A stretch of DNA of 40,762 bases from Neisseriaceae bacterium ESL0693 (GTDB taxonomy: Bacteria; Pseudomonadota; Gammaproteobacteria; Burkholderiales; Neisseriaceae), in assembly GCA_029433475.1 (NCBI GenBank), contig JAQTIE010000005.1, positions 179,878 to 220,639 of the forward strand, given 5' to 3'. This document shows positions 1 through 40,762 of this stretch, one piece after another. Positions within the stretch are counted from its first letter, which is position 1, and every line of letters starts with the position of its first letter. The position numbers and the translations under genes are program-made. The notes under the pieces were generated by a model. It saw only the letters and a program-made list of their open reading frames with translations, was not told the origin of the DNA and did not search any database.

Positions 1-546
1 AGCTCTAATGACACGATTCAGTTTACCGATGTGAATTTCTCAGAAGTATCGTTCCGTAAGGATGGTAATAATCTGGTAATCTATGGTTATAACGACGGTG
101 ATTCAATTACAGTTAATGATTTCTTCTATAGTAATTATTACGAAATTGAGAATTTTGTCTTTAAAGATCATACATTGACTGTAGCTGAATTAAAACAGCA
201 TGATTTTTCTTCACCTTATATTGGTATGGCCTCAACTAATCGCTCTATTGCTGTTGCAGACGATACAGGTTATGTTGCTACTGATCTTAATAAAGCTTAC
301 GAAGAGCTTAACCAGGCGGTGGGTTTTGATTCAATGAATTATGATTCATGGGACTTTGGTCAGAAACAGCCGGAGGTAGTATTTAGTCAGGCTGAATATA
401 ATGATCAGTGTGTGGTAGCAGCGCAGGTGAATCAGATGATTATGGCCATGGCAACGTTTGGCACTGGCGCGAATGATCATAGTGTGGCACCTGATCAGTT
501 GCCTTCCTTGGTGTTACAGAATCAGATCAGTGCCTATGGTGGCTGA
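1..546 (+). CDS. C-terminal end of a large RTX-type / haemolysin-related secreted protein (5' end outside window)
   Basis: The frame is open from base 1, so this is the last 181 codons of a longer gene. A start at the GTG at 31 is not needed. The first ~60 residues read like the haemolysin-type calcium-binding related (HCBP-related) domain found between RTX repeat blocks: a DTIQF motif, then NNLVIYGYNDGDSITVNDFF, then an ENFVFKDHTLTVAEL strand. The last ~100 residues are polar, rich in Gln, Asn and Ala, and end in SAYGG. No signal peptide can be judged. Proteins of this class are usually exported by type I secretion through a C-terminal signal and act as toxins, proteases or adhesins. Which of these applies here cannot be told from the fragment. 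No secretion genes (hlyB/hlyD/tolC) are visible in the window. A strong terminator follows 25 bp after the stop. Confidence 0.6.
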   Translation, partial: SSNDTIQFTDVNFSEVSFRKDGNNLVIYGYNDGDSITVNDFFYSNYYEIENFVFKDHTLTVAELKQHDFSSPYIGMASTNRSIAVADDTGYVATDLNKAYEELNQAVGFDSMNYDSWDFGQKQPEVVFSQAEYNDQCVVAAQVNQMIMAMATFGTGANDHSVAPDQLPSLVLQNQISAYGG

Positions 547-571
547 TGTGTATTTCTGATTGATCAGATTA

Positions 572-603
572 TGCCTCTGATGAACTTCATCAGAGGCATT
601 TTT
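572..603 (+). terminator. Rho-independent terminator of the RTX-type gene
   Basis: A perfect 12-bp stem (572-583 with 587-598) has a 3-base loop and is followed by a run of five T. It lies between the RTX-type gene and bamD, which converge. The T run is only on the + side, so it mainly stops + strand transcription. Confidence 0.85.
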
Positions 604-634
604 GTAGTGTATTGATAACAATCAGATGAGTGCT

Positions 635-1441
635 TTACTTCCAGTAACGCCACCAGGGAATTTCATTATGATCTTTCCACGGGTGGGTTAGGTAAGGGCT
701 TTGCGGGAAATTTTGCGCTAAGACACGGCGGGTATCCTGGCTGAGTTTTTGTTCGCCGAGCTTCTGATACGCTTCCATCATGATGGCCAGGGCTTCTTCC
801 ACGTTCGGGGTATTCTGGTATTGCGATATGATCGTTTGAGCACGCCCAATCGCTGCCAGCCAGGCACCGCGTTTCATGTAATAGCGGGCAACAGACAATT
901 CATTACCGCTGAGGGCGTCCAGTAGTTTCTGCATTTTGTCCCGTGCATCGGCGGCATATTTACTGTCGGGATAATATTGAACCAATTGGGCAAAGGTAGC
1001 ATAGGCATCATGGTTGGCTTTGGGATCGCGGTCAGACCAGTCCTGTTTGGCAATTTTACTGACAAATGACTGATCTTCATTCAGTTGTACCAATGCCTTC
1101 AGGTATAATGCGTAATCCATGTTGGGGTGTTGCGGATAGGTACGTTGAAATTGTTCAATGCTTGCCAGTGCTTTTTCAGGTTCGGTATCTTTATAATAGG
1201 CATAGGCGGTGTCCAGCTGGGCTTCTTCAGCATAGGGGCCATAGGGATAACGAGCCTGCAATATTTCGTATAATTTCTCTGCACGGGTATAATTACCGTT
1301 ATTGAGTTCTTCGCGCGCTTCGGAATACAGACGTTGCACAGACCAGTCTTGCGTGATTTGCTCATCTTTATCTACTGCGCCGGTACTTGCGCAGCCACTC
1401 AGTACTAAACCAACGGCTACAGCCAAAAGCAATTTTTTCAT
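635..1441 (-). CDS. bamD: BamD (ComL), outer-membrane assembly lipoprotein
   Basis: BamD is the essential lipoprotein of the BAM complex, which folds beta-barrel proteins into the outer membrane. The protein starts MKKLLLAVAVGLVLSGCAS, a lipoprotein signal peptide with lipobox LSGC, so it should be anchored to the inner face of the outer membrane. The mature part is a run of TPR-like helix pairs, for example YTRAEKLYEILQARYPYGPY and EKALASIEQFQRTYPQHPN, as in other BamD proteins. It ends in a basic/aromatic tail, EIPWWRYWK. At 268 aa it matches neisserial ComL in size. An in-frame ATG three codons upstream (1450) is possible, but the MKK start gives the standard signal peptide. The start codon overlaps that of the divergent rluD (palindrome TCATGA at 1438-1443). 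Confidence 0.93.
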   Translation of the reverse strand: MKKLLLAVAVGLVLSGCASTGAVDKDEQITQDWSVQRLYSEAREELNNGNYTRAEKLYEILQARYPYGPYAEEAQLDTAYAYYKDTEPEKALASIEQFQRTYPQHPNMDYALYLKALVQLNEDQSFVSKIAKQDWSDRDPKANHDAYATFAQLVQYYPDSKYAADARDKMQKLLDALSGNELSVARYYMKRGAWLAAIGRAQTIISQYQNTPNVEEALAIMMEAYQKLGEQKLSQDTRRVLAQNFPQSPYLTHPWKDHNEIPWWRYWK

Positions 1442-2555
1442 GAAAAACACTTCTTTTTTAGAAAACGACTCTGATTATAACGATGATTTGACGTTTGCGG
1501 CAGATGAGATTGTACAAAGTTTAAAAAATTGGGTGGTACCCAATGAAATGGCCGGCTTGCGAGTAGATGCTGCACTGGCCAGAATGTTACCGGAATTTTC
1601 ACGCAGCCGTCTGACCGGCTGGATTAAAAACGGCCATGTAAAGGTTAATGGCCATGTGGTGGTACCAAAGTATAAGCTGATCGGCGGCGAGACCATTCAG
1701 GTTGTGATACAACAGGATGAGGCCACACAGGCGTTTGCCGCGGAGGCCATGGATCTGGATATTGTTTATGAAGATGAAGCCATACTGGTATTGAATAAGC
1801 CTGCCGGACTGGTGGTTCATCCGGCGGCAGGCAATTGGCAGGGCACATTGCTGAACGGATTATTATATTATTGTCCGGCGTTAAGTCAGGTGCCGCGGGC
1901 GGGCATTGTGCACCGACTGGATAAAGACACCAGTGGTCTGATGGTGGTGGCCAAAACGCTGGCAGCACAAACACATCTGGTGCGCCAGCTTCAGGCGCGT
2001 ACCGTAAAGCGTATTTATCGTGCAGTGGCTGATGGCACGGTGCCTTATGATGGCAAGATTGAAACTCAGATCGGGCGCGATCCGCATAATCGTGTGCGTA
2101 TGGCGGTGGTGCCATTTGGTGGTAAAGAAGCGGTGACGCATGTGCAGGTATTGGAGCGTTATGGTGATTTCAGTTATATTGAATGTCAGCTTGAAACGGG
2201 GCGCACGCATCAGATTCGGGTGCACATGAAAGCGGCCGGCCATCCTTTAAGCGCCGATCCGGTTTATGGCAATCCGCGCCGTGTGGCCAGTGATGAAGTA
2301 AAAAATGCCATTAAAGCGCTAAACCGGCAGGCACTCCATGCTTATCGGTTACGTTTGATTCATCCGGTCAGCGGTGCAGAAATGCAGTTTGAGGCACCTT
2401 TGCCGCAGGACATGTATTATTTATTGTCGGTATTGCGCTTACAGGCGGGAATGAATTCATCGTTACAGTCATCAGTCATGGCCAATGCTGTCGATGATGA
2501 GGATGACTGGAATGAAGACGACTATGATGTTGAAGTGATTTATATGCCTGAATAG
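1440..2555 (+). CDS. rluD: RluD, 23S rRNA pseudouridine synthase
   Basis: RluD makes pseudouridines 1911, 1915 and 1917 (E. coli numbering) in helix 69 of 23S rRNA. From the ATG at 1440 the protein is 371 aa. An acidic extension of ~35 residues is followed by an S4 RNA-binding domain (residues ~37-95, AGLRVDAALARMLPEFSRSR). The RluA-family catalytic domain follows, with the hallmark HRLDKDTSG at ~158-166; Asp161 is the catalytic aspartate. The acidic C-terminal tail (DDEDDWNEDDYDVEV) is a lineage-type extension. The open frame continues upstream to 1302, but that part lies antisense inside bamD and is unlikely to be coding. A shorter start at 1548, directly before the S4 domain, remains possible because no strong Shine-Dalgarno marks either start. 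It is followed 8 bp later by pgeF and probably co-transcribed. Confidence 0.92.
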   Translation: MKNTSFLENDSDYNDDLTFAADEIVQSLKNWVVPNEMAGLRVDAALARMLPEFSRSRLTGWIKNGHVKVNGHVVVPKYKLIGGETIQVVIQQDEATQAFAAEAMDLDIVYEDEAILVLNKPAGLVVHPAAGNWQGTLLNGLLYYCPALSQVPRAGIVHRLDKDTSGLMVVAKTLAAQTHLVRQLQARTVKRIYRAVADGTVPYDGKIETQIGRDPHNRVRMAVVPFGGKEAVTHVQVLERYGDFSYIECQLETGRTHQIRVHMKAAGHPLSADPVYGNPRRVASDEVKNAIKALNRQALHAYRLRLIHPVSGAEMQFEAPLPQDMYYLLSVLRLQAGMNSSLQSSVMANAVDDEDDWNEDDYDVEVIYMPE

Positions 2556-2563
2556 GAAGGGTG

Positions 2564-3358
2564 ATGTTAGAGTCATTAAATATGGATCAGGCTTTGGGAA
2601 TTGGTGCTGATACAGCGCCTTTTGTGCGGCCACACTGGCCGGCGCCAGCCAATGTGCATGGTCTGATCAGTACCCGTCAGGGTGGGGTCAGTCAGGCGCC
2701 GTTTGCCAGTTTGAATGTGGGGCTGCATGTGGGCGATGACGTGGAAGCAGTCAGGCAGAATCGGGCGCGGGTGCAGGCTCAGGTTCAATATCCGCTGGCT
2801 TATCTGAATCAGACCCACAGTACGATGGTGGTATCGGCATCGGCAGCACTGGCGGCTTTGGCCACAGGTACGCCATTGAATGCAGATGCCAGCATTGCCA
2901 GACAAGGCGAGGCTGTGGCCTGTGCGGTAATGACTGCCGATTGTTTGCCAGTCTTGCTGTGTGATTATGCTGGCTCTGTGGTGGCGGCGGTACATGCCGG
3001 CTGGCGTGGTCTGGCAGGCGGGGTGATTCAGAATACGATAGAGGCCATGGCAGTACCACCAGCTGAAATCATGGCTTATCTCGGGCCTGCCATCGGGCCG
3101 GACGCTTTTGAAGTAGGACAAGATGTCTATGATGCCTTTTGTCAGTGTGTGGCTGAAGCCGATAAGGCTTTTGTATCCATCGGTACCCAGCATTATCTGG
3201 CGGATATTTATGCTTTGGCGCGTTATATTCTGGCTGATATGGGCATACATCGGGTATTCGGCGGTACTGAGTGTACGGTCTTGCAGCGGCAACAGTTTTT
3301 TTCTTATCGGCGTGATGGCCAGACCGGACGTATGGTGAGCGCGATCTGGCTGACTTAG
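2564..3358 (+). CDS. pgeF: PgeF (YfiH/DUF152 family), peptidoglycan editing factor / multicopper-type oxidoreductase
   Basis: Family members remove wrongly incorporated residues from peptidoglycan precursors (PgeF activity in E. coli). They have also been described as polyphenol oxidases or purine nucleoside-active enzymes with a Cys/His metal site. The sequence has the conserved blocks STRQGGVSQAPFASLNVGLH near the N-terminus, YLNQTHS, the metal-site block VMTADCLPVLLCD, and VHAGWRGLAGG. It ends with the family-typical FFSYRRDGQTGRMVSAIWL. I place the start at ATG 2564, which has the good Shine-Dalgarno AGGAAGG at 2554-2560; the GTG at 2561 is closer than ideal. The product is 264 aa, usual for the family. 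It sits directly behind rluD, an arrangement common in proteobacteria, and is followed by a clear terminator. Confidence 0.9.
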   Translation: MLESLNMDQALGIGADTAPFVRPHWPAPANVHGLISTRQGGVSQAPFASLNVGLHVGDDVEAVRQNRARVQAQVQYPLAYLNQTHSTMVVSASAALAALATGTPLNADASIARQGEAVACAVMTADCLPVLLCDYAGSVVAAVHAGWRGLAGGVIQNTIEAMAVPPAEIMAYLGPAIGPDAFEVGQDVYDAFCQCVAEADKAFVSIGTQHYLADIYALARYILADMGIHRVFGGTECTVLQRQQFFSYRRDGQTGRMVSAIWLT

Positions 3359-3407
3359 GCTGTTTGAGGGTAGTTATTCCCAGCCATGAATGTTTATCTG
3401 TAGGTCG

Positions 3408-3452
3408 ATCCGGTATCAATCAGGTGATGAATAGATACCGGATTTTATTTTA
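3408..3452 (+). terminator. Rho-independent terminator of rluD-pgeF
   Basis: A perfect 10-bp stem, ATCCGGTATC (3408-3417) with GATACCGGAT (3434-3443), is followed by a T-rich run TTTATTTTAT. It ends the rluD-pgeF operon and separates it from leuA. Confidence 0.85.
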
Positions 3453-3468
3453 TGCTCATTTTATTTGA

Positions 3469-3508
3469 GAAATAATTTACAAAATGTCTAAAATATAGAA
3501 ATTATTTC
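3469..3508. repeat. Inverted repeat in the leuA upstream region
   Basis: GAAATAATTT (3469-3478) is repeated as its exact inverse AAATTATTTC (3499-3508) across a 20-bp AT-rich gap, about 110 bp ahead of the first leuA start. It could be a distal operator or part of the pgeF 3' region. The sequence alone does not decide. Confidence 0.5.
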
Positions 3509-3536
3509 AGATTAAGCTCAAATAATACTTGTCTTG

Positions 3537-3609
3537 TTGTCCAATTAACCGTATATTGGGTTTTTATTGATGCAATAGTTATCCTGTTAATTTTAAATTG
3601 GACAAAAGG
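3537..3609 (+). promoter_or_regulatory. leuA leader: inverted repeats overlapping the first ribosome binding site
   Basis: TTGTCCAATT (3537-3546) and its exact inverse AATTGGACAA (3596-3605) flank a 49-bp spacer. The left arm contains CCAAT (3541-3545), which can also pair with a nearer ATTGG (3555-3559), so two RNA hairpins would exclude each other. The right arm runs straight into AAAAGG (3604-3609), the Shine-Dalgarno of the ATG at 3616. Two readings fit: paired operator sites for a repressor (perhaps the helix-turn-helix domain encoded just downstream), or an RNA switch that hides the ribosome site. The repeats are seen directly; the function is inferred. Confidence 0.55.
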
Positions 3610-3615
3610 TCTATC

Positions 3616-5400
3616 ATGCAGCTCAATATTGACCGTTTAATTGCGTATTTCGGTGGCGTAAACAAACTGGCCGAGGCACTGAAACAACATGATCCTGAAG
3701 ATGCCGCTTCAGCGGCTGCAATTTATAAGTGGCGAACACGGAAATCATTACCACTTAACCAGTTACAAAAAATTATTGCGCTGGCTGAACGTCAGGGTAA
3801 ACCGCTGGACTTAAATGTTTTTATGCAACGTAATACGTTTATGGAGAAACCAAGAATGTCTGGTCATGATCGAGTCATTATTTTTGATACTACTTTGCGC
3901 GATGGTGAGCAATCTCCTGGTGCGGCAATGACCAAGGAAGAAAAAATCCGTATTGCCCGTCAGCTGGAAAAGCTGGGGGTGGATGTAATGGAGGTTGGGT
4001 TTGCCGCTGCAAGCCCGGGCGACTTTGATGCCATCCACAGTATTGCCGAGGTTATTGAACACAGTACTGTGTGCTCGCTGGCGCGTGCCAATGAGCGTGA
4101 TATCCGTCAGGCAGGTGAGGCCATCAAACCGGCTAAACGGCGCCGTATTCATACGTTTATTGCCACCAGTCCTTTGCATATGGAACATAAATTACGTATG
4201 AAACCGCAAGCGGTGAAGGAGGCGGCGGTTAAAGCGGTTAAAATAGCACGCGAATATACGGATGATGTAGAGTTTTCGTGTGAAGATGCGCTCAGAAGTG
4301 ATCCGGATTTTCTGATTGATATTTGCAGTGCAGTGATTGCTGCCGGTGCCACTACCATTAATTTACCGGATACGGTGGGGTATTCAGTACCGTTTGTTAC
4401 GGAAGCTTTTTTCTATAAAATCATTAATCAGACACAAGGGGGAGATCAGATCATCTGGTCAACCCATTGTCATAATGATCTGGGCATGGCCGTGGCCAAT
4501 TCATTATCAGCTGTGGCGGGTGGTGCCCGTCAGGTGGAATGTACAATTAATGGTCTGGGTGAGCGTGCAGGTAATGCCAGTCTGGAAGAAGTAGTCATGG
4601 CACTGAAAACCCGTCAGGACATTTTCGGATTAGAAACCCATATTGATACTACCCAGATTGTGCCAACGTCCAAGCTGGTTTCCACGATTACCGGTTATCC
4701 CATCCAGCCAAATAAAGCCATTGTGGGGGCAAATGCCTTTGCGCATGAATCAGGCATTCATCAGGATGGCATTCTGAAGTGTCGTGAAACCTATGAAATT
4801 ATGTCGGCCGAATCGGTGGGCTGGAGTGCGAACCGGCTGACGCTGGGTAAATTATCCGGCCGTAATGCGTTTCGCAATAAATTGCAACAATTGGGTATTG
4901 AACTGGAAAGTGAAGAAGTTTTAAATGCGGCGTTTGCACGCTTTAAAGAGCTGGCCGATAAGAAGCGTGAGATTTTTGATGAGGATTTACACGCCTTGGT
5001 TTCTGATCAGATGAGTAATCAGCCTACTGATCGTTATAAATATATTTCATTGCGGATTCATACCGAAACCGGCGAAGCACCCAATGCGGAAATTGTATTC
5101 AGTGATCATGGGGTGGAAAAACGGGCTTCTGGCCAAGGCTCGGGGCCGATTGATGCAGTATTCAAATCGATTGAATCTGAAGTCGATAGTCAGGCTCGGT
5201 TAGAATTGTATTCGGTCACGGCCATTACCGCAGGTACCGAAAGCCAGGGAGAGGTTACGGTGCGTCTGGCGCGCGAGCATCAGCTCTTCAGTGGCCAAGG
5301 TGCGGATACAGATATTCTGGTGGCCAGTGCCAAAGCCTATCTGTCGGCATTAAACCGGTTGGAAAATGGTCCGCGCGTTAAGGCACAAGGGCATATCTGA
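3616..5400 (+). CDS. leuA: 2-isopropylmalate synthase LeuA with an in-frame N-terminal helix-turn-helix domain
   Basis: LeuA condenses acetyl-CoA with 2-oxoisovalerate, the first committed step of leucine synthesis. The catalytic part starts near residue 81 (ATG 3856) with [19 protein letters not shown]. It carries the metal/substrate blocks [15 protein letters not shown] and [14 protein letters not shown] and HESGIHQDG, and ends in a C-terminal leucine-sensing domain that includes [15 protein letters not shown]. Alone this part is 514 aa, the usual LeuA size. Fused in frame ahead of it are ~75 residues that look like a Cro/YdaS-type helix-turn-helix: [12 protein letters not shown], then [20 protein letters not shown]. 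From ATG 3616 (Shine-Dalgarno AAAAGG, 6-7 bp spacing) the fusion is 594 aa; a TTG at 3598 would add six residues. There is no stop codon between the two parts. A second ribosome site before ATG 3856 could give the plain enzyme from the same mRNA. The enzyme assignment is firm; the regulatory role of the fused domain is inference. Confidence 0.92.
3843..3858 (+). promoter_or_regulatory. Possible internal ribosome binding site for LeuA without the helix-turn-helix domain
   Basis: GGAG at 3843-3846 lies 9 bases before the ATG at 3856, where homology to ordinary LeuA proteins begins ([18 protein letters not shown]). A nearer ATG at 3841 lies in the same frame. This spacing would allow independent initiation, giving two LeuA forms from one frame. 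Confidence 0.45.
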
Positions 5401-5431
5401 ATATAACGCATGTATTGATCTGCAAAGCTAA

Positions 5432-5466
5432 AACCGGCTGATGCTGTTGAAAGGCATCAGTCGGTT
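5432..5466 (+). terminator. Hairpin terminator of leuA
   Basis: A 13-base stem, AACCGGCTGATGC (5432-5444) with GCATCAGTCGGTT (5454-5466), has one G-T pair and an 8- to 9-base loop. It lies 31 bp after the leuA stop. Only a weak T stretch follows, so termination may be incomplete or Rho-assisted. Confidence 0.6.
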
Positions 5467-5738
5467 GTGTAATGAATCACCGCCTCAGTATAATGGTTTG
5501 AAATCCCAAATATAGGGCGCAATCGATCTGAGTTCGCGTGATGGATGGTGTGACTGTATCTATCAGCAATGAATCAAACTGGATATAGTCTGATGGCTGA
5601 TCGGATAAACATAATCAATCAAAGATAAATAATTATAATAGCATATATTGTCTAAATAAATCCATGATATGAAAAATTAAATGATTTTAGAATAAATCTG
5701 TTTGGTGATATTGATCTATCTTGTATCATAAAATGATT
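5467..5738. other. Gene-free spacer between convergent leuA and the nicotinamidase-like gene
   Basis: With the leuA hairpin this makes a 338-bp gene-free stretch. It becomes AT-rich toward the right end. I see no open frame, RNA gene or convincing repeat in it. Confidence 0.5.
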
Positions 5739-6290
5739 TTAAATGATTTTTGCACCCAGACTGTGTTGAAAATGTGCTAATGCCCAGCGCTGACCTTCAG
5801 GATTAAAAGTAGCAACGCCATCCTGATAAATGACTAAATCATAATTAAGATGATAGGCAGAGATGGCGGTATGCAAAACACAGATATCGGTGCATACACC
5901 GGTTAAATGCAGAGTATGGATATCGCGTTCGCGTAAGAAATTATCCAGATTGGTGTTGGCAAAAGCAGAATAACGGTTTTTGGCATAGGCATAAACATGA
6001 TCATGGTGTTGATGATGGTCATACCAGCGCTGTAACTCACCATAAAACTGACGTCCCCAGCTATTGGCCAGATTATGTGCTGGAAATAATTTGCTTTCAG
6101 GATGATAAGGATCGTTTTGCTGGTGTAAATCGGTGGGCAGAATGACCCAGTGATCGTTATTCAGAAACTGGTCGGCCAGTTCGATAATTCTGGTTTCAAT
6201 GTTTTGTGCTGGTTTGCCTGCAGTTAATGCGCCTTCTTCAGCGACAAAATCATTGGTATAATCAATGATTAATAAAGCCTGTTTTGTCAT
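5739..6290 (-). CDS. Isochorismatase-family cysteine hydrolase, nicotinamidase-like
   Basis: The 183-aa protein has the full catalytic set of nicotinamidase/isochorismatase-like hydrolases: Asp10 in LLIIDYTNDF, Lys104 in YAKNRYSAF, and the nucleophile Cys137 in GVCTDICVLH. A metal site fits Asp54, His56 and His72 (PTDLH and FPAHN). The layout closely recalls the Bacillus YueJ/PncA group from memory. The likely reaction is nicotinamide to nicotinate plus ammonia in NAD salvage; other amides in this superfamily cannot be excluded. It is soluble with no signal peptide. The gene stands alone, convergent with leuA, and a hairpin at 6433-6460 separates it from the paralogue array upstream. The start at 6290 is the only Met near the conserved N-terminus, and its Shine-Dalgarno is weak. 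Confidence 0.85.
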   Translation of the reverse strand: MTKQALLIIDYTNDFVAEEGALTAGKPAQNIETRIIELADQFLNNDHWVILPTDLHQQNDPYHPESKLFPAHNLANSWGRQFYGELQRWYDHHQHHDHVYAYAKNRYSAFANTNLDNFLRERDIHTLHLTGVCTDICVLHTAISAYHLNYDLVIYQDGVATFNPEGQRWALAHFQHSLGAKII

Positions 6291-6432
6291 GGTAACTGAT
6301 TCATCGGGTTGGAATGAAACCGCTATTGTACAAGGGAATGGCAGTAGTTTAATAGCTGCTGATCATGGGCTTACAGCTGAGGATATCGGTATTGTTTTTT
6401 GATACAGCATATATGCATATTGCGGTATAACG

Positions 6433-6460
6433 CGCGATGTATCATCTGTAATACATCGCG
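6433..6460 (-). terminator. Perfect hairpin downstream of the first paralogue gene
   Basis: CGCGATGTAT (6433-6442) pairs exactly with ATACATCGCG (6451-6460) over an 8-base loop, ~35 bp past the stop of the gene at 6495. No T run follows on the minus strand, so it may protect the 3' end or terminate weakly rather than act as a classical terminator. Confidence 0.5.
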
Positions 6461-6494
6461 TGGGTTTGGCATTTAAATACTTTATCTATCTTGG

Positions 6495-7694
6495 TTAATG
6501 AAGCTGAGCCTTGATAACGTCGGCATTTAATAAGTCCTGAGTGAGGTCATAAGTATTGTCAGCGGTGGATTGAATGGTAAAATTGGGTTTTTGGGTATAA
6601 TCCAGTTTAAACCAGCCAGTTATCTTCATTTTGATTGATTTATCCTCAAATTTACCTTGATAGTCAATCTGTTGATACATTCCTACGATTCTTCCTTGTC
6701 TGTCCAGATAAAGATCAGTGGTTACCGGTACATTCAGTAGTGTTTGATCAAATGGTGCCTCTGGGTTGGCCAGTATCTTTTGCATTTTTGCCTGCCCATC
6801 TTCCAGGGTTTTTAAGAGGGTTAATATCTGATCATAACCTTTCTTTTTATCTGCCGGCGCTTTTTTGGCCTGTTCGGTCAGCTGAGTATGTATGCTATTA
6901 AGAAGCGCTGCATTCGCTTTGTTACTTTCAGCACTCGCTACTTTTAAACGGACATGATATTTGGCCTTAAAGCGTTTTCCGTTTTCGTCTTCAGGGTCTG
7001 CTTTAGTCAGGCTTTGGTTATCCACAACGGCATAACTGGCATCAAGCGCCTGAGGCAAAGTCTGGCATAATTCTTGTAAGGGTAGATAGTCATAGTATTT
7101 AGACGGTAATGTAAATGCAAAATACTGACGGTTCAGCTGTTGACTGCTGATCTGATGATTCGGGCTGAGGGTTTGTATTTCTTTACTGATGATGGAGCGT
7201 AAGCTGGAAGGATCAATGACCAGTGTCATGGTATTTGAATTGAACTGCATGGGTAAATTACCATTAATGGTAACGGGTGATTCGGAAGACTGCACCGTCA
7301 TGGCTGGCAAAATCTCAAATTTCTGCTGTTTAAAATCTTGTGCCCCATTGAGATCAATGGATATGTTTGCATCAATATGGTGGCGGTCTGTAGTAAGGGC
7401 AGTATTGTTTTGGTCATCTCTTGACGGGTTGGTCAAAGTCGATGGATTCTGGCCAGATTCGGTTAAATCAAAGTCAAAAGTATAATTACCATTGAAATTA
7501 TAACTATTTTTATCATCAAAAGATTTTTGTATGGCGATATGGATTAATTCTTTAGGGTTTTTTTGAGATAAATCATAATGGCTATGCCAGTAGGCATACG
7601 CGCCGCCGGCAATGGCGACACAGCCAATGATGGTAAGAGCTAATATTTTGGGTGTTTTCTTTGAGCTGTTTGTTTTGTTGTCAGCAGAAGGCAT
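6495..7694 (-). CDS. Unknown membrane-anchored protein, paralogue 1 of 3
   Basis: I do not recognise the family. The 399-aa product starts with a short polar, basic stretch (MPSADNKTNSSKKT), then one membrane segment at ~15-36 ending AIAGGAYAYWHSHYDLS. A large hydrophilic region follows, expected to be periplasmic. It shares this N-terminus with the genes at 8339 and 9796, as well as internal blocks such as PKELIHIAIQK, YNFNGNY, LPMQFNSNTMTLVIDPSS, QYFAFTLPS, FKAKYHVRL and DKKKGYDQIL, and a C-terminal block KLDYTQKPNFTIQS...NTYDL. The start is set at 7694, where AAAGGAAAAATA precedes ATG, as in the two paralogues; the frame opens six codons earlier. A Cys sits inside the membrane segment (IIGC) but is not in lipobox context in paralogue 2, so a lipoprotein is unlikely. 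Confidence 0.85.
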   Translation of the reverse strand: MPSADNKTNSSKKTPKILALTIIGCVAIAGGAYAYWHSHYDLSQKNPKELIHIAIQKSFDDKNSYNFNGNYTFDFDLTESGQNPSTLTNPSRDDQNNTALTTDRHHIDANISIDLNGAQDFKQQKFEILPAMTVQSSESPVTINGNLPMQFNSNTMTLVIDPSSLRSIISKEIQTLSPNHQISSQQLNRQYFAFTLPSKYYDYLPLQELCQTLPQALDASYAVVDNQSLTKADPEDENGKRFKAKYHVRLKVASAESNKANAALLNSIHTQLTEQAKKAPADKKKGYDQILTLLKTLEDGQAKMQKILANPEAPFDQTLLNVPVTTDLYLDRQGRIVGMYQQIDYQGKFEDKSIKMKITGWFKLDYTQKPNFTIQSTADNTYDLTQDLLNADVIKAQLH

Positions 7695-7767
7695 TATTTT
7701 TCCTTTAATCATTAATTATCAGCCAATCATTGGCTTATACGTAAACATACTTTGTATTTATTGTATG

Positions 7768-7777
7768 ATGCTTTTAT
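7768..7777 (-). promoter_or_regulatory. Promoter-like element shared with paralogue 3
   Basis: Read on the minus strand, ATAAAAGCAT lies 74 bp upstream of the ATG at 7694. It is followed by an A/T-rich stretch (CATACAAT) that could serve as a -10 region. The same 10-mer lies 75 bp upstream of paralogue 3 (11013-11022). Equal distance and context suggest a common promoter or operator. Confidence 0.45.
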
Positions 7778-8280
7778 AACAAAAACCATATAAATTTTTG
7801 TATATTGACTATTTTTATTAATATTAATTTAATCAGGTTTAAATATTTTTGCATTTATATTTTGTTAATCAGTTTTATTTATATACCATTTATTTAAATT
7901 GTTTTTTAATAATAGAATCATTCGTTTGTATAATGTGATGGTGTTGTTTTTTGTGTTGTATTGATGATTTATGTTATTGATATAATCAGATCAGACGAAA
8001 AAATAGATTGGCTGTTTCAATTGATGTGATGATGTAATTTCATAAGCAGAATAGGAATTTTATCAGCACTATGATGTTAACCAGTATGTTTTTACTGCCT
8101 ATGATATCTGGTTGATGTATTTTGATAAAATCTGATTAGTTGATCATGAGACCTTTGATTTTTAATACGATACTCGCGAGATTTGAGTCTGGTTGGTGTA
8201 TATTGCCGTAGTGAAGTGTTTACAGTGGATTATTGGTATCGCTGATCTGGCCGTTTATGGTTGTAGGATGCATGTTTCAA
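7778..8280. other. AT-rich gene-free spacer between paralogues 1 and 2
   Basis: About 640 bp separate the two paralogue genes, too long for simple co-transcription. The part nearest paralogue 1 is very AT-rich and should hold its promoter. I find no open frame of note and no RNA gene. Confidence 0.5.
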
Positions 8281-8312
8281 CGAAGTCCGGGCAATAACCA
8301 GCCAGGACTTCG
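8281..8312 (-). terminator. Perfect hairpin downstream of paralogue 2
   Basis: CGAAGTCC (8281-8288) pairs exactly with GGACTTCG (8305-8312), 26 bp past the stop of the gene at 8339. The minus strand continues TTGAAAC, only a short T stretch. Confidence 0.5.
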
Positions 8313-8338
8313 TCAGGTACTTTATTTACAGGATGGAT

Positions 8339-9484
8339 TTAATCAGTGGCCGCATTCATGATGGCATCGACCAGTAAATCTCGATTCAGATCATAGGTAT
8401 TGCTGGGAGTGGACTGAATGGTGAAGTGGGGTTGTTGGGTGTAATCCACTTTAAGCCAGCCGCCAATTTTCATGAAATTATCATTATTGAGTCGATAATC
8501 AATTTGTTGGCGCAGTCCGATCAATCTTCCTTGTTTATCCATGTAAAAATCAACAATATAAGGTAGGTCAGACATTGCTTTATCCGCCGGGTCGGTAGAA
8601 TTGATCCATTCTTGCTGCATTTGTTTATGTAAATCCTCGATTAAAGTCAGATAAGTTAATATCTGATCATAACCTTGCTTTTTGTCTGTTGGCGCTTGTC
8701 TGGCCTGATCGGCCAATTGGGTATGTATGCTATTCAGGAGTGTAGCATCCATTTTATTGTTTTGTAGTAAAGTGGTTTTTAACCGCACATGATATCTGGC
8801 GTTCAGACGTTTGCTGTCTGCATCTTCTGTATTTTCTTTGGTCAGACTGTTGTTATCTATAATGTCATAACTGGCGTGTGTTGCCTGCGGCAGTGTGTGC
8901 AATAATTCTTTTAAGGGCAGGTGAGCATAGGATTGAGGTGGCAGGGTAAACGCAAAGTATTGTTTGTTGATCTGTTGACCGGGCAGACTTTCCTGTATCA
9001 ATTCATCTACTTTCTGACGGAAATTGGATGGGTCCAGTATCAGTGTCATGCGGTTGAAATCCATCTGCATGGGTAAGCTGCCGTTAATGGTTGCTTCGGG
9101 CAGGTTAGACGTCAGTGTGGGAATGATTTCCAGTTTTTGTTGTTTGGAATCCAGAGCGCCATTAAAATGAACAGCTAAATGAATATTCTGATTTTCCAGT
9201 GTGGCGGAGCTGGTGTCTTCAGTTTCTGTGGTTAGTGATTCTTCTGATTCTCGTACTTGCAGATCAAAAGCATAGTGACCATTGAAATTGTAACTGTTGT
9301 CAGCGGTGTATATTTTTTGTGTGGCAATATCAATTAATTCACGCGGGCTTTTGTTCGAGAGGTCATAGTGTTTATGCCAGTAGGCATAAGCGCCGCCGGC
9401 AATGATCACACAAACCATGATCACAACAGTTAATATCGTTGAAATTTTCTTTGAACCAGAGGTATTGTTGTCAGTCGATGGCAT
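8339..9484 (-). CDS. Unknown membrane-anchored protein, paralogue 2 of 3
   Basis: The 381-aa product is a diverged copy of the proteins at 6495 and 9796. It has the same plan: polar basic start (MPSTDNNTSGSKKIS), one membrane segment (~15-36) ending IIAGGAYAYWHKHYDLS, then a large hydrophilic, presumably periplasmic part. Shared blocks include PRELIDIATQKIY, YNFNGHYAFDLQV, LPMQMDFNRMTLILDPSNF, KQYFAFTLPP, LNARYHVRLK, DKKQGYDQIL, and KVDYTQQPHFTIQS near the C-terminus. The membrane-segment Cys is preceded by Val here (IMVC), which argues against lipidation in the whole family. The Shine-Dalgarno AAAGGAAAATA precedes the ATG. It lacks the upstream ATAAAAGCAT element of the other two, so it may be regulated differently. 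Function unknown. Confidence 0.85.
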   Translation of the reverse strand: MPSTDNNTSGSKKISTILTVVIMVCVIIAGGAYAYWHKHYDLSNKSPRELIDIATQKIYTADNSYNFNGHYAFDLQVRESEESLTTETEDTSSATLENQNIHLAVHFNGALDSKQQKLEIIPTLTSNLPEATINGSLPMQMDFNRMTLILDPSNFRQKVDELIQESLPGQQINKQYFAFTLPPQSYAHLPLKELLHTLPQATHASYDIIDNNSLTKENTEDADSKRLNARYHVRLKTTLLQNNKMDATLLNSIHTQLADQARQAPTDKKQGYDQILTYLTLIEDLHKQMQQEWINSTDPADKAMSDLPYIVDFYMDKQGRLIGLRQQIDYRLNNDNFMKIGGWLKVDYTQQPHFTIQSTPSNTYDLNRDLLVDAIMNAATD

Positions 9485-9726
9485 TATTTTCCTTTAGTAT
9501 TACTATAAGATAAATTCATTTACATAAAAATAATTGTATATTCAATCATCTGACCAAATAGGCGCTGTGGTTTTGACACGCTATTCATGATTTTGCCTGC
9601 TATCCTGTCTGATCTGGTTTCCATTTTCCATTATTGTTGCAGATTGTAGAGTTAAACCAATGATCTTATTGGTCATTATGGTCGAAAAATTGATATGACG
9701 ATAAATGTTGGTATATTCATGTGGTA

Positions 9727-9762
9727 AGCGGGGTATTTGTTATTGATAACAAATACCCCGCT
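9727..9762 (-). terminator. 17-bp perfect hairpin downstream of paralogue 3
   Basis: AGCGGGGTATTTGTTAT (9727-9743) pairs exactly with its inverse at 9746-9762, leaving a two-base gap. It lies 33 bp past the stop of the gene at 9796, inside a 311-bp spacer that otherwise shows nothing. The stem is unusually long and no T run follows on the minus strand. Confidence 0.55.
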
Positions 9763-9795
9763 GGTTTAACATTTATCTACCGTTAATGGTGTGAA

Positions 9796-10938
9796 TTAGC
9801 GAGGCAATGCCTGCATAATGGTATTGGCCAGTAAGTTCTGATCCACATTGTAGGTATTATCAGCATTGGATTGAATGGTAAATTGTGGTTGCTGAGTGTA
9901 ATCCAGTTTGATCCAGCCGTTCAGTTTAAGGGATTGGCCACGTTCATCCTGATAATTAAATTCATGATGCATACCCACGACACGACCTTCCTTGTCCAGA
10001 TAAACATCGGAAACTATTGGCATATCTTTCAATGCATTGTCTGCGGCACTGGCCAGCTGCTTCTGCGTCTGACTTTGTATTTCATCAATATGGTTCAGTA
10101 CATTTAATACCTGATCATAGTTTTGTTTTTTATCCGCTGGTACCTGTTTGGCCTGTTCGGTTAACTGAGTCTGAATACTTTTCAGAATGACCGTACTCAT
10201 TTTTTCACTCTGGTTCTGAGTGGTATTCAGGCGTATGTGGTATTTGGCATTAAAGCGTTTGCCATCGGCATCGTCTGCGCTGTCTTTGGTGAAGTTCTTG
10301 TCATCAATACTGTCATAGCCCTCTGTCATGGCTTTAGGCAGAGTCTGAACCAATCCTTTTAAAGGCAATTGCTCGTAATACTGACTGGGGACAGTAAAGG
10401 CAAAATACTGACTGTTGATTTTTTTACCCGGCATGGTTTGCTGGATAAAGTTGTTGACCAGCGGACGGAAGCTGGAAGGATCAACCACCAGCGTCATGTT
10501 TTTGAAATCAAACAGCATGGGCAGACTGCCGCTGATCGGCAGCTGATAACTTTTGGAGGTAATGCTTGGCGTCAGTTCGAACTTCTGTTGCTGATAATCT
10601 ACGGCACCATTCATTTTCAGGGCTAAATTAATGTCCTGCATGGACATAACGCTGGTGGTGACAAAACTTCCGTCTTCGGAGATCTGTGGCTGGCTGACAG
10701 GAACCAGCTGGCGTACTTCAATGTTGTATTCACTATTGAAATTGTAGTTATCTTTAAATGCATAACCCTTTTGAATGGCAATATGTATTAATTCTTTAGG
10801 GCTTTTGCTGGCCAGATCATAGTGACTGTGCCAATAGGCATACGCGCCGCCGGCAATGGCCACACAACCGATGGCGGCAACAGCCAGTATCCCCAGAGTT
10901 TTCTTTGAACCATTTGTTTTATTTCCAGCAGGTGGCAT
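9796..10938 (-). CDS. Unknown membrane-anchored protein, paralogue 3 of 3
   Basis: The 380-aa product is the third copy of the family. The N-terminus MPPAGNKTNGSKKT leads into a membrane segment (~15-36) ending AIAGGAYAYWHSHYDLA, nearly identical to paralogue 1. The hydrophilic remainder has PKELIHIAIQKGY, LPMLFDFKNMTLVVDPSSF, QYFAFTVPSQYYEQLPLKGL, FNAKYHIRLN, DKKQNYDQVL and IKLDYTQQPQFTIQS. The Shine-Dalgarno TAAAGGAAATTT precedes the ATG. Paralogues 1 and 3 are closer to each other at the N-terminus than to 2. Alternating amphipathic strands suggest a beta-rich fold, but that is only an impression. The family has no visible catalytic signature, Cys pair or metal motif. A structural or envelope-associated role is a guess. 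Confidence 0.85.
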   Translation of the reverse strand: MPPAGNKTNGSKKTLGILAVAAIGCVAIAGGAYAYWHSHYDLASKSPKELIHIAIQKGYAFKDNYNFNSEYNIEVRQLVPVSQPQISEDGSFVTTSVMSMQDINLALKMNGAVDYQQQKFELTPSITSKSYQLPISGSLPMLFDFKNMTLVVDPSSFRPLVNNFIQQTMPGKKINSQYFAFTVPSQYYEQLPLKGLVQTLPKAMTEGYDSIDDKNFTKDSADDADGKRFNAKYHIRLNTTQNQSEKMSTVILKSIQTQLTEQAKQVPADKKQNYDQVLNVLNHIDEIQSQTQKQLASAADNALKDMPIVSDVYLDKEGRVVGMHHEFNYQDERGQSLKLNGWIKLDYTQQPQFTIQSNADNTYNVDQNLLANTIMQALPR

Positions 10939-11012
10939 AAATTTCCTTTAAGTAGTCTATCCATGATGAAGATAGATGATGTGCAAAAAAGTTCCGTCTA
11001 TTCTATTTTATT

Positions 11013-11022
11013 ATGCTTTTAT
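11013..11022 (-). promoter_or_regulatory. Promoter-like element shared with paralogue 1
   Basis: The minus-strand 10-mer ATAAAAGCAT, followed by AATAAAATAGAAT, lies 75 bp upstream of the ATG at 10938. It matches the element upstream of paralogue 1 in sequence, flanks and distance. Confidence 0.45.
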
Positions 11023-11139
11023 GATAAACACCAGAATATTTTTAACTTAATATTATTTTCGGTAACCATTATTATTGAATTAGGTTTGTTTTAGGTAAAA
11101 AATAATAGTGATATTGTTTGGTATATGGGTAATAGGTGA

Positions 11140-11830
11140 ATTTAGGTATTCTGACTGATTGCCGCCATAATGGTATCAATGCGTTTATTGTAAGACGGAT
11201 TACAGCGCATTAAGCGCTGGTTAGGGGCAGACTTATGAGTGGACGGTAGCTGGGCAGGTTTTGCGCTTATTGGAACTGATACGGCTCAATATGGTCATCA
11301 GTCGTTTTACCTACAATGAATAAATGGCTGCAATCGCTTTGGGCTAAGTCAGATAGTCACTGAAGGCGTAAACTATGATTTCAAGGTAAGTGAATGGACT
11401 GTTTGGGTGAGGGAGAATAACGATGAATTTATCAGTAGACTGGTGCATTACGCTGAAATTTCCGGAGAGAAACCAAGTTTTACAGTGATAAAATCGTTTT
11501 TGAAGTGGTTTACTTTGGTAATCTGGTGAACAGGCTTCAGAGTATTGGTTTTGTGAGTGTTGCCCAGACAGATTGTTTCGACCACATTGGCGCGATGGCT
11601 GCGTGAAAGCAGTTTTAAGCTGGGTATGCACTGATTAAAAATGCAAACTCTATCCTAGTCTTTCGATTGGCGTAAAGCAGCTCTTGAGTCAGAAGATCAA
11701 ACAGAGTAGCCCAAAAAATTTTTGCTATGTGTATACTGGCGCTGGCTTTAGGCATGGATAAGGCGCAAAACCGGTATACTTTTGACGCTAATATGGTGGT
11801 AGATGGAATAGTCTGAACCGGTTAGTTGGG
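11140..11830 (+). other. Probable decayed coding sequence
   Basis: The 1.1 kb between paralogue 3 and the macro-domain gene holds no intact gene. On the + strand, stretches that read like protein occur in changing frames with stops between them. One runs from about 11319 to 11529 (with GLSQIVTEGVNYDFKVSEW), another from ~11485 to 11606 (with KIVFEVVYFGNLVNRLQ), and another near 11730-11815 (ALALGMDKAQNRYTFDANMV). The mixture suggests a gene destroyed by frameshifts, perhaps an outer-membrane or surface protein. I cannot name the family. The minus-strand frame at 11344-11631 looks like a shadow of this. Confidence 0.35.
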
Positions 11831-12073
11831 CAAGACGTGATGATTGAAATGTAATAGGACAGAGTGACGGTGATTGATCAGATCTGCTGCCATCATCTGA
11901 TGATTGGCTTGCAGTTATTCTGGTTATTGATATTTGTGTTACCCAGCATGCGCGGCTGTATCGTTATTGAAACGTGAATTGATATGGCAAATTTTGATGA
12001 TTCGGTGCCTGCGGTCAGTAAGAGTGAGTAATGATTAATCTTGTAGGTATATTTTTCTGATAAGCAGACAGCA

Positions 12074-12544
12074 ATGAAGATAAAAGTAGTGGAGGGTAAT
12101 CTGTTAACCCAGCCGGTTGAGGTGATTGTCAATGCATGGAATCGCAATTTTATTCCCTGGTGGCTACTTTTACCGCAAGGGGTTTCCGGTGCGATTAAAA
12201 AACAAGCCGGTTTTGCTCCTTTTCGTGAGTTATCCCGACAAGGTATTTTGCCTGTGGGTGGTGCAGTGATCACTGGTGCCGGCCGATTGCCTTATAAAGC
12301 CATCATACATGTTGCCGGTATCAATGCTTTTTGGCTGGCAACACGGTTTTCTGTTCAGCAATCGGTACGTTCAGCCATGGATTTAGTCAATCAGCATGGT
12401 TTTGCCTCAGTGGCATTGCCGCTGATTGGTGCCGGTACTGGTGGTTTTTCTGAAGCCCGGGTATTGGCGCTGATACAGGAGGTATTGCAATCAATTACTT
12501 CAGAGGCGGCAGTAACCATTGTTAAATTTTCGGCCAGTCAATGA
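12074..12544 (+). CDS. Macro-domain protein (ADP-ribose binding/hydrolysing family)
   Basis: Macro domains bind ADP-ribose or its derivatives, and many remove ADP-ribose from proteins, nucleic acids or O-acetyl-ADP-ribose. The 156-aa protein is a single domain. It begins MKIKVVEGNLLTQPVEVIVN, the usual first strand and nucleotide loop. It continues with a Gly-rich stretch QGVSGAIKKQAG, the strand VGGAVITGAGRLPYKAIIHV, and the phosphate-binding loop LPLIGAGTGGF (~115-125). The insertion NRNFIPWWLLLPQ before the Gly-rich part is more hydrophobic than in YmdB. The Asn of VNAWN corresponds to a conserved ligand-binding residue. It is cytoplasmic with no signal peptide. The gene stands alone between decayed sequence on both sides and has only a weak Shine-Dalgarno. 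Its substrate cannot be told. Confidence 0.82.
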   Translation: MKIKVVEGNLLTQPVEVIVNAWNRNFIPWWLLLPQGVSGAIKKQAGFAPFRELSRQGILPVGGAVITGAGRLPYKAIIHVAGINAFWLATRFSVQQSVRSAMDLVNQHGFASVALPLIGAGTGGFSEARVLALIQEVLQSITSEAAVTIVKFSASQ

Positions 12545-13506
12545 TGTTGTCCGCCATGGCGGCTACGGGTGAGATGTTGAATAAACACTGTGATTAAAAT
12601 GCTGATAGATAGCGCATTTGATACGCAGAACAGGACTTAATAAGCGTTATGGGCAGGCAATAACTGTTTTATTGTCGTTACTTTGTTGCGATTTGAGCCG
12701 GATTATTAAGGTAGTTGAATTTTGGCCATTCATATTGGTTTGTCAGTAGGCGGACAGAAGTTCAGATCAGGAGTATTAAAATTATTGAGATTATCAGCTT
12801 TAGCATTAGTAATTCAAAGTAGGGCACTGATGGTTGCTTGCACATACTCGTGATGATGATTGGTTGATGCTGCCATCTGATAGATAAGTAGTTACCCAAG
12901 CAGGGTGTAGGGGTGGTTTTTTACTGTCTTTGTCAGCATGATAATTATTAGTTGTATTTTTCCAGATCGACATGCCAGGATATTGCTGCCTGAGTGCTGA
13001 GATTGGCTGCTGCCTGCACCACATGGGCTAAAAGCAGTATCGCTTTATTGTAATGGGACGGATTTAATTTTGTGCTAATGGCATTAAATACGAGGCAATA
13101 TTCGCTGGCGTTTGGTTGTGGTGGTGTGTCTGTATTGATTGATCTAATATTTATTTGGCATTATTCAGACATGATCGATGATGTTTTATATTATTTACCC
13201 GATGATTTAATTTTAATCTGGTTATATATCTATTATGTATTTTCAATTTGGGTGTTGTAATTGTCAGCAAGTCGAATCAGCAGAAAATTTAAATAATGCT
13301 TTTGACATATAATACATTTGATCATTAATCATAAATTCTATAATATCTAAAATAAATATATATTATTGGATAGTTTTTTTCAAATCAATGACATTTTTTG
13401 ATTTTTTGAATAAATTCTGAATTATTTTATTTGGTTTATCTGTCTGAATGATAATCAATGATAAAAATATTATTAGAAATACCTATGTTGTTATGCCGGT
13501 TTTGAT
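12545..13506. other. Gene-free stretch of ~960 bp
   Basis: No convincing gene is present. A 62-codon hydrophobic frame at 13072-13260 (+; two possible membrane segments, ending YVFSIWVL) and a 72-codon frame at 12806-13024 (-) lack good ribosome sites and recognisable motifs. The right part (13260-13500) is very AT-rich. Confidence 0.5.
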
Positions 13507-14301
13507 TCAAGCGTAGTGGCTGTGTACCACCAAACCATCATAAGCCGGTGCACAACGTGGTGGACAGCGGTGTAATAGTGATTCATAGCTTAAAGTATGG
13601 GTCATGTGAATAAAATAAGTTTGTCTGGCATCAATGCGCCGGGCGTAATCAAATGCCTGTTCGGTACTGAGATGGCTGGCGTAAGCCGTATCCATCAGAC
13701 AATCCAGAAACAGATAATCCAATCCTTGTAATTGCTCAATGGTTTTATCGTCCAGATAATTCAGATCAGTAAACCAGGCCAGATTGCCGATGCGAAACGC
13801 ACTGCATATCCAATGCCCGTGTGGTACACCAAACTGCCAGATGGGTACATCTTCTATGGTTAATACAGGTTGATGACCGTTGTTGAGCGGCAGTTCATGT
13901 GCCTGTAATACCGGGCGGTTCCAGAACGGACTGGCTGGTAAAAAAGCATAGTCAAAACGGCTGGTGATGTTTTTCAGTGTGGCCGCATGACCATAAACCG
14001 GAATATGACTTTGCTGGTGGTAGCAAAAAGCACGTAAATCATCAATACCATTAAGGTGATCGGCATGAGGATGGGTGTACAACACGCCATCAATGCGATT
14101 AAGGCGGGCGCGTATGGCTTGTTGATGAAAGTCGGTGCCAGTGTCAATCTGCCAGTGCTGTCGGCCAATCTGTACATGGGCACTGCTGCGGCTGCGCTGG
14201 TTTTTGGGATTGGTACTGCAACAAGTAGGACAATCACAACCGATGACGGGGGTGGCAGAAGAGCTGCCACAGCCCAATACGGTCAGTGTGATATCGGTCA
14301 T
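13507..14301 (-). CDS. Metallo-beta-lactamase-fold hydrolase, PhnP-like
   Basis: The 264-aa protein has the metallo-beta-lactamase motif THPHADH (His77, His79, Asp81, His82) for a two-metal site. A later His cluster is in FIHMTH, with Asp in FTDLNYLDD. Near the N-terminus TVLGCGSSSATPVIGCDCPTC carries a Cys group like the structural zinc site of PhnP, the 5-phosphoribosyl 1,2-cyclic phosphate phosphodiesterase. PhnP normally sits in a C-P lyase operon; here it is the last gene of the mltG-tatD operon and no phn genes are in view. A general cyclic-phosphate or nucleic-acid phosphodiesterase role is therefore equally possible. Its ATG overlaps the tatD stop by 4 bp, so translation is probably coupled. 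Confidence 0.8.
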   Translation of the reverse strand: MTDITLTVLGCGSSSATPVIGCDCPTCCSTNPKNQRSRSSAHVQIGRQHWQIDTGTDFHQQAIRARLNRIDGVLYTHPHADHLNGIDDLRAFCYHQQSHIPVYGHAATLKNITSRFDYAFLPASPFWNRPVLQAHELPLNNGHQPVLTIEDVPIWQFGVPHGHWICSAFRIGNLAWFTDLNYLDDKTIEQLQGLDYLFLDCLMDTAYASHLSTEQAFDYARRIDARQTYFIHMTHTLSYESLLHRCPPRCAPAYDGLVVHSHYA

Positions 14302-15086
14302 GACCTTGTATCCGTAGTGGATACAGGAATCATTTTCTGAAACAATCGATAGGTATTGGCGCAGCTGGCCGCTTCGATCGTGGCCATATCCTCACCGCGC
14401 AGCTGACTGATGAATTCGGCGGTATAACGCACAAAAGCCGGCTCATTGGTTTTACCGCGTTTGGGTACCGGAGCCAGATAGGGCGCATCGGTTTCAACCA
14501 GTAGCCGATCCAGTGGAATATAACGGCAGGCGGCCTGAATATCCTGCGCGTTTTTAAAGGTGACAATGCCTGAAAAAGAAATATAAAAGCCCAAGTCCAG
14601 AATAGCTTTGGCAAAGGCGGTGTTTTCGGTAAAACAATGAATGACACCTTGCTCGGCCTGATGCGAACGCAGTAACTGCAAAGTGTCTTCAGCTGCATCA
14701 CGTGTGTGAATGATTAAAGGCAGATTGCTTTGGTTAGCTGCGACAATGTGATTGGCAAACCGCTCACGCTGCCAGTCAAGATCGTCCTGACACCAGTGAT
14801 AATCCAGACCGGTTTCGCCGATGCCAACCACTTTGGGATGACTGGCGGCTGCCACCAGTTCGTCTACACTCATTTCAACCGATGCCTTGTCTTCCGGGTG
14901 TACGCCGACACTGGCATATAATTGCGGGTAGTGTTCGGCCAGTGCCAGAACTTCGGCGGCACTGGTGGTATCCACACTGATCGCAATGGCCTGCCTGATA
15001 TCGGCTTTTGCCATATGATCAAGTACTTCAGGCAGCCGGTTGGCCAGTTCAGGCATATTGAGATGGCAATGAGAGTCAATCAGCAT
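14298..15086 (-). CDS. TatD-family deoxyribonuclease (YcfH-like)
   Basis: TatD-family enzymes are metal-dependent DNases with a TIM-barrel fold. The 262-aa protein starts LIDSHCHLN with the first metal pair, His6 and His8. It has VGIGETGLDYHW with the metal-bridging Glu, the His of PLIIHTRDA, VIHCFTE, and the C-terminal LLVETDAPYLAP with the catalytic Asp. Size and motifs fit the YcfH branch, whose gene follows holB in E. coli as well. Here pilZ lies between holB and this gene. The gene starts 2 bp after the pilZ stop and overlaps the next gene by 4 bp, so all are one transcription unit. Confidence 0.9.
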   Translation of the reverse strand: MLIDSHCHLNMPELANRLPEVLDHMAKADIRQAIAISVDTTSAAEVLALAEHYPQLYASVGVHPEDKASVEMSVDELVAAASHPKVVGIGETGLDYHWCQDDLDWQRERFANHIVAANQSNLPLIIHTRDAAEDTLQLLRSHQAEQGVIHCFTENTAFAKAILDLGFYISFSGIVTFKNAQDIQAACRYIPLDRLLVETDAPYLAPVPKRGKTNEPAFVRYTAEFISQLRGEDMATIEAASCANTYRLFQKMIPVSTTDTRS

Positions 15087-15088
15087 GG

Positions 15089-15448
15089 TTATAGCGTGTA
15101 GGTTGGGTGTTCATTGAGTAACAGACCAGGTAATAAATCTTCAATAATTCTTTTTACTTCAATGCTTTCTGCGTCACTGCCAAAAGCCATGCCAATACCT
15201 TGCGGCTGACCATCGGCAGTATTGGAACGATTGATCCAGACAATATGTGTTCGCAGGAATTTCGGTTCATTGAGGCTAGGCAGGTTCAATGCCAGAAGTA
15301 CTTCATCGCCCATCTGGAATTTATCTGTTGTGCGTGCAAATAAACCGCCAAACTGCAAAAAAGACATGTAGCTTCGATAAAGTTCTGGTTTATCCGGAAT
15401 TGACAGATTCAGCATTTTACCGGGTAAATTGACAGGTGCATCAGACAT
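15089..15448 (-). CDS. pilZ: PilZ, type IV pilus assembly protein
   Basis: The 119-aa protein is a single PilZ domain. The typical blocks are a first strand near GKMLNLSIPDK, FLQFGGLFARTT, GDEVLLALNLPSLNEP, the IVWINR strand, and QGIGMAFG. The C-terminus LLPGLLLNEHPTYTL is the neisserial/pseudomonad PilZ ending as I remember it. It lacks the RxxxR motif of c-di-GMP-binding PilZ domains, as expected for true PilZ, which instead partners the PilB/FimX side of pilus assembly in related species. The start at 15448 has the ribosome site GGAGAGATT. holB ends 20 bp upstream. This holB-pilZ-tatD order points to Neisseriaceae or relatives. Confidence 0.87.
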   Translation of the reverse strand: MSDAPVNLPGKMLNLSIPDKPELYRSYMSFLQFGGLFARTTDKFQMGDEVLLALNLPSLNEPKFLRTHIVWINRSNTADGQPQGIGMAFGSDAESIEVKRIIEDLLPGLLLNEHPTYTL

Positions 15449-15468
15449 AATCTCTCCATTATCGGATA

Positions 15469-16452
15469 TCAGGGGTGTTTTAGCTTACCTTGCCACAACG
15501 AAAGATAATCAATCAGTAAATCTTCCAGTTGCATTTTAACATTGAGGGTATGTAAACCGTAAGGGGTTAAAGCATTAATTCGGTCAGTCAGGGCAAATAA
15601 TGTCAGTGACTGGCATTGCCGGGCAATATCATTCAGTTGTGTCTGATAATCCGGATAATAGCGGGCAGGTTGCTGTTGCTGTGCCAATGCAAGATCAAAT
15701 AACCATTTACCCAGCCAGTCCAGAAAAGTGGCCAAAGACAGCTTATGCCGGTCAAATTCAGCGGCATAATCCAGTAAAGCCAATAATCGTGGCTGAATCA
15801 GTAAGGCCAGTAATTCAGTCCGAAGTTTGATGTGCTGTTCGGTTTCTGTGAATAGCGGTACACCACCATGAAAGGCCAGTAATGCCCGCGCCTCATCCGT
15901 ATAATGCTGCCGGACGAAAGCAAATGCTTCATCAGGCGAAGGCGCAGGTAGCGCCAGTTGCTGGCAGCGGCTTTTGATGGTGGGCAGCAACCGGTCTTTA
16001 TGATGGCTGACCAGAAGAAACGCTACTTTGGCCGGTGGTTCTTCCAGAACTTTCAGTAATGCATTGGCCGCTTGCGGATTCATGCTTTCTGCCGGTTCAA
16101 TCACCACCACCCGCCAGCCGCCGCGATGGGCGCTTAAATGCACAAAATCCAATACCTGTCGCACCGCTTCAACTTTAATCTGCGTTTGTTTGCGTTCACT
16201 GCCGTCCTGATCTTCCGGTGTTAAAAGCAGATAGTCCGGATGCGTATGTTGCCTAAAAAGATGACAGGAAGGACACTGACCACAAGGCTGATGGGAGGCT
16301 AACGGCTCTTCACACAACAACGCTTGTGCCAGATATTCGGCAAATGCCCGTTTACCAATACCTGCAGCACCAAATAACAGCCACGCATGCGGCAAGTGTG
16401 CCCAGTTGTGTTGCAATTGCTGCCATACCGGTTTTTGCCAGGGATAAATCAT
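15469..16452 (-). CDS. holB: HolB, DNA polymerase III delta' subunit
   Basis: Delta' is the stator of the clamp loader that places the beta sliding clamp on primed DNA. The 327-aa protein begins with an AAA+ domain. The P-loop position reads GAAGIGKRAFAEYLAQALL, and a four-Cys zinc module CEEPLASHQPCGQCPSCHLF follows. Further blocks are VVVIEPAESMNPQAANALLK (sensor/Walker-B region), LKVLEEPP (SRC-type neighbourhood) and LLPTIKSRCQQL. The C-terminal ~120 residues are the helical collar domain. The gene overlaps tmk by 4 bp (ATGA), so translation is coupled, as in many proteobacteria. Confidence 0.92.
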   Translation of the reverse strand: MIYPWQKPVWQQLQHNWAHLPHAWLLFGAAGIGKRAFAEYLAQALLCEEPLASHQPCGQCPSCHLFRQHTHPDYLLLTPEDQDGSERKQTQIKVEAVRQVLDFVHLSAHRGGWRVVVIEPAESMNPQAANALLKVLEEPPAKVAFLLVSHHKDRLLPTIKSRCQQLALPAPSPDEAFAFVRQHYTDEARALLAFHGGVPLFTETEQHIKLRTELLALLIQPRLLALLDYAAEFDRHKLSLATFLDWLGKWLFDLALAQQQQPARYYPDYQTQLNDIARQCQSLTLFALTDRINALTPYGLHTLNVKMQLEDLLIDYLSLWQGKLKHP

Positions 16453-17075
16453 GCAGGGTATCCGAATAAATGATTTAAAGCCTGATGAATGGCTGTTGAT
16501 ACTTTTGCCAGTGACTGACCACTATCGATAATGCGGTAGTGTTGCAGCTGTGCCTGTGCCCTTTGCAGATAAACAGCGCGGGTGCGCTCAAAAAAAGCAC
16601 TGTCCAGCTGTTCAAAACGGTCTTGACACCCATTCTGTGCCAGACGACTTTGAGCAACGGCCAGATCAATATCCAGTAACAGCGTCAGATCAGGTTCCAG
16701 ACCCTGTTGTACCCAGCGTGCCAGTACAGCAATATCAGCCAGCGGTAAACCCCGTCCGCCGCCCTGATAAGCAAAAGTTGCGTCTGTAAACCGGTCACAA
16801 ACCACGTGTGTTCCTTTGGCCAGTGCCGGCTTGATCACTTCATCCAGATGCTGCTGTCTGGCGGCGAATAACATCAGCGTTTCGGTGCGACTATTGACCT
16901 GGGTTTCCGGATTGAGCAATAACTGACGCAATGCCTCGCCAATGGCAGTGCCACCCGGTTCGCGTGTAAACAGCACCGGTAATTGATGTGCTTCAAACCA
17001 CTGGCGAATGGTATCCAGGCTGGTGGATTTGCCTGCGCCGTCAATGCCATCTAAAGTAATAAATTGCGTATTCAT
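16449..17075 (-). CDS. tmk: Thymidylate kinase
   Basis: Tmk phosphorylates dTMP to dTDP for DNA synthesis. The protein (208 aa from ATG 17075) has the P-loop FITLDGIDGAGKST, the substrate block FTREPGGTAIGEALRQ, VVCDRFTDATFAYQGGGRG and LTLLLDIDLAVAQSR. It also has a lid region with RLAQNGCQDRFEQ, as in E. coli-type Tmk where basic lid residues take part in catalysis. A GTG one codon earlier (17078) is possible. It starts 8 bp after mltG and overlaps holB by 4 bp. Confidence 0.93.
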   Translation of the reverse strand: MNTQFITLDGIDGAGKSTSLDTIRQWFEAHQLPVLFTREPGGTAIGEALRQLLLNPETQVNSRTETLMLFAARQQHLDEVIKPALAKGTHVVCDRFTDATFAYQGGGRGLPLADIAVLARWVQQGLEPDLTLLLDIDLAVAQSRLAQNGCQDRFEQLDSAFFERTRAVYLQRAQAQLQHYRIIDSGQSLAKVSTAIHQALNHLFGYPA

Positions 17076-17083
17076 CACATGAC

Positions 17084-18085
17084 TTAATGTTTTTTCAGGA
17101 TATAGGTACGAACTGCCCGATTGTGTTCCCGCAGGCTATGGCTGAACTGGCTGCGACCAGTACCATCATTACGAGCCACAAAATACAGATAATCCGTATT
17201 GGCCGGATTGGCCGCCGCCTCCAAAGCTGCCTTGCTGGGCAGAGAGATGGGTGTAGGCGGTAAACCGGCGCGCGTATAGGTATTATACGGCGTATCGCGG
17301 CGTAAATCGGCTTTTCTGATGTTACCCTGATAATATTCACCCATACCATAAATCACTGTCGGGTCGGTTTGCAGCCGCATCCCCTGTTGTAAGCGGTTGA
17401 CAAACACCGAGGCCACATTACGCCGATCATCGCTGTGGGCGGTTTCCTTTTCAATAATACTGGCCAGAGTCAGTAATTGATACGGCGTTTTTACCGGCAA
17501 ATGCGGTTGCCGGTTTTCCCATACCGCCTGTAAATGTTTTTGCATGGTATGATAAGTCTGACGGTATAGAGCCAGATCACTGCTGTCGGCGGCAACTTCA
17601 TATGTCGCCGGAAAAAACAATCCTTCAGCATGCAGACTTGGAGCACGCGGATCAATGGCCTGCATCAGTTTCAATTCAGACCAGTCTGCTGTATCGTGAT
17701 TGATGTCCGGCAACTGGTTGATCAGTGCCCGCATCTGTTTAAACGTAGTGCCTTCTGCAATACGGATAGACAAGGTATCCGGTTTACCTTCGCGCAGCCT
17801 TTGCAGAATTTGCCAGCTGGAGATGGTGCGAGGTAATGAATAATTACCTATATGCAGTTTATCATGAATCCCCAGCATAACCGCCGTGCCTCTGAGTACC
17901 AGACGGCTGTAAATAATATCGTGTTCGGCCAGATCATAGCTGACCCGGTTAATACCGTCACCAGCGACCACACGAATACGGTAGCCGAAATTCAGTTTAG
18001 GCATAAATAATAATAATAACCAGATCACCACAAACACCACCACAACCGCAATGCAACTTATGATCAGACGCGAAGTACGCGACAT
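17084..18085 (-). CDS. mltG: MltG (YceG), endolytic peptidoglycan transglycosylase
   Basis: MltG cuts nascent glycan strands in the inner-membrane leaflet and is thought to end glycan chain growth. The 333-aa protein has one N-terminal membrane segment (~8-30, LIISCIAVVVVFVVIWLLLL). A LysM-like region follows with YSLPRTISSWQILQRLREG, then the YceG catalytic domain. The family glutamate lies in TLASIIEKETAHSDDRRNVA, with VNRLQQGMRLQTDPTVIYG and the C-terminal SLPSKAALEAAANP...YLYFVARNDGTG. The start at 18085 has a good site, AAGGAAACATA. It leads the mltG-tmk-holB-pilZ-tatD operon, the order (without pilZ) known from E. coli yceG-tmk-holB-ycfH. Confidence 0.93.
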   Translation of the reverse strand: MSRTSRLIISCIAVVVVFVVIWLLLLFMPKLNFGYRIRVVAGDGINRVSYDLAEHDIIYSRLVLRGTAVMLGIHDKLHIGNYSLPRTISSWQILQRLREGKPDTLSIRIAEGTTFKQMRALINQLPDINHDTADWSELKLMQAIDPRAPSLHAEGLFFPATYEVAADSSDLALYRQTYHTMQKHLQAVWENRQPHLPVKTPYQLLTLASIIEKETAHSDDRRNVASVFVNRLQQGMRLQTDPTVIYGMGEYYQGNIRKADLRRDTPYNTYTRAGLPPTPISLPSKAALEAAANPANTDYLYFVARNDGTGRSQFSHSLREHNRAVRTYILKKH

Positions 18086-18307
18086 ATTATGTTTCCTTCA
18101 TGGCAATAAATTTTAATGATTTTTATCACTGTTTCTAGCGAGGGGGCTAAGTATAAATTCAATTGTATGTAATAGGCTACTACAGTAATAACGTGGTTGA
18201 CTTTTATCTTTATTTGAGCTGATGTCATTACTCTGAGTATATGATAATAAATTTGAATGTAAATCAAACAGTTTTATAGTATTTTGAGAAAATATTCCGT
18301 TAGCGGC

Positions 18308-18335
18308 TTGCAAAATAATCTGATTAAGGTAGAAT
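18308..18335 (+). promoter_or_regulatory. Promoter of tRNA-Ala
   Basis: TTGCAA (18308-18313), a 16-bp spacer and TAGAAT (18330-18335) are followed by a GC-rich discriminator CGCCC, as expected for a stringently controlled stable-RNA promoter. The tRNA starts 42 bp after the -10 box. Confidence 0.6.
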
Positions 18336-18376
18336 TCGCCCTCAGTCAGATTTTAATACTGACTTGATTTTCAAAT

Positions 18377-18458
<82 letters not shown>

Positions 18459-18460
18459 AC

Positions 18461-18496
18461 AAGGATTTAGCTAAAATAGCTGAGTCCTTTTTGTTT
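18461..18496 (+). terminator. Terminator after tRNA-Ala, inside the island
   Basis: AAGGATTTAGCT pairs with AGCTGAGTCCTT (G-T pairs allowed) over an AAAAT loop, followed by TTTTGTTTT. It appears to be brought by the inserted element; the chromosomal counterpart lies at 24670-24694. Confidence 0.75.
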
Positions 18497-18722
18497 TGAG
18501 CCTCAAAAATACCTAACCTATTTTCCTGCTGGCCTTGAAAATTGATGACTTGAATTTGATGGGATTATCATCTGACACACACCCATTACAAAATTTTATG
18601 TCTAGTATAAATTGTCGTTATCGGTTTTAAACCACAAGATTTACCTGTAGTTTTTCAAATCCCTAGACATTTTCCAAACATTCGCTACAATTCATAACAA
18701 TCAAAATTATCCGGTTGCCATC

Positions 18723-21700
18723 ATGCAAAATCCTACGCAAACACCATTACAAAAGCTCCTAGCCCAATTTCGTGATTTGACCCACTCTCAACGTGACAAG
18801 GGAACAAGTTTTGAAAACCTTATGGTGAAGTATTTCCAAAATGAACCTTCCTACAAACAGCAATATGCTGAGGTATTGAGCTATGCTGATTGGACTGAAA
18901 AATATGGTGATGAGCTGAATATTGCCAATAAAAAAGACACTGGTATTGATTTGGTTGCGGTGACATTTACGGGTGAGTACCACGCTATTCAATGTAAGAA
19001 CTTCTCACCTGAACACAAAGTCAGCAAATCAGACATTGACAGCTTTTTCACCGCTTCAGGCAAAAGCTATTTTTCGTATCGCATCATTGTGACTACCACC
19101 AATCACTGGACAGTAAACGCTGATGAGGCATTACAAAACCAACAGCCTCCTGTGATGAGAATTGATTTGTATCATCTTGAAAACAGTGTGATCGATTGGT
19201 CACAATATCAAGAGAATGTCACACCTGTAATACGTGAGAAAAAGAAACTCCGCGAGCATCAACAAGAAGCCAAAAAATACGTAGTATCAGGTTTACAGAA
19301 TGCTGAACGTGGTAAATTGATTATGGCATGTGGTACAGGTAAAACCTTTACCGCATTGCGTATTGCTGAGGAAATGGCAGGCAGTGGTAAACGCGTGTTA
19401 TTTCTTGTGCCTAGTTTGTCACTGTTGGGACAAACCTTAAATGAATGGACACAAGATTCATTGATTCCACTGAACAGTTTTGCAGTTTGCTCTGATAGCG
19501 ATGTGGGCAAGAAAACCGACGACGATGATCGTGTGATAACGGGCATCAGTGACTTGCAATTTCCTGCTACCACCAAAGCCAGATCACTGTGTAATGAACT
19601 CGTTAAATCCGAAACAGCTCATCCAAATTCAATGACAGTGGTGTTCTCTACATATCACTCCATTGATGTCATCAATCAGGCGCAAAATTTCAAAGGCAAT
19701 CCGTTGGGTGAGTTTGACCTAATCATTTGTGATGAAGCACACAGAACAACAGGTGCAACCTTTGATGGTGATAATGAATCAGCTTTTGTTCGGGTTCACA
19801 ATAATGATTATATTAAAACCAAAAAGCGTTTGTACATGACTGCCACGCCACGTATTTATGGCACAAAGGCAAAGAATACTGAAAACGTCACCCTATGTTC
19901 TATGGATGATGAAACGCTGTTTGGTAAAGAATTGTATGTCATTACCTTCTCTGAAGCAGTGTCACGTAAGTTACTTGTGGATTATAAAGTCATCGTACTA
20001 GCAGTTGAAGAAAGCCATATCAGCAAGCGATTACAAGATCTCTTAAAGAACGAAAACAACTCACTGAAAGTCAATGATGCTGCCAAGATTGTGGGCTGTT
20101 GGAAGGCCTTATCCAAACAGGGATTATTTGAGAGTGGTAGTGATTTAGCAGAGCCTATGAAACGCGCTGTGGCATTCTGTCAGGTGATTGAAAAAGAATA
20201 CAAAGGTAGGAATCATAAGGTCAGTTCGAAGCTGATTTCTGAAATGTTTGGCGCTGTAGTAGAGCAATATCAGGCGGCTGAACGTGAAGCCATTCTGGAA
20301 TTGAATCCTGATGCTGTGCTTGACCCTGCATTAGCAATGGTTTGTCAGGCTGAACATGTTGATGGTGGTATGAATGCTACTGAAAAAGAAACCAAACTTG
20401 AATGGCTGAAAGCAGAATTACCAGACAATACTTGTCGTATCCTGTCGAACGTCCGCTGTTTGTCTGAAGGTGTTGATGTGCCTTCTTTGGATGCAGTACT
20501 ATTTTTAACACCTCGTAATTCTGAGGTTGATGTGGTGCAATCGGTTGGCCGCGTTATGCGGTTGGCACCAAATAAAAAGCTGGGGTATGTAATATTACCC
20601 GTGGTCATTCCTGCTGGCGTTGAACCTGAAAAAGCACTAGATGATAACCAGATTTATCGGGTGGTTTGGCAAGTATTGAATGCGTTAAGAGCGCATGATG
20701 ACCGTTTTGATGCCATGATTAACAAGCTTGAATTTAACGGCAGTGACCACAAAAAAATGGAAGTCGTAGCTGTTGCCGAGAAAGTAGTAAAGAAAGCCAA
20801 AAAGCAAAGCAAACAAGGGAAAAATGCAGGTAAAGCACGCGGTCATAATACCGTTGGTGAAAATACTGATGATCATGCCCCTAGTCAGATAGAGATGACT
20901 TTTGAAGTTGGTGAAATCGAACGTGCCTTATATGCCAAAGTTGTTAAGAAGTGTGGTAATCGCCATCACTGGGAGGATTGGTCAAATGACATTGCCAAAA
21001 TTGCTCAAACACACATTGAGCGCATCAAGGTTGTGTTGGAAGATCCAAATAATATCAGAGAAATCGAAGCATTCAATGCGTTTGCCGTTGAGTTACGTGA
21101 TGATCTAAACAACAGCATCTCTGACGATGAAATTATCGAGATGCTGGCACAACACCTGATTACCAAACCTGTATTTGATGCCTTGTTTGATAAGTACAGC
21201 TTTGCCGAACATAATCCGATGTCGAAAGCCATGCAAACTGTGTTGGATATTTTGCAAGAGCAGCATCTTGAGAAAGAACGCAACACACTGCAATCGTTCT
21301 ATGATTCGGTGAAAATGCGCGCTGAAGGGATCAACAGTGCTGAAGGCAAACAAAAGATTGTGGTTGAGTTGTACGACAAATTCTTCCGCAATGCATTCCC
21401 ACGCATGACCGAACGCCTCGGTATTGTTTACACCCCTGTTGAAGTGGTTGATTTTATCATTCACAGCGTTGAGCATGTACTGAATACCGAATTTGACAAG
21501 AGCATGGCAGATAAGAATGTTCATATTCTTGATCCATTCACAGGTACAGGTACATTCATTACGCGCTTACTGCAAAGCGGTATCATTCCAAAAGACAAAC
21601 TGCCATATAAATATCAAAATGAAATCCACGCCAATGAAATCGTGTTATTGGCTTACTACATTGCTGCTATCAATATCGAAGCCACTTATCACGGCATTTT

Positions 21701-23735
21701 GAATAATAATATTCACGGTGAAAATGATGGAGTGTCTGATGTTGAGTATCAACCATTTAACGGTATCTGCCTGACTGACACGTTTGAAATGAATGAGAAG
21801 GAAGATTTGGTTGACCAATTGTTGGAAGAAAACAGCGCTCGTCGTAAGCGTCAAAAAGAGTTACCTATCAAAGTTATTATAGGAAACCCACCCTATTCAG
21901 CAGGCCAAGAAAGTGAAAATGATGGTAACAAAAATGTTGAGTATCCAAAATTAGATGCCAGTATCGCAAAATCCTATGCAGCACAATCAACTGCAACACT
22001 TCAAAAAAATCTATATGACAGTTATGTTCGAGCCATACGTTGGTGTTCTAATCGATTATTGAAAAATGATAACTATAGTGGTGGTGTTATCGGTTTTGTG
22101 ACTAACGCAAGTTTCGTCGATAGCAACTCTATGGATGGATTACGTAAATGCTTGACTGAAGAGTTCAGTAGTTTGTATGTGTTTCATTTGCGTGGTAATC
22201 AGCGTACATCAGGTGAGCGCTCTCGTAAAGAAGGTGGTAAAATTTTTGGTTCAGGAAGTCGCGCTCCCATTGCTATCTCTATTTTAGTTAAGAATCCAAA
22301 AGCAAAGCAGACTGGCCAAATCCACTTTCACGATATCGGTGACTATCTTTCCCAAGCCAAAAAGTTGGAAATCATCCAAGAGTTTGGGAGTATTAAAGGT
22401 ATTTCTGATATGAAGGGTTGGAGTAATATTAAGCCGGATGAATTTGGTGATTGGGTGAATCAACGAGATCCGAACTTTGACAATTACATTAGTTTGGGTG
22501 ATAAGAAGGATAAAAATAGCATTACCATATTTGAGAACTATTCATTAGGAGTAGTTACTAATCGCGATGTATGGTGTTATAACTATTCTTGTCAAAAATT
22601 AGCTTCAAATATGAATCGTATGATTAACTTCTATAACGAAGAAGAAAGAAGATATAGTAGCTGTAATTCAAAATTTATAGATATTGAAAATTTTATAAAC
22701 AATGATTCATCAAAAATAAGCTGGACAAGGTCTATAAAACGTGATTTGAAAAATAAGAAGCATCATAAATTTATTAGAGAGGATTTAGTAATATCGAACT
22801 ATAGACCTTTTACTAAGCAGAACATGTATTTTAATCGTTCATGGAATGAAATGGTATACCAGATTCCTAAAATCTTCCCTAAAAAAGACAACAAAAATTT
22901 AGTAATTTCTATAACAGGAAAAGGTGCAACTAAAGATTTTTCCACACTTATAACAAACCTGATTCCTGATTTAGAGATGATTTCTAAAGGACAGTGCTTC
23001 CCACTTTATTTATACGAAAAATTGGATAACCCAACAGGGCTATTTATAGAGGAAGAAAAACAAGCTGAATACCAGCGCTGTGATGCCATCACTGATGAGG
23101 CGTTGAGACATTTTCAGGACACTTATCCGAACTGTGAAATTATCAAAGAAGATATTTTCTATTACATCTACGGATTACTCCACAGTGAAGAATATCGTGA
23201 ACGCTATGCTGACAACCTCGCTAAACAATTGCCATGTATTCCACGTATGAAAACATTTGAGGCATTCAAGGCATTCTCGGAAGCTGGTCGCAAATTGGCT
23301 GATTTGCACCTGAATTATGAAACGGTGGATATTTATACTGGTGTGCAACTAAATTCGAAAATCAAACCTTTGAATGTGACCAAACAAGCGGTGATTGGTG
23401 GTGTTGATGCCGATTTTCGTGTGACTAAAATGAAATTCAGCAAGAAAGGCGATAAATCGACGGTTATTTATAATAACAACATTACCATCGAGAACATCCC
23501 TGAACAGGCTTATGATTATGTGGTTAATGGCAAGGCAGCACTTGAATGGGTAATGGAGCGTCAAGCCGTGACTACTGACAAGAAATCAGGCATCACCAAT
23601 GATGCAAACGATTGGGCAATAGAAACAATGGGCAATGCCAAATACCCATTAGAATTGTTCTTGCGGGTTATCACAGTCAGCCTTGAAACACAGAAGATTG
23701 TAAATGCCTTACCCAAGCTTGATATCCTGAACTGA
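18723..23735 (+). CDS. Single-polypeptide restriction-modification enzyme, type ISP-like (nuclease-helicase-methyltransferase)
   Basis: At 1670 aa this is a complete defence enzyme in one chain. Residues ~25-135 form an Mrr-like PD-(D/E)xK nuclease (GTSFENLMV, then TGIDLV with Asp76, then Gln90-Cys-Lys92). Residues ~175-650 form a superfamily 2 helicase/translocase: Walker A ACGTGKT at 202-208, DEAH at 337-340, SVGRVMR later. A linker of ~250 residues leads to an N6-adenine methyltransferase with SAM loop ILDPFTGTGTF (935-945) and catalytic NPPY (1055-1058). The last ~500 residues should hold the target recognition domain and C-terminal helices. This order matches type ISP enzymes such as LlaGI/LlaBIII, which methylate one strand of an asymmetric site and cut after head-to-head translocation. 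All key motifs look intact. The ribosome site before ATG 18723 is weak. The recognition sequence is unknown. It is the main cargo of the tRNA-Ala island. Confidence 0.92.
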   Translation: MQNPTQTPLQKLLAQFRDLTHSQRDKGTSFENLMVKYFQNEPSYKQQYAEVLSYADWTEKYGDELNIANKKDTGIDLVAVTFTGEYHAIQCKNFSPEHKVSKSDIDSFFTASGKSYFSYRIIVTTTNHWTVNADEALQNQQPPVMRIDLYHLENSVIDWSQYQENVTPVIREKKKLREHQQEAKKYVVSGLQNAERGKLIMACGTGKTFTALRIAEEMAGSGKRVLFLVPSLSLLGQTLNEWTQDSLIPLNSFAVCSDSDVGKKTDDDDRVITGISDLQFPATTKARSLCNELVKSETAHPNSMTVVFSTYHSIDVINQAQNFKGNPLGEFDLIICDEAHRTTGATFDGDNESAFVRVHNNDYIKTKKRLYMTATPRIYGTKAKNTENVTLCSMDDETLFGKELYVITFSEAVSRKLLVDYKVIVLAVEESHISKRLQDLLKNENNSLKVNDAAKIVGCWKALSKQGLFESGSDLAEPMKRAVAFCQVIEKEYKGRNHKVSSKLISEMFGAVVEQYQAAEREAILELNPDAVLDPALAMVCQAEHVDGGMNATEKETKLEWLKAELPDNTCRILSNVRCLSEGVDVPSLDAVLFLTPRNSEVDVVQSVGRVMRLAPNKKLGYVILPVVIPAGVEPEKALDDNQIYRVVWQVLNALRAHDDRFDAMINKLEFNGSDHKKMEVVAVAEKVVKKAKKQSKQGKNAGKARGHNTVGENTDDHAPSQIEMTFEVGEIERALYAKVVKKCGNRHHWEDWSNDIAKIAQTHIERIKVVLEDPNNIREIEAFNAFAVELRDDLNNSISDDEIIEMLAQHLITKPVFDALFDKYSFAEHNPMSKAMQTVLDILQEQHLEKERNTLQSFYDSVKMRAEGINSAEGKQKIVVELYDKFFRNAFPRMTERLGIVYTPVEVVDFIIHSVEHVLNTEFDKSMADKNVHILDPFTGTGTFITRLLQSGIIPKDKLPYKYQNEIHANEIVLLAYYIAAINIEATYHGILNNNIHGENDGVSDVEYQPFNGICLTDTFEMNEKEDLVDQLLEENSARRKRQKELPIKVIIGNPPYSAGQESENDGNKNVEYPKLDASIAKSYAAQSTATLQKNLYDSYVRAIRWCSNRLLKNDNYSGGVIGFVTNASFVDSNSMDGLRKCLTEEFSSLYVFHLRGNQRTSGERSRKEGGKIFGSGSRAPIAISILVKNPKAKQTGQIHFHDIGDYLSQAKKLEIIQEFGSIKGISDMKGWSNIKPDEFGDWVNQRDPNFDNYISLGDKKDKNSITIFENYSLGVVTNRDVWCYNYSCQKLASNMNRMINFYNEEERRYSSCNSKFIDIENFINNDSSKISWTRSIKRDLKNKKHHKFIREDLVISNYRPFTKQNMYFNRSWNEMVYQIPKIFPKKDNKNLVISITGKGATKDFSTLITNLIPDLEMISKGQCFPLYLYEKLDNPTGLFIEEEKQAEYQRCDAITDEALRHFQDTYPNCEIIKEDIFYYIYGLLHSEEYRERYADNLAKQLPCIPRMKTFEAFKAFSEAGRKLADLHLNYETVDIYTGVQLNSKIKPLNVTKQAVIGGVDADFRVTKMKFSKKGDKSTVIYNNNITIENIPEQAYDYVVNGKAALEWVMERQAVTTDKKSGITNDANDWAIETMGNAKYPLELFLRVITVSLETQKIVNALPKLDILN

Positions 23736-23746
23736 TATAACCGATA

Positions 23747-23777
23747 AAAAACACCTCTTTAACAAGGGGGTGTTTTT
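23747..23777. terminator. Bidirectional terminator between the restriction-modification gene and the small minus-strand gene
   Basis: AAAAACACCTC pairs with GGGGTGTTTTT (one G-T pair) over a short loop. The A run on the left and T run on the right give a T-tailed hairpin on both strands, serving the convergent genes ending at 23735 and 23821. Confidence 0.8.
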
Positions 23778-23820
23778 CATGACGGAGATCATTAGAATTG
23801 ACTATACACCTATTATGCAA

Positions 23821-24117
23821 TCACTTCTTATTTCGATTAAGGTAACCATCTGCAATCAAACACTGGCCAAGTATAGTCGCGCAGTGAGGGTGCATCACTA
23901 TCATAAGGAACAATTCCTGTTGGTCTTGGTTAATAACATCCTGCTCATCAGGAGAACTAAAATCTAGAATATGCCCATTGACTAAACCATCATGATAGAC
24001 AGCAGCTTGTGTAACTGCTTCAGAGCAAACAAAGCAAACTCTGTTGTTTCCATGTCGCATGAGTACCGTAAGGTTATCATTAACATCAGTACTTTCAATA
24101 TTTTCGACAAATGACAT
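23821..24117 (-). CDS. Small protein of unknown function in the island
   Basis: I do not recognise this 98-aa protein. It is acidic in the N-terminal half (MSFVENIESTDVNDNLTVLM), with a CFVC pair at ~28-31, a patch DGLVNGHILDFSSPDEQD in the middle, and a hydrophobic stretch LFLMIVMHPHCATILGQCLI near the end. It contains four cysteines and several histidines, so metal binding is conceivable. No signal peptide is visible. It is convergent with the restriction-modification gene and shares a bidirectional terminator with it. The upstream ribosome site is only AAGAGA. It could be an accessory or anti-defence protein of the element, or a coincidental frame; coding status is moderately supported by position and composition. 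Confidence 0.5.
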   Translation of the reverse strand: MSFVENIESTDVNDNLTVLMRHGNNRVCFVCSEAVTQAAVYHDGLVNGHILDFSSPDEQDVINQDQQELFLMIVMHPHCATILGQCLIADGYLNRNKK

Positions 24118-24295
24118 TATTTATTCTCTTTTTTCGAAACAAGGATTGATTCTCTTGGATGGTTGTTTGTTGGCCAGTCTCGTTGATTATGCATGGCTGA
24201 TAGTTCGTGCTTTGGAAGAGTACCACATGCAAATCAACTCTGTTTGCCTTTCCATTTGAAAGAAGTATGAGAGGTCAATTGAGACCTTTTTGAAG

Positions 24296-24448
24296 CTAAC
24301 ACTCGTATTTTGCCAAAAGGCCGTCAGAATCGCTAATTCTATAGCCTCTATATGACAATTTGATTGACTCTAGTTCTTTCATCGTTTACTTGAAACCCTT
24401 ATTTTTGCTAGGATATAAGATTTTTTCATCAGTAATTATCTTTGCCAT
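24296..24448 (-). pseudogene. Small gene broken by one in-frame stop
   Basis: From ATG 24448, which has a strong ribosome site GGGAGATAAT, the frame reads MAKIITDEKILYPSKNKGFK. It then meets TAA (24386-24388) and continues in the same frame through MKELESIKLSYRGYRISDSD to a TAG at 24296. Without the stop it would be a 50-residue protein of a type common in mobile elements. Either the gene is dead, or the two halves are made separately (the second half has its own ATG at 24382). Family not recognised. Confidence 0.45.
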
Positions 24449-24480
24449 ATTATCTCCCAAAATACCTAACCTTTTCGTGA

Positions 24481-24497
24481 GATAGTATGATACTATC
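24481..24497 (-). promoter_or_regulatory. Palindromic operator-like site upstream of the broken small gene
   Basis: GATAGTATGATACTATC is a perfect 8+1+8 palindrome, 33 bp before the ATG at 24448 on the minus strand. Position and symmetry suggest a repressor binding site in a promoter. Confidence 0.45.
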
Positions 24498-24595
24498 AGG
24501 GATTAACTAAATGCAATATAAGTGTTTTTTATTCAAAATTGATTATTAATGATTTTATATTATTATATAGTTAATATTTACATAGTATATAAATC

Positions 24596-24611
24596 CATAT
24601 GCATGCATATG
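24596..24611. repeat. Perfect 16-bp palindrome at the right end of the island
   Basis: CATATGCATGCATATG is self-complementary and stands one base before the tRNA-derived repeat. It aligns loosely with the tRNA anticodon arm (CTTGCATGGCATGCAAG), so it may be a mutated remnant of that arm, or a recombinase-binding feature. Confidence 0.5.
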
Positions 24612-24612
24612 T

Positions 24613-24652
24613 GAGGTCGGCGGTTCGATCCCGCTTACCTCCACCAGATAAA
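24613..24652 (+). repeat. Right attachment-site repeat (partial tRNA-Ala copy)
   Basis: This copy of the tRNA-Ala 3' part (T-arm to CCA plus AGATAAA) has one mismatch in 40 bp to 18419-18458. It lacks the D-arm and 5' acceptor strand and is not a functional tRNA. It is most likely the original 3' end displaced by integration. Confidence 0.85.
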
Positions 24653-24669
24653 TCATCTTATTTAAAACG

Positions 24670-24694
24670 AACACCGATAGGTGTTTATTTTTTG
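24670..24694 (+). terminator. Original chromosomal terminator of tRNA-Ala
   Basis: AACACC-GATA-GGTGTT is followed by TATTTTTT, 17 bp after the partial tRNA copy. It would directly follow the tRNA if the island were excised. Confidence 0.75.
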
Positions 24695-25143
24695 TCTGCA
24701 AAAATACTGAGTAAATAGTATGTTATTTATGTAATTTTTTTGATAATAAAATTCAAAATTGATTCTGGTATGCATGACAAATGAGTTTTGCCTTTCTAAA
24801 TAAATTGCTTTGTTCAGATAAAATATAGTTGCTATTGGCATTGATATAACATTGGTCAGTATTCTGAATATGGCATTACGATGTATTATTTAGACACAGA
24901 AGCAGCGTTTGCACTTTGTGTAACCAGTCGTCAGGGCATCAGTATTACGGTTTAACAGTGCATTTTATATCCATAACAATATGATTTAAAAATAATTAAA
25001 TCATATCCTATATATAGAATCAGTATGGCTGATATAACCTCAGTCATATAAATCAGTACTTCAATTCTTGTTTACATTGAATTATTTGGGTCAGACAAAA
25101 TAAATCTATGACTGTTATCGAGATTTAAAACCCTATGAAATAA
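24695..25143. other. AT-rich gene-free stretch
   Basis: About 450 bp with no open frame, RNA gene or notable repeat that I can support. Confidence 0.5.
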
Positions 25144-25596
25144 TTATTGTAAATGCTGAATAATGTCGGGATTATGAATAATGTCGGGATTAATAGCATC
25201 GTCTTCCTTTAAAAATAGTCTGAAGTGATAGAAAATATAAATCAGTATAGTCATGCTGCCAAATAAATATAATAAATATATGATAGATAAAGAATTATAT
25301 CAATAAGGGTAAAAATCCCGAATCGCCGTCAACACTGAGCGTTGAATAAAAAATAGATATTTCTCCATCTCTAATAAAAACCTATATTCATAAAATAATT
25401 TGTTATATTTATGGCATAAATTTGCAGATACTGGAATCCAGACTAATGTTAATATAAAAGGGGCATTTTGCTTTTTTGCGTAGCAGCCATACAAAAAGTA
25501 AGCATAAAAAATAATTATGTATAAAGGAAAACGTGAAAGATGGTAGCTTAAAAATAGGGTCGAAATTGAATAGGCTAAAATAACACTAATGTTCTG
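25144..25596 (-). pseudogene. Broken membrane-protein gene
   Basis: On the minus strand one frame stays open from 25596 to 25144 except for a single TGA (25300-25302), 150 codons in all. The first part has two hydrophobic segments (SVILAYSISTLFLSYHL; PLYIIIFYAYFLYGCYA) and another at FILTLVWIPVSANL. The second part has a further segment, SIIYLLYLFGSMTILIYIFY, and an acidic tail. No ATG stands at the upstream end, so the start also seems lost. It resembles a small polytopic membrane protein of unknown type. Its position next to a T6SS cluster might suggest an old immunity gene, but nothing proves that. Confidence 0.45.
25158..25193. repeat. Two-copy 18-bp tandem repeat
   Basis: GAATAATGTCGGGATTAT (25158-25175) is followed directly by a copy differing only in the last base (25176-25193). 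It lies in the tail of the broken membrane-protein gene and would encode a repeated NPDIIx unit. Confidence 0.75.
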
Positions 25597-27111
25597 TTAT
25601 CCAATATTGAATATTTCGTCTGTATGATCAGTAACTGCGAATCACTGATAGTATTTTATATATATTATATTAATAATGAATATTTATTAAATGACTACCG
25701 GTAAAGCAACAGACTGTATAATATAAACAACAATCATCTATCCGACTGTAGCATTAATGCGAATGATCACAGTATACTGGACGATCATTGATACTATTGA
25801 AAAGTAATGACGATATTTAAGACTGACAATATTCTGAGTGAGAGAGCCTGATTATCTTGATTAAAATGAAGTCATCAGAATGATATTACTCAGAATGTAG
25901 AGTAAGGTTCATGATGTATCTTATGGCTGAATCTGAAACTTGAATGAAATCTAGCTAACACATAGCTATTTCAGATTATTTTATAGATATACTTACCATA
26001 ATATCGTATCTCAACATAATCAATTGCCTATCCCTGAATTATTTAAATACTTTCTTCTAGGCCGATTCAGATAAACAATCATCTTGTTCGGATTAATCAT
26101 TGATATACTTTAAATCAAATCTACTATTTATTTAAACTGTTTGAATTCCTATTTATCGCATCATTCGTTTGCCCATAGTCAAGTAACCGCAGATAAATAC
26201 ATGATCTTAATGTTTTAATAATATCAATACCTAATAGTAACCTTATGATCTGATAGTGATCAGGTATCTGTATAAACATTATTCGATTCATTGATCTCTT
26301 ATATTCTGACGAAAACCAAAGGCTGAAAAATAATTCTATTGAGTTCTGTCAGAAATGATTCATAAGCCCAGTTTAACCATTGATGAGTGAGCAGACATCA
26401 AGGTAAAGATAGTCATATTGTTCTGGCGAAGGGCATTCAAAGCACTCATTATAATGAGAGACAAACAAAGCAGAATATTGATATTTCATGAATCAAGTAT
26501 TATATAAATCATGAAGCTTACCGGAGTGATTTATTCGGTTGAATATATAGTTTTGATTAAAAATCACATTATTTAAATAATGCTATTTGATTATTCATTT
26601 TCCATTCTTTGATGAAATAAGGATATTTCACAAGAGATATGCTGATTCTACATTACCAATGATTAGGTGATAATTTATTTATTAATAAAAACTTATCTAA
26701 TTAGATATTCCGGAATTTACATAGATAAGTTATGTAAAAAAGATTATATGCATTATGTTGTATTAATATATAATTAATTATGATTTATAATCATAGTAAT
26801 GTGGATATATTTTTTATTTTCATACTTTGAATTCCATATGATAAAAAAATATTAAATAGATACTATGTGTATTGTAAATTATATGTTAGTATAAAGATAA
26901 ATATTATTTATTTTAATAAATATATATATATGAATATGGATTAATAAGAAATCACATTTATATTATTTAATTTGATTCAGGATATTTGGGAGTGTAGGTT
27001 TATATTGAGATTAAATTTTGTGACTGAAGATAAATTAAATAGAACAGTGTTTGATTTTGAATAATTTTTATTTGTTAAGTATCACTTTTTATTTAGAAAT
27101 GGGATAGGATT
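25597..27111. other. 1.5 kb AT-rich gene-free region upstream of the T6SS genes
   Basis: No credible gene was found on either strand. AT content rises strongly toward 26600-27100, with long runs of A/T (for example near 26850-26950). The promoter of tssB must lie at the right end; the ribosome site GGGATAGGATT directly precedes ATG 27112. Such sequence is typical of DNA bound by silencing proteins or of decayed accessory DNA; that is inference. Confidence 0.5.
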
Positions 27112-27618
27112 ATGTCTGAAAGTTTTCAAAATGAAGTACCACCAGCACGCGTCAATATCAAGCTGGATTTACATACCGGCGGCGCCAAAAAACAAGTTGA
27201 ACTGCCTTTACGTCTACTGGTTGCAGGTGATTTCAGTTTTGCTGAAAACAATACACCCTTAGCCGAACGCAGCAAAGTCAGTATAAATAAAAATAATTTT
27301 GATGCCGTACTGTCTGACATGGCGCCTGAAGTGAAACTGGCCGTTAAAAATGCTTTGTCAGATGATGGCGCAGATATACCGGTTCAATTGACATTTAAAT
27401 CCATGAAGGATTTTCATCCCAGTGCTGTTGTACAACAAGTGCCCGAACTGAAATCTTTATTGGCCATGCGTCATCTGTTGCGCGATCTTAAATCCAACAT
27501 TCTGGATAACGCGGTTCTGCGTAAGGAACTGGAAAAGATTTTGCAGGATAAAAATCTGTCTGATGAATTAAGACGCGAATTAGAAGCCATTTCCCCAGCT
27601 GTTTCTGAACCTCAATAA
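27112..27618 (+). CDS. tssB: TssB, T6SS contractile sheath small subunit
   Basis: TssB (VipA) pairs with TssC to build the contractile sheath around the Hcp tube. The 168-aa protein begins with PPARVNIKLDLHTGGAKKQV and continues VELPLRLLVAGDFSF. It has the family's basic/acidic middle (VSINKNNFDAVLSDMAPEVK) and the FKSMKDFHPSAVVQQVPEL block, followed by a helical C-terminus used in sheath assembly. Size is normal. The ribosome site GGGATAGGATT stands directly before the ATG. tssC follows after 21 bp. Confidence 0.95.
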   Translation: MSESFQNEVPPARVNIKLDLHTGGAKKQVELPLRLLVAGDFSFAENNTPLAERSKVSINKNNFDAVLSDMAPEVKLAVKNALSDDGADIPVQLTFKSMKDFHPSAVVQQVPELKSLLAMRHLLRDLKSNILDNAVLRKELEKILQDKNLSDELRRELEAISPAVSEPQ

Positions 27619-27639
27619 AATCAACATCAGGAGATAAGA

Positions 27640-29172
27640 ATGAAAGAACAAGATCAGCATACCAGTACAGCCAAACAATCCGCTGTTATTAATCAGTCAG
27701 TATATGAATCATTATTCGATAAAATCAATCTGGATACGGTCAAACAAGCGCCACAGTTTAATCATTTTACCGATAACACCATACTGGCTGAATCTGCCGT
27801 TAATGAGCGCATTTCTGTAGCCATCAATGTTTTTCTGAAAATGATTCAGGACAGTGCTCAGACTGTCGATAAACTCGATAAAACATTATTGGATTTTCAT
27901 ATTGCCAGAATTGATGAACTCATCAGCAGACAGCTGGATAATATATTGCATCATCCTGAATTCCAGGCCATTGAATCTACCTGGCGCGGATTAAAATTTC
28001 TGGTAGATCGTACTGACTTTCGTCAGAATGTGCGTATTGATTTACTGGATGTTTCTAAAGATGATTTACTGCGCGACTTTGAAGATGCGCCTGAAACCAT
28101 CCAGAGTGGTTTGTATCAGCATACCTATATTGATGAATATGATACACCCGGCGGTCAGCCGATTGCCTCAGTCATTTCTGCTTACGAATTTGACCGTTCA
28201 CCGCAGGATATCGAATTACTGAGAAACATTTCTAAAGTTTCAGCCGCTGCCCATATGCCGTTTATCGGCTCTGCAGGGCCTGCTTTCTTCGGCAAAGAAA
28301 CGATGGAAGAAGTAGCCTCCATTAAAGACATCGGCAACTACTTTGACCGGGCTGAGTATATCAAATGGAATAGTTTCCGCCAGAGTGATGATGCCCGTTA
28401 CATTGGCCTGACATTACCACGCTTTTTATCCCGTTTACCTTACGGCAAAGACACAGTACCAGTACGTGATTTTAATTATCATGAAGAAGTAAAAGGACCT
28501 GATCATAACCGTTATTTATGGTCTAACGCTACCTTTGCCTTTGCCGCCAATATGGTACGCAGTTTCATTAAGAATGGTTGGTGTATACAGATTCGCGGAC
28601 CACAGGCCGGTGGTCTGGTTGAGAATCTGCCCATCCACCTCTATGATCTGGGTGCCGGCGCACAAATGAAAATTCCGACAGAAGTATTGATTCCTGAAAC
28701 CCGTGAATTTGAGTTTGCCAATTTAGGTTTTGTGCCATTATCTTTTTATAAAAATCATGATTTTGCCTGTTTCTTCTCTGCCAATTCAACGCAGAAACCG
28801 GCGCTCTATGATACGAAGGAGGCTACGGCCAATAGCCGCATCAATTCACGTCTGCCGTATATTTTCCTGTTGTCCCGTCTGGCTCATTATCTGAAACTGA
28901 TTCAGCGCGAAAATATCGGTATGACCAAAGATCGTCGCGTACTGGAAGTGGAAATGAATAACTGGATTCAGAATCTGGTGACTGAAATGAGCGATCCGAG
29001 CGATGAATTACAAGCTTCCCATCCATTACGTGAAGCCAAGGTTATGGTTGAAGATATTGAAGACAATCCTGGATTCTTCAAAATCAAACTGTTTGTGATT
29101 CCGCATTTCCAGATCGAAGGCATGGATATTAATCTGTCTTTGGTTTCTCAAATGCCCAAAGCCAAAAAATAA
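27640..29172 (+). CDS. tssC: TssC, T6SS contractile sheath large subunit
   Basis: TssC (VipB) forms the main sheath strands, and its helical parts are pulled apart by ClpV after contraction. The 510-aa protein has the usual HHPEFQAIESTWRGLKFLVD block, the FIGSAGPAFFG stretch, LPRFLSRLPYG, IRGPQAGGLVENLPIH and EVLIPETREFEFANLGFVPL. Its C-terminus, SRLPYIFLLSRLAHYLK followed by PGFFKIKLFVIPHFQ, gives the sheath domain. The ribosome site AGGAGATAAGA precedes the ATG. A 16-bp perfect hairpin follows 20 bp after the stop and probably limits read-through into tssK. Confidence 0.96.
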   Translation: MKEQDQHTSTAKQSAVINQSVYESLFDKINLDTVKQAPQFNHFTDNTILAESAVNERISVAINVFLKMIQDSAQTVDKLDKTLLDFHIARIDELISRQLDNILHHPEFQAIESTWRGLKFLVDRTDFRQNVRIDLLDVSKDDLLRDFEDAPETIQSGLYQHTYIDEYDTPGGQPIASVISAYEFDRSPQDIELLRNISKVSAAAHMPFIGSAGPAFFGKETMEEVASIKDIGNYFDRAEYIKWNSFRQSDDARYIGLTLPRFLSRLPYGKDTVPVRDFNYHEEVKGPDHNRYLWSNATFAFAANMVRSFIKNGWCIQIRGPQAGGLVENLPIHLYDLGAGAQMKIPTEVLIPETREFEFANLGFVPLSFYKNHDFACFFSANSTQKPALYDTKEATANSRINSRLPYIFLLSRLAHYLKLIQRENIGMTKDRRVLEVEMNNWIQNLVTEMSDPSDELQASHPLREAKVMVEDIEDNPGFFKIKLFVIPHFQIEGMDINLSLVSQMPKAKK

Positions 29173-29192
29173 ACCTTTTGGTTAAGAAGACA

Positions 29193-29230
29193 AGTGTATT
29201 TTTAACCGTGTTACCGGTTAAAAATACACT
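29193..29230 (+). terminator. Strong hairpin after tssC
   Basis: AGTGTATTTTTAACCG (29193-29208) pairs perfectly with its inverse at 29215-29230 over a 6-base loop. It is likely a terminator or mRNA-stabilising element that sets a high sheath-to-baseplate ratio. No separate T run follows, but the stem is fully paired on both strands and could act in both directions. Confidence 0.65.
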
Positions 29231-30033
29231 CCAAAGCAATAACAATAGCCAGAATATTATTTGCGAAGCTGATAATGCCATAAGCACATCCCTGATTATT
29301 GTTGCTGCAGGGCAAACCGCAAGAATCAGCCAAGAGAGAAACCGACCACCCGAAATCTGATGATAAGGAATCTGCCATGTTTAAGGATATCAAAATGATG
29401 ATTAACAACTTGTAGTTTGTTAATGAAAGCGCGAGGAACAGCTTTGCTGTTGTACTGATTACACATTCATCTATTGATGACAGAAGATGATTTAAATTTA
29501 GGCCATTGATTTTAAATCATGGATTAGTGAGGTCAGCAGATCGTAGAGGACATCGGTAATACTGAAAGATTATTTGATCACACCATAGATACAGTATGAA
29601 TCATACCGGTCTGACGGTATTTTCTTGGTTAAATATTTGATTTTTAGGAGATAAGGTGGATTTTTCTGATGATATGCTCAAGTGATTCAAGAGGATGAAT
29701 GGCGAAAATCAATAAATCCTGAGTATCAGCATATATACCTTATAGCGCTGAAGATGGGTAAGTATCCTGAAAGTAATCAACACATGAAAAGTTCAGTTTA
29801 TTTTTTGCCTGATTTTTGCAAAACACCATGGTTTATGTTGCGTTATCCATGATTAAGCATGAATAACCGTCTATTTAACCTGATGCTACCAGTCAATTCT
29901 GAATGATTTTGGTCAGTGTTGTGGTTAAAAATAAAATTTGGGTTATCGATCACGCATCATGTGAATCAGTTGACTTGGCATTACTCGGTAAAGTTTTGGC
30001 CTCAAGGCTTTGATGCTGGTCGTTGGATGAAAG
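29231..30033. other. 0.8 kb gap within the T6SS operon
   Basis: tssE, tssF, tssG or hcp would commonly stand near here, but I find only short frames. A 12-codon frame starts at ~29376 (MFKDIKMMINNL) behind a GGAA site, and a 60-codon frame (29178-29360) overlaps the hairpin. Neither resembles a T6SS subunit. The segment may be decayed sequence left after loss or transposition of genes. Confidence 0.45.
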
Positions 30034-30060
30034 AAATAGTAGTTTAAACTATTTATTTTT
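30034..30060 (+). promoter_or_regulatory. Hairpin with T-rich tail just ahead of tssK
   Basis: AAATAGT (30034-30040) and ACTATTT (30048-30054) enclose a 7-base loop, followed by ATTTTT. It lies 13 bp before the TTG start of tssK and may attenuate transcription or affect translation of tssK. Confidence 0.4.
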
Positions 30061-30072
30061 ATAGGTATTATT

Positions 30073-31416
30073 TTGAAAATTATCAATCCGATCTGGTACG
30101 AAGGTACCTTATTATTACCGCAGATTTTTCAGCAGCAGGAATGGGCACAGCAACAGCATAGCCTCAGTATCAACCGCCTGACCCGCATCACATTCTGGGG
30201 TGTCGTGCGGGTTCAGCCTGATTTGGCCAGTCTGGCATTAAATAAACTGAAACTGACTGATTGTGCAGTTTCATTTCAGGATGGTAGCTGGTTTGATGCC
30301 AAAGAAATGCAGTATTTACCACCAGCGCGCGATTTAAACCAGATCGGGGCAGATATTATTGATACCACGGTTTATTTAACCCTGCCTGAACTCAATTCCA
30401 CTGGCAGCAATTTGGTGGAAAATAATGCCAATACCCCCTTGCGTTTTACGCGACAATTTACGGAAGTTGCCGATTTATATGGTCAGCAGCGTACTGAAAT
30501 TGCCGCTAAAGAATTTAATTTCAGTCTGAAATTTGAACATGAAAACCGCCAGAATGATCTGGCCATTCCCTTATTGAAATTAAGTAAAAGCATCAATGAT
30601 GAATGGCAGATTAATGACAGTTTTGTGCCACCAGTATTATTTATTGAAAGCAATCACTATTTAACCAATCTTCTGAATCGGCAGATTCAGTTGTTACAAA
30701 ATAAAAGCCATCGGCTGGCTGCGTTACGCAAAGAGCGTACCCGCCAGTCTGCTGATTTTCTGGTGTCTGACGTATCACTTTTCTGGCTACTGAATATCCT
30801 GAATCAATCATTACCTGAATTACAGCTATTACAACGTTTTCCGAATGTGGCACCGGAAAATTACTATCGATTGCTGTCCCGTCTGGTAGGCAGTTTACTG
30901 TCCTTTTCTTTTGAGATGGATATTGATGACATTCCGCCCTATGAACCTTTGGATTTATATCAGACATTCAGCCAGCTGGATCATCAGCTGATGCAGTTAC
31001 TGGATACCGTGATTCCTACCGTGCTGGTAGTGATTGAACTGGAGAAATCCGGACTGACACGCTGGACAGGCCATCTTCATGACCATAGGCTGGATGAAAA
31101 TGCTGATTACTATTTATCGGTTCGGGCAAATACACCCTTATATCAATTACAAGACCGCTTTCCAAAACTATGCAAAATAGGCTCTCCGGATGATATAGAA
31201 CGCATCCTGCCTTCTGCTTCCAACGGTATCGGACTGCGCATGATGCAACGTTTGCCCAGTGCCTTACCCATGCGTTCCGAAGCCATTTATTTTGCGTTGG
31301 ATAAATCACACCCTCATTTTACTGCCATGATTCAATCTGGTTCATGTTGTATTTATGTGCCTGATGCTTTCGAAAATTTAAACTTAGAATTATATGTGGT
31401 GCCTAATGAACAATAA
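30073..31416 (+). CDS. tssK: TssK, T6SS baseplate-membrane connector
   Basis: TssK links the TssEFG baseplate wedges to the TssJLM membrane complex. The 447-aa protein has the family N-terminus IIN-PIWYEGTLLLPQIFQQQE, which matches the usual 'W.EG..L.PQ.FQQ' pattern, so translation must start at or close to the TTG at 30073. Further family blocks are ESNHYLTNLLNRQIQLLQN, LNQSLPELQLLQ, HPENYYRLL-like VAPENYYRLLSRLVGSLLSF, and PYEPLDLYQTFSQLDHQLMQLLDTVIP. The receptor-binding C-terminal part is at 320-447. The ribosome site (ATAGG) is modest. It overlaps tssL by 11 bp. Confidence 0.93.
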   Translation: MKIINPIWYEGTLLLPQIFQQQEWAQQQHSLSINRLTRITFWGVVRVQPDLASLALNKLKLTDCAVSFQDGSWFDAKEMQYLPPARDLNQIGADIIDTTVYLTLPELNSTGSNLVENNANTPLRFTRQFTEVADLYGQQRTEIAAKEFNFSLKFEHENRQNDLAIPLLKLSKSINDEWQINDSFVPPVLFIESNHYLTNLLNRQIQLLQNKSHRLAALRKERTRQSADFLVSDVSLFWLLNILNQSLPELQLLQRFPNVAPENYYRLLSRLVGSLLSFSFEMDIDDIPPYEPLDLYQTFSQLDHQLMQLLDTVIPTVLVVIELEKSGLTRWTGHLHDHRLDENADYYLSVRANTPLYQLQDRFPKLCKIGSPDDIERILPSASNGIGLRMMQRLPSALPMRSEAIYFALDKSHPHFTAMIQSGSCCIYVPDAFENLNLELYVVPNEQ

Positions 31417-32047
31417 AGATATTCCCGATTATGTACGAATGCACTTACGTGATTATGTCTTATTTGTAACAAGGCTAGGCATGGGGAAAGTCAGTAAAGA
31501 TATTTCCTACATTAAATCAGCCGCCACACAGATTATCGATCATTTTGATCAAAAGCTGACACAACAGCAATTATCACAAGAGCAGCATAAACAGATTCGT
31601 TATGCCCTGTTTGCGCTGGTGGACGAAGTTGCACTACGTTTTCTGACCAGTTCAGACCGGGTGGCATGGGAAAACCTGCCATTACAGGTGGGGCAGTTTG
31701 ATGAATACGACGCGGGCGTTCAGCTGTTTGAAGATATTCAGACCGAATTGGCTAAGCCTGATCCTTCATTATGGTTACTCAGTGTCTGGAAACTGATTTT
31801 TACACTGGGCTTTAATGGGCAGTATCTATTTGATGAACAAACCAAACCACATGAATTGATCAGGCTGATTGATCAGAAACTGCCAGCAATTGTCATCAGC
31901 GACATCAAAGTGAATCACAAATTACGCGCCATCAGCCTGCGCTCTTTTTCTGCTGTTGGCTGGAGCATCATACTATTGATCGCAACGGTGATTCTCTATC
32001 TGGTTTTAAATAAATATCTGACTAACTTAGTGGTACATATTAAATAA
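31406..32047 (+). CDS. tssL: TssL (DotU), T6SS inner-membrane subunit
   Basis: TssL is a C-tail-anchored inner-membrane protein whose cytoplasmic hook-shaped helical domain binds TssK/TssE. The 213-aa product (start ATG 31406, overlapping the end of tssK) has the DotU pattern IRYALFALVDEVALRFL, then LPLQVGQFDEYDAGVQLFEDI and LWLLSVWKLIFTLGFNGQYL. A single membrane segment lies near the C-terminus (VGWSIILLIATVILYLVL, ~187-205), followed by a short tail. An earlier in-frame ATG at 31394 is possible. It has no peptidoglycan-binding extension; that role is taken by the next gene. Confidence 0.92.
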   Translation: MNNKDIPDYVRMHLRDYVLFVTRLGMGKVSKDISYIKSAATQIIDHFDQKLTQQQLSQEQHKQIRYALFALVDEVALRFLTSSDRVAWENLPLQVGQFDEYDAGVQLFEDIQTELAKPDPSLWLLSVWKLIFTLGFNGQYLFDEQTKPHELIRLIDQKLPAIVISDIKVNHKLRAISLRSFSAVGWSIILLIATVILYLVLNKYLTNLVVHIK

Positions 32048-32055
32048 ACAACCCA

Positions 32056-33660
32056 ATGAATAAACGCATTTATTATAGCTTGCTTCTCATTTGGAGCATG
32101 ATACTGACACAGTATTTTATCTGGGGTGTCTGGGCAATATACTGGCCGGTAAAAATATGTCTGAGTGTTCTGACTTTATTAATAGCCGCCATAGCCGCCT
32201 ACTGGCGACATCATCGACAACAGCATGATCAGACTGATGCACTGCATCAATTGCCAAAAGTAAACAAAATCATTCTGGTGGCCGGTGATAGTCTATCGCA
32301 CTGGATTGAAGCCGGTCAGCCGTGGCGTTTATTCCGTGACACTTTATGGCTGCGTGTTGATCGTTGTGCTGAATTATGCCATGTCTACCAGACATTAAAT
32401 GAACAAAATCAGATTCCTGCCGGAATATTCCTGATTCTGAACCCCGATTCTTATCGCCACATTACCGCGTTAGAACAAAATATCGCCCAATGGCGGCAGG
32501 AAATAGAAACCCTGCAAGGAATATATAAACGGCGTATACCTGTAACCCTCGGTGTTTACACCGATCTTGCCGATGACCAGCTGCATTTTTGGCCAGACCA
32601 AATTGTCAACCAGATTTGTCGCCAGCGAAGTGCCGCTGCCGATTATTTCAACCAGATGCAGCAGCAACTTGATGGCCTGGCGGTACTGGCTGCCGAACAT
32701 CCTGATCACATCACTTATCAAAGCACCGCCAATATTTATCTGAGCCAACGCTGGTTACAAAAACATGTGATCAATAATTTATTACCAGACATACCTTATC
32801 AACATTCACTCTACCTGAATGCCTGTGTCTGGCTTAATAGCCATCACACCGATGAGCAGGCCGCCTGGCGTTTATTTGAAATCGAAACCACCGGCCTGGT
32901 TACCCCCGCTCGCCATCAGTCGCCGGAGGGTTTGCATGATTTCCCGAAAATTGAAGTCAACATGATTCGCCAGCGTTATTTAGGGCAGGGGGGAAAGTAT
33001 CTGTGTTATGCCATTAATTGCCTGTTATTGTTTTTAATCATTGGCGGCAGTTATTCATATAGCCAGAACCGTCAGTGGATTCAGGAGATTATAGCCACAC
33101 ATCAGAAATATATTGCCTTACCTTTAAAGCAGGAGAATGAACGCCTTGACGCCATAAGCGAACTGAAAAAAATCCAGCAGACTTTGCAAAATTATCAGGC
33201 TTACGGAGAACCTGCGCGCATGGGTTTTGGTTTATATCATGCCACCAGACTGCTGCCGATCATTAATGACGATATTAACCATTTCCAGATTGCCAGAAAA
33301 CAGGTAGTACGACTAGATACGACCGCCTTATTTGATGTTGGCCAGAGCCATTTAAAAAATGATGCCAAACTCAGCCTGCAAGGCATTCTGACCTGGATTC
33401 AGGCTAATCCCAATCAGCGCGTACTGATTGACGGCTATACCGATAACACCGGTGACGATGAATTAAACAGGAAACTATCACTTGCACGGGCTCAGGCCGT
33501 GCGTGACTGGCTGGTTAATGCCTCAACCTTTAACCCCGAGCATTTTACGGTACAAGGCCACGGCGCCAGCCAACCCATTGCCACCAACGACAATGACAGT
33601 GGGCGTAGTAAAAACCGTCGTGTAGAAATTACTTTAGTCGATATGCCACACCGAGACTAA
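32056..33660 (+). CDS. tagL: TagL-like T6SS peptidoglycan anchor (three membrane segments plus OmpA-like domain)
   Basis: The 534-aa protein has two membrane segments near the N-terminus (~7-27 and ~30-48) and a cytoplasmic region of ~265 residues with no recognisable motif. A third membrane segment follows at ~315-336 (INCLLLFLIIGGSYSY), then a short periplasmic linker and an OmpA-like peptidoglycan-binding domain (~423-534). The last has LFDVGQSHLKNDAKLSLQG, then IDGYTDNTGDDELNRKLSLA and the closing NRRVEI. This three-segment layout fits TagL (SciZ) of enteroaggregative E. coli, which ties the TssL-containing membrane complex to the cell wall. The first three segments and cytoplasmic loop also recall the N-terminal topology of TssM, but the large TssM periplasmic part and Walker motif are absent. 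It lies 8 bp behind tssL, its expected partner. Confidence 0.82.
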   Translation: MNKRIYYSLLLIWSMILTQYFIWGVWAIYWPVKICLSVLTLLIAAIAAYWRHHRQQHDQTDALHQLPKVNKIILVAGDSLSHWIEAGQPWRLFRDTLWLRVDRCAELCHVYQTLNEQNQIPAGIFLILNPDSYRHITALEQNIAQWRQEIETLQGIYKRRIPVTLGVYTDLADDQLHFWPDQIVNQICRQRSAAADYFNQMQQQLDGLAVLAAEHPDHITYQSTANIYLSQRWLQKHVINNLLPDIPYQHSLYLNACVWLNSHHTDEQAAWRLFEIETTGLVTPARHQSPEGLHDFPKIEVNMIRQRYLGQGGKYLCYAINCLLLFLIIGGSYSYSQNRQWIQEIIATHQKYIALPLKQENERLDAISELKKIQQTLQNYQAYGEPARMGFGLYHATRLLPIINDDINHFQIARKQVVRLDTTALFDVGQSHLKNDAKLSLQGILTWIQANPNQRVLIDGYTDNTGDDELNRKLSLARAQAVRDWLVNASTFNPEHFTVQGHGASQPIATNDNDSGRSKNRRVEITLVDMPHRD

Positions 33661-33701
33661 CAGTATATGTTGTTTTTTTATTAATAAATAAGGATGAAAC
33701 T

Positions 33702-34187
33702 ATGGCAATACCAGCCTATTTGTGGATTAAAGATGATGGTGGTTCTGACGTCAAAGGCTCTGTAACCGTTCAGGAGCGTGAAGGTTCTGTGGAAGTACTG
33801 GCTTTTGACCATGAAGTATATATTCCTACCGATGGCAACACCGGCAAATTAACCGGCACCCGCGTGCATAAACCGGTTTCCTTCGTCAAAGAATATGATG
33901 CTTCATCACCTTATCTTTATAAAGCCGTGACCAACGGCCAAAACCTGAAGTCACTCGAATTCAAATGGTACCGCATTGACGATGCCGGACAGGAAAAAGA
34001 GTATTTCAATACCCTGTTGGAAAATGTCAAAGTAGTAGCGGTTCGCCCGAAAATGCACAATATCAAAGAATTGAGCAAAGAACGGTATAACCATCTGGAA
34101 GAAGTGGAATTACGCTATGAAAAAATTACCTGGTCATACAAAGACGGTAATATTGTTCACTCAGACAGCTGGGTAGAAAACCGTTAA
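33702..34187 (+). CDS. hcp: Hcp (TssD), T6SS tube protein
   Basis: Hcp hexamers stack into the inner tube that is expelled with VgrG. The 161-aa protein begins AIPAYLWIKDDGGSDVKGSV, followed by the family stretch VEVLAFDHEVYIPTD and HKPVSFVKEYDASSPYLYKA. The later part has the EFKWYRIDDAGQEKEYFNTL block and ends in EKITWSYKDGNIVHSDSW. Size and motifs fit the common Hcp family of the EAEC/Burkholderia type. The ribosome site AAGGATG precedes ATG 33702. A GC-rich hairpin after the gene probably stabilises its abundant mRNA or reduces read-through into clpV. Confidence 0.95.
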   Translation: MAIPAYLWIKDDGGSDVKGSVTVQEREGSVEVLAFDHEVYIPTDGNTGKLTGTRVHKPVSFVKEYDASSPYLYKAVTNGQNLKSLEFKWYRIDDAGQEKEYFNTLLENVKVVAVRPKMHNIKELSKERYNHLEEVELRYEKITWSYKDGNIVHSDSWVENR

Positions 34188-34198
34188 GCCATAAACAC

Positions 34199-34230
34199 AA
34201 GGCGCAGGCAGCACACGTTTGCGCCTTCCT
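34199..34230 (+). terminator. Hairpin between hcp and clpV
   Basis: AAGGCGCA (34199-34206) pairs exactly with TGCGCCTT (34220-34227), with a short pyrimidine tail. It is likely a partial terminator that lets Hcp be made in excess of ClpV. Confidence 0.65.
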
Positions 34231-34250
34231 AACAAACCGAAGAGGTCGGA

Positions 34251-36938
34251 ATGAAAGATTCAATACAATTATTGCGTAAACTGAATGAACACAGTGCCAG
34301 AGCACTGAACGAAGCCGCCAGCTTATGTTTAAGCCGCGGCCATCAGGAAATACTGCCCGAACATCTTCTTATCAAGCTACTTGAAAATGACAATAATGAT
34401 TTGAATCTGTTATTGCGACAGAACAACATAAACATTAACAGGCTATGGGATGACTTGCTGACCGGACTTGATGGCCTCAACTGGCAGCATGGCAACCAGA
34501 AACCGGAATTATCACGCGCCCTGGTCAAATGGCTGCAACAGGCATGGCTGATTGCTTCCGTAGATAATGGACAACAGGAAATACGCTCATTAAATTTATT
34601 GCAGGCCATTCAGAAAATACCCAGTATTTTCACCCTGACCGATCTGTGGCAATTACTCATGTTTCGCCAGGGCTTACTGACTCAGGCCAGCCAGTGGTTA
34701 AACCAGTATTCAGTAGAATCACCAGAAGCACTGACACCCAAAATAGCTGAAAACACAGCAAAAGCCGATGAAGTAAATACCATCAGCTCTATTACTCCAA
34801 CTGCCAGCCAAACACCTGCCCAGCAAGAAGCACTGGCACGCTTTACGCTCAATTTAACCGAAAGAGCCAGAGAAGGGCATATTGATGCCATTTTCGGCCG
34901 TGATGATGAAATTGCCCAGATAGAAGACATCCTCAGCCGCCGCCGTAAAAACAACCCCATTCTGGTGGGAGAGCCGGGCGTCGGTAAAACCGCGCTGGTT
35001 GAAGGACTGGCGCTGAAAATTGCCCATAATCAGGCCGGCAGCCATTTACAAGGCGTACAGATACTGGCGCTTGACATGGGTTTACTACAGGCCGGAGCTG
35101 GCATGAAAGGTGAATTTGAGCAACGCCTCAAGAATGTGATTGAAGCCATTCAGCACCATCCCCAGCCTACCATCTTATTCATAGACGAAGCCCATACCCT
35201 GATCGGCGCCGGTAATGAAGCCGGCGGCAGCGATGCCGCCAATTTACTCAAACCAGCACTGGCACGCGGCCAGCTGCGCACCATTGCCGCCACCACCTGG
35301 CGTGAATATAAACAATATTTTGAAACCGATGCCGCCCTGACGCGCCGTTTTCAACCCGTTAAAGTAGATGAACCAGATAATCAGCATGCCATACAAATGC
35401 TGCGTGGTCTGGCCGATTTATATGCAGCTCACCATCAAGTGCACATCCTTGATGAAGCCATTGAGGCCGCAGTTATCCTGTCACGCCGCTATCTGCCCGA
35501 ACGACAACTACCGGATAAAGCCATTGATCTTATTGATACCGCCTGTGCCAAAGTGCGACTCGGGCGACAAACACAACCCTTAACCCTCATTAAACAGCAA
35601 GCCCTGCAACAAGCCTATCAGCAGGAAATCACCCGTCTGGAAAACGATGAAGCACTAGGGCATACCATTGATCAGGCACGCCTGAATCACTGCCGCCAGC
35701 AATGGCAGCAACTGACCGAACAAAGCGAACAAACGCTGACCGAATTTCAGGCTGAGCAACTGGCCGCACAAAACGTATTAACCGCCAGAGAGCAGACAAC
35801 CACCGATAATCTGCCGCACTATAACCAGATTTTTCAGCAACAGCAGCAGCATATTTATTTAGATGTAGATGCCAAAGTCATTGCCAGTATCATCAGCGAA
35901 TGGACCGGCATTGCCACCGGTCAGCTACTGGAAGACGAACTTCAGCGCCTGCTGAATCTGACCGACGAACTGAACCAGCAGATCATCGGCCAAGAAGACA
36001 GCATAGAAATTATTGTTAACCACATTCGTATCCAGAAAATGGGTTTAGGCAACAGCCAGCAGCCATTGGGTGTTTTTCTGTTAACCGGCCCTTCTGGTAT
36101 CGGTAAAACCAAAACAGCTCAGGCGCTGTCCAAAGCTCTTTTTAACAGTGATCAGGCCATCATCACCATCAACATGTCCGAATATCAGGAACCACACAGC
36201 GTAGCCCAGCTTAAAGGCGCGCCGCCAGGTTATGTCGGTTATGGTCAGGGCGGCATCTTAACCGAAGCCGTACGCAAACAGCCCTATGCTGTTATTCTGC
36301 TGGATGAAATCGAAAAAGCCCATCCAGACGTCTTAAACCTGTTTTATCAGGTATTTGACCAAGGCATCATGCGCGATGGCGAAGGCCGGTTGATCGACTT
36401 TAAAAACACCATCATCCTCATGACCGCCAATATCGGCAGTGAAGAGCTGCAAGCAGCACCTGAAGCCGATCTGACTACACGATTGCAACTGGTAGATGAA
36501 CCATTGCGGCAGGCATTGCCGGCCGCCTTACTCGGACGCATGCAGATACTTGCCTACCATCCATTAGGCAGCACGGACATGGCACACATCATCCGCCAGC
36601 AATTGGCCGGACTGTTTGAAAAAATACATCGCCAGCTGGGCGCCAGCGGATACTGTAGCGATGAACTCATCAACGCACTGGCGCACAGCGTTGCAGGGCA
36701 TGATCTGGGTGTACGCCATTTTGAACACACCCTGCAACAACAAATAATTCCTGAACTGGCCAGACAAATATTACTGTATCAGCAGCAACACCAACGTATT
36801 GCCCACATTCAGCTGGATATGGGTGAAAACGGCCTGTTGATCACCCTGAGTGATGCACCCGCAGACAATAACGCGCTTGCGGCTGACCCCACCTTTACCA
36901 GCGAATCCATAGCCAACCCCAGTGAGGTAAGCCCATAA
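34251..36938 (+). CDS. clpV: ClpV (TssH), T6SS sheath-recycling ATPase
   Basis: ClpV is an AAA+ unfoldase of the Hsp100 family that disassembles contracted TssB/TssC sheaths. The 895-aa protein has an N-terminal Clp repeat domain (~1-150) with LNEHSARALNEAASLCLSRG, a site known in ClpV for binding the TssC N-terminal helix. It has two ATPase modules: Walker A GEPGVGKT at 240-247 with ILFIDEAHTL, and Walker A GPSGIGKT at 613-620 with VILLDEIEKAHPD. A coiled-coil middle domain lies between them (~440-530). The C-terminal tail is acidic and Ala/Asn-rich. The ribosome site GAAGAGGTCGGA precedes the ATG. Confidence 0.95.
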   Translation: MKDSIQLLRKLNEHSARALNEAASLCLSRGHQEILPEHLLIKLLENDNNDLNLLLRQNNININRLWDDLLTGLDGLNWQHGNQKPELSRALVKWLQQAWLIASVDNGQQEIRSLNLLQAIQKIPSIFTLTDLWQLLMFRQGLLTQASQWLNQYSVESPEALTPKIAENTAKADEVNTISSITPTASQTPAQQEALARFTLNLTERAREGHIDAIFGRDDEIAQIEDILSRRRKNNPILVGEPGVGKTALVEGLALKIAHNQAGSHLQGVQILALDMGLLQAGAGMKGEFEQRLKNVIEAIQHHPQPTILFIDEAHTLIGAGNEAGGSDAANLLKPALARGQLRTIAATTWREYKQYFETDAALTRRFQPVKVDEPDNQHAIQMLRGLADLYAAHHQVHILDEAIEAAVILSRRYLPERQLPDKAIDLIDTACAKVRLGRQTQPLTLIKQQALQQAYQQEITRLENDEALGHTIDQARLNHCRQQWQQLTEQSEQTLTEFQAEQLAAQNVLTAREQTTTDNLPHYNQIFQQQQQHIYLDVDAKVIASIISEWTGIATGQLLEDELQRLLNLTDELNQQIIGQEDSIEIIVNHIRIQKMGLGNSQQPLGVFLLTGPSGIGKTKTAQALSKALFNSDQAIITINMSEYQEPHSVAQLKGAPPGYVGYGQGGILTEAVRKQPYAVILLDEIEKAHPDVLNLFYQVFDQGIMRDGEGRLIDFKNTIILMTANIGSEELQAAPEADLTTRLQLVDEPLRQALPAALLGRMQILAYHPLGSTDMAHIIRQQLAGLFEKIHRQLGASGYCSDELINALAHSVAGHDLGVRHFEHTLQQQIIPELARQILLYQQQHQRIAHIQLDMGENGLLITLSDAPADNNALAADPTFTSESIANPSEVSP

Positions 36939-36998
36939 CCCCAGACCCATGCCTGACTCAGACCATAACCATCGGTTCATCCGGCCAGACAGATTGAC

Positions 36999-37024
36999 GC
37001 AGTAGCCGCAGGCTACTGCCTTTG
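36999..37024 (+). terminator. Terminator after clpV
   Basis: GCAGTAGCC (36999-37007) pairs exactly with GGCTACTGC (37011-37019) over a 3-base loop, followed by CTTTGC. It separates the structural T6SS genes from the vgrG-effector unit. Confidence 0.65.
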
Positions 37025-37399
37025 CACATATTCATATATTGATGAATTCATGCACAGAAAAACAGAAACACTCATCTGTATTCATGGCCACATTAATCGG
37101 TCGTATGCAGTAGGTCAGGCAATAAACCTGTCCGCACCAAAACATACAGAGCAACAACCCTGAATCAGTCGCAGCAACAGAATCAGTCTGATATGAACCG
37201 CAATACAGGTAAAGATAACCCAAGTAGCACCATCATGGCTTTCGTTGGAATGCACAAACAACACACCTTCCACAAGAGCACTGTTGTTACCCGCATGAAG
37301 ACGCAGGCCAGCAATAAAAATATTTGAAATATACAGATTTAAATAAAAATGCCCAAACAGCCAATGACTGGTTTAGTTGATTAATAAAGGAAAAGTAAT
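37025..37399. other. Gene-free spacer before vgrG
   Basis: With the terminator this forms a 461-bp break in the T6SS locus. I see no gene, and the frames on the minus strand look accidental. The AT-rich right end (37310-37390) likely holds the promoter of the vgrG unit; AAAGGAAAAGTAAT before ATG 37400 is its ribosome site. Confidence 0.5.
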
Positions 37400-39817
37400 A
37401 TGCAGCAGCGTTATTATCTGAAGCTTAATCCGGCTCTGGAACAATTTGATCAGTTTTCAGTACACCATTTTTCACTGACCGAAGCACTGGACAGCTATTA
37501 TCAGCTGGAACTGGATGTCACCCATACAGACCACAACATCCCACTGGATCAACTGATTCATCAGCCAGTCACGTTTGTCATGTATGACAGCGAAAAACTC
37601 AATAGCCTCAGTATCCCCGGCATTGATCCCTTGCCCCAGGAACCCTGCCGCCAATGGCATGGCGTCATACAGACTGCTGCCTGTCTTAGCCACAGCGCCG
37701 ATGAAAGCCGCTACCGCCTTGTCATGGTGCCACGCATGGCATTACTCGATCAGATCGCCTGTACCCGCCTGTTTCAGCATGAAACAGCCCTCACCATTGT
37801 AGATAAAATCCTGCGCCATCATGGGTTTGGCGGAATTGACTTCCAGCTACAAAGCCAGCGTAGCCTGCCCAAATACGAACACCGCATGCAGTATCGCGAA
37901 ACCGACTGGGCATTTATCCGGCGCGTACTGGCACAGGAAGGACTATGGTTCCGGTTTGAACAAAGCGAAGCCAATGAAATTCTGGTGGTAGGTGACGACC
38001 TGAGCCATTACAACCACCGCGATGACCTCCAGCAATTGCCCTTTAAAACCCCGTCCGGCCTTGAAAGCACCCAGCAGCCAACAAACGCCGAGCTGGCGGC
38101 TGAACTGGCGTTTGATGTCAGTCCCCTGTCTTCAGCAGCCAAAGCTTTAATCTCTGCCGGTCGCCCTCAGGCAGCCATCACCGATTTTATCGTATCCTGT
38201 CAGGCTCAATATGTCAGTGTTAAAGTCAAAGACTATAACTATCGCGATGCCCAGAATGCTTTACTGGCAGAATCCGGCTTTGACAAACCACCTGCCGCCA
38301 CCCATGGCACCCCCTATCTGTATGGTCAGTTTCATCACAAAGACCCACAACAGGCTCAAAGCTATGCCCGTATCATTCATGAGCGCTCCCAGGCCATGCA
38401 CCTACAGGCAAAAGGCCAGAGCAGGGTAGAACAATTAAGCCCCGGCCACATTATCGGCTTTGCCGATGACGCTAAAATTGGCAGCATCAGACAATGGCTC
38501 ATCACCACAGTCATCCATCAAGGCAGTCGCGATGGTGACTATACCAACCACTTTGAAGCCATCAGCGCCGATCGGCAATGGCGGCCAGAATGGATACCCT
38601 ATCCGGTCATCGAAGGCACCCTTGCCGGCACCGTATGCGATGCCAGTCAGGGCGAATATGCCTGGATAGATGAAATGGGACGCTATATCGTCAAATTCAA
38701 TCTTGACCTCGATAGCTGGCAGCCCGGCGGCGAAAGCCGTCCTGTACGGCTGGCCAGACCCTATGCCGGCAGCGTATACGGCCAGCATTTCCCCTTACAC
38801 GCCGGCACCGAAGTTCAGCTCGCGTTTCAGAACGGCGACCCCGACCGCCCCTATATTGTCGGCGTATTACACACCAGTCTTGCCGTTGACCATGTTCCCA
38901 ACAGCTGGCGTACCCGTAACGTCATTCGTACCTGGGCCAATAATAAAATCCGACTGGAAGACCAGATCGGACACGAACACATCAAAATTGCCACCGAATA
39001 CCACAAAAGCCAGCTTGGCCTCGGTCATCTGGTTGACCGCAATCGCAAAAAACGCGGCGCCGGCTTCGAACTGCGTACCGATGGCCATGGCGCCATACGC
39101 TCAGCCAAAGGCCTCTATCTCAGCACCGAAGCACAACCGGGCGCCAACGGCATGCAACTAGAGCGCCAGACTGCCACCGCCGAAATAGAAAGCGCTGTCA
39201 GTCAGGCCATCAGTTTATCCAAAATCACCGCCCAGCATACTCAGAAAGCCCCTGCACTCAATACTTTGGCTGACCTGTCTCACGAGTGCAGCAGCCTCGA
39301 ATCTCCCGTCATTCTCACCAGTGCCGTTGCCGGTCTTGCACAAGTCACCCCCGCCTCAGTTCTCACCGGCGCAGCCAAAGACCTGCACCAGCAGGCCGGA
39401 GAAGACATTTTTATGGGTGCCGGTAAAAACATCACCCAGACCGCCACTGAATCCATTCAGCTCGTTGCCCAGACTGAAGACCTTAATCTCATCGCCGGTA
39501 AAAGCACCGCCCGCCTGGCCTCGCATGGCACCAATGTTGAGCTTATGGCTGCACAAAGCATCAGCCAGAACGCCGTAGCCGGCGAAATACTCCTGAATGC
39601 CAAAAATGGCATCAAACTGGCCAGCGGCGGCTCATATATCGAAATCAAAGATGGCAGAATCAGCTTTCACAGCGCAGGCCCGATCGAATATTACGGCAAT
39701 CACCAGTTTAGCGGCCCGCAAGGTGGTAATGTGCCTATGCCCGAAGTGCCCAGCTCTGTATGCCTTGAATGCCTGCGCAAAGCACGCGCTCACAGTATCG
39801 GCGTTCAAAATCGATGA
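37400..39817 (+). CDS. vgrG: VgrG (TssI), T6SS spike protein with DUF2345 extension
   Basis: VgrG trimers form the spike at the tip of the Hcp tube and carry effectors. The 805-aa protein starts with the phage gpD/gp27-like part (~1-380), which includes VHHFSLTEALDSYYQLELDV and YRETDWAFIRRVLAQEGLWF. The gp5-like OB-fold follows (~400-480) with GTVCDASQGEYAWIDEMGRY and VQLAFQNGDPDRPYIVGVLH. The needle region has NKIRLEDQIGHEHIKIATEY. A DUF2345-type beta-helix extension of repeated strands (~620-770) follows, such as EDIFMGAGKNITQTATESIQ and SYIEIKDGRISFHSAGPIEY. The last ~20 residues add a CLEC pair (Cys788, Cys791) and a basic tail, perhaps for a metal or adaptor contact. No catalytic domain is apparent. 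The DUF4123 adaptor gene follows after 15 bp. Confidence 0.94.
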   Translation: MQQRYYLKLNPALEQFDQFSVHHFSLTEALDSYYQLELDVTHTDHNIPLDQLIHQPVTFVMYDSEKLNSLSIPGIDPLPQEPCRQWHGVIQTAACLSHSADESRYRLVMVPRMALLDQIACTRLFQHETALTIVDKILRHHGFGGIDFQLQSQRSLPKYEHRMQYRETDWAFIRRVLAQEGLWFRFEQSEANEILVVGDDLSHYNHRDDLQQLPFKTPSGLESTQQPTNAELAAELAFDVSPLSSAAKALISAGRPQAAITDFIVSCQAQYVSVKVKDYNYRDAQNALLAESGFDKPPAATHGTPYLYGQFHHKDPQQAQSYARIIHERSQAMHLQAKGQSRVEQLSPGHIIGFADDAKIGSIRQWLITTVIHQGSRDGDYTNHFEAISADRQWRPEWIPYPVIEGTLAGTVCDASQGEYAWIDEMGRYIVKFNLDLDSWQPGGESRPVRLARPYAGSVYGQHFPLHAGTEVQLAFQNGDPDRPYIVGVLHTSLAVDHVPNSWRTRNVIRTWANNKIRLEDQIGHEHIKIATEYHKSQLGLGHLVDRNRKKRGAGFELRTDGHGAIRSAKGLYLSTEAQPGANGMQLERQTATAEIESAVSQAISLSKITAQHTQKAPALNTLADLSHECSSLESPVILTSAVAGLAQVTPASVLTGAAKDLHQQAGEDIFMGAGKNITQTATESIQLVAQTEDLNLIAGKSTARLASHGTNVELMAAQSISQNAVAGEILLNAKNGIKLASGGSYIEIKDGRISFHSAGPIEYYGNHQFSGPQGGNVPMPEVPSSVCLECLRKARAHSIGVQNR

Positions 39818-39832
39818 AAAGGAGCCAGACTA

Positions 39833-40651
39833 ATGGTACAAATGATTGAAAAACCAATAAAAAATAGTAAAGAACTGGTACAGAATATGCTCAAGGCCAC
39901 CGAAAGCCTCGGTCACGAACAACTTTTTTTACTGATTGATTTATGTGATATTCAGCAGCCACTACTGGCCACCATCGCCAGCTGGCAGCCAAAACAGTCT
40001 TACTGGCTATTGTTTGAACAAACACCAGAAGCCTCCATCAGCGAGCATGGACCGCTATTACTTAGCCTTGACATACACAACCTCAGCCACATAGAACTTC
40101 TGCAAAAAATCAGCCAGCACTGCTACAACGACAACCGCCTGATCGGCTTTAACAGCACCTTTCCCGCCAGCACCCTCGTGTCTCATCTGCGCGCTGCCAT
40201 GCAACTGAGCTGGCACGACGATACCGGTGAAAAAAAAGGCCTGTTGCGCTACTATGTCCCTGATCTATTCGAAGCCGTTAACAACATCTTCACCCCGTTT
40301 CAATACAATTGGTTTCATCAATACACACTGCAATGGTTTTTCATGCCCGATGACGGCCAGTGGCAAATCATGCCCGTCGTACCCGCCAAGCAGACCCAGC
40401 TGTCTGTCAGTGGACTGGTGTTTACCGATACCCAATACCATTTATTATTACTCTGGTCAGATGCATTTAGATTTTATCGTAAATACAAAGATATACTCCA
40501 GTCAAAATATCATGACAGCCAGAGAGTATTACTGTTGAAATTATATGAAATTGCCTGCCGTGCAGATAAAGCCGGCATTTATAGTCAGGACAAACTGGAA
40601 CAGTATTATTTTAACGAACTCGGAATCAGCCATGAAGCAGCAGCATCCTGA
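39833..40651 (+). CDS. DUF4123-family T6SS effector adaptor (Tap/TEC type)
   Basis: DUF4123 proteins bind an effector and load it onto the cognate VgrG. The 272-aa protein fits by size and place, between vgrG and an effector gene. The N-terminal half has the family pattern EQLFLLIDLCDIQQPLLATI, then YWLLFEQTPEASISEHGPLL (matching the usual 'a.GPlL...' element), then DNRLIGFNSTFPASTLVSHL with the family's 'S..p...L..HLr' element. The LLRYYVPDLFEAVNNIFTPF segment matches the 'l.RfyDPrvl..ll..l' block. The last ~80 residues are helical and highly charged. The ribosome site AAAAGGAG precedes ATG 39833. It overlaps the next gene by 20 bp, pointing to coupled expression with the effector. Confidence 0.82.
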   Translation: MVQMIEKPIKNSKELVQNMLKATESLGHEQLFLLIDLCDIQQPLLATIASWQPKQSYWLLFEQTPEASISEHGPLLLSLDIHNLSHIELLQKISQHCYNDNRLIGFNSTFPASTLVSHLRAAMQLSWHDDTGEKKGLLRYYVPDLFEAVNNIFTPFQYNWFHQYTLQWFFMPDDGQWQIMPVVPAKQTQLSVSGLVFTDTQYHLLLLWSDAFRFYRKYKDILQSKYHDSQRVLLLKLYEIACRADKAGIYSQDKLEQYYFNELGISHEAAAS

Positions 40652-40762
40652 CCGTAAGGCGAAGAATCATTCATCCCATCATCAGCAATGCCTGAAGAAA
40701 CTGAAGATCAGCCTGTTTTTTGATGGTACTGACAGCCATGAAAAGGCTGACAGTGCCGTTAC
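40632..40762 (+). CDS. Start of a DUF2235 / Tle1-like T6SS phospholipase effector (3' end outside window)
   Basis: Only the first 43 codons are present. After a basic, His-rich start (MKQQHPDRKAKNHSSHHQQ) comes KLKISLFFDGTDSHEKADS, where LFFDGT (28-33) is the opening motif of DUF2235 hydrolases. That family includes the Tle1 phospholipase effectors of T6SS. The GxSxG nucleophile motif would lie beyond the window and cannot be checked. Its position directly behind vgrG and a DUF4123 adaptor supports an effector role. An immunity gene would be expected next to it. The ATG lies inside the end of the adaptor gene (20-bp overlap). Confidence 0.75.
   Translation, partial: MKQQHPDRKAKNHSSHHQQCLKKLKISLFFDGTDSHEKADSAV

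Follow-up and report, generated by a model that had tools for sequence, protein, structure and literature searches.

The leuA gene of Neisseriaceae bacterium ESL0693 raises the question of why an enzyme of leucine synthesis should begin with a domain of a DNA-binding type. The window, by which we mean the whole stretch of 40,762 nucleotides that was analysed, contains an open frame on the plus strand that runs from 3571 to a TGA at 5398 to 5400 without an intervening stop. A first-pass annotation had described an in-frame extension of about 80 codons upstream of ordinary LeuA. The frame is indeed open, and ordinary LeuA begins near residue 81. The same annotation gave each part an ATG and a ribosome site of its own. 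Both are found, with AAGG before the first ATG and GGAG before the second (Table 1).

Table 1. Features of the leuA locus, in window coordinates
Feature	Position	Strand	Basis
Predicted operator 1 (distal), TTTACAAAATGTCTA, 8/10 consensus positions	3476..3490		AATGTCYAA in 8/9 aligned promoters
Predicted operator 2 (core promoter), 8/10	3529..3543		TGTCYAA in 9/9 aligned promoters
Promoter TTGTCT-17-TATATT (-35 TTGTCT, -10 TATATT)	3529..3557	+	Alignment; same geometry by eye in HTH-less G017
Predicted operator 3, TGGACAAAAGGTCTA, 10/10, overlaps long-form Shine-Dalgarno	3599..3613		TTRGACAAAARGT before ATG in 9/9 promoters
Long-form Shine-Dalgarno AAGG	3606..3609	+	Sequence
Long form HTH-LeuA, 594 aa	3616..5400	+	Open frame; fusion also in 80/80 kept named loci
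carph-isopro helix-turn-helix (HTH) domain, residues 1-80, tail probably flexible from about residue 72	3616..3855	+	NF046037 score; AF2 model
Third helix, residues 33-42, probable DNA-recognition helix	3712..3741	+	Recognition role inferred
GGAG, internal-start Shine-Dalgarno	3843..3846	+	Signal 9-10 nt before internal ATG in most relatives
Predicted short form (ordinary LeuA) starting at the internal ATG, 514 aa	3856..5400	+	Conserved internal Met; 3rmj alignment start
LeuA catalytic (HMGL-like) domain	3871..4680	+	PF00682, 328.6 bits
LeuA_dimer allosteric domain, presumed leucine sensor	4969..5361	+	PF08502, 124.8 bits; sensing from family knowledge

By every test made, the feature is LeuA. 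Residues 86 to 580 match the complete bacterial LeuA model TIGR00973 (689.5 bits; cut-off, 598.7), and the LeuA model NF002087 scores 868.7 bits against a cut-off of 729, with the NCBIfam LeuA match starting at residue 83. The catalytic, middle, and LeuA_dimer regulatory domains are all present. The columns of the family's catalytic motifs are invariant or nearly so among 38 aligned sequences, and the fused frame is the sole LeuA match in its own genome. The closest solved chain is PDB 3rmj, which we take to be the 2-isopropylmalate synthase from N. meningitidis; its alignment starts at residue 81, the methionine of the internal ATG. Elsewhere in the window, two adjacent minus-strand proteins of 405 and 381 aa (6495 to 7712 and 8339 to 9484) are similar by eye. 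Each has a membrane-anchor-like N terminus, and they are perhaps a tandem duplication.

A sequencing error or a lost stop codon is excluded as the origin of the fusion, because the fused frame recurs in every one of the 80 named loci retained as the best of 103 relatives, as well as in 77 of 83 genomes from the window's family. The named-genome scan searched for the domain and so cannot reveal a LeuA that lacks it. In the family, the NF046037 domain is over cut-off in 76 of the 83 genomes. The seven remaining genomes comprise G081, whose contig ends inside the domain and which is counted among the 77; G017, whose LeuA lacks the domain; and five genomes of 58 to 86% completeness (G004, G036, G090, G091, and G104), in which no LeuA was found at the threshold applied. 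The 80 named loci include Snodgrassella, Neisseria, Eikenella, Alysiella, and Stenoxybacter, and 42 of them lie outside the Neisseriaceae, in Chromobacterium, Vogesella, Aquitalea, Crenobacter, Chitinibacter, Andreprevotia, and others. Two metagenome bins labelled Neisseriaceae were counted outside the family because their sequences are Vogesella-like. In these 42 loci the start codon of the long form stands at the same place, as ATG in 34 and GTG in 8. Among 24 order-level genomes, the fusion is over cut-off in G040 and G049 only. Judged by frame length alone, the family of G040 (43 genomes, 44 LeuA frames) has no LeuA frame shorter than 599 aa, and three LeuA frames in the family of G049 have 607 to 624 aa. 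Given this wide spread, comparison makes the fusion look old and ancestral to the Neisseriales.

Some genomes carry more than one LeuA. G049 has a second, shorter LeuA (G049:C2:701116-702261, a 421-aa frame) alongside the fused copy. G087, at 4% contamination, has two copies that are both fused (L081 and L098), and G124 has two long LeuA frames of 599 and 605 aa. A phage-borne gene was rejected: 50 stretches matched a pattern in a scan of viral contigs, and tblastn confirmed none of them.

We then consider what the extension is. Residues 1 to 80 match the NCBIfam model NF046037, named "carph-isopro," with 72.5 bits (cut-off, 38), and this family is matched by 40 of 40 aligned domains. The match to Pfam P22_Cro is below threshold (19.9 bits; cut-off, 30.2), and two phage-regulator PHROGs match weakly. 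AF2 predicts five helices for the domain (pLDDT, 86.3), at residues 5 to 11, 15 to 25, 33 to 42, 47 to 59, and 66 to 69. Its best Foldseek match is N15 Cro-DNA, a weak one (E, 0.23; TM, 0.68 by target length). Membership among the Cro-like folds is weakly supported by these matches. Comparison supports the first-pass reading of the extension as a Cro-like DNA-binding domain. The model of the full-length chain is poor (pTM, 0.49) and was used for the flexible linker alone, not otherwise for mechanism. In that model, residues 72 to 83 have a pLDDT below 50 and behave as expected for a flexible tether.

The extension is also conserved. Across 40 sequences drawn from many genera, residues A34, A35, I36, Y37, K38, W39, R42, P46, and Q49 do not vary, and amino-acid identity across genera and families is 43 to 79%. 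In 498 within-genus pairs, dN/dS was 0.04 for the first 70 codons versus 0.093 for 350 catalytic codons, a rough ratio because the domain's mean dS of 1.28 is close to saturation and the pairs lack independence; infinite or out-of-range distances were dropped. These comparisons indicate that the N-terminal domain is under purifying selection. An intact enzyme and an intact DNA-binding-type domain are thus, as far as sequences can tell, joined in one conserved chain.

The model line for NF046037 gives no function, operator, or regulon. Its name points to isopropylmalate synthases, so NCBI had already seen the architecture. The first-pass remark, which knew of no described LeuA of this kind, consequently needs correcting as to the domain catalogues. 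In the open-access literature searched, a DNA-binding LeuA was not found among the matches listed; most subscription papers lie outside that coverage. The accessible part of one paper on LeuA (PMC5399837) gives no protein size. The ESL0693 genome has no further match to the domain family at an E value of 0.001. In G041 and G046, matches just over cut-off fall in frames of 513 and 543 aa other than their LeuA. Two stand-alone 63-aa frames, G002:C6:18849-18971 and G010:C26:134755-134868, score 38.4 and 37 bits against the cut-off of 38; they may be regulators of prophages, from which the domain could have come.

A recurring dyad and its half-sites were found upstream of leuA in relatives. We aligned nine promoters, from the window, seven Snodgrassella, and one Neisseriaceae bin. 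CTTG, TGTCYAA, and then TATATT are kept in all nine. The candidate operator consensus, a dyad of the form TRGAC-N5-GTCYA, was read off mainly from Neisseriaceae leuA upstream regions. The candidate operator occurs at about three places and not as one long palindrome. The inverted pair that had been marked at 3537 to 3546 and 3596 to 3605 exists; however, we read its arms as half-sites of two separate operators. In operator 2, the conserved half-site TGTCCA (3538 to 3543) lies within the spacer between -35 and -10. Control at the RNA level was dropped, with no Rfam match at gathering scores in 3300 to 5700 and no terminator-like site in 3360 to 3620.

Half-sites were counted in the 320 bp upstream of leuA, leaving out G081 because its contig ends inside the domain. 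All 79 fused loci have at least one (one in 3, two in 19, three in 37, four in 16, and five in 4), against a mean of 0.31 in shuffled and 0.18 in coding sequence per 320 bp. Among 19 HTH-less LeuA genes, a half-site is missing from 15, a single one is present in two and a pair in two, and a full dyad occurs in none. The loci outside the Neisseriaceae were held out. A site matching at least 9 of the 10 positions was found in 28 of these 42, versus 3.8% of shuffles and none of 124 coding windows, and the best-scoring sites lie at -133 to -117 in 38 of the 42. The 8-of-10 threshold says little, because it is reached by 33% of shuffles and 29 of 124 coding windows as well as by 39 of the 42 loci. 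The strict pattern is not in excess: the ESL0693 genome has 5 strict dyads versus 9 for a reversed control, and the window has two sites with at most one mismatch versus 2.36 expected. The case for the operator is positional and comparative. The distance from the distal dyad to the next half-site, taken as the modal value per genus for leuA and leuC together, is 52 to 54 in 5 of 19 cases, 60 to 63 in 7, 71 to 74 in 3, and 31 to 44 in 4. These spacings fit whole helical turns (R, 0.63; a fraction of 0.00075 of a crude uniform null reaches this R), which is suggestive of helical phasing.

To the leuA sites we add a second candidate target. A whole-genome scan placed a strict dyad just upstream of leuC in ESL0693. 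We compared 350 bp upstream of leuC, ilvC, ilvD, and ilvB in 30 genomes, 24 fused and 6 HTH-less. For leuC, 16 of 23 fused genomes have a preceding site that matches at least 9 of 10 positions, versus none of the 6 HTH-less genomes. The script found no leuC frame in G015, which was omitted from the 23; scored separately, it has two half-sites and one 9-of-10 site, giving 17 of 24. The corresponding counts are 4/24 fused and 0/6 HTH-less for ilvC, 0/22 and 0/4 for ilvD (rows G019, G021, G044, and G051 were dropped before counting), and 1/24 and 0/6 for ilvB. At least one half-site was found for leuC in 19/23 fused and 0/6 HTH-less genomes, for ilvC in 7/24 and 2/6, for ilvD in 2/22 and 0/4, and for ilvB in 9/24 and 2/6. 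The four fused genomes with no half-site at leuC are G021, G024, G040, and G049. The ilvB and ilvC counts mean that a lone half-site lacks specificity, and with the threshold lowered to 8 of 10 positions, 3 of the 6 HTH-less leuC regions score as well. Among the genes tested, strong sites lie mainly at leuA and leuC.

A large regulon was rejected. Of 17 strict-dyad loci from this and other genomes, 11 are inside a reading frame and four (L035, L220, L230, and L231) precede leuC or ilvC; L036 and L218 lie between other genes. Dyads placed by position fall at leuC (G016:C1:1200219), ilvC (G016:C1:1155838), and leuA (G023:C1:1884801). The regulon may reach ilvC in some genera. G016 (L231) has two full dyads upstream of ilvC, at 1501 and 1744, and G019 has one. 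G016 and G023 contain seven strict dyads each, with none for the reversed control in either; four of the seven in G016 are at leuA, leuC, and ilvC, and two of the seven in G023 are at leuA and leuC. A pheT-like gene is near one strict dyad in both genomes (L227 and L228). In all four genomes tested from the window's genus (G000, G005, G006, and G012), ilvB has half-sites at about -340 to -300.

LeuA dimerizes by way of its own domains, and the C-terminal LeuA_dimer domain of ordinary LeuA binds leucine. We propose that LeuA of the Neisseriales is probably a DNA-binding regulator of leuA and leuC. The long form would form a homodimer via LeuA's own dimer interfaces and set two helix-turn-helix domains on a TRGAC-N5-GTCYA dyad; two tethered domains per long dimer would fit such a dyad. 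Its candidate targets are the leuA promoter, at the distal site, the promoter spacer, and the ribosome site, and the leuC promoter. Leucine held in the C-terminal regulatory domain would lead to repression of leuA, leuC, and the genes behind leuC, and sites several helical turns apart may cooperate by looping. The internal start would supply plain LeuA, so that one gene would give both regulator and enzyme. Sequence comparison shows the fusion, selection on the domain, the dyads and their link to the domain, and the keeping of both starts; LeuA binding to the sites, repression, leucine as signal, looping, and the making of both forms are inferred.

Two parts of this proposal have a direct competitor. 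The long form could bind the sites but signal the state of the enzyme, through substrate or alpha-isopropylmalate, and not leucine, or it could activate. In favour of this reading, LeuA retains intact catalytic motifs and an intact regulatory domain, and in fungi the LeuA product alpha-isopropylmalate is a coactivator of Leu3. However, the positions of the candidate sites, within the promoter spacer and across the Shine-Dalgarno sequence, suggest occlusion and favour repression, and we think that the protein is probably a repressor rather than an activator. Leucine is the C-terminal ligand in ordinary LeuA; it is therefore the likely signal, and we favour it, with somewhat less assurance, as the main one. 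A sensor of enzyme state or an activator appears rather unlikely.

The proposal also includes two translation products. Both starts that the first-pass annotation had suggested are conserved by comparison, and the internal Shine-Dalgarno sequence and ATG are kept across families. In 76 of the 80 fetched loci and in all 42 outside the Neisseriaceae, an internal methionine is found no more than 17 residues ahead of the LeuA core (DTTLRDGEQ); the linker around it is otherwise variable. The energy of anti-Shine-Dalgarno pairing averages -6.1 at the internal ATG versus -2.5 at other in-frame ATGs in these genes, of which 39 of 555 are as strong. Outside the Neisseriaceae the values are -7.4 and -2.1 (17 of 304 as strong). 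In 64 of the 80 fetched loci, GGAG is in codon phase 2 at a distance of 9 nt from the ATG, which it precedes; in 29 of the 42 loci outside the Neisseriaceae, it is in codon phase 1 and the distance is 10 nt. It is absent in 8 of the 80 (beyond the 4 loci that lack the methionine), and in 5 of the 42. The GGAG region encodes LEK or LER in the Neisseriaceae versus QGR and similar residues outside, which argues that the nucleotide signal is kept, not the peptide.

The long form alone might be made, with the internal start as a relic of the ancestral leuA start. The internal methionine is missing in G018, G027, G033, and G014, and in some members the long form therefore seems to suffice. However, a relic should have decayed, and the internal Shine-Dalgarno sequence persists across families in different codon phases and over different residues. 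We hold a long form without a plain one to be unlikely, and it is probable, judging from the conserved signals, that regulator form and plain enzyme are both made.

The link between domain and sites can be examined in G017, a genome of the window's family that is 99% complete. Its LeuA frame has no preceding domain. Neither of two domain motifs occurs in any of the six frames of the 4.5-kb segment analysed, and the genome's single NF046037 match is weak and on another contig. The leuA promoter, TTGTCA-17-TATATT as read by eye, is still there, and half-sites are absent both at leuA and at leuC. The other five HTH-less genomes belong to other families. The association of domain and operator rests on one joint loss together with contrasts with distant families, because loss within the family was found only once. 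With that one co-loss, the operator at the gene itself and its pathway appears to covary with the domain. The first-pass idea that the fused enzyme regulates its own gene gains comparative support from the candidate sites at leuA and from G017, and we would extend it to leuC.

The sites could belong to another transcription factor, of the Lrp or LysR type, while the helix-turn-helix of LeuA serves something else. A meningococcal Lrp regulon is mentioned in the accessible part of PMC3032703, and NMB0573 is presented in that of PMC4138514 as a global regulator responding to leucine and methionine. However, in the portion of the gonococcal anaerobic study available (PMC3032703), where N. gonorrhoeae leuA (leu1) is induced without oxygen, the regulon entry for leu1 is blank and lecA is marked Lrp. 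The sites occur together with the domain and are absent from genomes without it, among them G017 with its retained promoter. Strong sites among the tested genes are mainly at leuA and leuC, and a dyad suits a dimeric Cro-like domain. A separate factor as owner of the sites is, in our judgment, improbable. Finally, production of the short form alone, with 3616 to 3855 as an untranslated leader that is open by chance, would agree with the start of the 3rmj match at the internal methionine, the start that its makers took, but it is scarcely credible given the dN/dS of 0.04, the 43 to 79% identity of the extension across genera and families, and the constant place of its ATG (34/42) or GTG (8/42) outside the Neisseriaceae.

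If both forms are made, they may meet. As a tentative extension of our proposal, which we put forward with less than even confidence, the long, DNA-binding and leucine-sensing LeuA and the plain LeuA would co-assemble. Mixed dimers would have one DNA-binding domain only and be unable to hold the dyad, so the ratio of the forms would tune repression of leuA and leuC. That ratio would be set at the ribosome site overlapped by operator 3, and LeuA would be sensor, repressor, and its own titrator. If true, control by co-assembly may run leucine synthesis across the Neisseriales, including the well-studied Neisseria, where it would have gone unnoticed because the gene was read from the internal start.

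Several known systems resemble parts of the proposal. BirA, the group II biotin protein ligase-repressor, is like the proposed LeuA an enzyme that represses its own pathway, according to the part of PMC4016012 available. The enzyme and the pathway differ from those of LeuA. We know of no second in-frame start in BirA. PutA, the proline dehydrogenase-repressor, is catabolic, has a ribbon-helix-helix domain, and switches by redox state and membrane binding, unlike the end-product feedback proposed for LeuA. Like the proposed LeuA, it is an enzyme of amino-acid metabolism that acts as repressor of its own operon (PMC6978683, in part). BzdR, a regulator with a shikimate-kinase-like domain, is similar in build to HTH-LeuA; however, in the accessible text of PMC3602430 its line has lost enzyme activity, whereas LeuA keeps its motifs and is the sole LeuA match in the genome. 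Ordinary bacterial LeuA (TIGR00973; 3rmj) matches residues 86 to 580 in full and has no DNA-binding domain. The N-terminal domain is a carph-isopro member by score, and its model line gives no function.

If the proposal is true, an entire order that counts Neisseria and Snodgrassella, a symbiont of the bee gut, among its members would gain a named regulator of leucine synthesis together with its operator and main targets. A single leucine-binding chain would combine feedback by the end product at two levels, the enzyme and transcription; the closest solved structure, 3rmj, is without the DNA-binding part. With its conserved internal start, leuA would then be a clear instance of an enzyme and its regulator coming from a single gene.
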